This document shows positions 1 through 60,465 of a stretch of 60,465 bases of DNA, piece after piece. Position 1 is the first letter of the stretch. Every line of letters begins with the position of its first letter. Below the pieces are notes generated by a model. The model did no database searches, was not told the origin of the DNA, and saw nothing but the letters and a program-made list of their open reading frames with translations. Position numbers and translations under genes: made by a program. The stretch is from Klebsiella pneumoniae (GTDB lineage Bacteria > Pseudomonadota > Gammaproteobacteria > Ga0077536), in the NCBI GenBank assembly GCA_945876945.1, contig CAMCQE010000007.1, positions 1-60,465 on the forward strand, read 5' to 3'.

Positions 1-1
1 C

Positions 2-88
2 CCGTTGGGCATCTCGCTGATTGGTCCGCGGGGCGCGGACGAACAGCTACTCGCGTTTGTCGCCCAACTCGAACATCCGCCGGCCTGA
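2..88 (+). CDS. C-terminal end of an amidase (partial)
   Basis: Only the last 28 codons are present; the gene enters from the left edge and stops at TGA 86-88. The residues PLGISLIGPRGADEQLLAF match the conserved C-terminal strand of amidase-signature enzymes (GatA/amidase family), where a Pro-x-Gly-Ile-Ser/Gln-Leu-Ile-Gly-Pro stretch is followed by a short helix. The Ser-Ser-Lys catalytic triad would lie outside the window, so activity and substrate cannot be judged. The next gene is convergent, four bases away. Confidence 0.5.
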   Translation, partial: PLGISLIGPRGADEQLLAFVAQLEHPPA

Positions 89-92
89 GCGC

Positions 93-335
93 CTAGCGCA
101 GACGGCCGCTCCGCGTCGCGGGCGCCAAGGTGACCGAGTTTGTTTCAGGGTCGAACCACAACGCGGCTTCCCCGCGTTTTAACTGGTGCATGACCTGCTG
201 CACCTTCTGCTCCAGAGAGAATTCCAGCTCACCGTAATCGGTGCCTTCGCGCAGAACGAAAGCCTCAAGCACGCGACGCAAGGCCTCCGCCGAAAGCGCT
301 GACCAGGGCACTTCGAGCGGCGCCTCATCGGTCAT
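93..335 (-). CDS. yheU: YheU family (UPF0270) protein
   Basis: An 80-residue protein of unknown function. The core VPWSALSAEALRRVLEAFVL followed by REGTDYGE and then EQKVQQVMHQLKRGEA is the full YheU signature, a small family typical of gammaproteobacteria whose structure is known but whose role is not. I chose the ATG at 335 because a GGAAG ribosome-binding site sits just upstream and the protein then has the usual family length of 70-80 residues. The frame stays open to an ATG at 401, but the extra 22 residues do not look like the family. It is probably a single-gene unit. Confidence 0.85.
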   Translation of the reverse strand: MTDEAPLEVPWSALSAEALRRVLEAFVLREGTDYGELEFSLEQKVQQVMHQLKRGEAALWFDPETNSVTLAPATRSGRLR

Positions 336-466
336 GACAGCTTCCAGTTTCAGGCTGATTGGCACGCGCTCGCCGCTGGTTACATCCCCATACACGCGCA
401 TGCGCCGCTTCAGTCCGCCCCAACAGCGCCGCTAAGCGGATCCATGCGTCTATTGAGTCAACATCG

Positions 467-2101
467 ATGAACTTCACACGTCTCTCCTTACAGCGCCAAT
501 TAGGCCTGATGTTACTAACCATCATGGTTGGGTTCGCCATTTACGGTATCTGGTCCTGGCGGACGCTCGATAAACTGCGGATTCAGGGCGATACCTACCA
601 GCAGATAGTAGAAGGTAAAGACCTCATCGCGGACATTCTGCCGCCACCACTGTTCATCATTGAGTCGTATCTGACGGCGCTGCAGATTTCGCAGGTTGAG
701 CAAGCAACAGAGCTCACACCGCTGATCGCCCACCTCGTTCAACTCGAAAAAGACTATGGCGCGCGACGGGATTTCTGGCAGCTCCAATCGCTTCCCGCAA
801 CCCTCGCCAATGGGCTCCTCGATTCCGCTCATGCGCCCGCCGCAGAGTTCTTCCGGATTGTTCACACGCAGTTCTTACCGGCGGTGTCTGCGCACGACGC
901 AGCAAGCGTCAATGCGTCGCTGGTCGGGCTCGCTCAAGCGTTCCAACAACATCGCAGCGCCATCGATCGGGTTGTCACGGACGCGAACGCCTTTAACGCG
1001 CAGACCGAGGCAAGTGCCTCTGCACTGCTGTCGTTCTCCCGTTATGCGCTGATCGCCGTTTTTGTGCTGTCGATTGTCATCAGCGTGATGGTTTATCAGG
1101 CGATCAGCGGGCGCCTCGCGCGCGACGTGCAGGCGCTGACTCGCCACATTTCGCGTTTTGCCGAGGGAAATCTTAGCGTGCCCGTCACGCTTGACCGAGG
1201 GGATGAACTGGGTGCCATGGCGCAAGGGATTGAACATACACGTGCCGCACTGGCCAGCCTGGTGGGTTCATTGCGTCAACAATCAAACCAGATTGTGGCT
1301 TCATCGAGCGTCCTGTCCGGCGCCGCATTGGCGATTGACGTCGGTGCGCAGGAGCAGGCCGACTCCGCCAACTCCATGGCCGCTGCGGTTGAAGAGTTAG
1401 GCGCGAGTATTACCGAGATTGGCAACAGCGCGCGGCGCGTTCGCGATCTGTCGCAGGGCGTTGGTGCGCGGTCGCTCGAAAGCGATAAAGCCATTGAGCA
1501 AATGGTCGCGCAGGTCCATGAGGTGTCCAGTCGGGTTCGCGCCTCGGCCGGCGATGTGAAGGTGCTCTCAGAAACCGGCGAGAGCATTTTGCGCATCGTG
1601 ACCGTGATCAGTGAAATCGCAGACCAGACCAATCTGCTGGCACTCAATGCCGCCATTGAGGCCGCCCGCGCCGGCGACCAGGGCCGCGGCTTTGCGGTGG
1701 TAGCCGATGAAGTCCGCCAGTTGGCGTCGCGCACCGCGGCCTCAACGCAGGAGATCAACGCCATGATTGGTGCGATGCATGCCGCGACTGGCAAGGCCGT
1801 GGAAAGCATCACCAAGGGCAGCGAGTACGCCCAACTCACCGTGAGCAGCGCAGAGAGTGCCAAAAACGCCTTGCAGGAAACGGTGGGCGATATCGAGACA
1901 CTGGTGACTGATATCGCCCAGATTTCCGGTGCTTTGCTCGAACAGCGCTCGGCGAGCGAACAGATCGGCTCCAACGTGGAGTCAACCGCACGGGCGACCG
2001 AGAAGCATGGCTTCGCCATCAAGGATATTGCGGCCACCTCAACCAGCCTGGATGAGATGGCCAAGCAGTTAGCGCAATCCGTCGCCCGCTTTAGCACCTG
2101 A
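467..2101 (+). CDS. Methyl-accepting chemotaxis protein (1 of 3)
   Basis: A 544-residue chemoreceptor. TM1 lies at residues about 11-31, a mostly helical periplasmic sensor at about 32-192, TM2 at about 193-214, then a HAMP linker and the cytoplasmic signalling domain. The signalling tip is plain: [20 protein letters not shown] followed by [15 protein letters not shown]. The start at 467 is preferred because the hydrophobic TM1 follows directly; the frame is open 36 codons further upstream, but that stretch is Arg/Ala-rich and not membrane-like. There is no C-terminal NWxxF-type pentapeptide. The sensor, probably a four-helix bundle, differs from those of the next two receptors, so this is not a recent tandem duplicate. 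Ligand unknown. Confidence 0.93.
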
Positions 2102-2944
2102 TTTCAAAGGCCACCTGTGCGACGCGGGAGCCTGGCTGCCGCGTCGCGTGATCAAGTCCGACCAAACTGTCGTTACCGCGGGCACCTGCGGCCAGCGTCG
2201 CTACCCACCGCTGGCCCGTTCGCTTCTGCGACTGGCCTGTCTTTCCCAGTCTCACAGCCGTTCGACACTCTGGTCTGAAAGCCGAACGAATACGCGCTTT
2301 CTGTTGCGTGAAAGTCAGGGCCGTAGCGATCGGCACGGTCTTCGACCTGGAATGGGAGGGATTCAAAACCATTGGCGAGGCGGAGTCGTTGTCGGGTCAC
2401 TTTGCCGCAACGGCCGAGACTCCCCAATGACACCGCCTACTGAAGCCGCACTCCTCTACCGGCAGGTGTTAGCAGGCTGAGGCCCTCTCGATAAGCGCTG
2501 ATTGAAACCCAACAAGCTAGGTTTGCGCCGGCAACCTCACGCCGATAGCAATCAGCGCTAAAGACCACTCATTCGTCGCCGCTATGCACAACGCACTGTC
2601 CTTCAAGTGAGGTGGTTAATGGTTACGACGCATGTCCTCCCTGTACCTTCCAATCTGGAATGCGGGGCTGTCGCCATGCGCGCGTGCTTCACGCCGAAAC
2701 AGCGCCTTGAACAATCCCCCTCAAGCATTCCCCCAGCGCCCCTACGCGCCGAGTTGGGTCTGCTCCAATCCTTGGCACCGATAACGATGAGGGGGCTCGG
2801 GGGACTTTGGCCATCGGGGTTCTATTCTCGCGCTGATTCACTCGACCGCCACGCGCCACCACTGAAGTCTTCGGCACCACCGCACGCCAAATTCCGAATG
2901 GTGATTCCAGCACTCCGCTTCGCCCCCTTAGCAGGGGTACAGCC
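2102..2944. other. Long intergenic stretch, no gene recognised
   Basis: These 843 bases separate two chemoreceptor genes. Open frames of 60-130 codons exist on both strands, but none has a convincing ribosome-binding site together with a recognisable sequence, and their composition (Arg, Ser, Pro, Cys) is that of chance frames in GC-rich DNA. The only structure I see is an 11-bp perfect inverted repeat at 2494-2504 and 2549-2559. It could be a decayed gene or a long regulatory leader. Confidence 0.5.
2494..2559. repeat. 11-bp inverted repeat with 44-nt loop
   Basis: The sequence agcgctgattg at 2494-2504 is repeated as its exact reverse complement caatcagcgct at 2549-2559. The arms would close a 44-nt loop. 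There is no following T-tract, so it is not a standard terminator. It could be a structured RNA stem or a pair of protein sites upstream of the chemoreceptor at 2945. Confidence 0.4.
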
Positions 2945-5509
2945 ATGGATGACTCACAAAAGCCTTCTCGCCCTGATGACACAGGAACATCAAAGATGAG
3001 TCGAACGCGCCCGATTTCCCAACATTTCACCAAAGAACTGGTAGCGGTGTTGATGGTGGCACTGGGGTCGGTCGTGGGCCTCAACTGGTGGCACAAGCAA
3101 ACCCATGCCGCCATTGAGGCAGCGTTCATTCAGGAGCAGCGCGACAAAATCGTGACCGACAAGGTCAAAACCCTCGAAATCGCCTTCGCCACCGTCTATC
3201 AGAACATCCGCGCCATCAGCCTTCTGCCCAGCGTGCGCGGTATCGACGGCGGCAATCGCCTCGAAAAAGACCACGAAGACGTCATCAAATCCAAGCGGTT
3301 TACCGCCGAAGGTGCCGCCGCCGCGCAGCAGATCTACAACAACATGGCCTCGCAGATGAGCGTGTCTGAAATTTACGCCGTCGTGGACGGCCTGAACGCG
3401 GCCAAGGGCGAAGTGCCCTTCTTCAAGTACGACGCCATCCGGTTTGGTGCAGTAGATGCAGCAGCCGGCAAGGAAGCCCACAGCGCCGACTTCCCGGAAA
3501 AATCCGCAGCAGCCGCATACGAGTACTTTCCCGGGCAGATGGCCGCCATCAAAGCCGCCCACCCCAAGTTTGCTTTCGCCACCATGGATGACATCCCGGC
3601 CTTCGCTTCGCCCTTCATGCGCACCGGCGACAACACCGAGGGCTCGTCCACGAAGACCGGACACGCTGAAGAAACCATCGGCATGCTCTATTCGGTGCCC
3701 TTCTATACGAACAGCGGCCGCTTCCACGGCGTAATTTCCGCCATCATCCGCCGCAACGTATTCGAATCCCTGCTGCTCAACGTCCCCTTTATCCCGGTAA
3801 CGACTGACGCTCAGGCGTTGCAGGCCAAAGCCGGCTGGAAGATGCCCGACCTCATTAACTTCGTGCTGACCAACGAGCAATACGGCATCAGCCTCCATGA
3901 CCGCCGCAACGTCAAGCTGCTGGACAGCATTAAAACGGGTGTCGCCGAGCGCAACGTGTTTCGGGTTCAGTTGAACGTGCATAGCGACTCGCCATGGCAG
4001 CTCACCTATTACCTGCCGGAAGCCGCCATCAATGAGGCGACCGCTGCCCATGACCGCCTCTACCAGATTCTCCTCTTGGTGGTGCTGGCAGCCCTGGGCA
4101 CGGCGGCAACTGCCATCGCCTCCATCAACTCACTGAAAGCCCGCCTCGGCGGCAAGCCCAACGAGGTTGCGCTGGTGGTCGAATCCATCAGCAACGGCAA
4201 TCTGGAGGTTGAGATCCCGGGCAACGTCGAAGAATCGAGCGTATTTGGCGGCGTTGACAAATTGCGCCGCCAGCTCATGCAGTCACAGGGTCATGCTCGA
4301 GACATGGAGACCCTCATGGAGCAGGAAGTGACCAGCATGATTGCCGCCGCACGCGGAGGAGATTTCAGCCAACGAATGTCACTCTCGGGCAAACAGGGCT
4401 GGTCCCTGCGCGTTGCCCAAAACTTGAACACGATGATGGAAACCAGCGAATCCAGTCTGAGTGAGGTGGTTCGCGTCTTCAAAGCCCTGGCCAGGGGCGA
4501 CCTCACTGAAACGATGCGGGGTGACTTTAGCGGCTCATTCCAACTGCTGCAGAACGATGCCCAAACCACCGTTCACAGTCTTAAGTCGCTCGTGGGAAGT
4601 ATCAAAGCGGCCGCAGATTTGATTCGCACCGCCGCCGTGGAAATTGCCCAAAGCAATATGGATCTCTCGCTGCGCTCCGAGCAGCAGGCCTCGAATCTCG
4701 AAGAAACCGCGGCCAGCATGGAAGAGTTCGCTTCCACCGTTAAGCAGAATGCTGATAACGCCAGATTGGCGAATCAGATGACGCTCGAAGCCTCCTCGGT
4801 GGCCCGCAAAGGCGGCGATCTGGTGATGCAAGTGATTGAGACGATGGACGCCATCAATCAATCTTCACACCGCATCGTGGACATCATTGCCGTCATCGAC
4901 GGCATCGCCTTCCAAACCAATATTCTCGCGCTGAACGCTGCGGTCGAAGCCGCCCGTGCCGGCGAACAAGGCCGTGGGTTCGCGGTGGTGGCCGCAGAAG
5001 TGCGGGCCTTGGCCCAGCGTTCCGCCGCGGCCGCCAAGGAAATCAAAGCGCTTATCGGTGCTTCGGCCGACAAGATCAAAGGCGGCTCTGCGATCGTCAA
5101 GGAAGCGGGCAACACGATGGCGCAGATCGTCGATTCGGTGCAGCGCGTAGGCACTCTGATTGCCGACATCTCCACGGCATCGGTCGAGCAATACACGGGC
5201 ATTGAACAGGTCAATCAATCGGTCTTGCAGATGGAAGACACCACGCAGCAAAACGCCGCCCGCGTCGAGGAAGCGGCCGCTGCCGCGAAGTCGCTGGAAG
5301 ATCAGGCCCTGAATCTGCAATCGGCCGTCAGCATGTTCCGTTTGCCCGGCGGGGAAAGCGCCGGCGCCGAACCAAGCCTCAAGGCGGCGTCTCCGGCGGC
5401 CGCCGCTTATGAGCAGGCAAGGCAGGCGCTGCGCGAAAACTTCGGTCAGGGCAATCGCTTCCTGGAGAGCGGCGCCAAGGCGCTGGATGAGGAATGGGAA
5501 TCTTTTTAA
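2945..5509 (+). CDS. Methyl-accepting chemotaxis protein with large sensor (2 of 3)
   Basis: An 854-residue receptor. TM1 is at about 30-49, a long extracytoplasmic domain of about 320 residues follows, then TM2 at about 374-393. After TM2 come at least two HAMP-like modules (one around [14 protein letters not shown], one around [15 protein letters not shown]) and the signalling domain with tip [20 protein letters not shown] near residue 655. The sensor does not match a Cache or Tar-type motif I can name. The start is uncertain: ATG 2945 follows AGGGG, while ATG 2996 also has an AGGA site and would place TM1 nearer the N terminus, as is usual. The poly-HAMP and signalling parts are close to those of the next gene, so the two are paralogues that differ in their sensors. 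Confidence 0.92.
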
Positions 5510-5660
5510 GCAAATGTTGCATCGCCTGCGCGCTGGACAAGCGCAATCGTGGCGCGCGCGACACTGCTGGCCGGGAATGCCAAAAGACTTTTTCGAACAC
5601 ACGACTATTCGGCTGTTTTAGCGTTAATCAGAAGCTGCGATTCAAGCAAGCGAGGACTTC

Positions 5661-7130
5661 ATGACTTCGAACACCCCAACCCGCATCAAACAGAAGTTAG
5701 ACACCAGCTTTGGTGTGATGTTGGTGTTAGCAGCGGCGCTTGCGCTATCGGCATGGAACGGCAACGGAGAATTGACGGCACTTTTTGCCCTTGCCGCGAT
5801 CATTGGCGCGTTCATGCTCCACTCCACGCTTCAGCAGGCCATCGTGCAACCTGTCGGCCTGATGACGCAGCACTTCCAGCAGCTCGCCGAAGGCAAGCAC
5901 GCCGACTCAGCGCTGAACATTGCCGCGAATAGCGACTTCGGCGAACTCGCCACCGCCATCAACACCTATGTCACCACCCTGACTCGCGCGCTGGATACCG
6001 AAGCGGAGCATCAGCGGGCCTGGAGCGAAGAGATCAATCAACTGGTGAATGCAGCGGCCGACGGCAATTTTTCGCGACGGATAGATTTGTCCGGCAAGCA
6101 AGGCATATTCCTTGCGCTGGGCGAAGCCATCAATCGCTTGCTGGATAGCAGCGAAAACGGCCTCAGCGAAGTGGTCAGAGTGTTGAATGCGCTGGCCACG
6201 GGCGACCTCACAGAAACTATAGAAGGTAATTTCGCGGGTACTTTTGGTCGCCTGCGGGACGACTCGAACGCGACCGTTGAGAACCTCAAAGGACTGATTG
6301 CCGACATCAAGAATTCGGCAGATTCGATTCATCTGGCCTCGGGCGAAATCTCGCGTTCCAACTCAGATCTGACGCATCGCTCGGTCCAGCAGGCTGAAAG
6401 CCTCCAGCAGACCGCGGCCAGCATGGAGCAGTTGGCATCCACGGTGAAGCAGAATGCGGTCAACGCCGAGCAGGCCAACGTGATGGTGCTGGAAGCCTCC
6501 GCTGTGGCCACCAAGGGCGGCGCACTCGTGAACGACGTGGTCGTCACCATGAACAACATCAATCAGGGCGCGCGGCGCATTGTGGACATCATCTCGGTGA
6601 TCGATGGCATCGCGTTCCAAACCAATATTCTCGCGCTCAACGCCGCCGTAGAGGCGGCGCGCGCCGGCGAACAGGGCCGGGGGTTTGCCGTGGTGGCCGC
6701 CGAAGTCCGCAGTCTCGCCCAGCGCTCGGCGGGCGCGGCGAAAGAAATCAAGGCGCTGATTTCAGACTCGGTGGAGAAGATCGACGACGGCGCCGCGCTG
6801 GTGAAAGAGGCGGGTCAGACGATGACGAAAATCGTGTCCTCGGTCCAACACGTGACGGAAATCATGGGCGATATTTCGACCGCCTCTGCCGAGCAAAGCA
6901 ACGGCATCGATCAGGTCAAAAATGCGGTCGCAAAAATGGATGCCGTCACTCAGCAAAATGCCACGCAGGTCGCAGAAGCTGCCAGCGCGGCCCGCTTGCT
7001 TGAGCAACAGGCCCTGCGCTTGCAGGGTACCGTGAGCGCGTTTCTGTTGGTGAAGCGGGATGCTGAACCCGACCTCGAAGCGCTCTTCACACAGGCGAGT
7101 CAATCCGGCCAGCGGCACGCGAGCCTCTAA
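5661..7130 (+). CDS. Methyl-accepting chemotaxis protein, minimal sensor (3 of 3)
   Basis: A 489-residue receptor. Two closely spaced membrane segments lie at about 16-32 and 38-55, with almost nothing between them, so it has practically no periplasmic sensor. They are followed by tandem HAMP-like modules ([14 protein letters not shown], then [15 protein letters not shown]) and a signalling domain with the same tip as its upstream neighbour. A GAGG site precedes ATG 5661. Receptors of this layout usually sense membrane, cytoplasmic or energy cues, or signal through heteromeric arrays; that is inference here. No che genes are in the window, so this is a receptor-only cluster. Confidence 0.92.
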
Positions 7131-7161
7131 GTCGACCCCTCAGCGCCTCAACACAAACCCA

Positions 7162-7187
7162 CCTCGCCTGACTGCGATCGGGCGAGG
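7162..7187. terminator. Possible bidirectional terminator hairpin
   Basis: A 7-bp stem (cctcgcc at 7162-7168, ggcgagg at 7181-7187) with a 12-nt loop lies between the convergent chemoreceptor and bestrophin-like genes. There is no clear T-tract, so termination activity is uncertain. Confidence 0.35.
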
Positions 7188-7200
7188 CGACCGTCCCGGC

Positions 7201-7977
7201 CTAGCCCATCGTCGCCCGCAGATCGGTAATCAAATGGTCGTGCGAATCAATGCGCATCAGGCCAAGCCGCGGGAATTCGAGATCGAGGATCAGCCACGCC
7301 GCAAGCGCCAAAGTGCCCGCAAACACCAGCATATGGAGCGGGCTCAGGCGATCGTTGGCCGACATTGATAGCCCGGATACGACCGCCGCTAGCAACATCA
7401 GCGCGACCAATACCCCAAACACCAGCAGCGGCTGATGCGTTTCCATCGCCATCATGCGGGCGGTGGCCAGGTCGAACATCTCGTTAAACGCCGGCACCAC
7501 CACATTGACCAAGCGCTGATTGTCATTGGCATTCAACACCGGCACCACACTGTCCCAGAGTTGGCGCTGCGCGGCGTCGGCGCTGGCGGCGGCAACACGC
7601 GAGGCCTGCGGATCCTCAACGGCCCGATAAATCGCCAGCCGTGCGTCAACGTAGCGACGGAAGTGATCACGGATGGCAGGCTGCTCGGCCGCCGGGAGTA
7701 AATCGAGCCGCAACCACGCGGTGCCGATACCATTGGCTTCCTCCATGATGAGATGTCGCCGATCCTCAAAGCGGCCGGCGGCACCGGAAAACGTAAACGC
7801 CAGCAGCAGGCCCATCAGGCCGAACACCGCGCTTTCTATGGTGTTTTGTCCCTGCTCGCCGGCACCGGGATGGCGCCGCCGGCGCGCGCGCCCCAAGCGA
7901 TGCGCCAGCGTCATGCAAATCAGCACGGCTGCAAATACGGCGAAGCAAATCCCGACACTCAATGGCACAAAACCCAC
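7201..7977 (-). CDS. Bestrophin-like (DUF4239) membrane protein
   Basis: A 258-residue membrane protein of the DUF4239 / bestrophin-like family, with no assigned function. Membrane segments are seen near the N terminus (VGICFAVFAAVLICMTLAH), in the family signature (ESAVFGLMGLLLAFTFSGA, then the acidic/basic stretch GRFEDRRHLIMEEANGIGTA), and as two helices near the C terminus. The frame is open to 8142, but I start at the GTG at 7977, which has a strong GAGGAG site six bases upstream; the extra 55 residues upstream look like non-coding translation. Ion-channel activity is known for true bestrophins and is not shown for this family. Confidence 0.8.
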   Translation of the reverse strand: MGFVPLSVGICFAVFAAVLICMTLAHRLGRARRRRHPGAGEQGQNTIESAVFGLMGLLLAFTFSGAAGRFEDRRHLIMEEANGIGTAWLRLDLLPAAEQPAIRDHFRRYVDARLAIYRAVEDPQASRVAAASADAAQRQLWDSVVPVLNANDNQRLVNVVVPAFNEMFDLATARMMAMETHQPLLVFGVLVALMLLAAVVSGLSMSANDRLSPLHMLVFAGTLALAAWLILDLEFPRLGLMRIDSHDHLITDLRATMG

Positions 7978-8150
7978 AGCAATCTCCTCACTTAATAGCC
8001 AATGATTAGCGGGCGCAGGGCGCCCATGCGATTCCGCAGACAAGCTCAGCGCAAACACGATGCTGAGCCGTAAGCCTGATCCCGTCGAAGCCTGAGCGGG
8101 TAGGCGCTGCCGCCACGCCCGAGCCTTCGATGAACGCCACACACGCGGGC

Positions 8151-11100
8151 TTAGCGCTCGATCGTGTAGAGCAGATCGGCGCTGCTACGGTCGCCGGTTT
8201 CGGCTTCCACATTCCAGCGTTTACTCAGCTTGTAGCGCAGCAGAAACGTGTTCACATTGTCGACCAAACCCATGCCGTACCCCACATAAAGCCGGGGCGA
8301 AATGTATTTCCCAACGCTGAGTGCAAGGTTTTTGTCGTAAGGATTGCCGGCGACTTTGACTTCATCGAGGCCGAAGGAATGGGCAATCCGCTCGGTCAAC
8401 AGACCGCCGCCGCGCAAACCCAGCGAGGCCGCCGCCGCCATCATGGCGTTGGCGTCAGTGGAGGACGCGCCGCTGAGCGGCTGACCGGCGATCAGATAAC
8501 TCAAGACGTCGGCATCGGATTTGGCCGGTGACGAATAAAGCTTAAGCGTCGGTTCAAGCAAACGTCCCGACACCCGCACCCCCGCGGTGACATCGCCGAC
8601 CACGCGCTCGGCGCGCGCCTCAATGCCCGGGTCACTCACCAGTTGCCCCGCGTACACCACCCGACTGTTCTTGAGCGTCAGATCTTGCCCCCATTGCGCA
8701 TAATGGCCGTCCTCGATGCGCAACTCGCCGCTGGCGCGGCCAGCTCTGCCGGGTTGCTGCAGCAGATGGAGCTGGCCCGCGAGTTGCCCGGTCAGGCCCA
8801 TGGCGTCCAGCTTTACTTTCTCGCCGAAGCGTAGCCAAAGGTCGCTGTCCAGACCCGTCGCGCGTTCAATCGCGGCCGCGTCGTCATCGGTCACCACTAC
8901 GTCATCTGAGCGTTCGGTGCGCGCACTCGTTTTACGAATGGTCAGATTGGCCTCGGGAATGTTGACCTCGCCCTTCAAGGTCATCTGATCGGGCAGCACA
9001 TCAAGCTCGAGTCGCGCCGAGGCCATCGCGCTGGCCATCGGCAAATCCACCACCTGCAGCTGCTCGCTCAGAATCCGCAGGTCGGCGCCCAGGCCCTTCG
9101 GCAACGCGGACAGCGTGCCGTGGATCTCGCCCGTGCCCACCCCGGAGCGCACGGCGGCATCGAGCAGCAAAGTGTTATTGCGACCGCCTTTCAGCCGCAC
9201 ATCGAGATCTTTTAATTCGATGCCGAGCCGCGTCAGCTGGACGGAGGGCAGGAGCAGGTGCGCGCCGCCATCCAGCACCGGCGCGCTGAGGGTGCCGGTG
9301 AGTTGCAGGTCTATCTCGCCATGTCCGGCAAGCTCGGCCACCTCCTCGGTATAAGCGGCCCAGGGCGCGAGGTCGGGCGCATTGGCCGACAGCCGGCCGT
9401 CGATTTTCAGGCTCTCCCAGTCCCGTAGATCCCAGGGGCCGTCGTGCAGGGTGACGGCCGCCTGCAAGGGCAGCGCGGCCGGCTTGCTCAACGCCGCATC
9501 GAGCGCAACGCGGAGGGTCCGGTCGGCGGTATCGGCTTTCAGCGTGATGCCCCTATGCGCCAGCGGCGGCAGGGTGTCGTCCGGCAGCGACCATTCCAGC
9601 GCCGAAAGACTCAGTTGTCCGTCCAGTGCGGTGAGCACCGCGCCGTCGCCGGCCGCGACAAGATCGCCGGAGACGCTACCGCGCTGCCACTCACCGGCCT
9701 TGGGCAAGTCGTCCAGGGCGAGCGCCTCGGCTCGAAGCTCGGCGCGCCACCGCCCCTTGGCCTGCGCCTCACCACCGGCACAAAGCTCGCCCGCCCCTTG
9801 CCAGCACTGCAGCGCCAGTCGAACGGCCGAAGGCGAGGCGGAAAGTTCCGCGGGCTCGCGCAGCGCAAACGCCGGTCCAATACGGCGAGTCCAGCGTCCG
9901 GCGGTCAGCGCGCCCTGCCACGCCATCGGAGTCGTCGCCAGCGCGCCCTTGAAGTCGAGTTGGAGTTCATCGCCCGCCGTATTAGCCCGCAGCGCCAGCG
10001 TGTGCGCCTTGAGCACGCCTGAAAGCGCCACCGAAAGATGGTCCAGCGTCTGGCCTTGAACCTGTAACGCGCTGGCCTCCAGAGAGAGACTCTGCGGGCT
10101 GGCGCGCCGCCAATCGAGATCCCAGCTGGCATCGGCGCTGGCTATCGCCACAGCGGGCAACGTGAGCCCCCGTACATGCAGTTCACCGCTGGCCGCAGGT
10201 TCGGTGAGCGACCCGGAGACTCTCCCTTTGGCGTCGACCGCGCCGGCCCCTTCTGGCCACAAGGCCTTGAGATCCGGCGCTTTCAGCGCAAACGCCAGCG
10301 ATTGCCCGGGTCCCACGCCGCCGCTCGCGGTCAGCTCTCCGCCACCGGCCCTCAGCGCCAGCGACGGCACCTCCAACATCGCCCCGCGTCGGCTAATCCG
10401 CGCCGCACCCTCCAGCGGGTGCTGACGCAGGCTGCCACTGAGCGCGGATAAATCGACATTGAAGGCCTGCGGTGTACCCGCGCTGGCGAGCTGGAAACTC
10501 AGACTGCCCGGCCACTCAGGGGCGAACCAGCCGGGATTGAAGTCATGCGCCTCGGCCTGCACGCGCCAGCGCGGCCCGACAGCTTGCCAATCCGCCTCGC
10601 CGACCAGACTCAGCCCGGCCTCCGCCACCTTGAGCTTGAGCGCCTTCACTTGCGCGGCCGTGGTGGAACCCGCGACATCAGCCGCCAGCTGCCCCGCCGG
10701 AAAAGCGTCGAACTTGAACGCCAGATCGGTATTCGCCGCCCAGGCGGCGGGCGACCCCTTCAGCGTCAGGCTTCCCCGCGGTAAATGAAGCTCGCGACCG
10801 TCTGGCAGCCTGTGCGTCAGGTCCTGCCACGCGCCTTTGAGGTCGAGCTCCAGGCCATCACGCCAGACCACCGCCCCCGTCACCTGCGCGCGGCCCTTGC
10901 CCAGCTTGAGCTCAAGCCCGGCGAGATCGGTGTGCGTGGCATCCCCGGTACCGGCGACAGACCAATGGGCTTCTGGCACCTGTGGCTGCCGACTGTCGGC
11001 ATCGAGCGAATAGCGAAAACCCTGCTCGCCGCCCTGCACCGACCAACGGCCACGCGGACTACTGAAGCGGGGCACCCCTTCGAGCGGCCACTGCAAGCCG

Positions 11101-12164
11101 CGCCAATCGCCAACCAGGTCCAGCGTGCGTGCGGTCGCGTTGATGCTCCCGCCTAGCTGCAAATTTGCCCCTTGCGGGCCGGTGAGCCGCACGCGCTCCA
11201 CCGTAATGGCCTCCGGGCTGGAGCCAGCGGCCTTGGCCTGCAGGGTCCACGCGCCCCAGTCGGCCAAGCGGGCTTTGAAGTCGGCCTGCAGTTGAGGGGG
11301 CTGGTCACCACCGCCGCTGGCCTCAAGTGAGCCCTCAATCTCGGCCGGCAGATTGCCGGTCAGCGTCGGCGGCAGCGTCTGGGCGGCAGGCAGCTTGAGC
11401 GCCAGCCGCCAGGGTGCCGCGCCCGCTGGGAGCGTGAGCGCGGCGTCGAGATCTGCTTGCAGTGGTGCCACCAGCTGCTGCGTCAGGCGCAGATTGGCCC
11501 CCTCGCCGTCGAGCCGACCGCTGCCCTGCACGAAGCCGTCGTCCGGCAGGCGATGTCGCCAGTGCACCTCGAAACCTACGCGGTCTGCCACCGCCTCGCC
11601 CCAGCGTCCGGCGAGCGTGAGGTCGGTGGGACCGTGGCTGAGGCTGAAGTCCTGCACCTCCAGCGGCTGAGCTTGCGGCCAGCGCACGGCGCTGCGGACC
11701 CGTGTCAGGCGCAAGGCTTCGCCGCTGGCCTGCATGACTTCCAGACGGGCAATGGTCATCTCGTCGAGGCGCAAGCCGACCGGCAGCACCGGCAAGGGCG
11801 GCAACTGTGCGAGCGGCGGACCAGCTTCCTGTGCCGCCGCAAGTGCCAGGCGAACTTCCCCCGCCGCCACCAACGGCCAGTGGATTTCACGCTGAAACAA
11901 GGCGGGCAAATCAAGCTGGAGACTCAGGCGATTGACGGTGAGCGTGAGGGTCGGCGTCTCGAACTTAAGATCGGAAAACACCGCACCTTCGCCAAAATTG
12001 CCTTCCACCGCGCCAATCTGGAGACCGCTCCCCGGCGCCAGACGTGCGATGAGCTCAACGCCCAGGCGCAAGGCCAACGAACTCCAGAGCAGACCCAGGG
12101 GCGACAGCACCACCAGCAGGAGGAGCCCTGCGCCTAGCCGCAGACTCAGGCGGCGCCAGTTCAC
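8151..12164 (-). CDS. tamB: Translocation and assembly module subunit TamB
   Basis: A 1337-residue inner-membrane-anchored protein that spans the periplasm as a beta-taco groove, partners TamA, and is implicated in autotransporter assembly and anterograde phospholipid transport. One N-terminal membrane anchor (about residues 11-31, LGAGLLLLVVLSPLGLLWSS) is followed by over 1000 residues of repeated beta-strand-rich sequence. The last 350 or so residues form the TamB/DUF490 domain, with the SDADVLSYLIAGQPLSGASS region and the typical end LRYKLSKRWNVEAETGDRSS. It starts with GTG at 12164, overlapping the tamA stop by four bases (GTGA), so the two are translationally coupled. Length is close to E. 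coli TamB. Confidence 0.93.
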   Translation of the reverse strand: MNWRRLSLRLGAGLLLLVVLSPLGLLWSSLALRLGVELIARLAPGSGLQIGAVEGNFGEGAVFSDLKFETPTLTLTVNRLSLQLDLPALFQREIHWPLVAAGEVRLALAAAQEAGPPLAQLPPLPVLPVGLRLDEMTIARLEVMQASGEALRLTRVRSAVRWPQAQPLEVQDFSLSHGPTDLTLAGRWGEAVADRVGFEVHWRHRLPDDGFVQGSGRLDGEGANLRLTQQLVAPLQADLDAALTLPAGAAPWRLALKLPAAQTLPPTLTGNLPAEIEGSLEASGGGDQPPQLQADFKARLADWGAWTLQAKAAGSSPEAITVERVRLTGPQGANLQLGGSINATARTLDLVGDWRGLQWPLEGVPRFSSPRGRWSVQGGEQGFRYSLDADSRQPQVPEAHWSVAGTGDATHTDLAGLELKLGKGRAQVTGAVVWRDGLELDLKGAWQDLTHRLPDGRELHLPRGSLTLKGSPAAWAANTDLAFKFDAFPAGQLAADVAGSTTAAQVKALKLKVAEAGLSLVGEADWQAVGPRWRVQAEAHDFNPGWFAPEWPGSLSFQLASAGTPQAFNVDLSALSGSLRQHPLEGAARISRRGAMLEVPSLALRAGGGELTASGGVGPGQSLAFALKAPDLKALWPEGAGAVDAKGRVSGSLTEPAASGELHVRGLTLPAVAIASADASWDLDWRRASPQSLSLEASALQVQGQTLDHLSVALSGVLKAHTLALRANTAGDELQLDFKGALATTPMAWQGALTAGRWTRRIGPAFALREPAELSASPSAVRLALQCWQGAGELCAGGEAQAKGRWRAELRAEALALDDLPKAGEWQRGSVSGDLVAAGDGAVLTALDGQLSLSALEWSLPDDTLPPLAHRGITLKADTADRTLRVALDAALSKPAALPLQAAVTLHDGPWDLRDWESLKIDGRLSANAPDLAPWAAYTEEVAELAGHGEIDLQLTGTLSAPVLDGGAHLLLPSVQLTRLGIELKDLDVRLKGGRNNTLLLDAAVRSGVGTGEIHGTLSALPKGLGADLRILSEQLQVVDLPMASAMASARLELDVLPDQMTLKGEVNIPEANLTIRKTSARTERSDDVVVTDDDAAAIERATGLDSDLWLRFGEKVKLDAMGLTGQLAGQLHLLQQPGRAGRASGELRIEDGHYAQWGQDLTLKNSRVVYAGQLVSDPGIEARAERVVGDVTAGVRVSGRLLEPTLKLYSSPAKSDADVLSYLIAGQPLSGASSTDANAMMAAAASLGLRGGGLLTERIAHSFGLDEVKVAGNPYDKNLALSVGKYISPRLYVGYGMGLVDNVNTFLLRYKLSKRWNVEAETGDRSSADLLYTIER

Positions 12165-13921
12165 AGGTCCGGCCCCAGCACCACGTGAATCCGCCAGGGG
12201 AAATCAGGGTTCGAGATGCCATTGGCAACATCGAGCCGCAGCAGGCCTACCGGCGACAGCCAGCGCACGCCCAGCCCCACGCAGTAGGCGATGGGGTCGG
12301 AGAGATCGTTCAGCGCGTTGCCGAAATCGCTGAACACCGCGCCGCGCCAGTTGCCTACCACTTTTTGTTCCAGCTCCAGCGTGCCCAGCAGGAGGAAGCG
12401 GCCCCCTTCCACTTTGCCGTCCGCATTGCGCGGCCCCAGCGACTGATAGTCGAAGCCGCGCAGGCTGTTGTCGCCGCCGGCGAAAAAGCGCTCGCTGGCC
12501 GGGAGTTTCGAAAAATCCTGCGACGCCACCGCGCCAAACTCACCGCGCGCAATCAAGCGGGTATCGCCAAAAGCCCGAACAAACTTGGCGTCGGTTCTCA
12601 GCTGGAGAAACCTGGTGGTGGACAGCAGCGCGGCCTCCGCGCCGCGCACCCCGAACGCGAGACGGAGGCCATTGCGACTAAAAATGGGATCGTCCGTCCA
12701 GGTTCTGGTCCAGCGCGCCGAAGGCACCAGGGTGCGCGCCACCTCGTTGTCGTTGGCGACGTCGAAGCTTTCCACCTGATATTCCAGCGCCACCGTTTCG
12801 CGCCAGCCCCAGCGGGTGGTCAGATGCGCCACGCCCACGCTCGCCTTCAGCGACTTTTTAACATCCGTGTCCTCGTTCAGAAACTGCGCGGTGAGATCAA
12901 CCGAATCCGTCCACGATGTGGCGCTCGGCATGGAATACAGCGCCGAGAGACTGCTCTGCACGGTGGACAGCCGCATATCCGCCTCCGCGCGATGCCCCAG
13001 GCGATTGACGAAGGGTCGCAGCCAGGAAGCGCGAGCACGCGGCCCCGTATCGGTGCCAAATCCCGCCCCCACCGAATAGCGCCGCGCCGGCCGCATCTCG
13101 AGCGCCACTTCTACCGGCACCTGACCGTCTTCCGCGAGGTCCCGACGCGGCTCCACCAGCACGCTGCCAAAGTAAGCGCTCTCGGCCAGCCGACTCTGGA
13201 ACTCCAGCATTTGTTTCGCCGTGAAGGGCTCACCCGGCGTGATCGACACGTAGCGCTGCATGAATCGGGTCGAAAGCTTGGTCTTGGGCCACAGCACTTT
13301 GCCAAAGCCGTAGCGCGGCCCGGCGTCGATCGCCAGCACGCCACGGGCGGTGAACTTGTGCTGATTCACCCGCACCTCGGCCTTGGTGATTTGCGCATCG
13401 AAATAGCCACGGTCGGCCAGCAGACGCTCGAAGGCGCGCTTGCCGTCTTCCCAGCGAGCGTGCACCAGGGGATCGCCCACGGCTAAGGGAAACTTGGCCC
13501 TCGCCTCCGCAAACGCCTCGTCGTTGGCGGCCGCACCGGTAAGCTGCAGGTCGAACTCGGAGAACCGCACCGGCTGCCCCAGCTGGATGGCATAGGTCGC
13601 CAGCCACTGGGTGCCTTTATTGCTCAGCGCAGGGGTGATTTTGGCGCTGTAGTAGCCGAGCGCCTGCAGGGCCTCCTCCAGACTGGCGGGGGCGCGACGA
13701 TGCATGGCGCGGATGCGGCTATCTGCCAGCTTTTGAAGATCGCTGCCCTGCACCGCTTCAAGATGCTCGAGCAGATTGCGCCTCATCTCGCCTTTAACGC
13801 CGGTAATCTCAAGCTTGAGTTCGTCCGCCAGAGGGCCAGACGCCAAGGCGCAGAGCAGCGCTCCGCCCCCCACTCGCCATAGCAAGGACCGAAACCAGCG
13901 CTGGGGGAAAACTAAAAGCAT
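12161..13921 (-). CDS. tamA: Outer-membrane assembly factor TamA (Omp85 family)
   Basis: A 586-residue Omp85 protein. A signal peptide (about 1-31, cleaved after a short Ala/Gly-rich region) is followed by three POTRA domains (about 33-290) and a 16-strand barrel. The barrel carries the conserved ASERFFAGGDNSLRGFDYQS lid-lock motif near residue 480, and the C-terminal strand ends in VVLGPDL. It is the outer-membrane partner of TamB, encoded immediately downstream with a GTGA overlap. The ATG at 13921 gives a normal signal peptide. A 76-base gap separates it from the preceding catabolic operon on the same strand, so it may have its own promoter or receive read-through. Confidence 0.93.
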   Translation of the reverse strand: MLLVFPQRWFRSLLWRVGGGALLCALASGPLADELKLEITGVKGEMRRNLLEHLEAVQGSDLQKLADSRIRAMHRRAPASLEEALQALGYYSAKITPALSNKGTQWLATYAIQLGQPVRFSEFDLQLTGAAANDEAFAEARAKFPLAVGDPLVHARWEDGKRAFERLLADRGYFDAQITKAEVRVNQHKFTARGVLAIDAGPRYGFGKVLWPKTKLSTRFMQRYVSITPGEPFTAKQMLEFQSRLAESAYFGSVLVEPRRDLAEDGQVPVEVALEMRPARRYSVGAGFGTDTGPRARASWLRPFVNRLGHRAEADMRLSTVQSSLSALYSMPSATSWTDSVDLTAQFLNEDTDVKKSLKASVGVAHLTTRWGWRETVALEYQVESFDVANDNEVARTLVPSARWTRTWTDDPIFSRNGLRLAFGVRGAEAALLSTTRFLQLRTDAKFVRAFGDTRLIARGEFGAVASQDFSKLPASERFFAGGDNSLRGFDYQSLGPRNADGKVEGGRFLLLGTLELEQKVVGNWRGAVFSDFGNALNDLSDPIAYCVGLGVRWLSPVGLLRLDVANGISNPDFPWRIHVVLGPDL

Positions 13922-13997
13922 GGGGTGGGAGATTCCCCGATCGGCCCGGATGGGTCAAACCAGAGATGCCTCTACCACCCGCGAAAATTAGCGGAGA

Positions 13998-14183
13998 TTA
14001 CGCCGCCGCCGCCGCAAGGATCTCCATCAACTTCTCGTCATCCCCGAGCTCATTGGCCAACAGCAGAATCATCCGGGCGCTGAAGCGCAGACTCTCCTCC
14101 GCGTCCATGCCGGCTTGCCGCGCGGCCAGCGCGGCGTAGAAGGCATCCGGGTCAACAAGGCCCAAAGTCGGGCGCAAACTCAT
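13998..14183 (-). CDS. DUF2783 small protein, candidate coupling protein of the flavin hydroxylase
   Basis: A 61-residue protein. The pattern LGLVDPDAFYAALAARQAG followed by SARMILLLANELGDDEKLME is the DUF2783 signature. It starts at ATG 14183, overlapping the stop of the MBL gene by four bases (ATGA), and closes a four-gene run of aromatic-degradation genes. In Pseudomonas putida U, 3-hydroxyphenylacetate 6-hydroxylase is made of a flavoprotein (MhaA) and a small coupling protein (MhaB) and yields homogentisate. By size and by its place beside a large FAD hydroxylase and homogentisate genes, this is a plausible MhaB counterpart. That link is inference; the DUF2783 assignment is firmer. Confidence 0.65.
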   Translation of the reverse strand: MSLRPTLGLVDPDAFYAALAARQAGMDAEESLRFSARMILLLANELGDDEKLMEILAAAAA

Positions 14184-15136
14184 GCCTGGCTTGCCATCGA
14201 TTGCCACATCTCGGCGTCGCGTTCAGCGGTCCAGATGCGGGGATCATCAAGCCCACCGGCTTCGTCATAAGCACGGCTGATATCAAACGGCAGGCAGTGC
14301 TCGAAAATAACCCAGTGCCCGAACTGCGGCTTGAGCGTGGCGGCGGTCTCGTCATAGGCCTCTTTCAGCGTTTTACCCGCCGCGCGCGCGGCCCGCACGC
14401 TCTCATACATCGTGGTCACGAACGCGCGGGTACCGGACAGGCCTTCGGCCACCTCGGCGGGCGTCGTCAGCGCCGCACCGCGCCCCGGCACCAGCGCCGC
14501 CGGCGCAAGCGCCTCGATGCGATCCAGCGTTGCCGGCCAGTCGCGCAGGTAGGCGTCACCGGTGTAAGGGGTGGCGCCAAATTCAACCAAATCGCCGCTG
14601 AAAAGGACTTTTTCCTGCGGCAGCCAGGCGACGGTGTCGCCCTTGGTATGGCCCCGCCCCAGCTGCAGCAACTGCACTTCCACCGAGCCCAGCCAGACCG
14701 TCATGGCGCCACTGAACACGATGTTCGGCCAGGTCAGGCCGGGCACCGATTCCACCGCGTTGAACAGTCGCGGAAAGCGCTCTAGCTCGGACTGGTAGTC
14801 CTGCTGGCCGCGCTCGACGATCAGATCGTAGGTATCGCGGCTGGCGATCACGTTGGCCGCGCCGTAACCGCTCGCCCCGAGCACGCGCACCGCGTGGTAA
14901 TGGCTCAGCACCACGTGCTTCACGGGCAGGTCTGTCACGGTGCGAATGTGGCGCAGAACGTCCTGCGCCATCACGGGCGTTGCCTGCGCATCGAGCACCA
15001 TGACGCAGTCGTCACCCACCACCACGCCGGTATTCGGGTCGCCCTCGGCGGTATAGGCATAGGCGTGGTCGGAGAGCTTGGTGAAACTGACTTTTTTGGG
15101 CTCCAAATCGGCCCGCGACGCGAAGGCTGTGCTCAT
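14180..15136 (-). CDS. MBL-fold protein with eroded metal site
   Basis: A 318-residue metallo-beta-lactamase-fold protein in the homogentisate cluster. The fold is clear (VVVGDDCVMVLDAQATP, LPVKHVVLSHYHAVRVLGAS, LGRGHTKGDTVAWLP, VLFSGDLVEF), but the metal motif is incomplete. The usual HxHxDH reads H-Y-H-A-V-R, and the final His-containing loop reads PGRGAAL. The two His of HxH, the GHT His and the GD Asp remain. It may bind one metal or none. It begins 14 bases after the monooxygenase stop and overlaps the DUF2783 start, so it belongs to the operon. Its role may be lactone or thioester hydrolysis, or regulation; I cannot assign a substrate. Confidence 0.75.
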   Translation of the reverse strand: MSTAFASRADLEPKKVSFTKLSDHAYAYTAEGDPNTGVVVGDDCVMVLDAQATPVMAQDVLRHIRTVTDLPVKHVVLSHYHAVRVLGASGYGAANVIASRDTYDLIVERGQQDYQSELERFPRLFNAVESVPGLTWPNIVFSGAMTVWLGSVEVQLLQLGRGHTKGDTVAWLPQEKVLFSGDLVEFGATPYTGDAYLRDWPATLDRIEALAPAALVPGRGAALTTPAEVAEGLSGTRAFVTTMYESVRAARAAGKTLKEAYDETAATLKPQFGHWVIFEHCLPFDISRAYDEAGGLDDPRIWTAERDAEMWQSMASQA

Positions 15137-15150
15137 GAACGATGCTCCTT

Positions 15151-16824
15151 TTAGTTCAGGGTGAAAGATATTGCGGTGGCGCGCCGCAGGGCGGCAGCGA
15201 TACGCGGGGGATCGGGCTGCCGCCAGCGCGCGGCCAGATGTTGGTCGGGACGGATGAGACAGGTGGTACCCGGGCGAGCGTCATAGCGCGCGCTGAGCAC
15301 GCCGGTAGCGTCGTGCGCGGCATCGGCATGCGCTTCACGGCTCACCGGGAGCAGCGCGACACCCGCCGGCAGTGTCGCGGCCACGGTAGCCGGCGCCGGG
15401 GTGTGAGCGTCCATAAAATAGAGACATACAAAGCGCCCGCCCAAGTGCTCCAGCAGCCAGCGGCGACCATCGGCCGACGCCAGGGGCGCATCCAGACAGA
15501 CATCACCGGGCTGCAGCGCCGCCGCAAATTCGTGTTCGTCCGGGGTGGTAAGCGAAGACGACCGCTGGTGACACGGCACCGATAAACGACCGCTGTTCAC
15601 GAACGCGCGGGCAAAGGGATGGTCCTTCGCAAGCCCGATCACCGCCTGCTGTAAGGCGCGCTCGGCGGGGCTTTTGGGCGTCATGAAATCGGTGCTGCGG
15701 GTGGAGTTGAGGAGGTTCTGGTCCGCCGCGTGCACGCGCTCCTCGTTGTAGCTTTCCAGCAAGGCGTGGTTGGCCTCGCCCTTGATCACTCGCGCCAGTT
15801 TCCAGGCCAGGTTGTCGGCGTCCTGCAGGCCACCGTTGGCGCCCCGTGCCCCGAACGGTGACACCAGATGCGCGGCATCACCGGCAAAAATCACGCGGTC
15901 GTGAACGAAGCGCGTCATGCGGCGGCATTGAAAGGTGTAGAGGCTCACCCACTCGTAGTCGAAATCAATCTCCGGCCCCAGCATGGCGCGCACCCGGCGC
16001 GTAACGTTTTCTTCCCGCACCGCTGCAGCGCGATCAATATCGCCGCCAAGCTGAAAATCGAGTCGCCAGACGTTGTCCGGCTGCTGATGCATGAGCGCCG
16101 TGCGACCTTCGTTAAAGGGCGCGTTAAACCAGAAGCGGCGCTCGGCCGGAAACGGCGCTTTCATGCGCACGTCGGCAATCAGGAAGTTGTCTTCAAAGGT
16201 GCGGCCCGCGAAATCGAGCCCCATCAACTCCCGCACGGTGCTGCGGGAACCATCGGCCGCGATGAGCCAGTCGCAATGCAGACGATATTGCGTGTCCGGC
16301 GCGGCCACCGTCAGCCACACGCCGTCGTGCGCCACCTGCAGCGAGTCAACACGCTGTTGCCAGCGTATCGGCGACTCATCCGCCAGCGCCTCGATGAAAT
16401 ACTCCTCGGTGTAGTACTGCTGAAGATTGACGAATGCGGGGAATTTCTGGTCTTTCACGGGCTGCAGATCGAAGCTGTAAAGCAGCTCTGAGGCCGCCCC
16501 GGCGAAGACCTTGCCAAGATTCCAGGTGATGCCTTTGTGCATCATGCGCGTCGCCACGCCGAGGCGGTCGCAAATCTCCAGCGTGCGCTTGGCCCAGCAA
16601 ATCGCGCGCGAGCCTTGACTCAACCCATCGTGTTTTTCCAGCACCACACAGGAAACACCCTGCTGGCGGAAGTCGGCGGCCAGCGCGAGTCCGACGGGGC
16701 CAGCCCCCACGATCACCACCGACACCTGCTGCTCAGCTGCGGTAATCGGCGTGGCGGGAAACTGCCGCCGCGTGCGCGCCGCCCGACCCATCGCCATATC
16801 CAGACGCATGCGTTGCTCAGTCAT
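15151..16824 (-). CDS. FAD-dependent aromatic hydroxylase (MhpA/MhaA-like)
   Basis: A 557-residue group A flavin monooxygenase that would hydroxylate a phenolic acid using NAD(P)H and O2. The Rossmann motif VVIVGAGPVGLALAADF lies at about 36-52. The second FAD/NADPH motif (DG, in WLIAADGSRSTVRELMGLDF) and the GD motif (VIFAGDAAHLVSPFGARGAN, near 315) are present, and the C terminus has the thioredoxin-like extension typical of MhpA and phenol hydroxylases. I start at ATG 16824, which overlaps the end of the upstream hydrolase gene by eight bases; the open frame reaches 16944. Linked to homogentisate genes, the likely product is homogentisate, for example from 3-hydroxyphenylacetate as with MhaA. 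A different phenolic substrate is possible. Confidence 0.85.
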   Translation of the reverse strand: MTEQRMRLDMAMGRAARTRRQFPATPITAAEQQVSVVIVGAGPVGLALAADFRQQGVSCVVLEKHDGLSQGSRAICWAKRTLEICDRLGVATRMMHKGITWNLGKVFAGAASELLYSFDLQPVKDQKFPAFVNLQQYYTEEYFIEALADESPIRWQQRVDSLQVAHDGVWLTVAAPDTQYRLHCDWLIAADGSRSTVRELMGLDFAGRTFEDNFLIADVRMKAPFPAERRFWFNAPFNEGRTALMHQQPDNVWRLDFQLGGDIDRAAAVREENVTRRVRAMLGPEIDFDYEWVSLYTFQCRRMTRFVHDRVIFAGDAAHLVSPFGARGANGGLQDADNLAWKLARVIKGEANHALLESYNEERVHAADQNLLNSTRSTDFMTPKSPAERALQQAVIGLAKDHPFARAFVNSGRLSVPCHQRSSSLTTPDEHEFAAALQPGDVCLDAPLASADGRRWLLEHLGGRFVCLYFMDAHTPAPATVAATLPAGVALLPVSREAHADAAHDATGVLSARYDARPGTTCLIRPDQHLAARWRQPDPPRIAAALRRATAISFTLN

Positions 16825-17809
16825 GGCGCGTCCAGCGCTCGACGGTCTGTTCGATCGTCCCGAACAGGCTCGCGCCCGACGCATCCCGCATCTCGATGCG
16901 CACTCGATCGCCGAAGCGCAAAAAAGGCGTCCGCGGCGCGCCATCGGCTACGGTCTCCAGCATGCGTCGCTCCGCGATGCAGCTTGAGCCCCGCGAACGG
17001 TCGTAGTTAGAAACGGTGCCAGAGCCTACCACCGTGCCGGCGCACAGCCGCCGCGTGCGGGTGAGGTGGGCGATGAGGTCGCCGAAGCTGAAGGTCATAT
17101 CGACGCCACACTCGGGCGCGCCGAACCAGTCCTCGTTCACAAAACTCCGCAAGGGCAAATGCAGCTTGCCCTCGCGCCAGGCGGCGCCGAGCTCATCTGG
17201 CGTAATCGCCACCGGCGCAAAGGCGCTGGCCGGTTTGGCCTGATAAAAACCGAAGCCCTTGGCGAGTTCGGCGGGAATGAGATTGCGCAACGACACGTCG
17301 TTCACCAGCGTGATGAGCTTGATGTGATCCAGCGCCTCGGACGCGCTGGTCGCAAACGGCACGTCGTCGGTTAGCACCGCCACTTCGGCTTCGAAGTCGA
17401 TGCCATGGGCTTCGTCCATCGCCAGAATCGGTGCGTGCGGGCCTTGTAGATCGTCTGAGCCGCCCTGATACACCAGCGGCTCGGTCCAGTAGCTTGCGGG
17501 TAATTCAGCGCCACGGGCTTTGCGCACCAGTTCCACGTGATTCACATAGGCGCTGCCGTCCACCCACTGATAGGCGCGCGGCAGGGGCGCCAGGCAGGCG
17601 CCAGCGTCGAAGGCGAACGCGGTGTTGATCGCCCCGGCATCAAGCGCCGCCGCGCGCGCGCAGAGCACCGGCGCGAGTGTCGCCCAGCCGTCGAGAGCGG
17701 CTTGCAAGGTAGGAGCAATATCCGGCACGCGCACCGCCTGAGTCAGTGCACGATTGACCAACACCAGTGTGCCGTCTCGGCCACCTTCGTTCAGCGTTGC
17801 CAGCTTCAC
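16817..17809 (-). CDS. hmgB: Fumarylacetoacetate hydrolase
   Basis: A 330-residue hydrolase of the FAH family that cleaves fumarylacetoacetate to fumarate and acetoacetate, the last step of homogentisate degradation. It carries the metal-binding Asp/Glu region (GIDFEAEVAVLTDDV), the VNDVSLRNLIPAE motif and the C-terminal LCAGTVVGSGTVSN loop. Length and the two-subdomain layout fit the prokaryotic enzyme of about 330 residues. It is the first gene of the minus-strand arm and is divergent from hmgA across an 83-base regulatory region. No maleylacetoacetate isomerase is present in the window, so that step must be encoded elsewhere or be bypassed. Confidence 0.9.
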   Translation of the reverse strand: MKLATLNEGGRDGTLVLVNRALTQAVRVPDIAPTLQAALDGWATLAPVLCARAAALDAGAINTAFAFDAGACLAPLPRAYQWVDGSAYVNHVELVRKARGAELPASYWTEPLVYQGGSDDLQGPHAPILAMDEAHGIDFEAEVAVLTDDVPFATSASEALDHIKLITLVNDVSLRNLIPAELAKGFGFYQAKPASAFAPVAITPDELGAAWREGKLHLPLRSFVNEDWFGAPECGVDMTFSFGDLIAHLTRTRRLCAGTVVGSGTVSNYDRSRGSSCIAERRMLETVADGAPRTPFLRFGDRVRIEMRDASGASLFGTIEQTVERWTRHD

Positions 17810-17830
17810 ACCCTGCCTCCCCGAGCGGCG

Positions 17831-17859
17831 TTGAGAGTAGTTTCAAATGAAACTATAGT
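17831..17859 (+). promoter_or_regulatory. Sigma70-type promoter of hmgA
   Basis: TTGAGA at 17831-17836 and TATAGT at 17854-17859 are separated by exactly 17 bases. Transcription would begin near 17866, leaving a leader of about 27 bases with a GGAGG ribosome-binding site before ATG 17893. The spacer is filled by an 18-bp palindrome, so repressor binding would exclude RNA polymerase. Confidence 0.65.
17838..17855. promoter_or_regulatory. Palindromic operator between hmgB and hmgA arms
   Basis: tagtttca-aa-tgaaacta is a perfect 8-bp inverted repeat with a two-base centre. It sits inside the hmgA promoter spacer and 29 bases upstream of the divergent hydrolase start. The size and symmetry fit a MarR-type dimer, and the cognate regulator is probably the MarR gene at 19194. 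One site could control both arms. Confidence 0.7.
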
Positions 17860-17892
17860 CGCCACCAGCATGCTTGACTACCCGGAGGTCCC

Positions 17893-19197
17893 ATGAGCAC
17901 CCCGCCCTCCACGACCTCTGCCGAGTACCTCACTGGCTTTGCCAACGAGCACAGCAGCGAGGCCTTGCCCGGCGCTTTGCCGCTCGGGCAGTTCTCGCCC
18001 CAGCGCCCGCCCTATGGCCTGTACGCCGAGAAATTCAGCGCCACGGCCTTCACCGTGCCGCGACACGACAACCGCCGCACCTGGTTCTACCGGATTCGTC
18101 CGTCGGTCGTGCAAGGGCCCAGCGAGCGCTATCCCCATCCCACGCTCCGCACCGCTCCGCTGCCAGCGCTCGCGTCGCCAGATCCCTTGCGCTGGAGCGC
18201 GTTTCCGCTCGCCACCGCGCCGACTGATTTTGTGGAGGGCCTGAACACCATCGCCGCCGGCGGCGACGTGAGCCTGCAGGTAGGGGCAGCCGGGCACATT
18301 TACGTCGCGAATCGCGATATGGGCGACCGCTATTTTCAAAACGCGGACGGCGAGCTGTTGCTCCTGCCGCAACAGGGGCGGCTGGCGATTGCTACCGAAT
18401 GCGGCCGGTTGCTGGTAGCGCCCGGCGAATTGGCGCTCATCCCGCGCGGCATGAAGTTCAAGGTGGATCTGCCCGATGGCACCGGGCGCGGCTACGTGCT
18501 GGAACACTACGGGGCGCCGCTGCGCCTGCCCGAGCGCGGCCCGGTGGGCTCGGACGGATTCGCCAACGACCGCGATTTTCTGGCGCCCGTGGCGGCGTTC
18601 GAAGATCGCACGGGCGCGTTCGAGCTGATGACCAAATTCGGTGGCCAGCTATGGCGGCGAACGCTGGGGCATTGCCCGCTGGACGTGGTGGCCTGGGTGG
18701 GCACGGCCGTGCCCTACAAATACGATCTGGCGCGCTTCAACACCCTGAACAGCGTCAGCTACGACCATCCCGATCCGTCCATCTTCACCGTGCTCACCTC
18801 ACCGAGCGACACGCCCGGCGTGGCCAACATGGACTTCGTGATTTTTCCGCCGCGCTGGCAGGTCGCTGAACACACGTTTAGGCCACCGTGGTTTCATCGC
18901 AACGTGATGAGCGAATTCATGGGGCTGATTCAGGGCACCTATGACGCGCGGGAGCAAGGCTTTGAGCCCGGCGGTGTCAGCCTGCACAACGCGCTGGTGC
19001 CCCACGGACCGGAGGCTACGGTACATGCCAGAGCCAGCGGGGCGACGCTTTCGCCAGTGAAACTCGAGGCCACGCTCGCCTTCATGCTGGAATCGCGTCT
19101 GGTCTTGCAACCGACCGCCCACGCGTTGGCAAGCTCGGCATTGCAGCCGGACTATCAGCAGAGCTGGCAAAATCTGGAAAGCCACTTCACGACGTGA
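17893..19197 (+). CDS. hmgA: Homogentisate 1,2-dioxygenase
   Basis: A 434-residue iron dioxygenase that opens the ring of homogentisate to maleylacetoacetate. Its N terminus (YLTGFANEHSSEALPGALP, then RPPYGLYAEKFSATAFT) and central motifs (GELALIPRGMKFKVDLP, YVLEHYGAPLRLPERGP) are diagnostic. The iron-binding region lies in the C-terminal half (FRPPWFHRNVMSEFMGLI, then the YDAREQGFEPGGVSLHN stretch). Length is that of the family. A GGAGG site lies just before ATG 17893. The stop overlaps the GTG of the downstream regulator (GTGA), so enzyme and regulator are coupled. Confidence 0.96.
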   Translation: MSTPPSTTSAEYLTGFANEHSSEALPGALPLGQFSPQRPPYGLYAEKFSATAFTVPRHDNRRTWFYRIRPSVVQGPSERYPHPTLRTAPLPALASPDPLRWSAFPLATAPTDFVEGLNTIAAGGDVSLQVGAAGHIYVANRDMGDRYFQNADGELLLLPQQGRLAIATECGRLLVAPGELALIPRGMKFKVDLPDGTGRGYVLEHYGAPLRLPERGPVGSDGFANDRDFLAPVAAFEDRTGAFELMTKFGGQLWRRTLGHCPLDVVAWVGTAVPYKYDLARFNTLNSVSYDHPDPSIFTVLTSPSDTPGVANMDFVIFPPRWQVAEHTFRPPWFHRNVMSEFMGLIQGTYDAREQGFEPGGVSLHNALVPHGPEATVHARASGATLSPVKLEATLAFMLESRLVLQPTAHALASSALQPDYQQSWQNLESHFTT

Positions 19198-19664
19198 GCA
19201 CGCCATCGAAGACAGTGTCCGAGGCCAGTGTGCCGCTGGATCTGGCGGGCTTCCTCCCCTATCGGCTGTCGGTGCTGGCCAATACGCTCAGCCGTGAACT
19301 GGCCGAGCTCTACGCCACGCGTTTCGGGATCACTATTCCACAGTGGCGCATCCTCGCGGTGCTTGGGCAGCACACCAACGTCAGTGCCGATTTCGTCTGC
19401 GCGCGAACCGCGATGGATCGCGTGACGGTCAGTCGCGCGATAGCGGGGTTGCTGGCGCGGCGGCTGCTGATTCGCCGCGTGTCGCCCGCCGATCGGCGTT
19501 GCTCACAGCTGAAACTGAGCGTCGCCGGCCACCGCATTTACGCCGAGATTGTGCCGCTGGCGCGCGGCTACGAAAGCGCGCTGCTCGCCGAACTGGCGCC
19601 GGCGGAGCGCGACGCCCTCACCCATGCCTTAAGCCTGCTGGAGCAACGCTTGAAAGCGCGTTAG
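19194..19664 (+). CDS. hmgR: MarR-family regulator of the homogentisate genes
   Basis: A 156-residue MarR protein. The winged helix is visible as TIPQWRILAVLGQHTNVSAD, the recognition helix MDRVTVSRAIAGLLARRLL and the wing IRRVSPADRRCSQLKLSVAG. It starts with GTG 19194 inside the hmgA stop, so it is made from the hmgA transcript. By analogy with HmgR of Pseudomonas, it probably represses both divergent arms by binding the palindrome at 17838-17855 and is released by homogentisate. The family is certain; target and effector are inferred from position. Confidence 0.85.
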   Translation: MSTPSKTVSEASVPLDLAGFLPYRLSVLANTLSRELAELYATRFGITIPQWRILAVLGQHTNVSADFVCARTAMDRVTVSRAIAGLLARRLLIRRVSPADRRCSQLKLSVAGHRIYAEIVPLARGYESALLAELAPAERDALTHALSLLEQRLKAR

Positions 19665-19667
19665 GCG

Positions 19668-20528
19668 CTAGATGAGATTCAGGGGAAGTTTGAGATAGGC
19701 CACGCCGTTGGCTTCCGGCGGCGGCAATTCGCCGGCACGGATATTCAACTGGATTGCCGGCAGAATCAGCACTGGCTTGGCGAGCGTGCGATCGCGCGCT
19801 TCGCGCAAAGCCACGAAGGCCTCTTCTGAAACGCCATCGTGAACGTGAATGTTTTTATCGCGCTGCTCGGCCACGCTGATTTCGGCGCGCGGTGCACGAC
19901 CATCCGGCGGATAGTCATGACACATAAAAAGCCGCGTTTTTGCCGGATATTCGAGCAAACGCCGCACCGAGTGGTAGAGCGTGCGCGCGTCTCCGCCGGG
20001 GAAGTCGCAGCGGGCGGTGCCCACATCCGGCGGAAAGAGCGTATCGCCGACAAAGATGGCGTCCTCGATTTTGTACGCGACGCAGGCCGCGGTATGACCC
20101 GGCACAAACAGCACCTCAAGCGAGAGATCACCTACTGGCAGCGTGGCACCTTCCGGCAACAGCATCTGAAACTGCGAGCCGTCTGCGCGAAATTCAGGCT
20201 CGAGATTGAAGATCTTGGCGAAGGTCGACTGAACCTGCGTGATGTGATCGCCAATGCCCAACTTACCGCCGAGCCGACCCTGCAGGTAGTGCGCTGACGA
20301 AACGTGGTCCGCGTGCGCATGGGTTTCCAGAATCCACTCCACTTGGAGGCGCTTCTCCTGCACATAGGCCGCCACCTCATCCGCCGAGGTCGTGCTGGTG
20401 CGCGCCGCTTTGGGGTCGTAGTCCAGCACCGGATCGATGATGGCGGCATGCCCACCTTCGTGATCGTAGACGACGTAGGTGAAGGTCCAGGTGGCGGGAT
20501 CGAAGAACGACTTGATGCAAACAGACAT
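19668..20528 (-). CDS. Persulfide dioxygenase (ETHE1/Blh-type MBL hydrolase)
   Basis: A 286-residue metallo-beta-lactamase-fold enzyme. It keeps the mononuclear-iron persulfide-dioxygenase motifs: WILETHAHADHVSSAHYL, VLFVPGHTAACVAYK, IFVGDTLFPPDVGTARCDFP, and a C-terminal FMCHDYPP. Such enzymes oxidise glutathione persulfide to sulfite. I start at ATG 20528, which has GAGGGG five bases upstream. It is divergent from a BigR-like repressor over a 74-base AT-rich region. In Xylella and Agrobacterium the equivalent Blh protein carries an N-terminal DUF442 domain; here that domain is a separate gene at 21851, in the opposite-strand operon. Confidence 0.9.
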   Translation of the reverse strand: MSVCIKSFFDPATWTFTYVVYDHEGGHAAIIDPVLDYDPKAARTSTTSADEVAAYVQEKRLQVEWILETHAHADHVSSAHYLQGRLGGKLGIGDHITQVQSTFAKIFNLEPEFRADGSQFQMLLPEGATLPVGDLSLEVLFVPGHTAACVAYKIEDAIFVGDTLFPPDVGTARCDFPGGDARTLYHSVRRLLEYPAKTRLFMCHDYPPDGRAPRAEISVAEQRDKNIHVHDGVSEEAFVALREARDRTLAKPVLILPAIQLNIRAGELPPPEANGVAYLKLPLNLI

Positions 20529-20550
20529 AAACACCCCTCACGGCTTTAGA

Positions 20551-20580
20551 TTTCTTTTTTTATAATATATATTTTTGTAA
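20551..20580. promoter_or_regulatory. AT-rich divergent promoter/operator region of the sulfide module
   Basis: Between the divergent dioxygenase and ArsR genes lies a 30-base stretch almost free of G and C, containing the perfect palindrome aatatatatt at 20564-20573. It stands out sharply from the GC-rich surroundings. BigR-type repressors bind AT-rich palindromes in just this position, so this is the likely operator for both arms. I cannot fix individual -35 and -10 boxes. Confidence 0.55.
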
Positions 20581-20602
20581 ATTGAAATTGACCAGCAGCA
20601 AG

Positions 20603-20938
20603 ATGGCAAAAACCAAAGCCACAGAAACTCAGCCGCAGGGCGTCGATCTGGAGGCCATGCGCCGGGCGGCCAGCGATGCCTCCAGCTTTCTCCGCTTGCT
20701 CGCAAACGAAGATCGCCTGCTGCTGCTGTGCCAGCTGACCGAGGGTGAACGCTGCGTTAGCGATCTCGAGCAACTGCTGGATATTCGACAGCCCACGCTT
20801 TCACAGCAACTCGGTGTGCTGCGTGAGCAGGGTCTGGTGAGCACGCGGCGGGAAGGCAAAAACATTTTTTACCGACTGGCGGACGCCAAGGTCGAAAGCA
20901 CCCTGGCCCATCTTTATGAAATTTTCTGCAAAGCCTGA
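20603..20938 (+). CDS. bigR: ArsR-family persulfide-responsive repressor (BigR/SqrR-like)
   Basis: A 111-residue winged-helix repressor. The HTH reads CVSDLEQLLDIRQPTLSQQL, followed by GVLREQGLVSTRREGKNIFY, very close to the BigR/SqrR group. BigR and SqrR sense persulfide by disulfide or polysulfide linkage between two cysteines. Here Cys residues are found in LLLLCQLTEGERC and at the C-terminal YEIFCKA, matching the expected pair. I chose ATG 20603; a TTG seven codons earlier is possible. It heads an operon with two YeeE/YedE proteins, a sulfurtransferase and a SulP permease, and is divergent from the dioxygenase. Confidence 0.85.
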   Translation: MAKTKATETQPQGVDLEAMRRAASDASSFLRLLANEDRLLLLCQLTEGERCVSDLEQLLDIRQPTLSQQLGVLREQGLVSTRREGKNIFYRLADAKVESTLAHLYEIFCKA

Positions 20939-20950
20939 AGGAGCAATCTC

Positions 20951-21388
20951 ATGACAATTGATTGGCAACATTTCACGCCCTGGAGCTCGCTCGGCGGCGG
21001 CCTCTTGATTGGCCTCGCCGCCAGCCTGCTGGTGCTGTTTAACGGCCGCATCGCGGGCATCAGCGGCATCATCGGCGGCCTGCTGAAACCACAGACCGGA
21101 GAGATTGGCTGGCGCTTCGCGTTCGTGCTCGGAATGCTGCTGGCGCCCGCGCTGTATGGGCTGGTCGCGCAACTGCCAACCGTGGAGGTGGCCGCGCAGC
21201 ATTGGCAAATTGTAATCGCCGGCCTGCTGGTCGGCGTCGGCACCCGCTTCGGCGCCGGCTGCACCAGCGGTCATGGCGTATGCGGAATCTCCCGGCTGTC
21301 GCCGCGCTCGATGGTGGCAACAGGCTGTTTCATGGCGAGCGGGATCATCACCGTCTACCTCACCCATCACGTGTTAAGCGGGAGCTAA
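20951..21388 (+). CDS. pmpA: YeeE/YedE half-transporter, first subunit (PmpA-like)
   Basis: A 145-residue inner-membrane protein with about four helices. Family marks are GLLIGLAASLLVLFNGRIAG near the N terminus and FGAGCTSGHGVCGISRLSPR with its two cysteines. Full-length YeeE (TsuA) imports thiosulfate through such a conserved cysteine-lined path; half-size proteins such as PmpA/PmpB occur in bigR operons. A GGAG site precedes the ATG. The gene ends five bases before its partner, so the two halves probably form one transporter for a sulfur species. Whether it moves sulfide, thiosulfate or persulfide is not known from sequence. Confidence 0.85.
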   Translation: MTIDWQHFTPWSSLGGGLLIGLAASLLVLFNGRIAGISGIIGGLLKPQTGEIGWRFAFVLGMLLAPALYGLVAQLPTVEVAAQHWQIVIAGLLVGVGTRFGAGCTSGHGVCGISRLSPRSMVATGCFMASGIITVYLTHHVLSGS

Positions 21389-21392
21389 GCGC

Positions 21393-21851
21393 ATGTTGAA
21401 TCTCACAGTCTTATTGAGCGGACTTGTGTTTGGTTTCGGGTTGATTCTGGGCGGCATGACCAACCCCTCGAAGGTCATCGGCTTCCTCGATGTGGCGGGT
21501 TTGTGGGACCCCTCACTGGCACTGGTGATGGGCGGGGCGATCGCGGTGGCAAGCGTGGCCTTTGCCGTTGCGGGGCGCCGCGCGCGCTCGCTGCTCGGCT
21601 CACCCATGCAGATCCCCAACAAACGCGACCTCGACCCGCGCCTCATCGGCGGCAGCCTGATGTTTGGCGCCGGCTGGGGCCTCGCCGGCTTCTGCCCGGG
21701 CCCGTCGCTGGTGGCGCTGGCGCAGGGCTTGATGCCCGCGCTCCTGTTTGTCGTGGCGATGCTGGTCGGTATGCTGGGCTACGAACTTTGGATGCAATTC
21801 AACAACAGCAACCGAGGCGGCACACCGCGCCCCGCGACCGGAGCCCACTGA
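21393..21851 (+). CDS. pmpB: YeeE/YedE half-transporter, second subunit (PmpB-like)
   Basis: A 152-residue partner of the preceding gene. It starts with a hydrophobic helix (LTVLLSGLVFGFGLILGGMT) and contains NPSKVIGFLDVAGLWDPSLA and the second family motif FGAGWGLAGFCPGPSLVALA with one conserved cysteine. Together the two genes supply the two repeats that are fused in full-length YeeE. The stop overlaps the next ATG by one base (TGATG), so translation of the sulfurtransferase is coupled. Confidence 0.85.
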   Translation: MLNLTVLLSGLVFGFGLILGGMTNPSKVIGFLDVAGLWDPSLALVMGGAIAVASVAFAVAGRRARSLLGSPMQIPNKRDLDPRLIGGSLMFGAGWGLAGFCPGPSLVALAQGLMPALLFVVAMLVGMLGYELWMQFNNSNRGGTPRPATGAH

Positions 21852-22198
21852 TGGAATTTACCTACCAAAACGTCACCGAAGACTTCGCCGTGGCACCCCA
21901 AATCGAGCCAGCACAGCTGGCCGAGATCGCCCGCGCGGGCTTTCGCAGCGTCATTAACAACCGTCCCGATCTCGAAGGCGGCGCGGGCCAACCGAATAGC
22001 GCGGAGATTGAAGCCGCCGCGCGCGCCGCCGGCCTCGAATACGCCTGGCTGCCGGTCATTCCGGGCCAATTTACGGCGGATGAAATCGCCGCCATGGCCG
22101 CACTCGTGGCACGGCTGCCGGGCCCCGTGCTGGCGTTTTGTCGTTCAGGCGCACGCGCGGCGAATCTGTATCTCGCGGCGTCGGGCAGCCGCACCTGA
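21851..22198 (+). CDS. DUF442 (TIGR01244-type) sulfurtransferase-like phosphatase-fold protein
   Basis: A 115-residue protein of the family otherwise found as the N-terminal domain of Blh. It has the PTP-like loop FCRSGARAANLY, in which Cys would carry the sulfane sulfur, and the upstream SVINNRPDLEGGAGQPN motif. Members act as thiosulfate/GSH sulfurtransferases feeding the persulfide dioxygenase. Here it is free-standing while the dioxygenase is encoded on the other strand. It starts at ATG 21851, overlapping pmpB by one base; the frame is open further upstream but that part is a shadow of pmpB. Confidence 0.85.
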   Translation: MEFTYQNVTEDFAVAPQIEPAQLAEIARAGFRSVINNRPDLEGGAGQPNSAEIEAAARAAGLEYAWLPVIPGQFTADEIAAMAALVARLPGPVLAFCRSGARAANLYLAASGSRT

Positions 22199-22207
22199 TC
22201 CCCGACC

Positions 22208-23932
22208 ATGCGCGCGCGGCCACCACCGTCCGGCTGGATGCCCCCCTGGGTAAAAACCTACCGCGCCGCAGATTTCAAACTCGATCTGGTGGCGGGCTTG
22301 GTGGCGGTGATGCTGCTGTTACCGCAGAGCCTGGCCTACGCCCTGCTGGCAGGTCTGCCGCCTCACTGCGGCCTGTATGCCAGCGTGCTGCCACTCGTGG
22401 CTTACGCGTTCTTTGGCACGTCCCGCTCGCTGTCTGTCGGGCCGATGGCGGTCACCTCACTGATGACGGCGTCGGCCATCGCACCCTTGGTCGCCGCCGG
22501 TACCGGCGATGCGGTGACGATCGCACTGCAGCTCGCCCTGCTCTCGGGCTTCATGCTGATGCTGTGCGGAGTGCTGCGGCTGGGCGTCATTGCCAACCTG
22601 CTGAGCAGTCCCGTGAATCAGGGCTTTATGGTGGGCTCGGCCATTCTGATCATCTTGGGTCAGGTCCTGCCTTTACTCGGTCTCCGCGGACAGGGGCATA
22701 CCGGCTGGGCTTTGCTCCGCAGCCTGTCCACGTCGCTGTCCGAGATCAATCCGGTCACGGCGCTGACCGGGGTCACAGCGCTCGCGCTGTTGTTGCTTTC
22801 GCAGCATTTCCTCGGGGCTTTGCTCTGTCGTTTGGGCATGAAGCCCGCCACCGCCGGCATGGGCGTGAAGCTGGTACCGATGCTCATCGTGGTCGCTGGC
22901 ATCGGCGTCACCATCGCGCTCTCGCTCGATCTCAATCATGGCGTCCGCGTGGTGGGTCCACTGCCGCAAGCGCTACCGGCGCTCGTCCTGCCTACGCTGT
23001 CGCTCACCAGCCTGGAACAGTTGGCGCTACCCGCCGGTGCGCTCGCGCTCATTGGCTTCATCAGCAGCGTGTCGGTGGCGCAGACGCTGGCCCAGCGTGA
23101 ACAGGAGCAAATCAATCCCAATCGCGAAATGCTGGGGCTTGGTGCTTCCAATGTGGTCGCCGCGCTGGCCGGCGGTCTCCCGGTCACCGGCGGCTTATCG
23201 CGGTCGGTAGTCAACTACACCGCCGGCGCGCGCTCCCCGCTGTCGGGCGTGGTCTCAGCCTCGCTGCTGGTGCTCATCCTGATTCAGTTTTCGATGGGCC
23301 CGTATTTCGCCAGGCTGCCGGTATGCGTGCTGGCGGCCAGCATCATTGCGCCAATGCTGAACGTGCTGGAGCCGCGCAGCTTTCTGCGGATCTGGCGTTA
23401 CGCTCACGCCGACGGTCTTTCCTTCCTTGCCACCGCGCTCGGTGTGCTCATTTTTGGCGTGGAAATTGGCATTGCCTTGGGGATAGGCCTGTCGCTGCTG
23501 ACCATCATCTGGCAAGCGAGCCATCCGCACATCGCGCTGCTGGGCCGGGTTGCGGGCAGCGAACAATTTCGGAACGTCGAGCGCGCGGCGGTGGAACTGA
23601 ATCCGCGCATTCTGGCGCTGCGCATCGACGAGAATCTGTTTTTCGGGAACATCGGCGTGGTGGAGGCGGCGCTCGCCACGGCGCTTGAAGATCAGCCGGA
23701 CGCCCAGCATGTCCTGCTAGTGCTTTCATCCGTCAATCACATCGATGCCACTGCGCTCGAGCGTTTGCTTGCGCTCAACGAAAGCCTGATGACTCGCCAC
23801 AAGCTGCTGCACCTGGCCGAGGTCAAAGGCCCGGTACTGGACCAGCTCCAGCGCTCCCGTTTGCCCCAGATCCTCAGCGGGCAAGTGTTCCGCTTTACGC
23901 ACGAAGCCTTCGCCGCGCTCGAGGCGCATTGA
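22208..23932 (+). CDS. SulP-family anion permease with STAS domain
   Basis: A 574-residue SLC26/SulP transporter. The entry motif AGLVAVMLLLPQSLAYALLA and GLPPHCGLYASVLPLVAYAF are diagnostic, followed by about a dozen further helices and a C-terminal STAS domain from about residue 440 (VELNPRILALRIDENLFFGN, then VLLVLSSVNHIDATALERL). It begins nine bases after the sulfurtransferase stop and so belongs to the sulfide operon. A role in exporting sulfite or sulfate made by persulfide oxidation fits the context; bicarbonate or other anions are possible for the family. Start 22208 is used; ATG 22238 is an alternative. Confidence 0.88.
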   Translation: MRARPPPSGWMPPWVKTYRAADFKLDLVAGLVAVMLLLPQSLAYALLAGLPPHCGLYASVLPLVAYAFFGTSRSLSVGPMAVTSLMTASAIAPLVAAGTGDAVTIALQLALLSGFMLMLCGVLRLGVIANLLSSPVNQGFMVGSAILIILGQVLPLLGLRGQGHTGWALLRSLSTSLSEINPVTALTGVTALALLLLSQHFLGALLCRLGMKPATAGMGVKLVPMLIVVAGIGVTIALSLDLNHGVRVVGPLPQALPALVLPTLSLTSLEQLALPAGALALIGFISSVSVAQTLAQREQEQINPNREMLGLGASNVVAALAGGLPVTGGLSRSVVNYTAGARSPLSGVVSASLLVLILIQFSMGPYFARLPVCVLAASIIAPMLNVLEPRSFLRIWRYAHADGLSFLATALGVLIFGVEIGIALGIGLSLLTIIWQASHPHIALLGRVAGSEQFRNVERAAVELNPRILALRIDENLFFGNIGVVEAALATALEDQPDAQHVLLVLSSVNHIDATALERLLALNESLMTRHKLLHLAEVKGPVLDQLQRSRLPQILSGQVFRFTHEAFAALEAH

Positions 23933-23986
23933 CAACGCGCCGCCTCGTGCAGGAAGGTGCGGCCCCTTCCCCGAGTGGAATCCGCC

Positions 23987-24790
23987 ATGAGCACTCGCCC
24001 TCTCGCGCTGATTACCGGCGCGTCGTCTGGATTAGGCGCCGAATTTGCCCGCCAGCTCGCCGGTCAGGGGTATGACCTGATTCTGACCGCGCGCCGCGCC
24101 GATCGCCTGACTACACTCGGCGCCGAATTAAAAAGCATCGCGAACGCCCACTGCACGCTCGTTACCGCCGACCTCGCCGAACCCGCAGCGGTCAGCGCCT
24201 TGATTGAAGCCGTAAAAGCCGACGGCCGCCCGCTCGCGATGTTGGTCAACAACGCGGGCTATGGCGTGCCCGGCGCCTACCTCAGTCAGCCTTGGCAGGT
24301 TCACGCCGATTTCCAGCAGGTGATGATTGGCGCGGTGGCAGCGCTGTGCTTTCACCTCGCGCCGCTGATGCGCCAACACGGCCGAGGCACCATTGTGAAT
24401 GTGAGCTCACTCGCGGGGCACATGCCGGGTTCGGCAGGCCACACGCTGTACGGGCCGGCGAAGGCCTGGCTGATTCGATTCAGTGAATGTCTGGACGCCG
24501 AACTTGCGCCCCACGGCGTCCGCGTCAGCGCTCTGTGTCCTGGTTTTACCTACACCGAATTTCACGACGCCAACGGGATGCGGCCCCGCGTCTCGCGTCT
24601 CCCGCGCTGGCTGTGGATGGATGCGCCGACCGTGGTGCGGCAAGGCCTGCAGGCCGCTGCCAAGGGCAAAACCGTGCATATCCCGGGCCTTATCAACAAA
24701 ACGCTGGCGCTGGCCGCGCGCCTGCTACCGCAGCGTTTGCTGACCTCCGCGGTGGCGAGCCGCGCCGCTGATTTCCGCAAGGTGGATTAA
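23987..24790 (+). CDS. Short-chain dehydrogenase/reductase
   Basis: A 267-residue classical SDR. The NAD(P) motif ALITGASSGLGAEFARQLA lies at 7-25, followed by NNAGYG, the catalytic Ser in VNVSSLAGHMPG and the YxxxK motif in LYGPAKAWLIRFSE. An Arg-rich position after the first strand (TARRADRL) suggests NADPH. The C-terminal region, with PRWLWMDAPTVVRQGLQAA and an amphipathic tail, is like that of the DltE/YqjQ-type SDRs. I started at ATG 23987 rather than the open frame's upstream ATG because TGASSG then sits at its usual depth. Substrate unknown. It is four bases from the sirtuin gene, so they form an operon. Confidence 0.85.
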   Translation: MSTRPLALITGASSGLGAEFARQLAGQGYDLILTARRADRLTTLGAELKSIANAHCTLVTADLAEPAAVSALIEAVKADGRPLAMLVNNAGYGVPGAYLSQPWQVHADFQQVMIGAVAALCFHLAPLMRQHGRGTIVNVSSLAGHMPGSAGHTLYGPAKAWLIRFSECLDAELAPHGVRVSALCPGFTYTEFHDANGMRPRVSRLPRWLWMDAPTVVRQGLQAAAKGKTVHIPGLINKTLALAARLLPQRLLTSAVASRAADFRKVD

Positions 24791-24794
24791 CCCG

Positions 24795-25583
24795 ATGAGC
24801 ACGCTTACCTCCGCTGACGATGACACCATCGAAACCATCGCCGCGCATTTACGCAGCGCGCGGCGGGTGGCGTTTCTCACCGGCGCAGGGCTTTCGGCCG
24901 AATCAGGCCTGCCTACTTATCGAGGAGTAGGCGGGCTTTATAACGACATCACGGTCGATGAAGGCCTGCCCATTGAGGAAATTCTCTCCGGCGACATGTT
25001 CCAGCGCGACCCCGCGCTGACCTGGAAATATTTGCTTGAGATTGAGCGCGCCTGTCGCGGCGCCGGCGCCAACAACGCGCATCGATTTATGGCAGCACTG
25101 GAAGCGCTGTGCGAAGTATGGGTGATCACCCAGAACGTGGACGGATTCCATACCGACGCCGGCAGTCGTCAGGTCATCGAACTTCATGGACGCCTGCGGG
25201 AACTGGTGTGCACAGGATGCGGAAACCGAAAAAATGCGGCCGATTTCGAAGCATTTCCGCTACCACCCCGCTGCGGGCTGTGCGGAGAAGTCATAAGACC
25301 CGACGTGGTGTTATTCGGTGAGACACTGCCGTCGCGCGCAGTGGCGCAATACCAACGAGAGTTGCTGCGTGGCTTTGACCTGATCTTTACCGTAGGGACC
25401 AGCGCAGGCTTCGCCTATATCCACGAGCCCGTAGTGGCGGCACGCCGACGCGGGACGATTACCGTTGAAATCAACCCCGATCGCACACCCTTGAGCGATC
25501 TGGTTGTACACCGACTCGCGTGTAACGCCCTGAGCGCCACCGAAGGTCTGGCCGAGCGGCTAAACATGCGGCGCCAGCGTTAG
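24795..25583 (+). CDS. Sir2-family NAD-dependent protein deacylase
   Basis: A 262-residue sirtuin that removes acyl groups from lysines using NAD. It has the GAGLSAESGLPTYRGVGGLY motif, the TQNVDGFHTDAGSRQVIELHG catalytic region with the catalytic His, two zinc-binding CxxC pairs (CTGCG and CGLCG) and the GTSAGFAYI motif. The usual GIPDFR has become GLPTYR, a change seen in a bacterial subgroup. Spacing to the SDR upstream is four bases. It is not adjacent to the acyl-CoA synthetase gene with which sirtuins are often paired. Confidence 0.9.
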   Translation: MSTLTSADDDTIETIAAHLRSARRVAFLTGAGLSAESGLPTYRGVGGLYNDITVDEGLPIEEILSGDMFQRDPALTWKYLLEIERACRGAGANNAHRFMAALEALCEVWVITQNVDGFHTDAGSRQVIELHGRLRELVCTGCGNRKNAADFEAFPLPPRCGLCGEVIRPDVVLFGETLPSRAVAQYQRELLRGFDLIFTVGTSAGFAYIHEPVVAARRRGTITVEINPDRTPLSDLVVHRLACNALSATEGLAERLNMRRQR

Positions 25584-25634
25584 CAAGTGGGAAAAAGAAT
25601 CCATTTCCGAGCTTATTTTTTCCGGTCTTGGTAC

Positions 25635-25662
25635 TTACAAAGGGGGATTCTCGGATTATATT
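25635..25662 (+). promoter_or_regulatory. Probable promoter of the HU-like gene
   Basis: TTACAA at 25635-25640 and TATATT at 25657-25662 are separated by 16 bases, in the 246-base gap between the sirtuin and the HU-like gene. Transcription would start near 25669, giving a leader of about 160 bases. Confidence 0.45.
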
Positions 25663-25829
25663 AACCCCGCGCCGTTCCGCCTTGTCGGTGGGGATCCGGC
25701 GAGGCGCTTACAGATAAGCGATTAAGTCACCATGGAGCATTGAAGCCACAAGCAAGCTCGCAGCGCACTTAACTGCACAGGCCAAAGCAACTTCAATCAA
25801 CAAACCTAAAACAATCACGGGAGCCTTCA

Positions 25830-26165
25830 ATGAGCCGAGCGAAACCCGCTATCAAGACCAAAGAGACCAAGAGCCAGATTCTGACCGCCGTGGCCGAAGC
25901 CACCGAACTGCCGAAGAAGAAAGTGCAGGAAGTCCTGACCGCCCTGCGCGCCCATGCCATTCGTCATCTGTGCGACAAAGGCTCTGGCGAATTCAGCGTG
26001 CCGGAACTCGGCGTGAAACTGCGTACCGTCAAGAAGAAGGCCATCAAGGCTGGCGAACGCAAAGACCCCTTCACCGGCGAAATGCGCAAGATGCCGGCCC
26101 GTCCGGCCAGCGTTTCGGTTCGCGCCTCTGCGCTGAAAGCGCTGAAGGACGCCGCGGCGGGCTAA
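25830..26165 (+). CDS. HU/IHF-family DNA-binding protein
   Basis: A 111-residue nucleoid-type protein. The N-terminal helices (KSQILTAVAEATELPKKKVQ, EVLTALRAHAIRHL) and the strand GSGEFSVPELGVKLRTVKKK followed by the DNA-arm region GERKDPFTGEMRKMPARPAS match the HU fold. It is about 20 residues longer than standard HU, with a Lys-rich N-terminal tail (SRAKPAIKTKETK), as in HU-like proteins of GC-rich proteobacteria. It is monocistronic, with a promoter-like pair upstream and a strong terminator at 26188-26226, which suggests high, independent expression. Confidence 0.85.
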   Translation: MSRAKPAIKTKETKSQILTAVAEATELPKKKVQEVLTALRAHAIRHLCDKGSGEFSVPELGVKLRTVKKKAIKAGERKDPFTGEMRKMPARPASVSVRASALKALKDAAAG

Positions 26166-26187
26166 GCGTCTCACGCATCCCCCGCAC

Positions 26188-26226
26188 AACGGGCCGCTCG
26201 CAAACGCGATCGGCCCGTTTTTTTTT
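26188..26226 (+). terminator. Rho-independent terminator of the HU-like gene
   Basis: A perfect 9-bp stem, aacgggccg at 26188-26196 and cggcccgtt at 26211-26219, is followed at once by a run of T residues to 26226. It isolates the HU-like gene from the cobalamin riboswitch downstream. Confidence 0.85.
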
Positions 26227-26287
26227 GCCTGTTTACAGGCGAATTGACGCAGGACAGTCACCCGCTTACGCTACGTCCTCGTTTTGA

Positions 26288-26490
26288 ACTAGTGCTTCAG
26301 GTGCCCTTGCTGCTTCTGCATCAAGGGATAATCGGGAAGCCGGTGCGTTCCACTGCGGAACAACTCCGGCACTGCCCCCGCAACGGTAAACGCGGCGAAC
26401 CGCTCAAATGCCACTGTGCTTCAAGCATGGGAAGGCGAGTGGTTTCGATGGTGAACACCATCACCGCGCAAGTCCGGAGACCGGCCTGAG
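26288..26490 (+). promoter_or_regulatory. Cobalamin (AdoCbl-type) riboswitch upstream of btuB
   Basis: The leader has the conserved blocks of the cobalamin riboswitch in order: gtgcttcaggtgccc near 26292, the core AAGGGA-A-TCGGGAAGCCGGTG near 26323-26344, ACTCCGGCACTGCCCCCGCA near 26363-26382 with GCAACGGTAA after it, and the B12-box end AGTCCGGAGACCGGCCT at about 26471-26487. A GATGGT-GAAC-ACCATC hairpin lies at 26448-26463. It ends about 130 bases before the btuB ATG, so bound cobalamin should reduce btuB expression. Confidence 0.93.
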
Positions 26491-26618
26491 GTGTAAACCA
26501 ATTGAGTAGCGGTGGGCTGACTCACGGTGTTCACGCCTGTGTTTTTCAGTGTGCCCACCTGTGCCCCACCAGACTCCCCGAACTGCCACGCGGGTCAGCG
26601 TGGTGTGGAAGACATGTG

Positions 26619-28568
26619 ATGCGCACGTTCATTTTCCCTCTGCTTTTACTCAGCACCCAGACGGCCTCTGCCGAGAACCCGTCATCCGATCCACAGCAGA
26701 CCATTGTGGTGACTGCATCACGCACGCCCATCACGCTGAGCGCGGCGGGCAGCGGTACCTCCGTCATCACTCGCGAAGACATCGAACGACGCGGCCCCTC
26801 GTTCCTGACCGATCTCCTGCGTGACGAAGCGGGATTTTCCGTGAGTCGCGGCGGCGGCATGGGCCAACAAACCCAGCTTCGGATGCGCGGTGGCGAAGCC
26901 GATCACGTGCTGGTCTTGATCGATGGCATCGAGGCCAACGACCTCACGCGCGGCGGGGCTTTCGATTTCTCACACCTGCTGGCCGCCGATATCGAGCGCG
27001 TTGAAATTGTGCGCGGTCCGCAGAGCGCGCTGTGGGGCAGCGACGCGATTTCTGGCGTGGTGAACATTGTGACGCGCGCCGGCGGCGCGACACCCCGCGC
27101 CTCAGTGATGGTGGAAGGGGGCTCCTTCGGCACCGTGAATACCAGCGGGCACTTGAGCGGCGCCCGCCATGGCGTGGATGCGGCGGTCAACCTCAGCCAC
27201 CTCCAAAGTGAGGGCATCAACCTTTCCCCTACCGGCCGCGAGGCGGACGGCTACCGCAATACCACGCTCAATACCAAACTTGGCTGGGACGCACTGCCCA
27301 ACCTGCGCTTTGACCTCACGGGCCGCGTTACCGGGTCGCGGGTGAACACCGACTACGGCGACGGCATTCCCAGCGACTCGCCCTTCAAGACCAATCTTCT
27401 GCAGGTTTACACGCAGGCCAAAGCGCGACTCGACAGCTTTGACGGCCACTGGCGAAACGAGATTGCGGGCAACTTTAGTCGCATGGACAACGACGACCTT
27501 GATCAACTTAACTTCATTGATGCCGAGGTCACCGGTAACAAATACAGGGCGCAGTATCAAAGCTCCCTGCTGGGAGAAACCACGCGTTTCCTGCCGGCGA
27601 ATCACGTGCTGACCTTCGCGTTCGATTATGAGAAGCAACAGTTCAGCCAGCGCGGGCCGGTGCTGTTTGGCTACGACCCGAATCAGCAGCGCGAATACGC
27701 GACCTATGGCTATGTGGGCGAATATCGTCTAACCCTCGCCGAGCATTCGACCTTGAGCGCGAGCGGGCGTTGGGATGACAACGATGTCTTTGACGACGTC
27801 GGCACCTGGCGCGTGGCGCTCACCCACTTGTTCCCGCATACAGGCACCTTGCTGTCCTGGTCCTATGCCACCGGCCAGAAGGCGCCTACGTTTTTCGATC
27901 GCTTCGGTTACGCGGCGGCGCCGCCCGGCGATCCGGTGTTTGTGGGCAACCAGACGCTCAAGCCCGAACAGTCAAAAGGCTGGGAGTTCGGGATTCAACA
28001 AAGTGTGCTGGGGGAACGCGCGAAACTGGGGCTGACCTACTTCAACGAAATCCTGACCGACGAAATCAACGGTTTTATCTACGACCCGGCGACCAATACC
28101 TTCAGTGCGCGAAATCTGCCGGGTACCAGCCACCGCCAAGGCATCGAGTTCACCGGACGCATTCAACTCAGGCCGCAATGGGATGCCCGCGCCACCTATA
28201 CCTGGCTGGACTCGAGCCAGATCGATCAAACCACCAGGGCACGGGTGGAAGAAATCCGGCGCGCGCCCCACGCCCTCGCCGCCAGCACCGCCTGGCATAG
28301 CGCCGACCGTCGGGGCTCAATCGACCTGCATCTCACCCACACCAGCCAACAGCAGGACGACGCGTTTATGCCTGACTTCAGCGTCGCCCGCGTTGATTTG
28401 GCGCCCTACACCTTGCTGGGTGTGTCGGGGCGTTACCAACTCACGCCACTGCTTGGAGTGCAGGCGCGACTCGACAACGTGCTGGATGACGATTATCAGG
28501 AAGTGTACGGCCGACAGACCGAAGGCTTTGCCGGCTACGTGGGGATTAGCCTGAAGCTACCGGACTGA
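26619..28568 (+). CDS. btuB: TonB-dependent vitamin B12 receptor BtuB
   Basis: A 649-residue outer-membrane transporter for cobalamin. A signal peptide (about 1-19, cleaved after ASA) is followed by a TonB box region (QQTIVVTASRTP), the plug domain (DIERRGPSFLTDLLRDEAGF through VEIVRGPQSALWGSDAISGV) and a 22-strand barrel ending in GYVGISLKLPD. Length is close to E. coli BtuB. I start at ATG 26619, which has GGAAG upstream and a good signal peptide; the frame is open to 26502, but that lies in the riboswitch expression platform. No btuCDF or cob genes are adjacent. Confidence 0.93.
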   Translation: MRTFIFPLLLLSTQTASAENPSSDPQQTIVVTASRTPITLSAAGSGTSVITREDIERRGPSFLTDLLRDEAGFSVSRGGGMGQQTQLRMRGGEADHVLVLIDGIEANDLTRGGAFDFSHLLAADIERVEIVRGPQSALWGSDAISGVVNIVTRAGGATPRASVMVEGGSFGTVNTSGHLSGARHGVDAAVNLSHLQSEGINLSPTGREADGYRNTTLNTKLGWDALPNLRFDLTGRVTGSRVNTDYGDGIPSDSPFKTNLLQVYTQAKARLDSFDGHWRNEIAGNFSRMDNDDLDQLNFIDAEVTGNKYRAQYQSSLLGETTRFLPANHVLTFAFDYEKQQFSQRGPVLFGYDPNQQREYATYGYVGEYRLTLAEHSTLSASGRWDDNDVFDDVGTWRVALTHLFPHTGTLLSWSYATGQKAPTFFDRFGYAAAPPGDPVFVGNQTLKPEQSKGWEFGIQQSVLGERAKLGLTYFNEILTDEINGFIYDPATNTFSARNLPGTSHRQGIEFTGRIQLRPQWDARATYTWLDSSQIDQTTRARVEEIRRAPHALAASTAWHSADRRGSIDLHLTHTSQQQDDAFMPDFSVARVDLAPYTLLGVSGRYQLTPLLGVQARLDNVLDDDYQEVYGRQTEGFAGYVGISLKLPD

Positions 28569-28615
28569 GTGCGCTAAAGGCAGAGGCGCCTGAAGCTTGA
28601 AGGGCGCCGAAAGCC

Positions 28616-29140
28616 TTACATCTCGATGTGTTCGATACCGTCCAGACCGTCGAGTTTTTCCAGAAGCTCGCGGTAACGCGGGTCCAAGCTGTTCATTGCG
28701 AGAGTCTCGCTCATGTCGAGCGGCGCCGCGGCGGGCACGTGCAAGGGCGCTTCGAGCAGCGCGAGATGGCAGGCCCGGAGCTCAGACAAAAAACGCTCCC
28801 GGGCCTCGGCCTCAAGCCCGGCAAGGGCCATCCCGGCTTTGACGTCGGTGATGAGTTGCGGCAAACCCTTGATGAAGCTTTGTCGCACTTCCTGCGTTTC
28901 GTGCGGCAGCACGCTTGCTAGCAGGCGTTGGGTAACGCCTTCCGCCGCCCGCCAGATAATGCTGCTGGTACCGGCTTCGTGGTGAACGATGGCCAGATAG
29001 CGGCGCCAGTCGCGCATGAGAAATTCGATAAGAAACGGCGGCGGCAGCGGGCCGTCGGCTTCGGCAATAGCACGCCGAATCACCGTCGCCGCAGCGCGGA
29101 TATCTTCTCCAGAAAGAGTGGCGGGTCGTTCTGCCGTCAC
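28616..29140 (-). CDS. Short DUF1631-like protein
   Basis: A 174-residue, mostly helical protein. The pattern PLPPPFLIEFLMRDWRRYLA, then a loop, IIWRAAEGVTQRLLASVLPH and FIKGLPQLITDVKAGMALAG resembles the central segment of DUF1631, normally part of proteins of 600-700 residues found in proteobacteria. Here only that segment exists as a complete small gene. It may be a free-standing domain or a relic of a longer gene; I see no matching remainder on either side. Function unknown. Confidence 0.55.
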   Translation of the reverse strand: MTAERPATLSGEDIRAAATVIRRAIAEADGPLPPPFLIEFLMRDWRRYLAIVHHEAGTSSIIWRAAEGVTQRLLASVLPHETQEVRQSFIKGLPQLITDVKAGMALAGLEAEARERFLSELRACHLALLEAPLHVPAAAPLDMSETLAMNSLDPRYRELLEKLDGLDGIEHIEM

Positions 29141-29241
29141 GAGTACCTGATGTCCTTGTTAGCGCCTCAAATTTACGCATGCGGAGGCGCGCGTTAGCCG
29201 ACGCCATGCGGCTTCGTCCCTTAAATGCCATGCTTGAGCGC

Positions 29242-31311
29242 TCACAACCACGGCGCACAAGGCCCCGTTTCGATTGAGAGCGTCTGAAACTCGGCCTGCC
29301 AGCCGAGGGCCAAACAGACCGCCTGCATGATTTTCTCGAGCCCTGCTTCGGACTGGGAAACCGTGTGGTGCGGGGCGAGTTTAGCCTGTAAAGGGACGCG
29401 AGACGATATGCCCAGGCGCCCCTTTAGCTCGGCGTCCTCAAGCCCTAGCCACGCAATTTCAGAGAGTTCCAGACGCCCGCCAAAGCCATCGGGGAAGCTG
29501 CCGTCGGCCAGCACATAGCGTCCCCCGTAGCCATCGCAACTCGGCATGGCGAAATTGAGTTCTGAAACCAGCCGCACCCCGGCAGACAACGGGGTTCGAT
29601 AGTCGACCACGCAGCCTGCGGGCGTCAGTCGCCAGCATTTCTCCAACGGCGAAGACGCGTCAACCAAGGCATGCTCAAAACGGAGTTCGGTCGCCGAGGC
29701 GGCAAGCAAACGCCACGCGTTGAGAGCAACGCGCCGACCGTCGGGGTAGAGCAGATGGTCAAGCGCGATCGCCCGAGCGTGGGAATCCAGCGCCAAATCC
29801 TCCGCGACCACCAGCGACTTGAAGGCCACCCGGTCGTGCGCCGACGCGATTCCGCCCTCCGTCGATGCGGCGGTTTCGTGCGCTTCGCCAGACAGCTGAC
29901 CAGAAATCTGACCAGAAATCTGACCAGAAATCTGACCAGAAATCTGATGATAGTGCTCGGCATGCCGGCGCAGGGTATCTCCAAAATTATGGCCCAGCGG
30001 GTAGCTCAGCAATTCGTGCGCGGCGGCGCGGCCATCGTCGCGAATCACCACTTGCACGGTGGCGTTGTGCAGCACGTATTCGGTGGCGCCGTCGTAGTCG
30101 AGATCCGCCGGGCGAACCTCAAGCCTGGGCTCTAGCGCATCCAGCGCCGCTTCCAGCGTCACCAGATTGCGCCACACCGCGCGGCGCAGATGGGGCAAAT
30201 AAAGCCCCCCGAACAAACCATGCCAGTAGGCGTCGTTGGCCTGCGCGGCGTAGAGCAAGCCCAGCAGGCTCGGGTCCTCGCGCCCGGATGACGCCGCCAG
30301 CCGCGCCGACAGGCCCAGCATGCGCTTGTGCAGCCAGTTGGCCTCCGGATAGCGCGTGAGGAAATTGCGCCAAATCCCGCCGCGCACGAACGGACGTTCG
30401 CGCTCCCAGTCTGGCCCTGCCTTCACCCGGGCCAGCAGCCCTGCGTAAGTGGCAGCGGCAGCGGCCGGCAAGGTCCATTCGTTCATTTCGCTGTAGGAAG
30501 CGGTGGGCAGATACACAATCCCGCGCGTCCGCTCGGCGGCGTGAAAATCTGCATAGGTGCTGGTGCGAATCAGGGGCGAAGCCAGCACGCCTTCAATGAA
30601 CTGCGTGAGCCAACCGCGCTCGTACACCCATTCATAGGTTTCGGGCCAGATGCCAAATTTTTCGATGTCGTCGAAATACACCGCCGCCCGCGCGCCATCC
30701 CGCGCCTGCTGCTCCAGGTAGGCCACGGCTTCCTGCGCCGGTGAAAACGGCAGGCGATAGCGCAGCTGTTCGGAAATGGGAAAGAGATCGAGCGTGGCGC
30801 CGTCCTCTTCGGTGGTGTAGTGGCCATCGAGTTCGCGCGCCTCGCGCCCGGTACACAGGAAGTGGTAGTCGTCCACGGTCACATAGCGGATCCCGCTGTC
30901 GGCCAGCGCCGGCACCACGCTCGATTCCCACACCCGCTCAGTCAACCAGGCACCGCGGGGACGCTGACCAAAATGCGCTGCCAGCTTGTTCGATAGCGCC
31001 AGCAGCTGCCCACGGCGATCGCGCGCCGGAATCGCCGCCAGCACCGGCTCGCAATCGCCCGCGCCAAAAAGCTCCACCTGACCGCGCGCCACCATTGCCG
31101 CCAGCAGCGTCATGTCCTCGGGGAAGCGCGCGCGGAGTTCATCCAGCAACCAGCCGGAAAAATGGGCGGCGAAACGAAACTCCGGATAGCGATACAGCGT
31201 CTGCAAAAACGGGCGGTAGCAGCGTTCATGCGCATCGTCGACCACGCTGGGGAAATTCCCCACCGGTTGATGCGCATGTACGCCGAGGAGCAAGGCAACG
31301 CGATGGGACAT
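29242..31311 (-). CDS. GH57 4-alpha-glucanotransferase / alpha-amylase
   Basis: A 689-residue glycoside hydrolase family 57 enzyme, closest in layout to the archaeal 4-alpha-glucanotransferase. The N-terminal catalytic barrel carries LGVHAHQPVGNF, the nucleophile Glu125 in GAWLTERVWESS and the acid Asp214 in YFDDIEKFGIWP, at nearly the same depth as in the Thermococcus litoralis enzyme. The C-terminal DUF1925/1926-like beta-sandwich region is present. Oddly, residues about 455-473 are a run of SGQI repeats encoded by a 12-bp DNA repeat. No signal peptide, so cytoplasmic. It lies 35 bases downstream of a second GH57 gene on the same strand and probably acts on storage glucan. Confidence 0.88.
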   Translation of the reverse strand: MSHRVALLLGVHAHQPVGNFPSVVDDAHERCYRPFLQTLYRYPEFRFAAHFSGWLLDELRARFPEDMTLLAAMVARGQVELFGAGDCEPVLAAIPARDRRGQLLALSNKLAAHFGQRPRGAWLTERVWESSVVPALADSGIRYVTVDDYHFLCTGREARELDGHYTTEEDGATLDLFPISEQLRYRLPFSPAQEAVAYLEQQARDGARAAVYFDDIEKFGIWPETYEWVYERGWLTQFIEGVLASPLIRTSTYADFHAAERTRGIVYLPTASYSEMNEWTLPAAAAATYAGLLARVKAGPDWERERPFVRGGIWRNFLTRYPEANWLHKRMLGLSARLAASSGREDPSLLGLLYAAQANDAYWHGLFGGLYLPHLRRAVWRNLVTLEAALDALEPRLEVRPADLDYDGATEYVLHNATVQVVIRDDGRAAAHELLSYPLGHNFGDTLRRHAEHYHQISGQISGQISGQISGQLSGEAHETAASTEGGIASAHDRVAFKSLVVAEDLALDSHARAIALDHLLYPDGRRVALNAWRLLAASATELRFEHALVDASSPLEKCWRLTPAGCVVDYRTPLSAGVRLVSELNFAMPSCDGYGGRYVLADGSFPDGFGGRLELSEIAWLGLEDAELKGRLGISSRVPLQAKLAPHHTVSQSEAGLEKIMQAVCLALGWQAEFQTLSIETGPCAPWL
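29891..29948. repeat. 12-bp in-frame tandem repeat inside the GH57 gene
   Basis: The unit cagaaatctgac occurs at 29901, 29913 and 29925, with a one-base variant at 29937 and a partial unit upstream at 29891. On the coding strand it gives repeated Gln-Ile-Ser-Gly. Because the unit is 12 bp, copy-number change would keep the frame. The identity of the units points to recent slippage expansion. Confidence 0.9.
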
Positions 31312-31346
31312 AGGCCTGTTTTCCTGAAAAAAAATTTAAAAACGGA

Positions 31347-33035
31347 TTAATCGCTGAGGCCGCGACGCATGGTGCCGCCGGCTTCCGGCGCGCCGCCGCC
31401 GCGCCCCAGCGACTGCGCCAACTGCGGCGGCGGCGTCAGCCCGAGCGTGTCGTAGAGCGCTACCAGATTGCGCCGGAACAGGCTCTCGAAATTGGCGACC
31501 GCGTCAGACGGGTTGTAGTCGCCCAGCCACCAGAACCAGTCCGAGCCTTCAAGGCGGGTCAGCAGGGCTTCGGCTTTGGCCGCGCGTGCAGGATCGGCCT
31601 GCAAGCGTTCGTAAATGAGGTCGTAACTCTGTTTGGCGCTGGCCAGCAAATCCCACGCGCGGTTCTTGTCGGTCTCACCAATCCAGGTGGAGAAGGTGCC
31701 GTAAACCCAACTGCCCGCTACCACCGGCGGCAGCGCTTGCGTGCCAGGCGCGTGTCCGGCCCGCCCAGCGCTCAAGGTCGTGGTGCGAATCTGCGGATGC
31801 GCGCTCAGCGCGGCGTAGAGGTCTTCAAAGAAATACCAGGCATTGTAGGGGTAGTACTCCCAGGCGTTCTCGCCATCGAGCATCACGCAGACCAGCGGCG
31901 TTTCATCTGCTGGCGCGGCTTGCATGATGGCTTCGAGCTCGCCCATGAAATGCCGCGCGGCGTCTTGTCCGTGCCACTTCGAGTATTCAAAACCGATGAG
32001 GTCGCTCAGCCGGTCGTCGCGAAAAAACACCGTCACACCGCTGCTGTCTTGCCAGGGACGATAGAGATCGCGCGCCCGCTCGTAGCTGTGGTCCGCGCCG
32101 TGCAGCGTGTTCACCAGCACGGCCTCACCGGTGGCCGCCCACTCCACGCCAGCCGCCGCCATGCGCACCAAGGCATCAGCCGACACCCCGCCTTCGCTCG
32201 GCCACATGCCGCGCGGCACGGCGCCAAAGCGCAGGGCGTGACTGGCGCGCGCGCTGTCGAGATGTCGATCAAACCGCGCCCGACCACCGGGATAACCCGC
32301 CGACGCCGGCAAGGGCGCCTCGGGCTGCGCTTCGCGGGCGCTGCTGAAAGACAGCAGTAAAGGCCCGATGGGGTGCGCCTCGGGCGAGCAGGAAAGCTCA
32401 ATCTGCCCGCGCGCCGCCAGCGCCCGGTAGCGCGGCACCAGCCCCGCGATCATCTCGCCCATCGCCGCCAGCAGGGCGCGGCGTTCGGTCAAGGTATAGC
32501 CCTGACCCTTGCTCAGCAGCGAGGCAATCAGCGGATTGCGGCGACGCTCGGCTTCGCCCGTCCAGGCGAGGTGATACCAGGTCACCAAGTCGGCGAAGTA
32601 CTCGCCCGACAACCACGTCAGCGCGTCGTCGCCTTCCGCTACCGCTAGCGCCTGCAAGGCGTGGAGTCGGCGATAGGGCGTAAACATCTCGACCGTGCGG
32701 GCGTGGTTCACGCGGAAGCAGGTCTCGATGGCCATGCGCTTGTCGGCCAAGGTCAGCGCCTCGAGCTTGTCGTTCACCAGCAGGCGAAGGAGCGGATCGC
32801 GCAGCGGCCCGTGCCGGATTTGCGCCGCGTAGTCTTCGAGCTGGTCGATCAGCACCGGCACAAAGTTCACCACCGCGTACACGGCAGGATGGCGCTCCAG
32901 ATGCTCCGCCATGTCGGTGTAATCCTTGATGGCATGCAGATAGGCCCAGGGCAGCACGTACTCGCCGTCCTCCGGCGCCCGGTAATCCGGCTGGTGCATG
33001 TGCCACAGAAAAACGAGATCGAGCGATTGCGCCAT
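31347..33035 (-). CDS. GH57 alpha-amylase-like glycoside hydrolase
   Basis: A 562-residue GH57 protein distinct from its neighbour. It has LVFLWHMHQPDYR at the N terminus, EAHPIGPLLL, the nucleophile region RGMWPSEGGVSADAL and the acid region VMLDGENAWEYYPYNAWYF. Such proteins are often annotated alpha-amylase/alpha-mannosidase and occur in glycogen clusters. I start at ATG 33035; the frame is open 85 codons upstream, but that part overlaps the start of glgB on the other strand. It is divergent from glgB with 78 bases between, suggesting shared control. Confidence 0.88.
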   Translation of the reverse strand: MAQSLDLVFLWHMHQPDYRAPEDGEYVLPWAYLHAIKDYTDMAEHLERHPAVYAVVNFVPVLIDQLEDYAAQIRHGPLRDPLLRLLVNDKLEALTLADKRMAIETCFRVNHARTVEMFTPYRRLHALQALAVAEGDDALTWLSGEYFADLVTWYHLAWTGEAERRRNPLIASLLSKGQGYTLTERRALLAAMGEMIAGLVPRYRALAARGQIELSCSPEAHPIGPLLLSFSSAREAQPEAPLPASAGYPGGRARFDRHLDSARASHALRFGAVPRGMWPSEGGVSADALVRMAAAGVEWAATGEAVLVNTLHGADHSYERARDLYRPWQDSSGVTVFFRDDRLSDLIGFEYSKWHGQDAARHFMGELEAIMQAAPADETPLVCVMLDGENAWEYYPYNAWYFFEDLYAALSAHPQIRTTTLSAGRAGHAPGTQALPPVVAGSWVYGTFSTWIGETDKNRAWDLLASAKQSYDLIYERLQADPARAAKAEALLTRLEGSDWFWWLGDYNPSDAVANFESLFRRNLVALYDTLGLTPPPQLAQSLGRGGGAPEAGGTMRRGLSD

Positions 33036-33113
33036 AGGGTTCTGCCGGTTTGTACGGGAGACTTGAGTATCCCCCGCGTGTGGGTCATCGAGACCGGTAT
33101 AGTACGAAGCAAG

Positions 33114-35267
33114 ATGTCTGCCCAACCTGATCACATCCTGCGTCTGGTCGAAACCCGCGATCACGACCCCTTCGGCCTGCTCGGACTGCACCCTGCCGGT
33201 GCGCAATGGCGGCTCCGTGCATGGCATCCGGGCGCGAGCGAGGTGGCGCTGCTGGGGCCGCGCGGCGCGCGCACCATGACGCGCCTGCATGCGGCGGGTC
33301 TCTTCGAATTAAAACTCCGCACCCAACCGGCCCGCCCCTGGCGGCTCAGCGTTGATGGCGCGACCGTTGACGACCCATACGCCCACCTGCCCACCGCCAC
33401 CGCGGAGGCGCTGTACCTCTTCGCCGAAGGGCGCAACTACCAGAGCCACGAGCTGCTGGGCGCGCATCCGGAACTCTCGGCCGGCGTGGCGGGCGTGCGC
33501 TTTCGGGTCTGGGCGCCGGCGGCGGCGCGGGTGAGCGTGGTGGGCGAGTGGAACGACTGGGATGGGCGTCGGCATCTCATGCAGAACTTGGGCGTGTCCG
33601 GCGTGTGGGAGCTGTTTATCCCGGGTGTACTGGCGGGTCAGCGCTACAAGTTTGAAGTACGCGCGAGCCGCAACGGGGACGTCTTGCTCCGCGCCGACCC
33701 CTACGCCCGCGCCAGCGAGCTGCGCCCGGCGACCGCCTCCCGCATTCCCGGCCCGCCGGTCTGGCGCTGGCAAGACGGCGACTGGCTGGAACGTCGCGCG
33801 GCGTGCGACTGGCGTCATGCACCGCTTAATGTCTACGAACTTCACGCCGGGTCATGGCTGCGACACCCGGACGGCCGCTTCTACGACTGGTATGAGCTCG
33901 CCGTGCGGCTTGTGCCCTATGTGGCGGAACAGGGCTATACGCACATCGAGCTGTTGCCGGTGACCGAACATCCGCTCGACGAATCCTGGGGGTATCAGAG
34001 CACCGGGTTTTTCGCCCCCAGCGCGCGCCAGGGCGCGAGCGACGGCCTGCGCGCGCTCATCGACGCCTGCCACGGCGCCGGCATCGGCGTGCTGCTCGAC
34101 TGGGTGCCGGGACACTTCCCGGCGGATGACGGCGCACTCGCCCACTTCGACGGCACGCCGCTGTACGAGCACGACGACCCGCGCCTGCAGCGCCATCCGG
34201 ACTGGGGCACCAGCAGTTTTAACTACGGCCGCCGCGAGGTGGTGAGTTTTCTGCTTTCCAGCGCGTGCTATTGGCTGGAAGAGTTTCATTTCGACGGCCT
34301 GCGCGTGGACGCCGTGGCTTCGATGCTCTATCTCGACTACTCCCGCAAGCCCGGCGAATGGACGCCCAACCGTCACGGCGGTCGCGAGCACCTGCAAGCC
34401 ATCGATTTCCTCCGCGCGCTGAACACGCTGGTGAGCACGCGCTTTCCCGGCGCGCTCACGATTGCCGAGGAATCCACCGCCTGGCCGGGCGTCACTCACC
34501 CAGTGCAGGACGGCGGTCTGGGTTTCTCATTCAAATGGAACATGGGCTGGATGAACGACAGCCTGAAGTATTTCCGCCTCGACCCCATCCATCGCCGCCA
34601 TCACCACGCGTTGCTGACCTTTGGCCAGCTCTACGCCTACAGCGAGCACTTTTTGCTGCCGCTGTCGCACGACGAAGTGGTGCACGGCAAGGGCAGCCTG
34701 CTGGGCAAAATGCCCGGCGACGACTGGCAGCGTTACGCCCAACTTCGCCTGCTGTTTGCGTGGCAGCTCACCTCTCCGGGCAAAAAACTCAATTTCATGG
34801 GCAATGAATTTGGCCAGCGGCGCGAGTGGTCCGAACGCCACGAGCTCGACTGGTTTGAGGCATCAATGCCCGCCCCGGCCGGCATCCGCGCGCTCCAGCG
34901 CGATTTGAATCGGCTCTATCGCGATTGCCCCGCGCTGCACGAACTCGACCACGACCCGCAGGGCTTTACCTGGATCGACTGCAACGACGCCGCACAGTCC
35001 ACGCTCTCCTACCTCCGCCGTGCGCGAAACGGCGAGTGCGTGGTCGTGGTGCTGAACTTCACGCCGGTGCCGCGTCCGGGCTTTCGCCTCGGCGTGCCCG
35101 CCCCCGGCCGCTACACCGTGCTGCTCAACACCGACTCCCGCCACTACGGCGGTAGCGAGGTGGGTGAAGCGGAGGCCTACACACACCGTGAGGGCCTGCA
35201 TGGGCAACCGGCATCACTCAGCTTGACGCTGCCGCCGCTGGGGGCGGTGGTGCTCAGGCAGTGCTGA
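33114..35267 (+). CDS. glgB: 1,4-alpha-glucan branching enzyme GlgB
   Basis: A 717-residue GH13 branching enzyme that makes alpha-1,6 branches in glycogen. An N-terminal CBM48-type region (about 8-200, with HDPFGLLGLHP and VWAPAAARVSVVGEWNDWDG) precedes the catalytic barrel with DWVPGHFP (from Asp329), the nucleophile Asp399 in DGLRVDAVASMLY, Glu452 in IAEES and Asp520 in LSHDEVVHGKGSL. A C-terminal beta-sandwich ends at residue 717. I start at ATG 33114, the first Met consistent with the family; the frame is open far upstream into the antisense GH57 gene. No glgC, glgA or glgP lies in the window. Confidence 0.95.
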   Translation: MSAQPDHILRLVETRDHDPFGLLGLHPAGAQWRLRAWHPGASEVALLGPRGARTMTRLHAAGLFELKLRTQPARPWRLSVDGATVDDPYAHLPTATAEALYLFAEGRNYQSHELLGAHPELSAGVAGVRFRVWAPAAARVSVVGEWNDWDGRRHLMQNLGVSGVWELFIPGVLAGQRYKFEVRASRNGDVLLRADPYARASELRPATASRIPGPPVWRWQDGDWLERRAACDWRHAPLNVYELHAGSWLRHPDGRFYDWYELAVRLVPYVAEQGYTHIELLPVTEHPLDESWGYQSTGFFAPSARQGASDGLRALIDACHGAGIGVLLDWVPGHFPADDGALAHFDGTPLYEHDDPRLQRHPDWGTSSFNYGRREVVSFLLSSACYWLEEFHFDGLRVDAVASMLYLDYSRKPGEWTPNRHGGREHLQAIDFLRALNTLVSTRFPGALTIAEESTAWPGVTHPVQDGGLGFSFKWNMGWMNDSLKYFRLDPIHRRHHHALLTFGQLYAYSEHFLLPLSHDEVVHGKGSLLGKMPGDDWQRYAQLRLLFAWQLTSPGKKLNFMGNEFGQRREWSERHELDWFEASMPAPAGIRALQRDLNRLYRDCPALHELDHDPQGFTWIDCNDAAQSTLSYLRRARNGECVVVVLNFTPVPRPGFRLGVPAPGRYTVLLNTDSRHYGGSEVGEAEAYTHREGLHGQPASLSLTLPPLGAVVLRQC

Positions 35268-35313
35268 ACAAGTCCATGCGGGGTTTTTCAGCGTTCCGAA
35301 AACGACAAGCCCC

Positions 35314-36861
35314 CTACGCCGCCACCGGCCCCGGCTTGCCGTCTTCCACCACCCAGGTCGAAAGCGTGCTGATGGCGGTATCCGGATCACGATGGTCCGC
35401 CACCGCCCGGAGTTGGGCGGTGAGCTGGGTGGGCGTGAGCGTCATCGAGACATAGCCGCGATGGTTGCCGTTGGCGAGTTTGATATGCGGGCCTTCGGCC
35501 TTGGCCGCGTCGAGAATGCTTTGCGGCGGCGGACGTGACGTGATGGAGGTGCCCACAAATTCCGACGCAATCGTGGCGGACTTGGGATCGTTGAAATCAC
35601 GCTTCAGATCCGCCACCCAGAACGCGTGGACGTCGCCGCCGATCACCACCGGATTCGGCACCTTGGTGCCAACGATTTGGTCGAACAGCCGCGCGCGCGC
35701 CGCCGGATAGCCGTCCCAGCCTTCGTTGTAAAAGCGCTGTCCTTCGCCAAGTTTGCTGTCGGACTGCGCCATCAGGGTTTGCTGGGCGAGGATATTCCAG
35801 CGCGATTTGGTTTGCGCCAGCCCGGCGCCAAGCCAGTTTTCCTGCCGCGCGCCGAGCAGCGTGGCCTGCGGATTCTCCCGCGTGGCGCAGTTCTCGATCA
35901 CCGCGCCGCCGCCGCGACCGGGCTTGGAGCAGGCTTGCGGGCTACGGTACTGGCGGTCATCCAGCAAATTGAATTCCACCAACTGGCCAAAGCCAAGCCG
36001 CGTGTACAACTGCAGGTTGGGACCGAAAGGGAGCATCGCGCGGCGCACCGGCATGTGCTCGTACCAGGCCTGATAGGCCGCCGCGCGGCGGGCCAGGAAC
36101 CACTCGGGATTGTCGAGATTTTCTGACTGGGGACCGGCGTAGTCGTTCTCGACTTCGTGGTCGTCCCACACCATCAGCCAGGGACACACCGCGTGCGCGG
36201 CCTGCAGATCGGGGTCGGAGCGATAGCGCGCATAGCGGGCGCGGTAGTCGGTCAGCGACACCGGCTCCGGCCCTTGGTGATAGCGCACGCGCTTGTCGCC
36301 CCAGGAGCTTTCGTAGATGTAGTCGCCGAGATGCAGGATGAGATCTGGCGCTTCGGCCGCCATGTGGCGATAGGCACCGTAATAGCCCTGTTCGTACTGC
36401 TGGCAGGAGGCAAAGGCAAAGCGCAGGCGGTCAACGCTCGCGCCCGGCGCCGGCGCGGTGAGCGTGCGCCCCACGGCGCTGGTGGCCTTGCCGCTGTGAA
36501 AGCGATACCAGTACTCGCGCCCCGGCTCCAGGCCGGTCACCTCCACATGCACGGCGTGGCCGTAAGTGGGTTCGGCGTAAGCCGTCCCCTTGGCCGCCAC
36601 GCGCTTGAAGGCTTCATCGCTCGCGACTTCCCAGGCCACGGGCACGTATTGCGGCGGCATGCCGCCATCGGGGGCGAAGAGATCCGGGGCGAGACGCGTC
36701 CACAGCGCCACACCGTCGGCCAGCGGGTAGCCCGAGGCCACGCCCAGCGCGAAGGGCGAGGTCTTGAACCGCGGTTGGGCCCACACGCCAGGACTTACGG
36801 CAAGCACGCCGAGCGCGCCTAGCCGGGAGAGAAAACGACGACGGGAAAGCAGGGAGCTCAT
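35314..36861 (-). CDS. phoD: PhoD-type alkaline phosphatase/phosphodiesterase, Tat-exported
   Basis: A 515-residue phosphatase of the PhoD family. The N terminus is a twin-arginine signal (SRRRFLSRLGALGVLAVSPG, cleaved after VWA), so it is folded with its metals before export. After an N-terminal Ig-like domain, metal-binding motifs follow: FASCQQYEQGYYGAYRHMAA, LILHLGDYIYESSWG, LMVWDDHEVENDYAG and VVIGGDVHAFWVADLK. PhoD enzymes use Fe/Ca and cleave phosphodiesters and monoesters. It ends convergent with glgB (46-base gap) and is probably unrelated to glucan metabolism. A pho box is not apparent. Confidence 0.9.
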   Translation of the reverse strand: MSSLLSRRRFLSRLGALGVLAVSPGVWAQPRFKTSPFALGVASGYPLADGVALWTRLAPDLFAPDGGMPPQYVPVAWEVASDEAFKRVAAKGTAYAEPTYGHAVHVEVTGLEPGREYWYRFHSGKATSAVGRTLTAPAPGASVDRLRFAFASCQQYEQGYYGAYRHMAAEAPDLILHLGDYIYESSWGDKRVRYHQGPEPVSLTDYRARYARYRSDPDLQAAHAVCPWLMVWDDHEVENDYAGPQSENLDNPEWFLARRAAAYQAWYEHMPVRRAMLPFGPNLQLYTRLGFGQLVEFNLLDDRQYRSPQACSKPGRGGGAVIENCATRENPQATLLGARQENWLGAGLAQTKSRWNILAQQTLMAQSDSKLGEGQRFYNEGWDGYPAARARLFDQIVGTKVPNPVVIGGDVHAFWVADLKRDFNDPKSATIASEFVGTSITSRPPPQSILDAAKAEGPHIKLANGNHRGYVSMTLTPTQLTAQLRAVADHRDPDTAISTLSTWVVEDGKPGPVAA

Positions 36862-36925
36862 AGAGATTCCTCAGGCGCTGATTGCTACGCGAAGCTTGCG
36901 GGCGCTGCATGACCGGCGCATTGCC

Positions 36926-37282
36926 CTAATCCTCGCCGCCGCCATCTTCCGGCCAGTGAAAACGATGGAGCAAACGATGCAGCACCGGAGCGAGCATGAT
37001 GGCGGCAGTGACAATGAACACCAGGCCGGCATAGAGCGCGTAACAGCCGGCGAAGAGCTTGCCGGCATCGGTGGCAGGCGGGTTCACCGGCCCCATCCCG
37101 CCGCGCAGCATAGCGGCGTTGAGGAAGGCGTCCATCGCAGACAAGTGCTCGTAGCGCATGTAGCCCAAGATGCCAGCACCCAGCGACATCGCCAGCAGCA
37201 CGATGGCGGCGACCCCATGGCCCACTATACGTCGCAGAAAACTGCTGGTGGATAGTGGCGTGTGGTGGCGGGCTTCGTACAT
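36926..37282 (-). CDS. Small membrane protein, unknown function
   Basis: A 118-residue protein with two or three membrane helices (about 20-40 HGVAAIVLLAMSLGAGILGY, and about 75-102 LFAGCYALYAGLVFIVTAAI and following), a short His-rich N terminus and an acidic C terminus (HWPEDGGGED). I do not recognise a family. It lies between phoD and glk on the same strand, 18 bases downstream of glk, so it may be co-transcribed with glk. Confidence 0.6.
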   Translation of the reverse strand: MYEARHHTPLSTSSFLRRIVGHGVAAIVLLAMSLGAGILGYMRYEHLSAMDAFLNAAMLRGGMGPVNPPATDAGKLFAGCYALYAGLVFIVTAAIMLAPVLHRLLHRFHWPEDGGGED

Positions 37283-37300
37283 GGGTAACGGGCCTGCCGT

Positions 37301-38221
37301 TCAGGCGACCAGCGCCAGCGCGCCCCGCAAGCCGATGTCATCTACCGTGACCGCCCACACCGGCATCCCGGCCATCAGGGCGGCATGCTCTGCCTTGGCG
37401 TTGAAAGTCTCGATAAACGGGGCATCAAATAAATCGGCCGGCAAACGGGGCGTGATCCCGCCTGCCAGATAGACCCCGCCACGCGCCAGAAAGACCAGCG
37501 CCAGATCGCCCGCTACCGCGCCAAAGCAGCGCGCAAAAAGTTGAACCGCGCGCGCCGCCTGCGCCTCGCCGGCGTTGGCGCGTGTCACCACCTCGGCCGG
37601 CGTCACGCCGGATGGGGCGTCGGCGGCTACATAGCGATAGCAGTCCGCTAGCCCTTGTCCGCACAGCACGCGCTCGGCGGTCACCCGCACCGCGGGCGCG
37701 CCCAGAAACTGCCACAGCGCTTGGGATTCCGCATCAAAGGGACTAAACCCGATATGACCGCCTTCGCTGGCCAGCACGCGACCGCCCTCCACCGCCGCGA
37801 CGCCCAGCCCGGTACCGGGCCCCAGCGCCAGCACGGGCGCTCGCAACTGCCGGTGGCCGGTCTGCAGCGCGCGGCGGTCTTCCGTTTCAAGCTGCGCGAG
37901 GCCGGCGGCGACCGCCACAAAATCGTTGACCAAGTGGATCTCCCCCAGCCCGTGGCGCACGGTCAGCGCCTCGGCATCAAACTGCCAGTCGGGCCGGTTG
38001 GTCAGCCGCGCCCGTTCGCCCGTGATTGGACCGGCCAGCGCCAGACAGGTGGCCGTCACCGGCGCGCGGTGATGCGTGCGCAGTTCGCCGAGAAAATGCT
38101 CCAGCAAGGTGTCGAAATCCGGGAAGGCGTCGTTTTCATAGCGACACCGCAGCAGCGTGAAGGCGCCGGCGCGGGCCTCCAGCAGCGTCTTGGTACCCCC
38201 GATGTCTGCGCCGATTTTCAT
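37301..38221 (-). CDS. glk: Glucokinase (Glk family)
   Basis: A 306-residue ATP-dependent glucokinase making glucose 6-phosphate in the cytoplasm. It has the phosphate-1 motif GADIGGTKTLLEARAG, the LAGPITGERARLTNRPDWQF motif, VNDFVAVAAGLAQLE with the catalytic Asp, and LALGPGTGLGVAAV followed by SEGGHIGFSPFD, all as in the Glk (not ROK) family. I start at ATG 38221, which has GGAGG close upstream. It fits the glucan genes to the left: glucose released from glucan can be phosphorylated. Divergent from the dadA-like gene. Confidence 0.92.
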   Translation of the reverse strand: MKIGADIGGTKTLLEARAGAFTLLRCRYENDAFPDFDTLLEHFLGELRTHHRAPVTATCLALAGPITGERARLTNRPDWQFDAEALTVRHGLGEIHLVNDFVAVAAGLAQLETEDRRALQTGHRQLRAPVLALGPGTGLGVAAVEGGRVLASEGGHIGFSPFDAESQALWQFLGAPAVRVTAERVLCGQGLADCYRYVAADAPSGVTPAEVVTRANAGEAQAARAVQLFARCFGAVAGDLALVFLARGGVYLAGGITPRLPADLFDAPFIETFNAKAEHAALMAGMPVWAVTVDDIGLRGALALVA

Positions 38222-38351
38222 CCTGTCCTCCCACCGCCAAGAGCCTGCATTGTGCTGGGCGTGCGAACGGCCGTCATCCGGCATGGATCAGCTATCACCC
38301 CGCCCGGTCGCAATGGTTACCATAGGGCATCGCTTCAAACGGCAACTGCGC

Positions 38352-39614
38352 ATGCGTGTAATCGTTATTGGTGGCGGCCTGCTGGGTCTGACGACGGCCT
38401 GGTTTGCCCGCGCTCATGGTATGGAAGTCACTGTTCTCGAGCGCGAAAGCGGGGTCGGCCGCGCCACCAGCTTTGCCAACGGCGGCATGTTGCACGCCAG
38501 TCAGGCGAATCCGTGGAATGAGCCGGGCGTGTTCTGGCACGCGCTCAAAATGCTGGGCAAGGAAGACGCGGCCTTACTGGTGCGGCTCAAAGCGCTGCCC
38601 TACCTGCTCGGTTGGGGCTGGCAGTTCGTGCGGCATTCGGCCCCGCAGCGTTACCTCAAAAACTTCGAGAAAAATGCCCGCCTCGCCCATCATTCACTGG
38701 CCAGCATGGAAACCTTGCGCGCCGCCATTGGCACGGACTACCACTACGCCGCCCGCGGCACGCTGAAGCTCTTCCGCAGCGAGGCCGCGGTGCGGGCCGC
38801 CGAGCAGATGACGCATCAACTGGCCGAATGGGGCATCGCCTATGAGGCGGTCAATGCCGGTCGGGCGGTTGAACTTGAACCCGCGCTTGGCGGCATCCAA
38901 TCCGCCATCGCCGGTGGGCTGTATTTCCCGGATGACGAATCCGGCGACGCCCATCGCTTCTGCGAACTGCTGGCCGCCGACTGCCGCGCGCGCGGGGTCA
39001 AAATCGAATTCAACGTGAAGGTCAAGCAGCTGCTCCGCGCCGGCGATCGCATTGAAGGGATGCTGAGTTCGGTCGGCGTGCTGAGCGCCGACGCCTATGT
39101 GCTCGCCGCAGGGCCCTGGTCACCGCTGCTGGCGGCGCCCGTCGGGGTGAACCTGCCGGTGCGTCCCGCCAAAGGCTATTCGCTGACCCTGACGACCAAC
39201 GGCTGGCAAGACCGCCCAAGTTTGCCTGTGATCGATGATTCCCTGCATGCCGCCGTCTGTCCGCTGGGCGATCGCCTGCGGGTCGCCGGCACCGCCGAGT
39301 TCGCCGGCTACGACCTCACCCTCACGCCTTCGCGCATCGACAATCTTTTTCACCTGGTAACCCAGCTGTATCCGGCTTTCGCACCCCATTTGAACCGCGA
39401 GACGGCATTGCGCTGGTGTGGGCTGCGCCCGATGAGCGCCGACGGCGTGGGGCTGATGGGACGCAGCACGCTCGCCAATCTTTATCTCAACACCGGCCAC
39501 GGGCCGCTCGGCTGGACCATGGCCGCCGGCGCCGGCCAACTGGTAGCCGACGAACTGGCGGGCCAAACGCCGGGCCTCGACCTGGCGCCCTACCGCCTGG
39601 CGCGCTTCGCCTGA
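38352..39614 (+). CDS. dadA: D-amino acid dehydrogenase (DadA-like)
   Basis: A 420-residue FAD enzyme of the DAO family that oxidises D-amino acids with electrons passed to the respiratory chain. It has the FAD motif VIVIGGGLLGLTTAWFARAH at 3-22, ATSFANGGMLHASQANPWNE characteristic of DadA, and the C-terminal LRPMSADGVGLMGRSTLANL followed by NTGHGPLGWTMAAGAGQLVA. I start at ATG 38352 because the FAD strand begins at once; the open frame runs 65 codons further upstream, antisense to glk. No alanine racemase (dadX) follows, so substrate range is uncertain. Confidence 0.9.
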   Translation: MRVIVIGGGLLGLTTAWFARAHGMEVTVLERESGVGRATSFANGGMLHASQANPWNEPGVFWHALKMLGKEDAALLVRLKALPYLLGWGWQFVRHSAPQRYLKNFEKNARLAHHSLASMETLRAAIGTDYHYAARGTLKLFRSEAAVRAAEQMTHQLAEWGIAYEAVNAGRAVELEPALGGIQSAIAGGLYFPDDESGDAHRFCELLAADCRARGVKIEFNVKVKQLLRAGDRIEGMLSSVGVLSADAYVLAAGPWSPLLAAPVGVNLPVRPAKGYSLTLTTNGWQDRPSLPVIDDSLHAAVCPLGDRLRVAGTAEFAGYDLTLTPSRIDNLFHLVTQLYPAFAPHLNRETALRWCGLRPMSADGVGLMGRSTLANLYLNTGHGPLGWTMAAGAGQLVADELAGQTPGLDLAPYRLARFA

Positions 39615-39629
39615 AGGACCGGGAACACC

Positions 39630-40010
39630 GTGCATAAAATCGACGATTTGCAGTGCTGGCGCTGCGGGCATGCGCTGGACGATGAGCCGCTGCCACTCGC
39701 GCGCGAGGCGAGTTGCAAAAGCTGTGGTGCGGACCTGCACGTGTGCCGCCTGTGCGAGTTTTTTGATCCGGGCAAAGCCAACGAATGCCGGGAACCCGTG
39801 GCCGAGCGGGTGGTCAACAAGACCCGCGCGAACTTCTGTGGCTACCTCACGCCGCGCCCCAGGGCCTACGCCGCCAGTGATGCAGAGACGAGTTCTGCCC
39901 GCAGCGGACTCGAAGCCCTGTTTGGTCTCGGCGATGGCAGCACCGGTGGTTCACCTGACCGCGCCGACACCGCGCGCTCGGCGCTGGATGCGCTGTTCCG
40001 CAAGGACTGA
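39630..40010 (+). CDS. Eight-cysteine putative zinc protein with repeated C-terminal helices
   Basis: A 126-residue protein of unknown function. Cysteines are at 9, 12, 29, 32, 39, 42, 53 and 70, including CWRC... no, more exactly pairs C9/C12, C29/C32 and C39/C42 as CxxC, enough for two zinc or one iron-sulfur site. The segment HVCRLCEFFDPGKANECREP is distinctive. The C-terminal third has two similar short helices (ARSGLEALFGL and ARSALDALFRKD) joined by a Gly/Ser linker. It starts with GTG 39630, 15 bases after the dadA-like gene, with an AGGA site, so it is likely co-transcribed with it. Confidence 0.7.
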   Translation: MHKIDDLQCWRCGHALDDEPLPLAREASCKSCGADLHVCRLCEFFDPGKANECREPVAERVVNKTRANFCGYLTPRPRAYAASDAETSSARSGLEALFGLGDGSTGGSPDRADTARSALDALFRKD

Positions 40011-40107
40011 TCGGCTAGACTAGCGCCGGCCCCAAGCGCGGGGCTTCCCCATTGGGCCACTGCTCGCACCGGCCCGCATCGCTGCCCGCTCATGCCGCAA
40101 GGAGACA

Positions 40108-40962
40108 ATGATGAAGACGCATACGCCTACTCTGCTCGCCGACGGTTTCGTATTTCTGGAAGGCCCGCGCTGGCACCAGAATCGCCTGTGGATTTCCGAC
40201 ATGTGGGGCTTCAAGGCCTATGCGGTCAGCATGGACGGCACGCGCGAAGTGCTGTTTGAACTGCCGGAGCGGCCGTCCGGCATGGGCTTCCTGTCCGACG
40301 GCACGCCGCTGGTGGTCTCGATGGCCAATCGCAAACTCATGAAGCTGGTGGGCGGCAAACTGGTGCAGCACGCGGATCTTTCCGCCTTCGCCACCGGCGA
40401 CTGCAATGACATGGTGGTAGACGCCCAAGGTCGCGCCTATGTGGGCAACTTCGGCTACGACCTTTTCAGCGGCGAACCGGCCAAACTCGCCGATCTCGTG
40501 CGCGTCGACGCCGATGGCAGCGCGCGCGTGGTCGCGCAAGGCCTCAACTTCCCGAACGGCGCGGTCATCACCGACGGCGGCAAAACACTGGTCGTCGCCG
40601 AAACCTTCGGCAATCTGCTGACCGCGTTTGATCTGGCCGCCGACGGCACACTCTCCAACCGCCGCGTGTGGGCCGCGATGGGCGAACGTACCCCGGATGG
40701 CATCTGCCTCGATCAGGCCGGCGGCATCTGGGTCGCTTCGTTCATGACCAGCGAATTTGTGCGTGTCACCGAAGGCGGCACGGTCACCGATCTCATCAAT
40801 GTGCCGGGCAAAGCGGCGGTGGCGTGCCAGTTGGGCGGCCCCGACGGGCGCACGCTCTTCCTTTCCACCTACGCCGGCACCATCGAAGACCTGCATCAAC
40901 AAAAAGCCGCGGGCGCGATCGAAACCGTTTACGTGGATTCTCCGGCCGCGGGTTCCCCGTAA
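40108..40962 (+). CDS. SMP-30/gluconolactonase-family lactonase
   Basis: A 284-residue six-bladed beta-propeller. Family marks are the metal-site Glu in FLEGPRWHQNRLWISDMWG, a central GDCNDMVVDAQGRAYVGNFG, the Asn in GLNFPNGAVITDGGKTLVVA and the TPDGICLDQAGGIWVAS motif with its Asp. Such enzymes hydrolyse sugar or other lactones with one divalent metal. AAGGAGA lies before tandem ATGs at 40108 and 40111; either may be used. It is followed by corA after 24 bases. Substrate is not evident. Confidence 0.88.
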   Translation: MMKTHTPTLLADGFVFLEGPRWHQNRLWISDMWGFKAYAVSMDGTREVLFELPERPSGMGFLSDGTPLVVSMANRKLMKLVGGKLVQHADLSAFATGDCNDMVVDAQGRAYVGNFGYDLFSGEPAKLADLVRVDADGSARVVAQGLNFPNGAVITDGGKTLVVAETFGNLLTAFDLAADGTLSNRRVWAAMGERTPDGICLDQAGGIWVASFMTSEFVRVTEGGTVTDLINVPGKAAVACQLGGPDGRTLFLSTYAGTIEDLHQQKAAGAIETVYVDSPAAGSP

Positions 40963-40986
40963 GGCTTTCGCCGGGGCTTTTGCTCG

Positions 40987-41958
40987 ATGATTAACGCCTA
41001 CTACCTCGAAGCCGGGCGGCTGCGGCAACTCCACGTAAGTGCGCTGGAAGAACTGCACTCGGCCTCTACGGTATGGATGGACTTCTTCGAAGCGACCGAT
41101 GCCGAGCGGGCCTGGGCGCGCGAGACCTACGGCTTCAAACTGCCGGACGACGACGAAGAAGACGAAGAAGCGGCGGACATCGAAGCCAGCGCGCGGTTTT
41201 ATGTCGAGGACACTGGCGAACTGCACATTCATTCCGACTTCTTCCTGTTGGGCGATGAAGGCGGCGAAAACGTGCGGGTGTCGTTCGTGCTCAAGGGCGA
41301 CGTACTGTTCAGCGTGCACTCCGAGGACTTCGCCTCGTTCCGCCTGCTCCGGCTCCGCGCCCGCAGCCAGCCGGGCTTCGTCGAAGACGGCAAAGACGTC
41401 TTGCTGGAGCTTTACGCAGCCAACGTCGAGTATTCGGCGGACGCGCTTGAAGGGGTGTATCAGCGCCTGAACGCGTACAGCGAACAGGTGCTGGGCTCAA
41501 ATCTGGACGACGAACTGGCGGCCAAGGTGCTGGCCGATATCGCCCGCGAAGAAGACCTGAACGGGCAGGTGCGCCGCAACCTGATGGACACCCGGCGCGC
41601 CATCTCCGCGCTGCTCCGGAGCAAGCTGCTGGCCAGCGAGCAGTTTGAAACGGCGCGCCAGATTTTGCGCGATATCGACTCCCTCGACGGCCATACCGGG
41701 TTTCTGTTCGACAAACTGAACTTCCTGATGGACGCCACCGTCGGCTTCATCAACATCAACCAGAACAAAATCATCAAGCTGTTTTCCGTGGCCTCGGTGG
41801 CGCTGCTGCCGCCCACGTTAATTGCCAGCCTCTACGGCATGAATTTCAAATTCATGCCTGAGCTGGACTGGCAACTGGGTTACCCGTTCGCGCTCAGTTT
41901 GATGTTGCTGTCGGTCGCGGCGCCGTTCTGGTACTTCCGACGCAAGGGCTGGCTCTAA
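40987..41958 (+). CDS. corA: CorA-family magnesium/divalent cation transporter
   Basis: A 323-residue CorA-type channel. A large N-terminal cytoplasmic domain with a very acidic stretch (DDDEEDEEAADIEAS) is followed by long helices and two C-terminal membrane segments. The signature YGMNF follows the first of them (LFSVASVALLPPTLIASLYG). The C terminus is the basic RRKGWL. The protein is about the length of E. coli CorA. Its stop overlaps the stop of the convergent iron-ADH gene by four bases. Confidence 0.93.
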   Translation: MINAYYLEAGRLRQLHVSALEELHSASTVWMDFFEATDAERAWARETYGFKLPDDDEEDEEAADIEASARFYVEDTGELHIHSDFFLLGDEGGENVRVSFVLKGDVLFSVHSEDFASFRLLRLRARSQPGFVEDGKDVLLELYAANVEYSADALEGVYQRLNAYSEQVLGSNLDDELAAKVLADIAREEDLNGQVRRNLMDTRRAISALLRSKLLASEQFETARQILRDIDSLDGHTGFLFDKLNFLMDATVGFININQNKIIKLFSVASVALLPPTLIASLYGMNFKFMPELDWQLGYPFALSLMLLSVAAPFWYFRRKGWL

Positions 41959-43088
41959 ACAGCGCCGGCCCCCAGCACGCGGCAGCATTTCTCCACCTCC
42001 AAAGACGCGCGAGCGGCGCAAGCCTGCGCCACCGCCTCCAGTTGCGCCGCGCTCAAGCCCGCTTCGGCGGGCGTAGTCGGCATGCCCAGCGCGCGGGCGT
42101 AGTCGTCCACCGCATCCGGCAGCGACTGCGTCAGTCCCAGACGGGCCGCCAGCTGCTGTTGCCGCGACGCGCCGAGCCGGGTCTCGGCCAACAGCCGCAG
42201 CGAGTTCCCCAGCGTGAGCGAGGCGGTGACGGTATACGAAATCCCGGCCAGCGCCGCCAACTCATAGGCCAGCACGTGGCTCCAGGGCGTCGCGCCGCCG
42301 CCCGTCGACCGGGTGCGCAAGGGCGAGTGATCGGCCATCCAACCGGCCAGAAAACAATCGAGCCGGGCCGTCTCGGCCTCGGCGTGCCGCGAGCTCGCCA
42401 GCTTGGCCAGCAACGTGGCGGCAGACTCGGCCTTCAGCGCATCGGCCACCGGATGCGGCGCATTGGCGACGTACACCTCTATGGCATGGTCGAGCGCCAC
42501 GAAGCCGGTGCCCACCCACAGGGCCTCGGGCGTCGCCACCGTCACCGTCGGGTCGTAGACAATCGCAGTCGCCGAAACGCCGCTGCCCATGTGCGAGCGC
42601 TTCTGGCCCGCCGCGCGATCGTTAACGCTGAAGCTCCGGGTGTATTCCGCCCCGGAGAGCGTGGTCGGCACCGCGACAAGCGGCAGCCAGCCTTTGGCGG
42701 GGCTGGGCCGGCTCATCGCCGGTAGCAGTTGTTGGGCGTCATCCACACCGCTGGCGAGCGCGAAGCGGAGACCTTTGGCGGTGTCGATCGCGCTGCCACC
42801 GCCGACCGCAATCACCGCATCCGCCTCGGCGTCACGCGCCACGCGCGCCGCCTCCAGCACCACCGCGGGCGGCACTTCCTCGAACGAGGTGGAGTGAATG
42901 AGGCCGTCTTCCATGACGTCCCGCAAGCGCGTCTCGACGGCCGTGCCCAGCAGCGCGCGGGCCAGGAGCACCAAAGGCTTGCGGGCGCCTTGCGCGGCGA
43001 GTTCGTCGCGCAGGGCTTGCGCCATGATGCCGTGACCGTGATGGATCCGACGGATAGTCGGCAGGAATTCGATCAGACCTTGCATCAT
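41955..43088 (-). CDS. Iron-ADH-superfamily dehydrogenase with altered metal site
   Basis: A 377-residue protein of the dehydroquinate-synthase-like fold that includes iron-dependent alcohol dehydrogenases and maleylacetate reductases. The NAD-binding GGGSAIDTAKG and PTTLSGAEYT motifs are intact. At the metal site the usual D-A-L-T-H-A-I-E reads V-A-L-D-H-A-I-E, and the last ligand region (normally P-H-G) reads ISYTV; only WSHVLAYE keeps a His there. Two of four ligands are therefore missing. Maleylacetate reductase or a lactaldehyde/butanol-type reductase are possible; I cannot decide. Tandem ATGs at 43088 and 43085. Confidence 0.8.
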   Translation of the reverse strand: MMQGLIEFLPTIRRIHHGHGIMAQALRDELAAQGARKPLVLLARALLGTAVETRLRDVMEDGLIHSTSFEEVPPAVVLEAARVARDAEADAVIAVGGGSAIDTAKGLRFALASGVDDAQQLLPAMSRPSPAKGWLPLVAVPTTLSGAEYTRSFSVNDRAAGQKRSHMGSGVSATAIVYDPTVTVATPEALWVGTGFVALDHAIEVYVANAPHPVADALKAESAATLLAKLASSRHAEAETARLDCFLAGWMADHSPLRTRSTGGGATPWSHVLAYELAALAGISYTVTASLTLGNSLRLLAETRLGASRQQQLAARLGLTQSLPDAVDDYARALGMPTTPAEAGLSAAQLEAVAQACAARASLEVEKCCRVLGAGAV

Positions 43089-43224
43089 GAAAAACTGTCC
43101 GCCGTGGTGAGGGAGCGATTTTGCCCCCGACGCGACCGCAATTCATCTACCGGCGCCGGTCTGCGCTTGATTCATCTGCAAGGTGCCGCCATCAGCAGGC
43201 AACACGGCCCGCCGCGCAAGCGCG

Positions 43225-45045
43225 CTATCCGGCCAGCGCGCGAATCAGCTGATTGGATTGGCTCAGCTTGCTGGCGAGTTCGGTGGCCAGATTATTCAGC
43301 ACGGTGATTTTGATCTGCGGGTAGTCGGCCGTGAGGCGATCGAAGTCTGCAGCCGCAAAACACAGGCAGGCGAGTTCGGTTTCGGCCCGCACGCTGGCGG
43401 TGCGGGCCGGTATCCCCAGCAGCGCAGTTTCCCCGAACACCGCGCCGGCGGAGAGCTTGGCCACCCGCTGTTCGCCGCCTTCAAACAGCGGCAGGCGCAC
43501 CGTGGCGTCGCCGCGCAGGATGAGGAAGACCCGGTCGTTCGATTGCTCGCCAGCGCGGATGAGGACGTCTCCCGGCGCCGCTTTGAGCTCGCGCAAAATG
43601 CCGCCGAGCTTCAGCAATGAGCCCGCATCAAGCCCTGAAAACAGCGAGAACGCCGTGGCGTCGGCGGTCGCGGCGTTCGCCGGCGACAGGCCGGCCTTCT
43701 CCAGCACCTGCTCCTCGCACCACTCCATGGCGATTTCATTGTCATCAAACCGCGGAATGCTGGCGCAGTGTTCGGTCAGCACCGCTTCCAGCGCCTTGCG
43801 CCCCCGCAGACGGGACGTCAACAGCAGCCTACCCTGCGCCCGCAGGGCATCGCCCACTTTCGCGAGCACTCTGGCGGCGCTGTTCTTGAGCGCGGTCACG
43901 CGATGGAAATCCAGAATAAAAATATCGGCCTCGGCGCTAAGGTCGGCGATTCGGCGACCGACGAAATCAGCGCCATCCACGGCCACATCGCCCTGCAATT
44001 CCAGATAGCGGATGCGCCCGATGTGGGTCTCCAGCACCGCCCGTTGGGTGGAGGAACGGCCGCGCCGCGCCGGCACATCCGCCCCGCTGTAGACGCGGTT
44101 CAGCACCATGCTGCTGCTCTGGCCGGGCCCGAACACGTGCAGGCCAAAGTCTCGCGAGATTTGCTTGCAGACTTCGATGCCGCGCACGCTGTTGCCGATG
44201 TCGTCCAGCCGCGGCGAAAACACCGCAATACCGAAGCGTCCCGGCAACACCGCAATGATGCCGCCGCCGACCCCGCTCTTGGCCGGCATGCCCACTTCAA
44301 ACAGCCAGCTGCCCGCGTAGTCGTACATGCCGCAGGTGGCCATCACGCTCAGCAGCGCTTCGACCTCTTCAGGGGACGCGACCCGCTCGCCGGTACTCGG
44401 ATGCACGCCGCCGTTGGCGAGCGTGGCGGCCATGAAGGCCAGATCGCGACAGCTCACCTCCAGCGAACACTGCCGAAAATAGTTTTCCAGCGAGGGCATG
44501 GGGTCGCCGTCGGAGATATCGAAGTTGCGGAGCATCCAGGCAATGGCCCGGTTGCGGAAGCCGGTGTCGCTTTCCGACTGATACACCGTCTCGTCCACGC
44601 TCAGCGCGCGCCCGGCGAAGGCCGACAGGGAGGTGTGAATGCGCTCCCACTGGGCCGACGCGTCCTCGCCCGCCACCATGCCGGTGGTCGCAATTGCACC
44701 GGCATTGATCATGGGATTCACCGGCGCACCGGTTTTGGGATCGAGGCTGATGGAGTTAAAGGCGTCGCCGCTCGGCTCCACACCCACTTTGGCCAGCACG
44801 GCCGGGCGTCCCCGATCGGCCAGGGCCGTGGCGTATACAAAGGCTTTGGAGATGGACTGGATGGTGAAAGGAACGTCACTATCCCCCACCGCGTAGGCAT
44901 AGCCGTCGGTGGCGACGATGCAAATGCCAAAGTGATCGGGATTGGCGAGGGCGAGTTCCGGGATGTAGCTCGCGACCGCGCCGTCGGTCATGGTGCTCAG
45001 CCGAGCGTGCAAATCTTCCAGATAATGCTGAAGCGGCAGTTCCAT
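43225..45045 (-). CDS. glsA: Glutaminase fused to STAS and cyclic-nucleotide-binding domains
   Basis: A 606-residue three-domain protein. Residues 1-308 are a complete serine-dependent glutaminase that deamidates glutamine to glutamate: the SISKAFVYATAL motif (Ser64-x-x-Lys67), GAPVNPMINAGAIATTGMV and the late KSGVGGGIIAVLPGRFGIAV. About 335-440 is a STAS domain (GRIRYLELQGDVAVDGADFV, then IFILDFHRVTALKNSAARVL). About 470-590 is a cNMP-binding (CRP-type) domain with FLILRGDATVRLPLFEGGEQ and AGAVFGETALLGIPARTASV. Standard GlsA is about 308 residues. The added domains suggest control of catalysis or localisation by cAMP or another ligand. I start at ATG 45045 because it aligns with normal GlsA starts. 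Confidence 0.92.
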   Translation of the reverse strand: MELPLQHYLEDLHARLSTMTDGAVASYIPELALANPDHFGICIVATDGYAYAVGDSDVPFTIQSISKAFVYATALADRGRPAVLAKVGVEPSGDAFNSISLDPKTGAPVNPMINAGAIATTGMVAGEDASAQWERIHTSLSAFAGRALSVDETVYQSESDTGFRNRAIAWMLRNFDISDGDPMPSLENYFRQCSLEVSCRDLAFMAATLANGGVHPSTGERVASPEEVEALLSVMATCGMYDYAGSWLFEVGMPAKSGVGGGIIAVLPGRFGIAVFSPRLDDIGNSVRGIEVCKQISRDFGLHVFGPGQSSSMVLNRVYSGADVPARRGRSSTQRAVLETHIGRIRYLELQGDVAVDGADFVGRRIADLSAEADIFILDFHRVTALKNSAARVLAKVGDALRAQGRLLLTSRLRGRKALEAVLTEHCASIPRFDDNEIAMEWCEEQVLEKAGLSPANAATADATAFSLFSGLDAGSLLKLGGILRELKAAPGDVLIRAGEQSNDRVFLILRGDATVRLPLFEGGEQRVAKLSAGAVFGETALLGIPARTASVRAETELACLCFAAADFDRLTADYPQIKITVLNNLATELASKLSQSNQLIRALAG

Positions 45046-45157
45046 TGGGTGCTCTCTGGCGTTGACTGTGCGCCGTGTTAGCAAGAACCATACACAGCCT
45101 TGATGGCGAACGCCGCAACTTGCCGGCGCGCCCCTATAGTCTTTTGGAGAACGACCT

Positions 45158-45619
45158 ATGAACACCCCACCCGACGAACCCCGCACCGCAGGCTTCTGGA
45201 TCCGCATGTTCGCCAGCCTGTTCGATATTTTTCTGATCTTCGCTTTTGTCTACGGGCCCTTGATGTCGATTTTTGGCCACGAGCTTGGGCTGCTGCATTG
45301 GGCGGTCGACGCCGTGCTCTTCGCCTTTACCGTCTTTATGTGGCAGACCCGCGGCGGCACGCCGGGCAAGTTGCTGCTGGGGCTGCGGGTGGTCGATGCG
45401 GCAACCCTGGGCCCGATGACCACCCCGCAGGCGCTCGGTCGCTACTTCGCATATCTGATCTCAATGCTGCCGCTGTGCCTCGGGTTCATCTGGATCGCCC
45501 TCGATCGCCGCCATCAGGCCTGGCACGACAAACTCGCCGGCACGCTCGTCATCCACGCCCCGCGCCGCCCGAAGGAACCTGCGCTGGTGGAGACCGCCAA
45601 AGTTGTTGAGCCCGGCTGA
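45158..45619 (+). CDS. RDD-family membrane protein
   Basis: A 153-residue protein with three membrane helices. The family signature is present: Arg-Asp-Asp-like start GFWIRMFASLFDIFLIFAFV, TRGGTPGKLLLGLRVVDAAT, and a final RRHQAWHDKLAGTLVIHA. The function of RDD proteins is unsettled; some are implicated in osmotic or ion stress. A GGAG site precedes ATG 45158. It is divergent from the glutaminase gene, 112 bases away, and is followed by a terminator-like hairpin. Confidence 0.9.
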   Translation: MNTPPDEPRTAGFWIRMFASLFDIFLIFAFVYGPLMSIFGHELGLLHWAVDAVLFAFTVFMWQTRGGTPGKLLLGLRVVDAATLGPMTTPQALGRYFAYLISMLPLCLGFIWIALDRRHQAWHDKLAGTLVIHAPRRPKEPALVETAKVVEPG

Positions 45620-45713
45620 GGTCAGGTTGCGGGTCGCTTTCACGTAGCCAAGGCCATGGGTGCTCGCCATACTGCGGGCAGCCCGTGATGCGCCACAGAC
45701 GCCGCACGGCAGC

Positions 45714-45736
45714 ACGCCGCGCGGCGTTGTTTTTTC
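45714..45736 (+). terminator. Rho-independent terminator after the RDD gene
   Basis: acgcc-gcgc-ggcgt at 45714-45727 forms a 5-bp stem with a 4-base loop and is followed by TTG and six T residues. It lies between the RDD gene and the carboxylase-like operon, and separates the two transcripts. Confidence 0.6.
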
Positions 45737-45755
45737 CGAGGGGAGTTTTTGATTC

Positions 45756-45986
45756 ATGAGTAATTTCAGTTTTGCGCGGCCCACCGAGCTCGCGCCCCAA
45801 CAGGAACGCGAAACCGTCGCCGGCGACTGTCCGGGCTGCGGCGCCTCCGCCCTCAAACGTTATCCCGTGCTGTCGGAAGGCGGCTGGTTTCTGGTGACGA
45901 AATGTCAGGACTGCCTGCATTCGGTCAACCGTGAACCCTGGGCGCTGCTGGGCCACGTCAAGCTGCGCACCGACGACATCATCTGA
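45756..45986 (+). CDS. 76-residue four-cysteine protein, candidate gamma subunit of a carboxylase
   Basis: A small protein with two CxxC pairs at 25/28 (GDCPGCGAS) and 50/53 (VTKCQDCLHS), laid out like a zinc ribbon. It is 20 bases upstream of a HyuA-like gene and then a HyuB-like gene. Acetone carboxylase has a small zinc-binding gamma subunit and acetophenone carboxylase a roughly 15-kDa subunit next to HyuA/HyuB-like subunits; this protein is in the same genetic position but shorter. I infer it is the small subunit of a related complex. I do not recognise it by sequence alone. A GAGGGGAG run lies upstream of ATG 45756. Confidence 0.65.
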   Translation: MSNFSFARPTELAPQQERETVAGDCPGCGASALKRYPVLSEGGWFLVTKCQDCLHSVNREPWALLGHVKLRTDDII

Positions 45987-46006
45987 ATTTAACGAGGGCT
46001 AATCCC

Positions 46007-48028
46007 ATGATGGCAGTAGATGTCGGTGGCACTTTCACCGACGTGGTCGCCGTAAAGAACGGCGAAATCCTTACCGCAAAAATTGCCACCGACGTGCGTC
46101 AGGTCGACCGCAGCGTGGTGGCCGGCGCGGCCGAACTCGGACTCGACGACGCCACCGTGTTCAATCACGCGAGCACCCACGGGCTGAACGCCATCATCAC
46201 CCGTTCGCTGCCCAAGGTGGGTTTTCTCACCACCCAGGGCCATCGCGACATTCTCGATATGGGCCGCACCTGGCGACCCGCCGCGGCGCTGACCGATCCG
46301 CGCTGGCGCCGCTCGTTTGGCGACGCCGCGCGCCCCTTGGTGGAACGCTATCTTCGTCGCGGTATCGTTGAGCGCGTGCAGGCCAACGGCGAGGTGTACA
46401 TCGCGCTGGACGAAGCCCAAACCCGCGAAGAACTGCGCGTGCTGGCCAAGTGCGAAGTGCAGGGCATTGCCATCTGCCTGCTCAATGCCTATGTGAATCC
46501 GGCGCATGAGCAGCGCCTGCGCGAACTGGTGGCGGAAGAACTGGGCGACATCCCCTGCTCGATCTCGAGCGAAGTCTCGCCGCTGGCCAAGGAATATGCC
46601 CGCGCGTCCACCACGCTGGTGGATGTGTTCATGAAAATCATCTATCAGCAGTACACCGAGCGCCTCGATGCCGGCTTGCGCCAGCATGGCTTCAAGGGCC
46701 AGCTGAACTTCGCCGACTGTGCGGCCAATCTGGTGCCGTCCGATGTGGCGATGGAAAGCCCGTTCCGCATCGTGTTCGCCGGCCCCGCCGGTGGCACGGT
46801 GGGCAGCGCGCACTTCGGGGAACTCATCGGCGAACACAATCTCATCTGCGCCGACATCGGTGGCACCTCCTGCGATATCAGCCTGGTGACCGAAGGCAAA
46901 CCCTTCGTGAACACCATGTTCGAGCTTGAGCACGACTTGGTAGTGAACGCGCTGTCGAGCGAAATCTCGAGCATCGGCGCCGGCGGCGGCAGCCTGATTG
47001 CGGTGTCAGCGGCCGGCGACATTACCGTTGGTCCGGGCAGCGCGGGCGCCGATCCGGGCCCGGCCTGCTACGGCAAAGGCGGCACCCGGCCGACGATGTC
47101 GGATATCTGCCTGCTGATTGGCCTCATCGACCCCAACGGCTTTGCCGGCGGACGCATGAAGCTCGATCCTGAACTGTCGTTGCGCGCGGTGGAGAACCTC
47201 CAGTGCAGCATCGATGTGGCCCAGCGCGTGCGCTACGCCTACGACATTGGCCTGAACAATATCGCCGAGGGCGTGTTCAACATCGCGATCAAGAACGGCA
47301 TCGATCCGCGCGACTACGCGCTGGTGGCGTTTGGCGCCGCCGGCCCGCTGCTGCTGCCGGCAATTGCGCCGCTGATTCATGTGAAGAAAGTGATCGTCCC
47401 GCCGCATCCGGGCCTCTTCTCGGCGCTGGGCCTGCTCAGCGCAGAGCAGGCGTACACCGCGAGCCGCAGCGCCTACACGGTGCTGAGCCACGACGCCGCG
47501 GTCAGCATCAACGCGGTGTATCACGAGATGGAAGACAAGCTCCGCGCTCGCCTTGGTCTGAGTGCAGACACGGTCTTCAAGCGCAGCTTCGACGGACAGT
47601 TGCTGGGCCAGACCTGGGAAACCCCGTTTATCGACGTGCCGGATGGCGTGATCGATACCGCCGCCATCGACACCATGATCGCCAACTTCCACGTCGGTTA
47701 TGAAGCGCGTAACGGCGATCGCTTCGAGCAAATTCCGGTACAGGGCGTGACCTTCCGCATCCGCGCCGAAGTGCCCACCGAGAAAGTGCGCTTCCCCTCC
47801 CTGCCCGACCGCGGCGACACCCCGCTCGCGCCGATTGGGGAAACCACGCTGCGCTATCTGGGCGCGGGCGATCACGTGGCGCAAATCTACGAGCGCCGCA
47901 CGCTGTGCGCCGGCGACGTAATTAACGGGCCCGCCATCGTGCGCGAACCGCTATCCACCACGCACATCGGCCAGGGCCAGATCGGCACGATTGGCCGTCA
48001 CGGCGAAATCGTCATCACGCAGGTCTAA
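46007..48028 (+). CDS. HyuA-like subunit (hydantoinase/oxoprolinase, carboxylase-type)
   Basis: A 673-residue protein of the hydantoinase A/oxoprolinase family, which uses ATP to activate a carbonyl or bicarbonate. It has the ASKHA-type phosphate motif AVDVGGTFTDVVAVKNGEIL at the N terminus, NHASTHGLNAIITRSLPKVG, and the second nucleotide region ICADIGGTSCDISLVTEGKP. The motif GPGSAGADPGPACYGKGGTR is conserved across N-methylhydantoinase and acetone carboxylase subunits. Tandem ATGs at 46007 and 46010 follow GAGGG. It is followed by a HyuB-like gene after 10 bases. Substrate could be a ketone, hydantoin or lactam; the small cysteine protein and nearby CoA ligase favour a ketone carboxylase. 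Confidence 0.88.
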   Translation: MMAVDVGGTFTDVVAVKNGEILTAKIATDVRQVDRSVVAGAAELGLDDATVFNHASTHGLNAIITRSLPKVGFLTTQGHRDILDMGRTWRPAAALTDPRWRRSFGDAARPLVERYLRRGIVERVQANGEVYIALDEAQTREELRVLAKCEVQGIAICLLNAYVNPAHEQRLRELVAEELGDIPCSISSEVSPLAKEYARASTTLVDVFMKIIYQQYTERLDAGLRQHGFKGQLNFADCAANLVPSDVAMESPFRIVFAGPAGGTVGSAHFGELIGEHNLICADIGGTSCDISLVTEGKPFVNTMFELEHDLVVNALSSEISSIGAGGGSLIAVSAAGDITVGPGSAGADPGPACYGKGGTRPTMSDICLLIGLIDPNGFAGGRMKLDPELSLRAVENLQCSIDVAQRVRYAYDIGLNNIAEGVFNIAIKNGIDPRDYALVAFGAAGPLLLPAIAPLIHVKKVIVPPHPGLFSALGLLSAEQAYTASRSAYTVLSHDAAVSINAVYHEMEDKLRARLGLSADTVFKRSFDGQLLGQTWETPFIDVPDGVIDTAAIDTMIANFHVGYEARNGDRFEQIPVQGVTFRIRAEVPTEKVRFPSLPDRGDTPLAPIGETTLRYLGAGDHVAQIYERRTLCAGDVINGPAIVREPLSTTHIGQGQIGTIGRHGEIVITQV

Positions 48029-48038
48029 GGAGCAAGTC

Positions 48039-49991
48039 ATGAACGAGAAACTGAAATCCGTTCCGGGCCCGGCGATTGCCGGCGGACATCGCCTGCGCGA
48101 CATGAACGAGCAGGACTTCGAGGAGCACTACCACTGCGATCGCTTCACCGCGACCGTGCTGGGCAATCGCCTGCGCTACACCGTGCAGCACATGAGCACC
48201 GGGCTCATGTTCAACGCCTTCTCGCCCATCATTCGCGACTGGTACGACTTCGCGATTACCGTCTCCGGCCCGCCGGAGCTGGACTACCCGATGCCGGCGG
48301 TGAGCGCGAGCCTGGTGCTGTTCATCGGCACCATGGCGGACGCCGTGCGCAACGCGGTGGAGGAATTCGGCGCCGAGAATCTGGCGCCGGGCGACGTGCT
48401 CATCTGCAACGATCCGTATCGCGTGGGCACCCACGTCAACGACCTCTGCTTTATTCGCCCGGTGTTTCACGACGGTCGCATCGTGGCCTTCCTGAATGTG
48501 CGCGCCCACCAGCTTGATATGGGCGGCGTGGTGCCCGGCGGCTTCAGCGGCACCAAGAAAAACGTGTATGAAAACGGGCTCGTGCTGGGGCCCATGCTGC
48601 TGTTCCGCGACAACAAGCCGGTGCGCAGCACTTTCAGCCTCTTCTTCGACAACACCCGCATGGCGCCGATGCTCTATCCGGACATCATCACCATCTTCCG
48701 CCAGCTGCAGCTGGGCGAGCGCCTGATTAGTGAAAGCGTGGAGCGCTACGGCATCGATGCCTGCCTCGGCACCATGCGCTATTGCGTGGACGCCGGCGCC
48801 GAGGCGATGCGCGACGCGCTCGCCAAGCTGCCGGACGGCGTGTACGAAGCAGAAGACGGCATCGACTGCGACGGCATGGGCGACGACGAGGAATACACCG
48901 TCAAGGCGCGCATCATCAAACACGGCGAGCATGTGGAAGTGGATTTGTCCGGCACGTCGCGTCAGGCGCGGACCTGCATCAACGCCGGCCCGCTGGACGC
49001 CAAAACCGCCGTAGCGGTCGCCTTCAAGCTGATGATTGACCCCACCTCGCCCTTCACCTCGGGTGCCTTCCGCGACATCGACATCGTGTTGCCGCCGGGT
49101 ACGGTGGTAAGCGCGATGCCGCCGGACGGCGCCATCATGCTGTACTGGGAAGTCACCATTCCCCTGATGATGGCCATCTTCCGCGCCATCGGCAAAGCCG
49201 TGGGCCCGGACGCCATCGGCGGCGACTACGGCTCGCTCTGCAACCACAACGCCAACGGCGTGTGGCCCGATGGCCGCACCTGGACCAACGTGGCCTGCTG
49301 CGGCGGTGAGCACGGGCCCTGGGGCGCGAGCAAGGATTTCGACGGCGATTCCTACAACGTGCTGTACATGATCAACAACATGGACCCGCCGACCGAAGCC
49401 ATCGAGCAGGATTCGCCGGTGCTGGTGATGCGTAAGGAATACGCGCCCGACACCGCCGGCGCCGGCTACAACCGCGGCGGCGCAAGCGTGATCAAAGACA
49501 CCCTCTGGCTGGCCGACACCGAGCACTACACCATGCCGCTCAAGCTCAAACGGCCGAGCGGCACCGGTGCCTACGGCGGTGAAAACGGCACGCTGGGCGC
49601 CGCCTGGTTTTTTGATCCGGGCACCGCGCCAGGGCTGATTCCGCTGGATGAATCGGTCTACGCCAAATCAACGCCAATTGCCGGCGTGTTGAATCCCACC
49701 ACGCAGGCGATTGATCCGGAGGGTGAGTATTTTTACTTCGCCCGGGTGCCGATTTGGCGCACCAAGCCGGGCGCGACCACGCGGTACGCCACCAACGGCG
49801 GCGGCGGCTGGGGCAAGCGTCTGGCGCGCGAACCGGAGCGCGTGCTCCGCGATGTGCGCAACGGCTATGTGAGCGTGGCGCAGGCCAAAGCCCAGTACGG
49901 GGTGGTGGTGACCGGCGATCCGGAACGCGATCCGGAAGGCATTGCCGTTGACCGCGCCGCGACCGAGGCGCTGCGCGCTTCGCTGGCGTAA
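48039..49991 (+). CDS. HyuB-like subunit (hydantoinase B/oxoprolinase, carboxylase-type)
   Basis: A 650-residue hydantoinase B-family protein. Metal-site and fold motifs are present: APGDVLICNDPYRVGTHVND, RAHQLDMGGVVPGGFSGTKK, SGTSRQARTCINAG and the late GYNRGGASVIKDT, followed by the glycine-rich tail TNGGGGWGKRLAREPERVLR. The tail motif GYVSVAQAKAQYGVV is typical of HyuB-type subunits. I start at ATG 48039, with GGAG nine bases upstream and 10 bases after hyuA-like. It ends at a 12-bp palindrome. Together with the two upstream genes it forms a three-gene operon. Confidence 0.88.
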   Translation: MNEKLKSVPGPAIAGGHRLRDMNEQDFEEHYHCDRFTATVLGNRLRYTVQHMSTGLMFNAFSPIIRDWYDFAITVSGPPELDYPMPAVSASLVLFIGTMADAVRNAVEEFGAENLAPGDVLICNDPYRVGTHVNDLCFIRPVFHDGRIVAFLNVRAHQLDMGGVVPGGFSGTKKNVYENGLVLGPMLLFRDNKPVRSTFSLFFDNTRMAPMLYPDIITIFRQLQLGERLISESVERYGIDACLGTMRYCVDAGAEAMRDALAKLPDGVYEAEDGIDCDGMGDDEEYTVKARIIKHGEHVEVDLSGTSRQARTCINAGPLDAKTAVAVAFKLMIDPTSPFTSGAFRDIDIVLPPGTVVSAMPPDGAIMLYWEVTIPLMMAIFRAIGKAVGPDAIGGDYGSLCNHNANGVWPDGRTWTNVACCGGEHGPWGASKDFDGDSYNVLYMINNMDPPTEAIEQDSPVLVMRKEYAPDTAGAGYNRGGASVIKDTLWLADTEHYTMPLKLKRPSGTGAYGGENGTLGAAWFFDPGTAPGLIPLDESVYAKSTPIAGVLNPTTQAIDPEGEYFYFARVPIWRTKPGATTRYATNGGGGWGKRLAREPERVLRDVRNGYVSVAQAKAQYGVVVTGDPERDPEGIAVDRAATEALRASLA

Positions 49992-50003
49992 GCAGCGCCC
50001 TGT

Positions 50004-50031
50004 GGCCGTAGCGAGCACGCTCGCTACGGCC
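50004..50031. terminator. 12-bp palindrome between convergent genes (bidirectional terminator or REP-like)
   Basis: ggccgtagcgag at 50004-50015 and ctcgctacggcc at 50020-50031 are perfect complements around a cacg loop. It lies in the 55-base gap between the stops of the HyuB-like and CoA-ligase genes. It has no T-tract on either side, and its core resembles the REP-type palindromes that occur dispersed in gammaproteobacterial genomes. Confidence 0.6.
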
Positions 50032-50046
50032 CGCTTCAACTCCAAC

Positions 50047-51597
50047 TCAGGCCCGCGTCGTCGCCTCGCGATCGCGCAAGACCTTACGATTGATTTTCCC
50101 CGCCGGCGTTTTCGGCAACTCGCTCACAAACACTACCTGCCGCGGGTATTCGTGCTGGCTGAGCCGATTGCGCACCAGCGTCTGAATCTCCAGCACCAGC
50201 GCCTCGCTGCCCGCCTCTCGCGCCACCACAAAGGCCTTGGCGATTTGACCGCGCAAGTCGTCCGGCACCGCAATTACCGCTGCTTCCAGCACCGCCGCGT
50301 GCTGCATGATGCTGTCTTCGATTTCGACCGCGCTCATGGTCCAGCCGGCCGAGATGATCACATCGTCGGCGCGGCCGCCGTGCCAGAAATAGCCGTCGTC
50401 ATCAATGCGACCCAAATCACGCGTGGGCACCCAGCCGTCGCGGCGCCAGACTTTCATCTCACCGGTAACGCCCGGCGCACAGGGCGCGCCCTTGATGTCC
50501 TGCACTTGCACTTTCACGCCGGGCACCGGCTTGCCCAGCGAGCCGCGCTTCATCACGAAGTCCGGCGCGCCGGGATAGCTCACCAGCACCACGCCAATTT
50601 CGGTCGTGCCGTACATGCTGCAGGGCTCGATGCCAAACTGCTGGTGCAGGAACTCGGCGGTTTCGCTGTCCAGCGGCTCGCCGGTAAACGACAGTTTTTG
50701 TAACTGATGGGGATAGCGATCGGCCACGCCCGAATTGCGAATCATCCGGTAGTGCGTGGCGGCGGCCGCGATGTTGGTGAAGTGGTGTTCGGCGAGCGCC
50801 CGCAGCAGGCGTTCGGCGTCGAACTTGCCGGCATAGGCGCCGATGGTCAGGCCCAGCGCCAGCGGCGCGAGCGTGCCGTGCCATAGGCCGTGGCCCCAGG
50901 CCGGCGAAGATGGACAGAAGTAACGATCACCCGGCCGCAGCCCGGTGCCATACAGTGCCGCCAGCATCAAGGTGACGATCGCGCGTTGGGTGTGATGCAC
51001 CGCCTCCGGCAGTTCGCGCGTGGTGCCCGAGGTGTACTGAAACATCGCCAGATCGTCGGCGCGCGTGTGGCTCTCGTAGTGCGCGGGATAAGGCGCCAGC
51101 AAGTCTGCAAATTGCGCGTCGGCAATCACCACCTGCACGTCGGTCATGTCCTGCGTGATGGCGGCCTTCTCGCGGTTCGTTATCAGCAGGCGGGGGCTGC
51201 AGTCCTGCACGCGCAGTCGCAAGCCATCAGGCCCAAACAAGGTGAACAAGGGCACCGCCACCGCGCCGCATTTAATGGCCCCGAACACGCTCACGTAAAA
51301 CGCGTGCGAAGGCTCCAGCATCACCGCCACCCGGTCGCCGGGCGTAACGCCCTGTGCTTCCAGGTAATGCGCAAAGCGCGCCGCATCGCGCGAGAGCGTG
51401 GCGTAGCTCAGGATTTCGTCATGCCCTTCGGCATGCGCCACGATGACCGCGGTGCGGTCACCCTCTACGTGACGGTCGATACATTCATGCGTGATGTTGA
51501 AATGCTCGCGGTCGCCGTCAAACAAGGCCCACAGCGCGGCCGAGGTACATTGCGTCTGCGCATCGTCATAACGCGTGAAATCGGTGAGGCGAGACAT
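50047..51597 (-). CDS. Acyl-CoA synthetase (AMP-forming), candidate beta-keto-acid-CoA ligase
   Basis: A 516-residue ANL-superfamily ligase. The P-loop reads YTSGTTRELPEAVHHT, so the usual TSGTTGxPK Gly and Lys are replaced; the same variant is known in an acetyl-CoA-synthetase-like subgroup. Other motifs are intact: MYGTTEIG, TRDLGRIDDDGYFWHGGRAD and the catalytic Lys in TPAGKINRK at the C terminus. It is convergent with the carboxylase-like operon. In Aromatoleum, acetophenone carboxylase is paired with benzoylacetate-CoA ligase; a similar pairing is inferred here. The open frame extends to 51681, but I prefer ATG 51597 (MSRLTDF); ATG 51606 is also possible and no strong ribosome-binding site decides. 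Confidence 0.83.
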   Translation of the reverse strand: MSRLTDFTRYDDAQTQCTSAALWALFDGDREHFNITHECIDRHVEGDRTAVIVAHAEGHDEILSYATLSRDAARFAHYLEAQGVTPGDRVAVMLEPSHAFYVSVFGAIKCGAVAVPLFTLFGPDGLRLRVQDCSPRLLITNREKAAITQDMTDVQVVIADAQFADLLAPYPAHYESHTRADDLAMFQYTSGTTRELPEAVHHTQRAIVTLMLAALYGTGLRPGDRYFCPSSPAWGHGLWHGTLAPLALGLTIGAYAGKFDAERLLRALAEHHFTNIAAAATHYRMIRNSGVADRYPHQLQKLSFTGEPLDSETAEFLHQQFGIEPCSMYGTTEIGVVLVSYPGAPDFVMKRGSLGKPVPGVKVQVQDIKGAPCAPGVTGEMKVWRRDGWVPTRDLGRIDDDGYFWHGGRADDVIISAGWTMSAVEIEDSIMQHAAVLEAAVIAVPDDLRGQIAKAFVVAREAGSEALVLEIQTLVRNRLSQHEYPRQVVFVSELPKTPAGKINRKVLRDREATTRA

Positions 51598-51752
51598 CGG
51601 GAGCATCCGCAGGTCAGGGTCAGAAGCGACCGTCCGCACTATGGCGAGCGGCCCCAAGACTGTCAAAACGGGGGTGTCCATCTCGCCTGATTAAAAGTAC
51701 CGTGCCTCTGCCGGCGTGCCAGACGCCGCGTTTTTTTCGCAGGAGACTCGCC

Positions 51753-53135
51753 ATGCGCTCATTTTCATTGTTACGCCGCCGGCACATCGGGTTCCTTGGC
51801 CTGTTGTGCTGTGGATTCTCGCTATTCGCGCAGGCTGGGGAGATCAAGGGTGTCGCGGTTTATCGCGAACGCATCGCGCTCACGCCCTCCGCACGGCTGG
51901 AAGTATTACTGGAGGAAGTGCCGGCGCAGGGCCAGACCGCCACGCTGATTGCCGACCTGCAGCTTGAGGCACCGGGGCAACCGCCCATTGCGTTCAGCCT
52001 TCCCTTTGATGACGCCCGAATCGTGCCGGAGCGCCACTATCAGATTCGGGCCCGCGTGCTCGACCGCGACCAGCTGCTATTCAACAGCGATGCACCGGTC
52101 CCGGTGGTGCCCGGCGAGAGTGGCCCCCCGCTCAAGCTGAGCATGCATATGCCGGCCGAGACCGCGCAGGCATCCGCCGCAATTCTCGAAGATTTACCGG
52201 CCACGTTTAAGGGCGTGCTGTCCTGCGCCGCTTGCGATGGCATCCAGCACCACCTCAATCTGCTGCCGAATCACGTGTGGTTTCTGCGTCAAAGCTGGAT
52301 CGGCAGCAACGAGACGCCGAATCTCGATCAACTGGGGCGCTGGGAACTCGATGAGCACCGACGGGCCTTGCGCCTCATCGGCGCGACTGAAGCGCCCATG
52401 ATGCTGGCGATCGGCAACGAAGACGGGCTCATGAAACTCGACATCGTGGGCCAACTGCGCGAATCGCATACCGATCAGGCGCTGAAGCGTGCGCCGAAGT
52501 TCGAGCCGTTCTCATTTCAGGGCATTGTGCGCGGCATGTATCGCGAAAACGCCGACGGCGTGTCGTTTACCGAGTGTTTGAGCGGGCAACGATGGACTCC
52601 CGCCAAAGGCCCCGAGCAGCGCGTGCTGCAGGCCGCCTACGAGCGCCTGAAACTCGAGCACGACCAGCCGGCGCTGGCCAGCGTGGATGCCGAACTGAGC
52701 GCCGACGGCGCGGCACCGCCGCGCTTCAAAGTTCGCGAATACAACGGCGTATGGCCCAAGGAAACCTGCGTGCAGGCCGGAACACCGCCCCCGCTGGAAA
52801 ACACGTACTGGAAGCTGACGCGGCTCGACGGCAAGCCCGTGATGACGCCCGCCAACGCCCGCGAAGCCTACGTGGTGCTCAAGGCCCCCAATCAACTCAC
52901 CGGCCACGCCGGATGTAACCGGCTCGGTGGACGCTATTCACTTAAGCGCGGCGAGCTCGGTTTCCGTGGCGCGGTCATGACCCGCATGGCCTGTCTGGTG
53001 GAACAGGACACCGAAAACAAGCTGATGAACGCCTTGAAAGAGACCAGCAACTGGTCGATTGAAGGCCAGTATCTGCATCTGTTCAACGCCGAGGGCCAAC
53101 AGCTGGCGCGCTTTGAGGCGGTGTATCTGCGCTAG
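51753..53135 (+). CDS. Envelope protein with YbaY, NlpE and META/HslJ domains
   Basis: A 460-residue exported protein combining three small envelope-stress domains. A signal peptide (about 1-30) ends in LFAQA-GE. About 32-130 is a YbaY-type beta-sandwich (VYRERIALTPSARLEVLLEE, HYQIRARVLDRDQLLFNSD). About 150-260 is NlpE-like, with the family loop FKGVLSCAACDGIQHHLNLL. About 350-455 is a META/HslJ domain (LENTYWKLTRLDGKPV, GHAGCNRLGGRYSL). A Cys pair lies in the signal region (GLLCCGFS), but the lipobox is poor, so lipidation is doubtful. It starts at ATG 51753 after AGGAGA. Its stop overlaps the stop of the convergent gene by four bases. Confidence 0.85.
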   Translation: MRSFSLLRRRHIGFLGLLCCGFSLFAQAGEIKGVAVYRERIALTPSARLEVLLEEVPAQGQTATLIADLQLEAPGQPPIAFSLPFDDARIVPERHYQIRARVLDRDQLLFNSDAPVPVVPGESGPPLKLSMHMPAETAQASAAILEDLPATFKGVLSCAACDGIQHHLNLLPNHVWFLRQSWIGSNETPNLDQLGRWELDEHRRALRLIGATEAPMMLAIGNEDGLMKLDIVGQLRESHTDQALKRAPKFEPFSFQGIVRGMYRENADGVSFTECLSGQRWTPAKGPEQRVLQAAYERLKLEHDQPALASVDAELSADGAAPPRFKVREYNGVWPKETCVQAGTPPPLENTYWKLTRLDGKPVMTPANAREAYVVLKAPNQLTGHAGCNRLGGRYSLKRGELGFRGAVMTRMACLVEQDTENKLMNALKETSNWSIEGQYLHLFNAEGQQLARFEAVYLR

Positions 53136-53905
53136 TTCGTCCACAGCTGGCCGGCCATTCTCGCCAACTCGCCGGAGGTCTTGAGCGCCTCTATGGTGGC
53201 GTTCACTTCGCGCAGCAGATCCGGATTGCCTTTGGGTAGCGCTACCGCGATGGGCGTGCGTAGCAGGGGCACCGAACACACAAATTCGGGGTGGCCGTCC
53301 TTGATGAAGGATTCGATATTCGCGCGTTCGCTCAGCAGCGCATCCACTTCACCCGCTTTTAGCGCTTCGGCGGCGCGTTCAAACCGCCCGAAGCGCGTGG
53401 TCGACGCGGGCGTCACGCCGGCGGGCAATTCGCTCCCACCAGCGTCATTGCGTTCGATCAGCGCGAGGCGTTTCCCGTTCAGCGCCGCGAGCGACGCGGG
53501 CGACATGCCCGGCAGGGTCAAGGCCGCCAACGCGCTGTCGTAATACGGCGTTGAGAACTCGACTTGTGCGGCGGCGTCGGGCGTCACGCGGAACATCGAA
53601 ATGGCGAGGTCGACCTCGCCGCTGACCACCGCCGGCAGGCGCAGCGGTTTGCGCATCTGGCGGAGCTCGAGTGTGTCGGCCGACCCTGTCAGATGCGCAG
53701 CCAGCGCGCGCGCAATACCAATTTCAAAATCCCGCTTGGCAAAGTGAGCCGGATCTTTATGCGCCGCCTGCTGGCGCTCGCCCTCATTCTTGACCGAGAC
53801 AATCAAACTGCCGCGTGCCTTGATGCGATCCAGCGCCGGATCTGCGTGAGCCGTGGCGGCGAGAAAAGACAGGCCGAAGACGGAGAGAGCGAGACAATGG
53901 CGCAT
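53132..53905 (-). CDS. Periplasmic solute-binding protein (SBP_bac_3 family)
   Basis: A 257-residue extracellular solute-binding protein family 3 member. A signal peptide (1-21, cleaved after AHA) is followed by DRIKARGSLIVSVKNE, EIGIARALAAHL, the signature GEVDLAISMFRVTPDAAAQV and YYDSALAALTLPG. The ligand is likely an amino acid or a small organic acid. No permease or ATPase genes lie beside it, so it is an orphan receptor; some such proteins act in periplasmic sensing or as cyclohexadienyl dehydratase-like enzymes. I start at ATG 53905, with GAGG upstream and a normal signal peptide, rather than at the upstream ATG 54001. Confidence 0.85.
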   Translation of the reverse strand: MRHCLALSVFGLSFLAATAHADPALDRIKARGSLIVSVKNEGERQQAAHKDPAHFAKRDFEIGIARALAAHLTGSADTLELRQMRKPLRLPAVVSGEVDLAISMFRVTPDAAAQVEFSTPYYDSALAALTLPGMSPASLAALNGKRLALIERNDAGGSELPAGVTPASTTRFGRFERAAEALKAGEVDALLSERANIESFIKDGHPEFVCSVPLLRTPIAVALPKGNPDLLREVNATIEALKTSGELARMAGQLWTN

Positions 53906-54023
53906 GGGCAAGACCTCTAAAAAGACGCAGAACGTGGGGCAGTATGACTGACGGAGCCTGCGCATTGCGCTGCCGGCCGGCGACGCGCGTAATACCGACA
54001 AGCCCCCTCAGTCCAAAATCACC

Positions 54024-55340
54024 ATGAATGCCCCGCTTAACACGCGATCGCTGCTGGCATATGCCGCGCTCGGCTTCCCACTCGCCATGGCGGCGCTGCC
54101 GATTTATGTCGTCGTCCCGAAGTTTTATACGGAAACGCTCGGGCTCGATCTGAGCCTCGTGGGCCTGTTGTTGCTGCTCGCCCGCAGTCTGGATGCCGCG
54201 CAGGATCCTGTGCTCGGATGGCTGAGCGATCGCAGCGCGGCGCGTGGTCAGGGCCGACAGCGCTGGATCGCCGCCGGACTGCCGCTGCTTGGCCTTGGCA
54301 TGCTCGGCCTGCTCACGCCGCCCGCGCTGGGAAGCGCGGCCTTGGCAGCGTGGTTGAGTGCCGCGCTGCTGGTGGTGTACCTCGGCTACAGCCTGGTGAG
54401 CGTGAGCTATCAGGCGCTGGGCGCAGAGCTTGCGGTAAACCCGCACGAGCGCACGCGGGTCACGGCCTGGCGCGAAGGGCTGGCGCTCGGCGGCGTTTTT
54501 CTCGCCGCCGCGCTGCCCGAATTCTGGGTCATCCAACTGGGCCCTCGCGAGGCCTATGCCCGCTTCGCCCTGCTGTTTATCGGGCTGTTACTGGTGATGG
54601 GAGGCATCACGCTGCGCTTCGGGCCAAAGGCCGCGAGGCCTCATGCCGACGCACCGGCCGCGCTGTCGCCACGTGAGGCTTTGCTCATGCCGCTCAACAA
54701 TCCGGCTTTTCGCCATCTCGCACTGGTGTTCATGGTGAGCGGGATTGCGGCCTCAATTCCGGCCACGATGGTCTTGTTCTACATCGCTGACGTGATCGGC
54801 CGCGCCGACCTCAGCGGGCTGTTTCTCGTGATCTATTTCGCCGCCGGCGCGCTCGGCATGCCGCTGTGGCTGGCGCTGGCTAAACGCGTGGGCAAACGCG
54901 CCGCGTGGTTCGCCGGGATGCTGCTATCGGTCGTGACGTTTGTGTGGGCCTATCGGCTTGGCGCCAATGAAGTGGTCGCCTTTGGCGTCATTTGTGGGCT
55001 CTCCGGCCTCGCGCTGGGCGCGGATCTGGCGCTGCCGCCCGCGCTGCTCGCCGAGGTTATCGATCGCGACGAAGCCGCCGGCAAGCCCCGCCGAGAAGGC
55101 GCGTATTTTGGGCTGTGGAATTTATTGACCAAAGCCAATCTCGCGTTGGCCGCCGGTGCGGGTCTGCCCTTGCTCGCGTTGCTGGGCTACCAACCCCAAG
55201 CCACCAGCGCCACGGCACTGCATGCGCTCTCCCTGACCTACGCGCTGTTGCCATGTGTCTTGAAGGGCATTGCGGCGCTCATACTGGCCAGCGCGGGCCT
55301 GCGGCCGGCGCCCGCCTCACTCACCTCCAAGGAGCATTGA
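54024..55340 (+). CDS. GPH-type MFS transporter
   Basis: A 438-residue, 12-helix transporter of the glycoside-pentoside-hexuronide:cation symporter (MelB-like) group. Marks are FYTETLGLDLSLVGLLLLLA, ARSLDAAQDPVLGWLSDRSA in the first cytoplasmic loop and the later PALLAEVIDRDEAAGKPRRE, followed by GAYFGLWNLLTKANLALAAG. It ends two bases before a DUF3833 lipoprotein gene. This MFS-DUF3833 pair recurs in proteobacterial clusters linked to unusual fatty-acid or lipid modification (with SDR, DUF1365 and CFA-synthase genes), but those partners are absent here. The substrate is unknown. Confidence 0.85.
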   Translation: MNAPLNTRSLLAYAALGFPLAMAALPIYVVVPKFYTETLGLDLSLVGLLLLLARSLDAAQDPVLGWLSDRSAARGQGRQRWIAAGLPLLGLGMLGLLTPPALGSAALAAWLSAALLVVYLGYSLVSVSYQALGAELAVNPHERTRVTAWREGLALGGVFLAAALPEFWVIQLGPREAYARFALLFIGLLLVMGGITLRFGPKAARPHADAPAALSPREALLMPLNNPAFRHLALVFMVSGIAASIPATMVLFYIADVIGRADLSGLFLVIYFAAGALGMPLWLALAKRVGKRAAWFAGMLLSVVTFVWAYRLGANEVVAFGVICGLSGLALGADLALPPALLAEVIDRDEAAGKPRREGAYFGLWNLLTKANLALAAGAGLPLLALLGYQPQATSATALHALSLTYALLPCVLKGIAALILASAGLRPAPASLTSKEH

Positions 55341-55342
55341 AC

Positions 55343-55867
55343 ATGACGAAAATCCTCATTGCCGGGCTCGCCTTCCTGCTGAGCGCATGCTCGCAAATTA
55401 GCGTGCAGGATTATCACGAGCAGCAGCCCAAGCTTGACCTCCAGCAATACTTCAACGGTGACATCACCGGCTGGGGCATGGTGCAGGACAGAAGTGGCAA
55501 GGTGTTGCGCCGCTTTACCGTCCATATCGACGCCCGCTGGCAGGGCGACACGGGCGTGCTGGAAGAAAACTTCGACTGGTCCGACGGCAAAAAGGAACAT
55601 CGCCGCTGGGAAATCAAAAAACAGGGTGACCGCTACGAAGGGACTGCGGGCGACGTGGTGGGCGTGGCGCAAGGCGAGGCCGCAGGCAATGCGCTGCAAT
55701 GGCGCTACCAGCTCGCGCTGCCGGTCGATGGCAAGACATGGACTATGACGATGGACGACTGGATGTTTCTCATCGATGAGCAGACGCTCGCCAACCGCAC
55801 GAAGATGAGCAAGTTCGGCGTGCAGGTGGCGGAGATCAGCATTTTCTTCCGCCGCCAAACGCAGTAG
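55343..55867 (+). CDS. DUF3833 lipoprotein
   Basis: A 174-residue lipoprotein: the signal MTKILIAGLAFLLSAC ends in a good lipobox (LLSAC), with Cys16 lipidated. The body matches DUF3833, with LDLQQYFNGDITGWGMVQDR, RFTVHIDARWQGDTGVLEEN and a C-terminal WMFLIDEQTLANRTKMSKFG stretch. The fold is probably a lipocalin-like barrel. An AAGGAG site overlaps the end of the transporter gene, so the two are co-expressed. Function unknown; a role in lipid handling is suggested by the family's usual neighbours. Confidence 0.88.
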   Translation: MTKILIAGLAFLLSACSQISVQDYHEQQPKLDLQQYFNGDITGWGMVQDRSGKVLRRFTVHIDARWQGDTGVLEENFDWSDGKKEHRRWEIKKQGDRYEGTAGDVVGVAQGEAAGNALQWRYQLALPVDGKTWTMTMDDWMFLIDEQTLANRTKMSKFGVQVAEISIFFRRQTQ

Positions 55868-55884
55868 TGGGACCTGAGCAGTAA

Positions 55885-55903
55885 CGCCAGCCGGAGGCTG
55901 GCG
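55885..55903. terminator. Hairpin between convergent DUF3833 and Rieske oxygenase genes
   Basis: cgccagcc at 55885-55892 and ggctggcg at 55896-55903 form a perfect 8-bp stem around a GGA loop, in the 59-base gap between the two stops. There is no T-tract. It could serve either transcript. Confidence 0.5.
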
Positions 55904-55926
55904 GGATCTGGTGCAATCCGCGGCCG

Positions 55927-57180
55927 CTAGCTGTCCGCGACCGCAATCCCCATCAGGCGCCGATAGTTTTCCCAGAAGCCCACGATGGCGGATTCGGTCA
56001 CCAGATGCTCGGCGTCTTCCGCGCGGCCACCACCCATCGCAATCCACGAGTGCGCGTCGGCACCCCGCGTAATCGCACGCTGCACGATTTCCACCGCTTC
56101 GCCGTCTTCCATCGCCACGTAGCCGGCCGGCCCGATGAGGTTGGTCTGCTTGAGCCGGATTTCCTGCATGGCGGCGTCGTCGTCGGCGTAGCCAAAATGC
56201 GTCCACACGAGTTCGAAGGAATCGACTGAATACGGCACGATTTGGCGCACCGCCAGCGTGTTGGCAATTTGCTGAACTACGAGGTTAGGGAAGACGGAGA
56301 GGATGACCAGCGTGATGCCGTCATCGAACTCCTTCCGACCCGCCAGCACCGACGGATCGGCCAGCTTGAACGCGGTGTTCAGGCTGCGGCTGTCCTGGTA
56401 CGCCGCTTTGTCCGCCTCTGTGCTGCTGGTGCCCGCCATCGCATAGAGCAGCGTGTGACGATGGCCGGCGTCCATCTTGCAGGCGCCGGTTTGCGAGGAA
56501 CGATAAAGCCCGAAAGTGTTGTGAAAGAGATGCAGCAGGCTCGCGTGATACGGGTCGCGGGTGTTCTCCGCGTAGAGCTTCCAGTTGCCGTGAATGAACT
56601 GGCGCTGGTCGCCGCTCACCACAATCTCGCGGTTGAACAGCCGGGCGATCGCGCCCACCACCATCGGGCCCAGATAGTCCTCCAGCGGCGCCACGTTGCT
56701 CGAGAAACTGGCGAACACGAGGCCGTGCAAGCACGCCACCCGCAGGCTTTGCAGACCATGCGCATCCAGATTGAAGTCCGCCGGCATGCCGCCATTGCCG
56801 TTGATGCCAGCGCGAAACGGCACGCCGCGTAAACGTCCGCGCAGGTCGTAATTCCACTGGTGATACACGCATTCCAGCCGCCGCGCATTGCCTCGACGCT
56901 CGCGACACACCAGCGCGCCGCGATGCGCGCAGCGGTTTTGCAAGACGTTGATGTTGCCCTCGTTATCGCGGGTGACGATCACCGGCGTGTCGCCTACAAA
57001 GGTCGATTTGTAGTCGCCGGGCTTCGGGATTTCCGCCTCCAGCGCCACGAAACTCCAGGTCTCACCGCGAAACACTGTGGCCTGCTCGCGCACATACCAC
57101 TCGCGGTCGGTAAAGACGCCGTAAGGCACGCGCGCGCCGTTCGTTTGCGTGGGCCAATGGAGAAGATTGTCGGTACTCAT
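55927..57180 (-). CDS. Rieske aromatic-ring oxygenase, large subunit (NagG/AndAc-like)
   Basis: A 417-residue oxygenase alpha subunit. The Rieske [2Fe-2S] site is CAHRG (Cys84, His86) and CVYHQW (Cys104, His107). The mononuclear iron site includes Asp209, His212 and His217 in ENTRDPYHASLLH. The N-terminal layout (SFVALEAEIPKPGDY, NGNGGMPADFNLDAHGL) and the late LVWTHFGYADDDAA and QTNLIGPAGYVAMEDGE are strongly like salicylate 5-hydroxylase NagG and anthranilate dioxygenase AndAc. The likely substrate is a salicylate- or anthranilate-type acid; which one cannot be told. It overlaps the small-subunit stop (ATGA). No ferredoxin or reductase gene is adjacent. Confidence 0.88.
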   Translation of the reverse strand: MSTDNLLHWPTQTNGARVPYGVFTDREWYVREQATVFRGETWSFVALEAEIPKPGDYKSTFVGDTPVIVTRDNEGNINVLQNRCAHRGALVCRERRGNARRLECVYHQWNYDLRGRLRGVPFRAGINGNGGMPADFNLDAHGLQSLRVACLHGLVFASFSSNVAPLEDYLGPMVVGAIARLFNREIVVSGDQRQFIHGNWKLYAENTRDPYHASLLHLFHNTFGLYRSSQTGACKMDAGHRHTLLYAMAGTSSTEADKAAYQDSRSLNTAFKLADPSVLAGRKEFDDGITLVILSVFPNLVVQQIANTLAVRQIVPYSVDSFELVWTHFGYADDDAAMQEIRLKQTNLIGPAGYVAMEDGEAVEIVQRAITRGADAHSWIAMGGGRAEDAEHLVTESAIVGFWENYRRLMGIAVADS

Positions 57181-57665
57181 AACGGCGTCACCAGCAAGGT
57201 GTCGATGCGGTCGGTGTCGAAGGTCACCCGTTTTTCGGCGAAGCGTAGGGACTCGCCGTCCAGCACGATGCGGTCGCGGTAGCCACCGGCGCTGAAGATA
57301 TCGGTGGCGCCGTTGGTGCGGGTGCGAAACACCACGTAGTTGCTGACGGCGGTGAGCGCCTCCGCGGTGATGTCTTCAAGCACCGTGCAACTAATGAGGT
57401 GGCGATAGCGGTGCGATTCGTAAATGTTGGCGTTACGCAGCGCGACTACGCGGTCGACCAGCATGGCGCGGGAATCGCAGTACATCGCGGCTGTCGGCAG
57501 TCCGCGCGAGGCGTTTTCCTGCGAGCGCACGATATAGCGCGCGTGCTCGGTAAAAAAGCTGGGCCATTGTTCGAGCTGGTCGTCGTCGATACAGCGGGCG
57601 TAGCGGGCGAGCAGGTCGTCCACGGCGAACCGGCGTTCTAGCGGATTCATGGCAAGGAAATCCAT
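57177..57665 (-). CDS. Rieske aromatic-ring oxygenase, small subunit (NagH/AndAd-like)
   Basis: A 162-residue beta subunit of the SnoaL-like (NTF2) fold, the usual length for NagH/AndAd. Motifs include RRFAVDDLLARYARCIDDDQ, LEQWPSFFTEHARYIVRSQE and YESHRYRHLISCTVLEDITA. It is upstream of and translationally coupled to the large subunit, so small-before-large order holds. I start at ATG 57665, with GGAG eight bases upstream; ATG 57650 is an alternative. The long extension to 57767 is not family-like. Confidence 0.88.
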   Translation of the reverse strand: MDFLAMNPLERRFAVDDLLARYARCIDDDQLEQWPSFFTEHARYIVRSQENASRGLPTAAMYCDSRAMLVDRVVALRNANIYESHRYRHLISCTVLEDITAEALTAVSNYVVFRTRTNGATDIFSAGGYRDRIVLDGESLRFAEKRVTFDTDRIDTLLVTPL

Positions 57666-57900
57666 GGCGGTGGCTCCGGCTGCAGGGTCACGTTGCGGTG
57701 GCCGAAGTATAGGCGGCTTTAATCGCGGGGAGATATTGAGGGCTGCGTCGGCAAGCTTTGGCCGCATGCTTCAGGAGAGAGATGCGCGCCGCGCGGAGGG
57801 CGAGACTTGCGCTATCGCGCCCTTGGGGCGCTCCCACAGACGGGGCCGCGAGGTTCACCGGCGCACGGGGTCATTTCGGCTTTACTACCTGCTTCTGCGG

Positions 57901-58485
57901 GAGAGGGATGGATTCGCATTCGCTTGGGCGAATGCTCACCCCTGCGGGGCGCGCTATGCGCGTCCAAGCGCGCGTTGCGCGCTTGTCGAACCTAAGGGTT
58001 CTCATCGTGGCTTCTCTCTCCGCCAATATGGTGCCCGCTTTTAGCGGGCTCTTTGGCGAGAGAGGGATGGATTCGCATTCGCTTGGGCGAATGCTCACCC
58101 CTGCGGGGCGCGCTGTGCGCGTCCAAGCGCGCGTTGCGCGCTTGTCTAACCTAAGGGTTCTCATCATGGCTTCTCTCTCCGCCAATATAGTGCCCGCTTT
58201 TAGCGGGCTCTTTGGGGAGAGAGGGATGGATTCGCATTCGCTTGTCGAACCTAAGGGTTCTCATCATGGCCTCTCTCTCCGCCAATATAGTGCCCGCTTT
58301 TAGCGGGCTCTTTGGGGAGAGAGGGATGGATTCGCATTCGCTCGGGCGAATGCTCACCCCTGCGGGGCGCGCTATGCGCGTCCAAGCGCGCGTTGCGCGC
58401 TTGTCGAACCTAAGGGTTCTCATCATGGCTTCTCTCTCCGCCAATAAAAATGCCCGCTTTTAGCGGGCACTTTTATTGGCGGAGA
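57901..58485 (-). repeat. Tandem repeats downstream of tRNA-Ser, containing its 3' end and terminator
   Basis: Four head-to-tail units begin at 57901, 58060, 58219 and 58319 (each at GAGAGGGATGGATTCGCA). Unit lengths are 159, 159, 100 and 167 bp. Each unit carries the terminator core gcccgcttttagcgggc flanked by TCTCTCTCCGCCAAT on one side and a degraded GGAGAGAGGGA on the other. These flanks match the tRNA-Ser 3' end in inverted and direct orientation. Units also contain hairpins (attcgc-ttgg-gcgaat, caagcgcgc-gtt-gcgcgcttg). Identity between units is very high. The layout parallels the E. coli tyrT repeats (rtT). On the minus strand the units follow the tRNA and could be transcribed with it. 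Confidence 0.9.
58219..58318 (-). repeat. Shortened repeat unit (internal 59-bp deletion)
   Basis: The third unit lacks the middle segment that holds the gcgaat, cccctgcgggg and caagcgcgc hairpins. The join falls within the short direct repeat cgcttg, which in full units stands at both ends of the missing segment. This is the signature of slippage or recombination between short repeats. The tRNA-end and terminator part is retained. Confidence 0.85.
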
Positions 58486-58489
58486 GAGA
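58431..58489 (-). terminator. 28-bp terminator hairpin that incorporates the tRNA-Ser 3' end
   Basis: On the minus strand, the last 13 bases of the tRNA (with CCA) and its trailer pair with a downstream inverted copy: arms 58489-58462 and 58458-58431, loop AAA. All 28 positions pair in RNA, with one G-U wobble. The inner part (AGCGGGCA against TGCCCGCT plus a five-T run at 58450-58446) is a standard Rho-independent terminator. The outer arm repeats the acceptor-stem 5' strand (GGAGAGA), so it could compete with tRNA folding until trimmed. Confidence 0.85.
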
Positions 58490-58569
58490 GGGATTCGAAC
58501 CCTCGATAGAGCTTTTGACCCTATACTCCCTTAGCAGGGGAGCGCCTTCAGCCACTCGGCCATCTCTCC
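58477..58569 (-). tRNA. tRNA-Ser (anticodon GCU)
   Basis: A 93-nt type II tRNA with encoded CCA. The acceptor stem is GGAGAGA/TCTCTCC with G73, the D arm is GCCGAGTGGCTGAAGGC, the anticodon arm is CTCCCCTGCTAAGGGAG (anticodon GCT), the long variable arm contains TATAGGGTCAAAAGCTCTATC, and the T arm is GAGGGTTCGAATCCCTC. It closely resembles E. coli serV. It lies 60 bases downstream of csrA on the same strand, the typical gammaproteobacterial position. Confidence 0.97.
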
Positions 58570-58629
58570 GTGGCGGGCAGAATACCCATGAGGCTTGCCA
58601 GCGTAAAGCGTGGTCTCGCTCATCCGGGT

Positions 58630-58824
58630 TTATTCGTCGTCTGCGACAGCCTGTCCGGGTTGTTCCTGCTGAATACGCTGATAAATTTCTTCGCGATGAA
58701 CCGCGACATCCTTGGGCGCATTCACACCAATGCGAACCTGATTGCCTTTGATGCCGAGCACCGTCACATTGACCTCGTCGCCGATCATCAGCGACTCCCC
58801 GACTCTTCTGGTAAGAATGAGCAT
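58630..58824 (-). CDS. csrA: Carbon storage regulator CsrA
   Basis: A 64-residue post-transcriptional regulator that binds GGA motifs in mRNA leaders. The sequence [20 protein letters not shown], with [20 protein letters not shown] and [12 protein letters not shown], is canonical, including Arg44 in the RNA-binding strand. A GGAGATTAGG site lies just upstream of ATG 58824 and could also be a CsrA self-binding GGA site. It lies between lysC and tRNA-Ser as in many gammaproteobacteria. Confidence 0.97.
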
Positions 58825-59104
58825 GCCTAATCTCCAAACCTGATACATGGACGCCCTGCGCCCTGAATTATTCGAATACCGCCGGCTTTCGCGACCCTCG
58901 GGGACCATGACCCTCAAAAGTATTCAGCGGAATCCATCGTCTACTGCTACGTTTCAAGCCTTGGTGCCGGCTTTAGCGCTAGCCGTTTCTCTTAGGCACC
59001 TGTGCATTCTTCTCAGCGTTTGCGTGCAAGCATCCTACAAGTGGATGACATTCTAGCCGATAGGGACGAATGATGGCCCTATATTTCGTCTTGAATTTTT
59101 GACG
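58825..59104. other. lysC-csrA intergenic region
   Basis: A 280-base gap, AT-richer than its surroundings. It should hold the csrA promoters; in relatives several promoters occur here. I see a perfect palindrome tattcgaata near 58868-58877 but no pair of -35/-10 boxes I can defend, and no strong terminator for lysC. Confidence 0.5.
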
Positions 59105-60319
59105 CTATCCGCCCAATCCAAACTCGGAGTGCAGGGCACGTACCGCCAACTCTCCATACTTATCATCAACCACCACCGAGATTTTGATTTCAGAGGTGGA
59201 GATCATCTTAATGTTGATGCCTTCGCTGGCCAGAATCCGGAACGCGCGGCTGGCAATGCCAGCATGTGAGCGCATCCCCACTCCGACCAGGGACACCTTA
59301 ACAATCTTGCGATCGCCGGTGACTTCGCGGGCCTTCAATTCACCGGCAATGCCTTGGAGGATGCCGAGTGCTTTGTCAAAGTCGTTGCGATTGACCGTAA
59401 AGGTGAAGTCGGCCGAACCATCGGCAGCCACATTCTGGACGATCATGTCGACTTCGATATTGGCGTCCGCCACCGGGCCAAGAATTGCCCCGGCAATACC
59501 CGGCCGATCGGGCACGCCCAGTACGGTGAGCTTGGCTTCATCGCGATTGAGCGTGACGCCTGAAATCAATGCGGCTTCCATGATGTTCTCCTCTGTCGTG
59601 ATCAGCGTGCCCGGACCATCCTTGAAGGACGACAGCACGCGCAGCGTGACCTGATACTTGCTCGCGAATTCAACCGAACGGATCTGCAGCACCTTGGCGC
59701 CGAGACTGGCCATTTCGAGCATTTCTTCGTAAGTGATGCGCTCAAGGCGCCGGGCCTCGGGCACGATGCGCGGGTCGGTGGTGTAGACGCCGTCAACATC
59801 GGTGTAGATCTGGCATTCATCCGCATTCAGCGCGGCTGCAAGCGCGACGCCCGTGGTATCTGACCCGCCGCGACCGAGGGTGGTGATATTGCCGTTGGCA
59901 TCAACGCCCTGAAAACCGGCGACGACCACCACTTTGCCGCTATTGAGGTCCGCTTCGATATTGGCGGAATCAATCGCCTCGATACGGGCTTTGTTGAAAG
60001 CCGAATCAGTCAGGATTTTGACCTGGGCACCGGTATAGGACTTAGCCGGCACGCCACGGGCTTCGAGCGCCATGGCCAGCAGGCCAATCGTGACCTGCTC
60101 GCCGGTCGACAGCAGGCTATCGAGTTCGCGCGGCGCCGGCGGATTCTGGATGGCGCGGGCAAGATTGAGCAGGCGATCGGTCTCCCCCGACATGGCGGAC
60201 ACCACAACCACCAAGCGATGCCCGGCGGCGTGGTCGCGCGCCACGCGCTCGGCCACGGCCTGGATACGTTCAACGGAACCGACGGACGTCCCGCCGAACT
60301 TCTGGACAATCAGACTCAT
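59105..60319 (-). CDS. lysC: Aspartate kinase
   Basis: A 404-residue monofunctional aspartokinase, the first step of Lys/Thr/Met and diaminopimelate synthesis. The N-terminal kinase domain starts MSLIVQKFGGTSVGSVERIQ and contains GFQGVDANGNITTLGRGGSD and YTDVDGVYTTDPRIVPEARR. Two C-terminal ACT domains follow (EAKLTVLGVPDRPGIAGAIL and VSLVGVGMRSHAGIASRAFR, with ISTSEIKISVVV), the sites of lysine/threonine feedback control. In this family an internal start often yields a separate beta subunit made of the ACT domains; that is possible here. It lies 26 bases after alaS. Confidence 0.97.
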   Translation of the reverse strand: MSLIVQKFGGTSVGSVERIQAVAERVARDHAAGHRLVVVVSAMSGETDRLLNLARAIQNPPAPRELDSLLSTGEQVTIGLLAMALEARGVPAKSYTGAQVKILTDSAFNKARIEAIDSANIEADLNSGKVVVVAGFQGVDANGNITTLGRGGSDTTGVALAAALNADECQIYTDVDGVYTTDPRIVPEARRLERITYEEMLEMASLGAKVLQIRSVEFASKYQVTLRVLSSFKDGPGTLITTEENIMEAALISGVTLNRDEAKLTVLGVPDRPGIAGAILGPVADANIEVDMIVQNVAADGSADFTFTVNRNDFDKALGILQGIAGELKAREVTGDRKIVKVSLVGVGMRSHAGIASRAFRILASEGINIKMISTSEIKISVVVDDKYGELAVRALHSEFGLGG

Positions 60320-60345
60320 AAGACTCTCTGTCTTTGCTTGTGCGT

Positions 60346-60465
60346 TTAGCCGAGGCGCTCGGCCACCCAGCCCTGAACCGACTCCAGCGCCGCCGGTAAG
60401 GCCGCGACATCAGGGCCACCGGCCTGCGCGAGATCGGGACGCCCACCGCCTTTGCCGCCTACCTG
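60346..60465 (-). CDS. alaS: Alanyl-tRNA synthetase, C-terminal end (partial)
   Basis: The last 39 codons and TAA stop of alaS; the rest lies beyond the right edge. The residues [16 protein letters not shown] are the conserved glycine-rich motif of the AlaRS C-terminal (C-Ala/DHHA1) domain, followed by the family's terminal helix ([14 protein letters not shown]). It is upstream of lysC on the same strand, as usual in gammaproteobacteria. Confidence 0.95.

Follow-up and report, generated by a model that had tools for sequence, protein, structure and literature searches.

The window analysed here, a stretch of 60,465 nucleotides from Klebsiella pneumoniae contig CAMCQE010000007.1, ends with csrA, tRNA-Ser(GCU) and a repeat array, which follow one another in a common minus-strand direction. 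The csrA gene (58630–58824), named from its sequence and not from a family search, lies upstream of the tRNA. The tRNA gene, from which the arms of the repeats derive, occupies 58477–58569 (ARAGORN; Rfam RF00005, 60.3 bits). Using ARAGORN, a repeat search and Tandem Repeats Finder, we confirmed the original prediction of a four-unit array behind this tRNA. The units start near positions 57901, 58060, 58219 and 58319 on the plus strand, with spacings of 159, 159 and 100 nt, and their best copies are 97% identical. The repeat search also found inverted copies of the tRNA 3' end, 16–28 nt long and up to 100% complementary. Long open reading frames cross the repeats at 57758–58303 (plus strand), 58151–58444 (minus) and 57871–58185 (minus); they are likely spurious.

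Read in the direction of the tRNA, the order within a unit is a hairpin, GCCCGCT-AAA-AGCGGGC; an inverted copy of the tRNA 3' end, termed T' (GGCGGAGAGAGA...); a T-arm sequence, AGGTTCGA; a conserved module of about 75 nt with four hairpins, termed E; and GAATCCATCCCTCTC. The degraded direct copy of the tRNA end noted earlier is indeed present, and is described more exactly as the T-arm plus the acceptor 3' strand, split in the T-loop by E at TTCGA^ATCC. The window units have degraded tRNA-like 3' ends. One unit folds at -82.8 kcal/mol, compared with -52.1 ± 4.3 for shuffled sequences (z = -7.1).

All parts of the array lie on the minus strand. Next to the tRNA, a terminator-like hairpin (58451–58469) and a U-run (58450–58446) fall within 58446–58473 (repeat D2, inverted pair I1). 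They are followed by T' of unit 1 at 58412–58445 (inverted pair I1, 28 nt, 96% complementary) and by the direct T-arm copy at 58315–58411, into which E is inserted at 58325–58409 (103.6 bits with R1, a covariance model of E). Unit 2 consists of a hairpin (58291–58313, repeat D2), T' (58253–58287, inverted pair I8, 18 nt, 100% complementary) and a direct copy (58215–58252). Unit 3 has its hairpin at 58191–58213 (repeat D2), T' at 58153–58187 (inverted pair I10) and the direct copy at 58056–58152, with E at 58066–58150 (R1, 102.6 bits). In unit 4 the hairpin (58032–58054, repeat D2) and T' (57994–58028, inverted pair I9) precede the last direct copy (57897–57993), which contains E at 57907–57991 (R1, 104.9 bits) and ends the array. 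Extra hairpins had been predicted for every unit; they are present except in the 100-nt unit 2 (58215–58313), where nearly all of the module is missing and AGGTTCGACAAGCG is joined to AATGCGAATCC. CAAGCG microhomologies flank this junction, indicating that E was lost between them and accounting for the 100-nt spacing.

A terminator core shared by all units was likewise expected. The hairpin is found in each of them, whereas five consecutive U on the tRNA strand are present only at the hairpin adjoining the tRNA; the hairpins of units 2–4 lack it, reading CACTATATT or similar at this place. The shared core is thus not equal to four working terminators. The hairpin and the tRNA-like acceptor end in every unit would suit two roles, termination in series and a decoy function towards RNase P, RNase Z or exonucleases. 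The first role is weakened by the loss of the U-run from all units but one, and a scan gave a single terminator-like site, on the opposite strand, against 1.6 expected; the second sits poorly with the degradation of the tRNA-like 3' ends in the window. We consider both roles improbable.

DNA and covariance searches of the same genome revealed the same design after tRNA-Ser(UGA) (contig C40), after tRNA-Ser(GGA) (C36), after an Ala-Glu tRNA pair (C101, of which C148 is a likely continuation) and after a tRNA-like 3' end (C102), along with a decayed solo copy (C3). Among these loci the arms vary and fit the local tRNA, and E is conserved. For wider searches two covariance models were used: R1, which keeps the T-arm flanks, and R2, a class-wide model that also includes them and whose source loci exclude E. 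coli. Of 274 sampled genomes of the class, 96 contain R1 matches, representing 82 of 222 genera. A pattern scan yielded at least 80 loci; among the matches listed, all informative record titles belong to Gammaproteobacteria, including Woeseiaceae, Porticoccaceae, Halieaceae, Pseudohongiella, Aliidiomarina, Alishewanella, Saccharospirillum and others. Two metagenome-assembled genomes titled Klebsiella pneumoniae are also among the matches listed and may be mislabelled. In a phylum sample, 60 of 249 genomes have matches, some of which lie beyond the class and show this same arrangement after tRNA-Ser. Zero matches to the design were obtained in phage and plasmid collections. Units vary in number and length. 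In the sample the design is found most often behind serine tRNAs, so the earlier view of the serine version as an unfamiliar design falls away.

The proposed link to tRNA genes holds in related genomes. Within 600 nt of a tRNA lie 140 of 188 distinct E copies (137 on the tRNA strand, 3 on the opposite strand), a count biased towards tRNAs by the T-arm letters in R1 and R2. Two layouts are observed: E placed 50–110 nt after the tRNA (79 first units), and E inserted in the T-loop of a spare tRNA copy that immediately precedes an intact one (23 copies upstream of the tRNA end). Most matches in G043, in G299 and in the genome of the window are tRNA-linked; many dispersed R2 matches occur in genomes G159, G148 and G106. 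At one locus of G043 (L231, G043:C1:661800-664200), periodic R2 matches lie downstream of tRNA-Met on the opposite strand.

The sequence of the arms tracks the local tRNA. Over the first 14 nt beyond E, identity is 0.72 to the local tRNA, 0.65 to tRNAs that carry the same amino acid but differ in the arm, and 0.48 to others. Similarly, the inverted copy scores 12.2 ± 3.8 against the local tRNA and 7.2 ± 1.9 against other tRNAs (79 loci). Orthologous csrA–tRNA-Ser(GCU) loci contain E together with T' in G000, G004, G006 and G012; the two are decayed in G002 and G013, and neither is recognisable in G003, G007, G015 and more distant genomes. The local match of the arms and the joint presence of E and T' indicate that each locus supplies its own arms and that T' and E come together.

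The core of E reads hp1-GGACGC-hp2-CCCCGNAGGGG-YGAG-hp4-GARTC. In 25 cores, 98.1% of cells are paired, and 89 double-change cells are observed versus 23.6 ± 3.6 in shuffles. A set of 139 copies gives 809 versus 216 ± 18, a covariation that leans towards the model to which these copies were aligned. Tandem E-E junctions (L255) suggest CAAAA...GAATCA as the module's own ends, which would leave TTCGA and ATCC as the tRNA flanks. G-U pairs outnumber A-C mismatches in E (41 versus 16; p = 0.001, a value that is too optimistic for related copies), favouring the tRNA strand as the one that folds. An argument for DNA-level folding from the rarity of G-U pairs was discarded, as the difference between E (1.3%) and the tRNA acceptor (1.8%) or T-stem (4.5%) is too small. 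Inspection by eye also led us to reject a hammerhead-like reading of TGATGAG...CGA, which has no core match, and detected no compensation keeping the closing T'/T stem in the genome of the window.

The design recalls rtT, whose role and origin are, to our knowledge, not settled. It was described at E. coli tyrT as early as 1991 by Bosl and Kersten, a study cited in PMC4986893, and we found nothing beyond RtT in the literature on the general design. A likeness to tyrT was part of the original prediction and proved stronger than claimed. The E. coli tyrT/tyrV locus (L326) contains an inverted end, AAGGTTCGA, the module and ATCCTTCCCCCACCACCA, and agrees with the window in both the order of its parts and the point of insertion. 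R2 recovers all four E. coli tyrT/rtT units at 25.6–31.5 bits, part of which comes from tRNA letters in the model's T-arm flanks, and the next best match scores 8.7 bits; the Rfam RtT model marks the same four units. Of 20 RtT (RF00391) loci tested, all have R2 matches and 19 have a tRNA. Conversely, the RtT model matches E copies at five of our loci (L061, L069, L074, L077 and L082). In the class sample it matches 50 of 274 genomes, 18 of them above its cut-off, and several of these places coincide with those of R1.

Both the array and RtT, which also goes by the ncRNA name rttR, consist of tandem units directly 3' of a tRNA and on its strand, each beginning with the inverted tRNA end, continuing with a T-arm copy whose T-loop is split by a four-hairpin module and closing with the tRNA 3' end. 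The homology runs through intermediates, namely the R2 matches and the RtT matches on E copies, to which the T-arm letters of the model contribute. The window differs in its tRNA (Ser, not Tyr), in the terminator-like hairpin that each unit carries, in its degraded 3' arms and in a sequence beyond the reach of the Rfam model. RtT (RF00391, gathering threshold 45 bits) is absent from the window at gathering, with no match at E ≤10 in 57850–58600, and has 0 matches in the genome. We therefore call the array a divergent relative; by Rfam's rule it is not a member. Near the array, Rfam searches at gathering and at relaxed thresholds gave the tRNA as the only match above cut-off, and weak matches of plastid and microRNA type there reflect chance or the tRNA itself. 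Elsewhere the window contains a cobalamin riboswitch (26282–26503, plus strand, 122 bits) and five copies of a 12-nt tandem repeat, CCAGAAATCTGA (29888–29947).

The failure of the Rfam model on the window would be expected if the array and E. coli rtT were convergent, arising from independent insertions of hairpins into duplicated tRNA ends. We think this unlikely: bridging loci are matched by both models, and the two share the hairpin order, a CCCG-A/C-AGGG hairpin, the GA step and the insertion point. A further relative may be AaHKsRNA22 (RF02902), a small RNA of Aggregatibacter. In a 106-base search it aligns to a window unit with an E-value of 0.0032, the two sharing the order of hairpins and a CCCC-GGGG/YGAG core; the score of 24.8 bits is below Rfam's cut-off of 39.8, and the putative relation comes from this one alignment.

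Taken together, the array is probably a divergent relative of RtT, produced by insertion of a spreading hairpin module into the T-loops of duplicated tRNA tails. The building block is a copy of the 3' part of the neighbouring tRNA, whose T-loop is opened by E between A58 and R59. The block is headed by T' from the same tRNA end, and units are joined by the terminator-like hairpin. E would spread among tRNA genes and other sites with the local tRNA supplying the arms, and units would multiply and shrink through recombination between repeats. T' might originate, for example, from fold-back copying at the terminator hairpin; we offer this as a proposal only.

Several observations suggest that E moves: its presence or absence among relatives, the dispersed copies, and E-like modules near A^A in other loops of spare tRNA copies (the anticodon loop in L102 and L103, the D-loop in L154). 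In G307, which lies outside the class, many dispersed R2 matches of equal score are spread over several contigs, as from a recent expansion. The small number of E copies away from tRNAs in the genome of the window counts against mobility. Our tentative idea, which we hold with less than even confidence, is that E is a small mobile element homed in tRNA T-loops at A58/R59, and also in anticodon and D loops of spare tRNA copies, that recruits copies, both inverted and direct, of the local tRNA, with rtT of E. coli as one fossil. Searches for Y1 transposase in this and other genomes found no mobilising enzyme; if E is mobile, the enzyme would be a new one.

Known classes of elements offer other readings. 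Tyrosine-integrase islands often use tRNA 3' ends, and the arrays could be attachment sites left over from such islands. Integrase-like sequence was seen by eye near three copies (L028, L036 and L040), and in L073 a tyrosine-recombinase-like ORF (1460–2549) lies between two E copies in opposite orientation. Islands would leave direct copies of the tRNA end, however, not a conserved folded module with an inverted copy, and we regard this origin as improbable. Still less probable is a REP-like element moved by a Y1 (RAYT) transposase. REP/BIME sequences and the array are both repeated palindromic DNA, E is dispersed in some genomes, and rtT was reported to resemble a BIME-containing cluster (PMC2965389). 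Against this, Y1_Tnp was not found in the genome of the window, which is 97% complete, and E is absent from 30 loci around Y1 genes in other genomes. By description, E can also be likened to an element of another lineage. Rickettsia palindromic elements are described as hairpin elements located within RNA genes and, in frame, within ORFs; some of the dispersed E copies in G159 overlap ORFs. At one locus (L224), E copies overlap large ORFs of a phage-defence-like cluster, giving peptides such as LDSRQAGPEGA.

If E is carried within tRNA transcripts, what does it yield? The units may be transcribed by read-through to give a small structured RNA, as in E. coli. The RNAs of E. coli rtT and Actinobacillus RtT have been reported to be expressed, the latter by Northern blot (PMC4986893), and AaHKsRNA22, whose hairpins line up in order with those of a window unit, is a named small RNA family. 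The excess of G-U pairs, favouring folding of the tRNA strand, points in the same direction. Furthermore, GGA in the hp1 loop and GGA in the hp4 loop co-occur (70/5/8/41 in the A3 alignment of 139 copies), resembling CsrA sites. These data raise the possibility, one we do not favour outright, of a selected regulatory RNA freed from the tRNA transcript, whose GGA-loop forms might bind CsrA. Several points argue against it. A U-run separates the tRNA from unit 1 in the window, and 65 of the 79 first units have TTTT there. In the window, GGA, which is seen in other lineages, is absent from the loops of hp1 and hp4; the GGA association may reflect lineage only, and close relatives differ in whether the array is present. 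Judging from RtT of E. coli and Actinobacillus, a stable processed RNA is plausible, but in the lineage of the window a terminator-like hairpin stands between the tRNA and unit 1.

For annotators, these arrays carry a warning: several contigs stop within them, and they give spurious ORFs. More broadly, rtT now falls within a wide family that follows one rule, a conserved hairpin module at a single T-loop position with arms from the local tRNA, which accounts for the anatomy of rtT. This family-wide rule makes the origin, the spread and the RNA product testable by comparison rather than in one locus.
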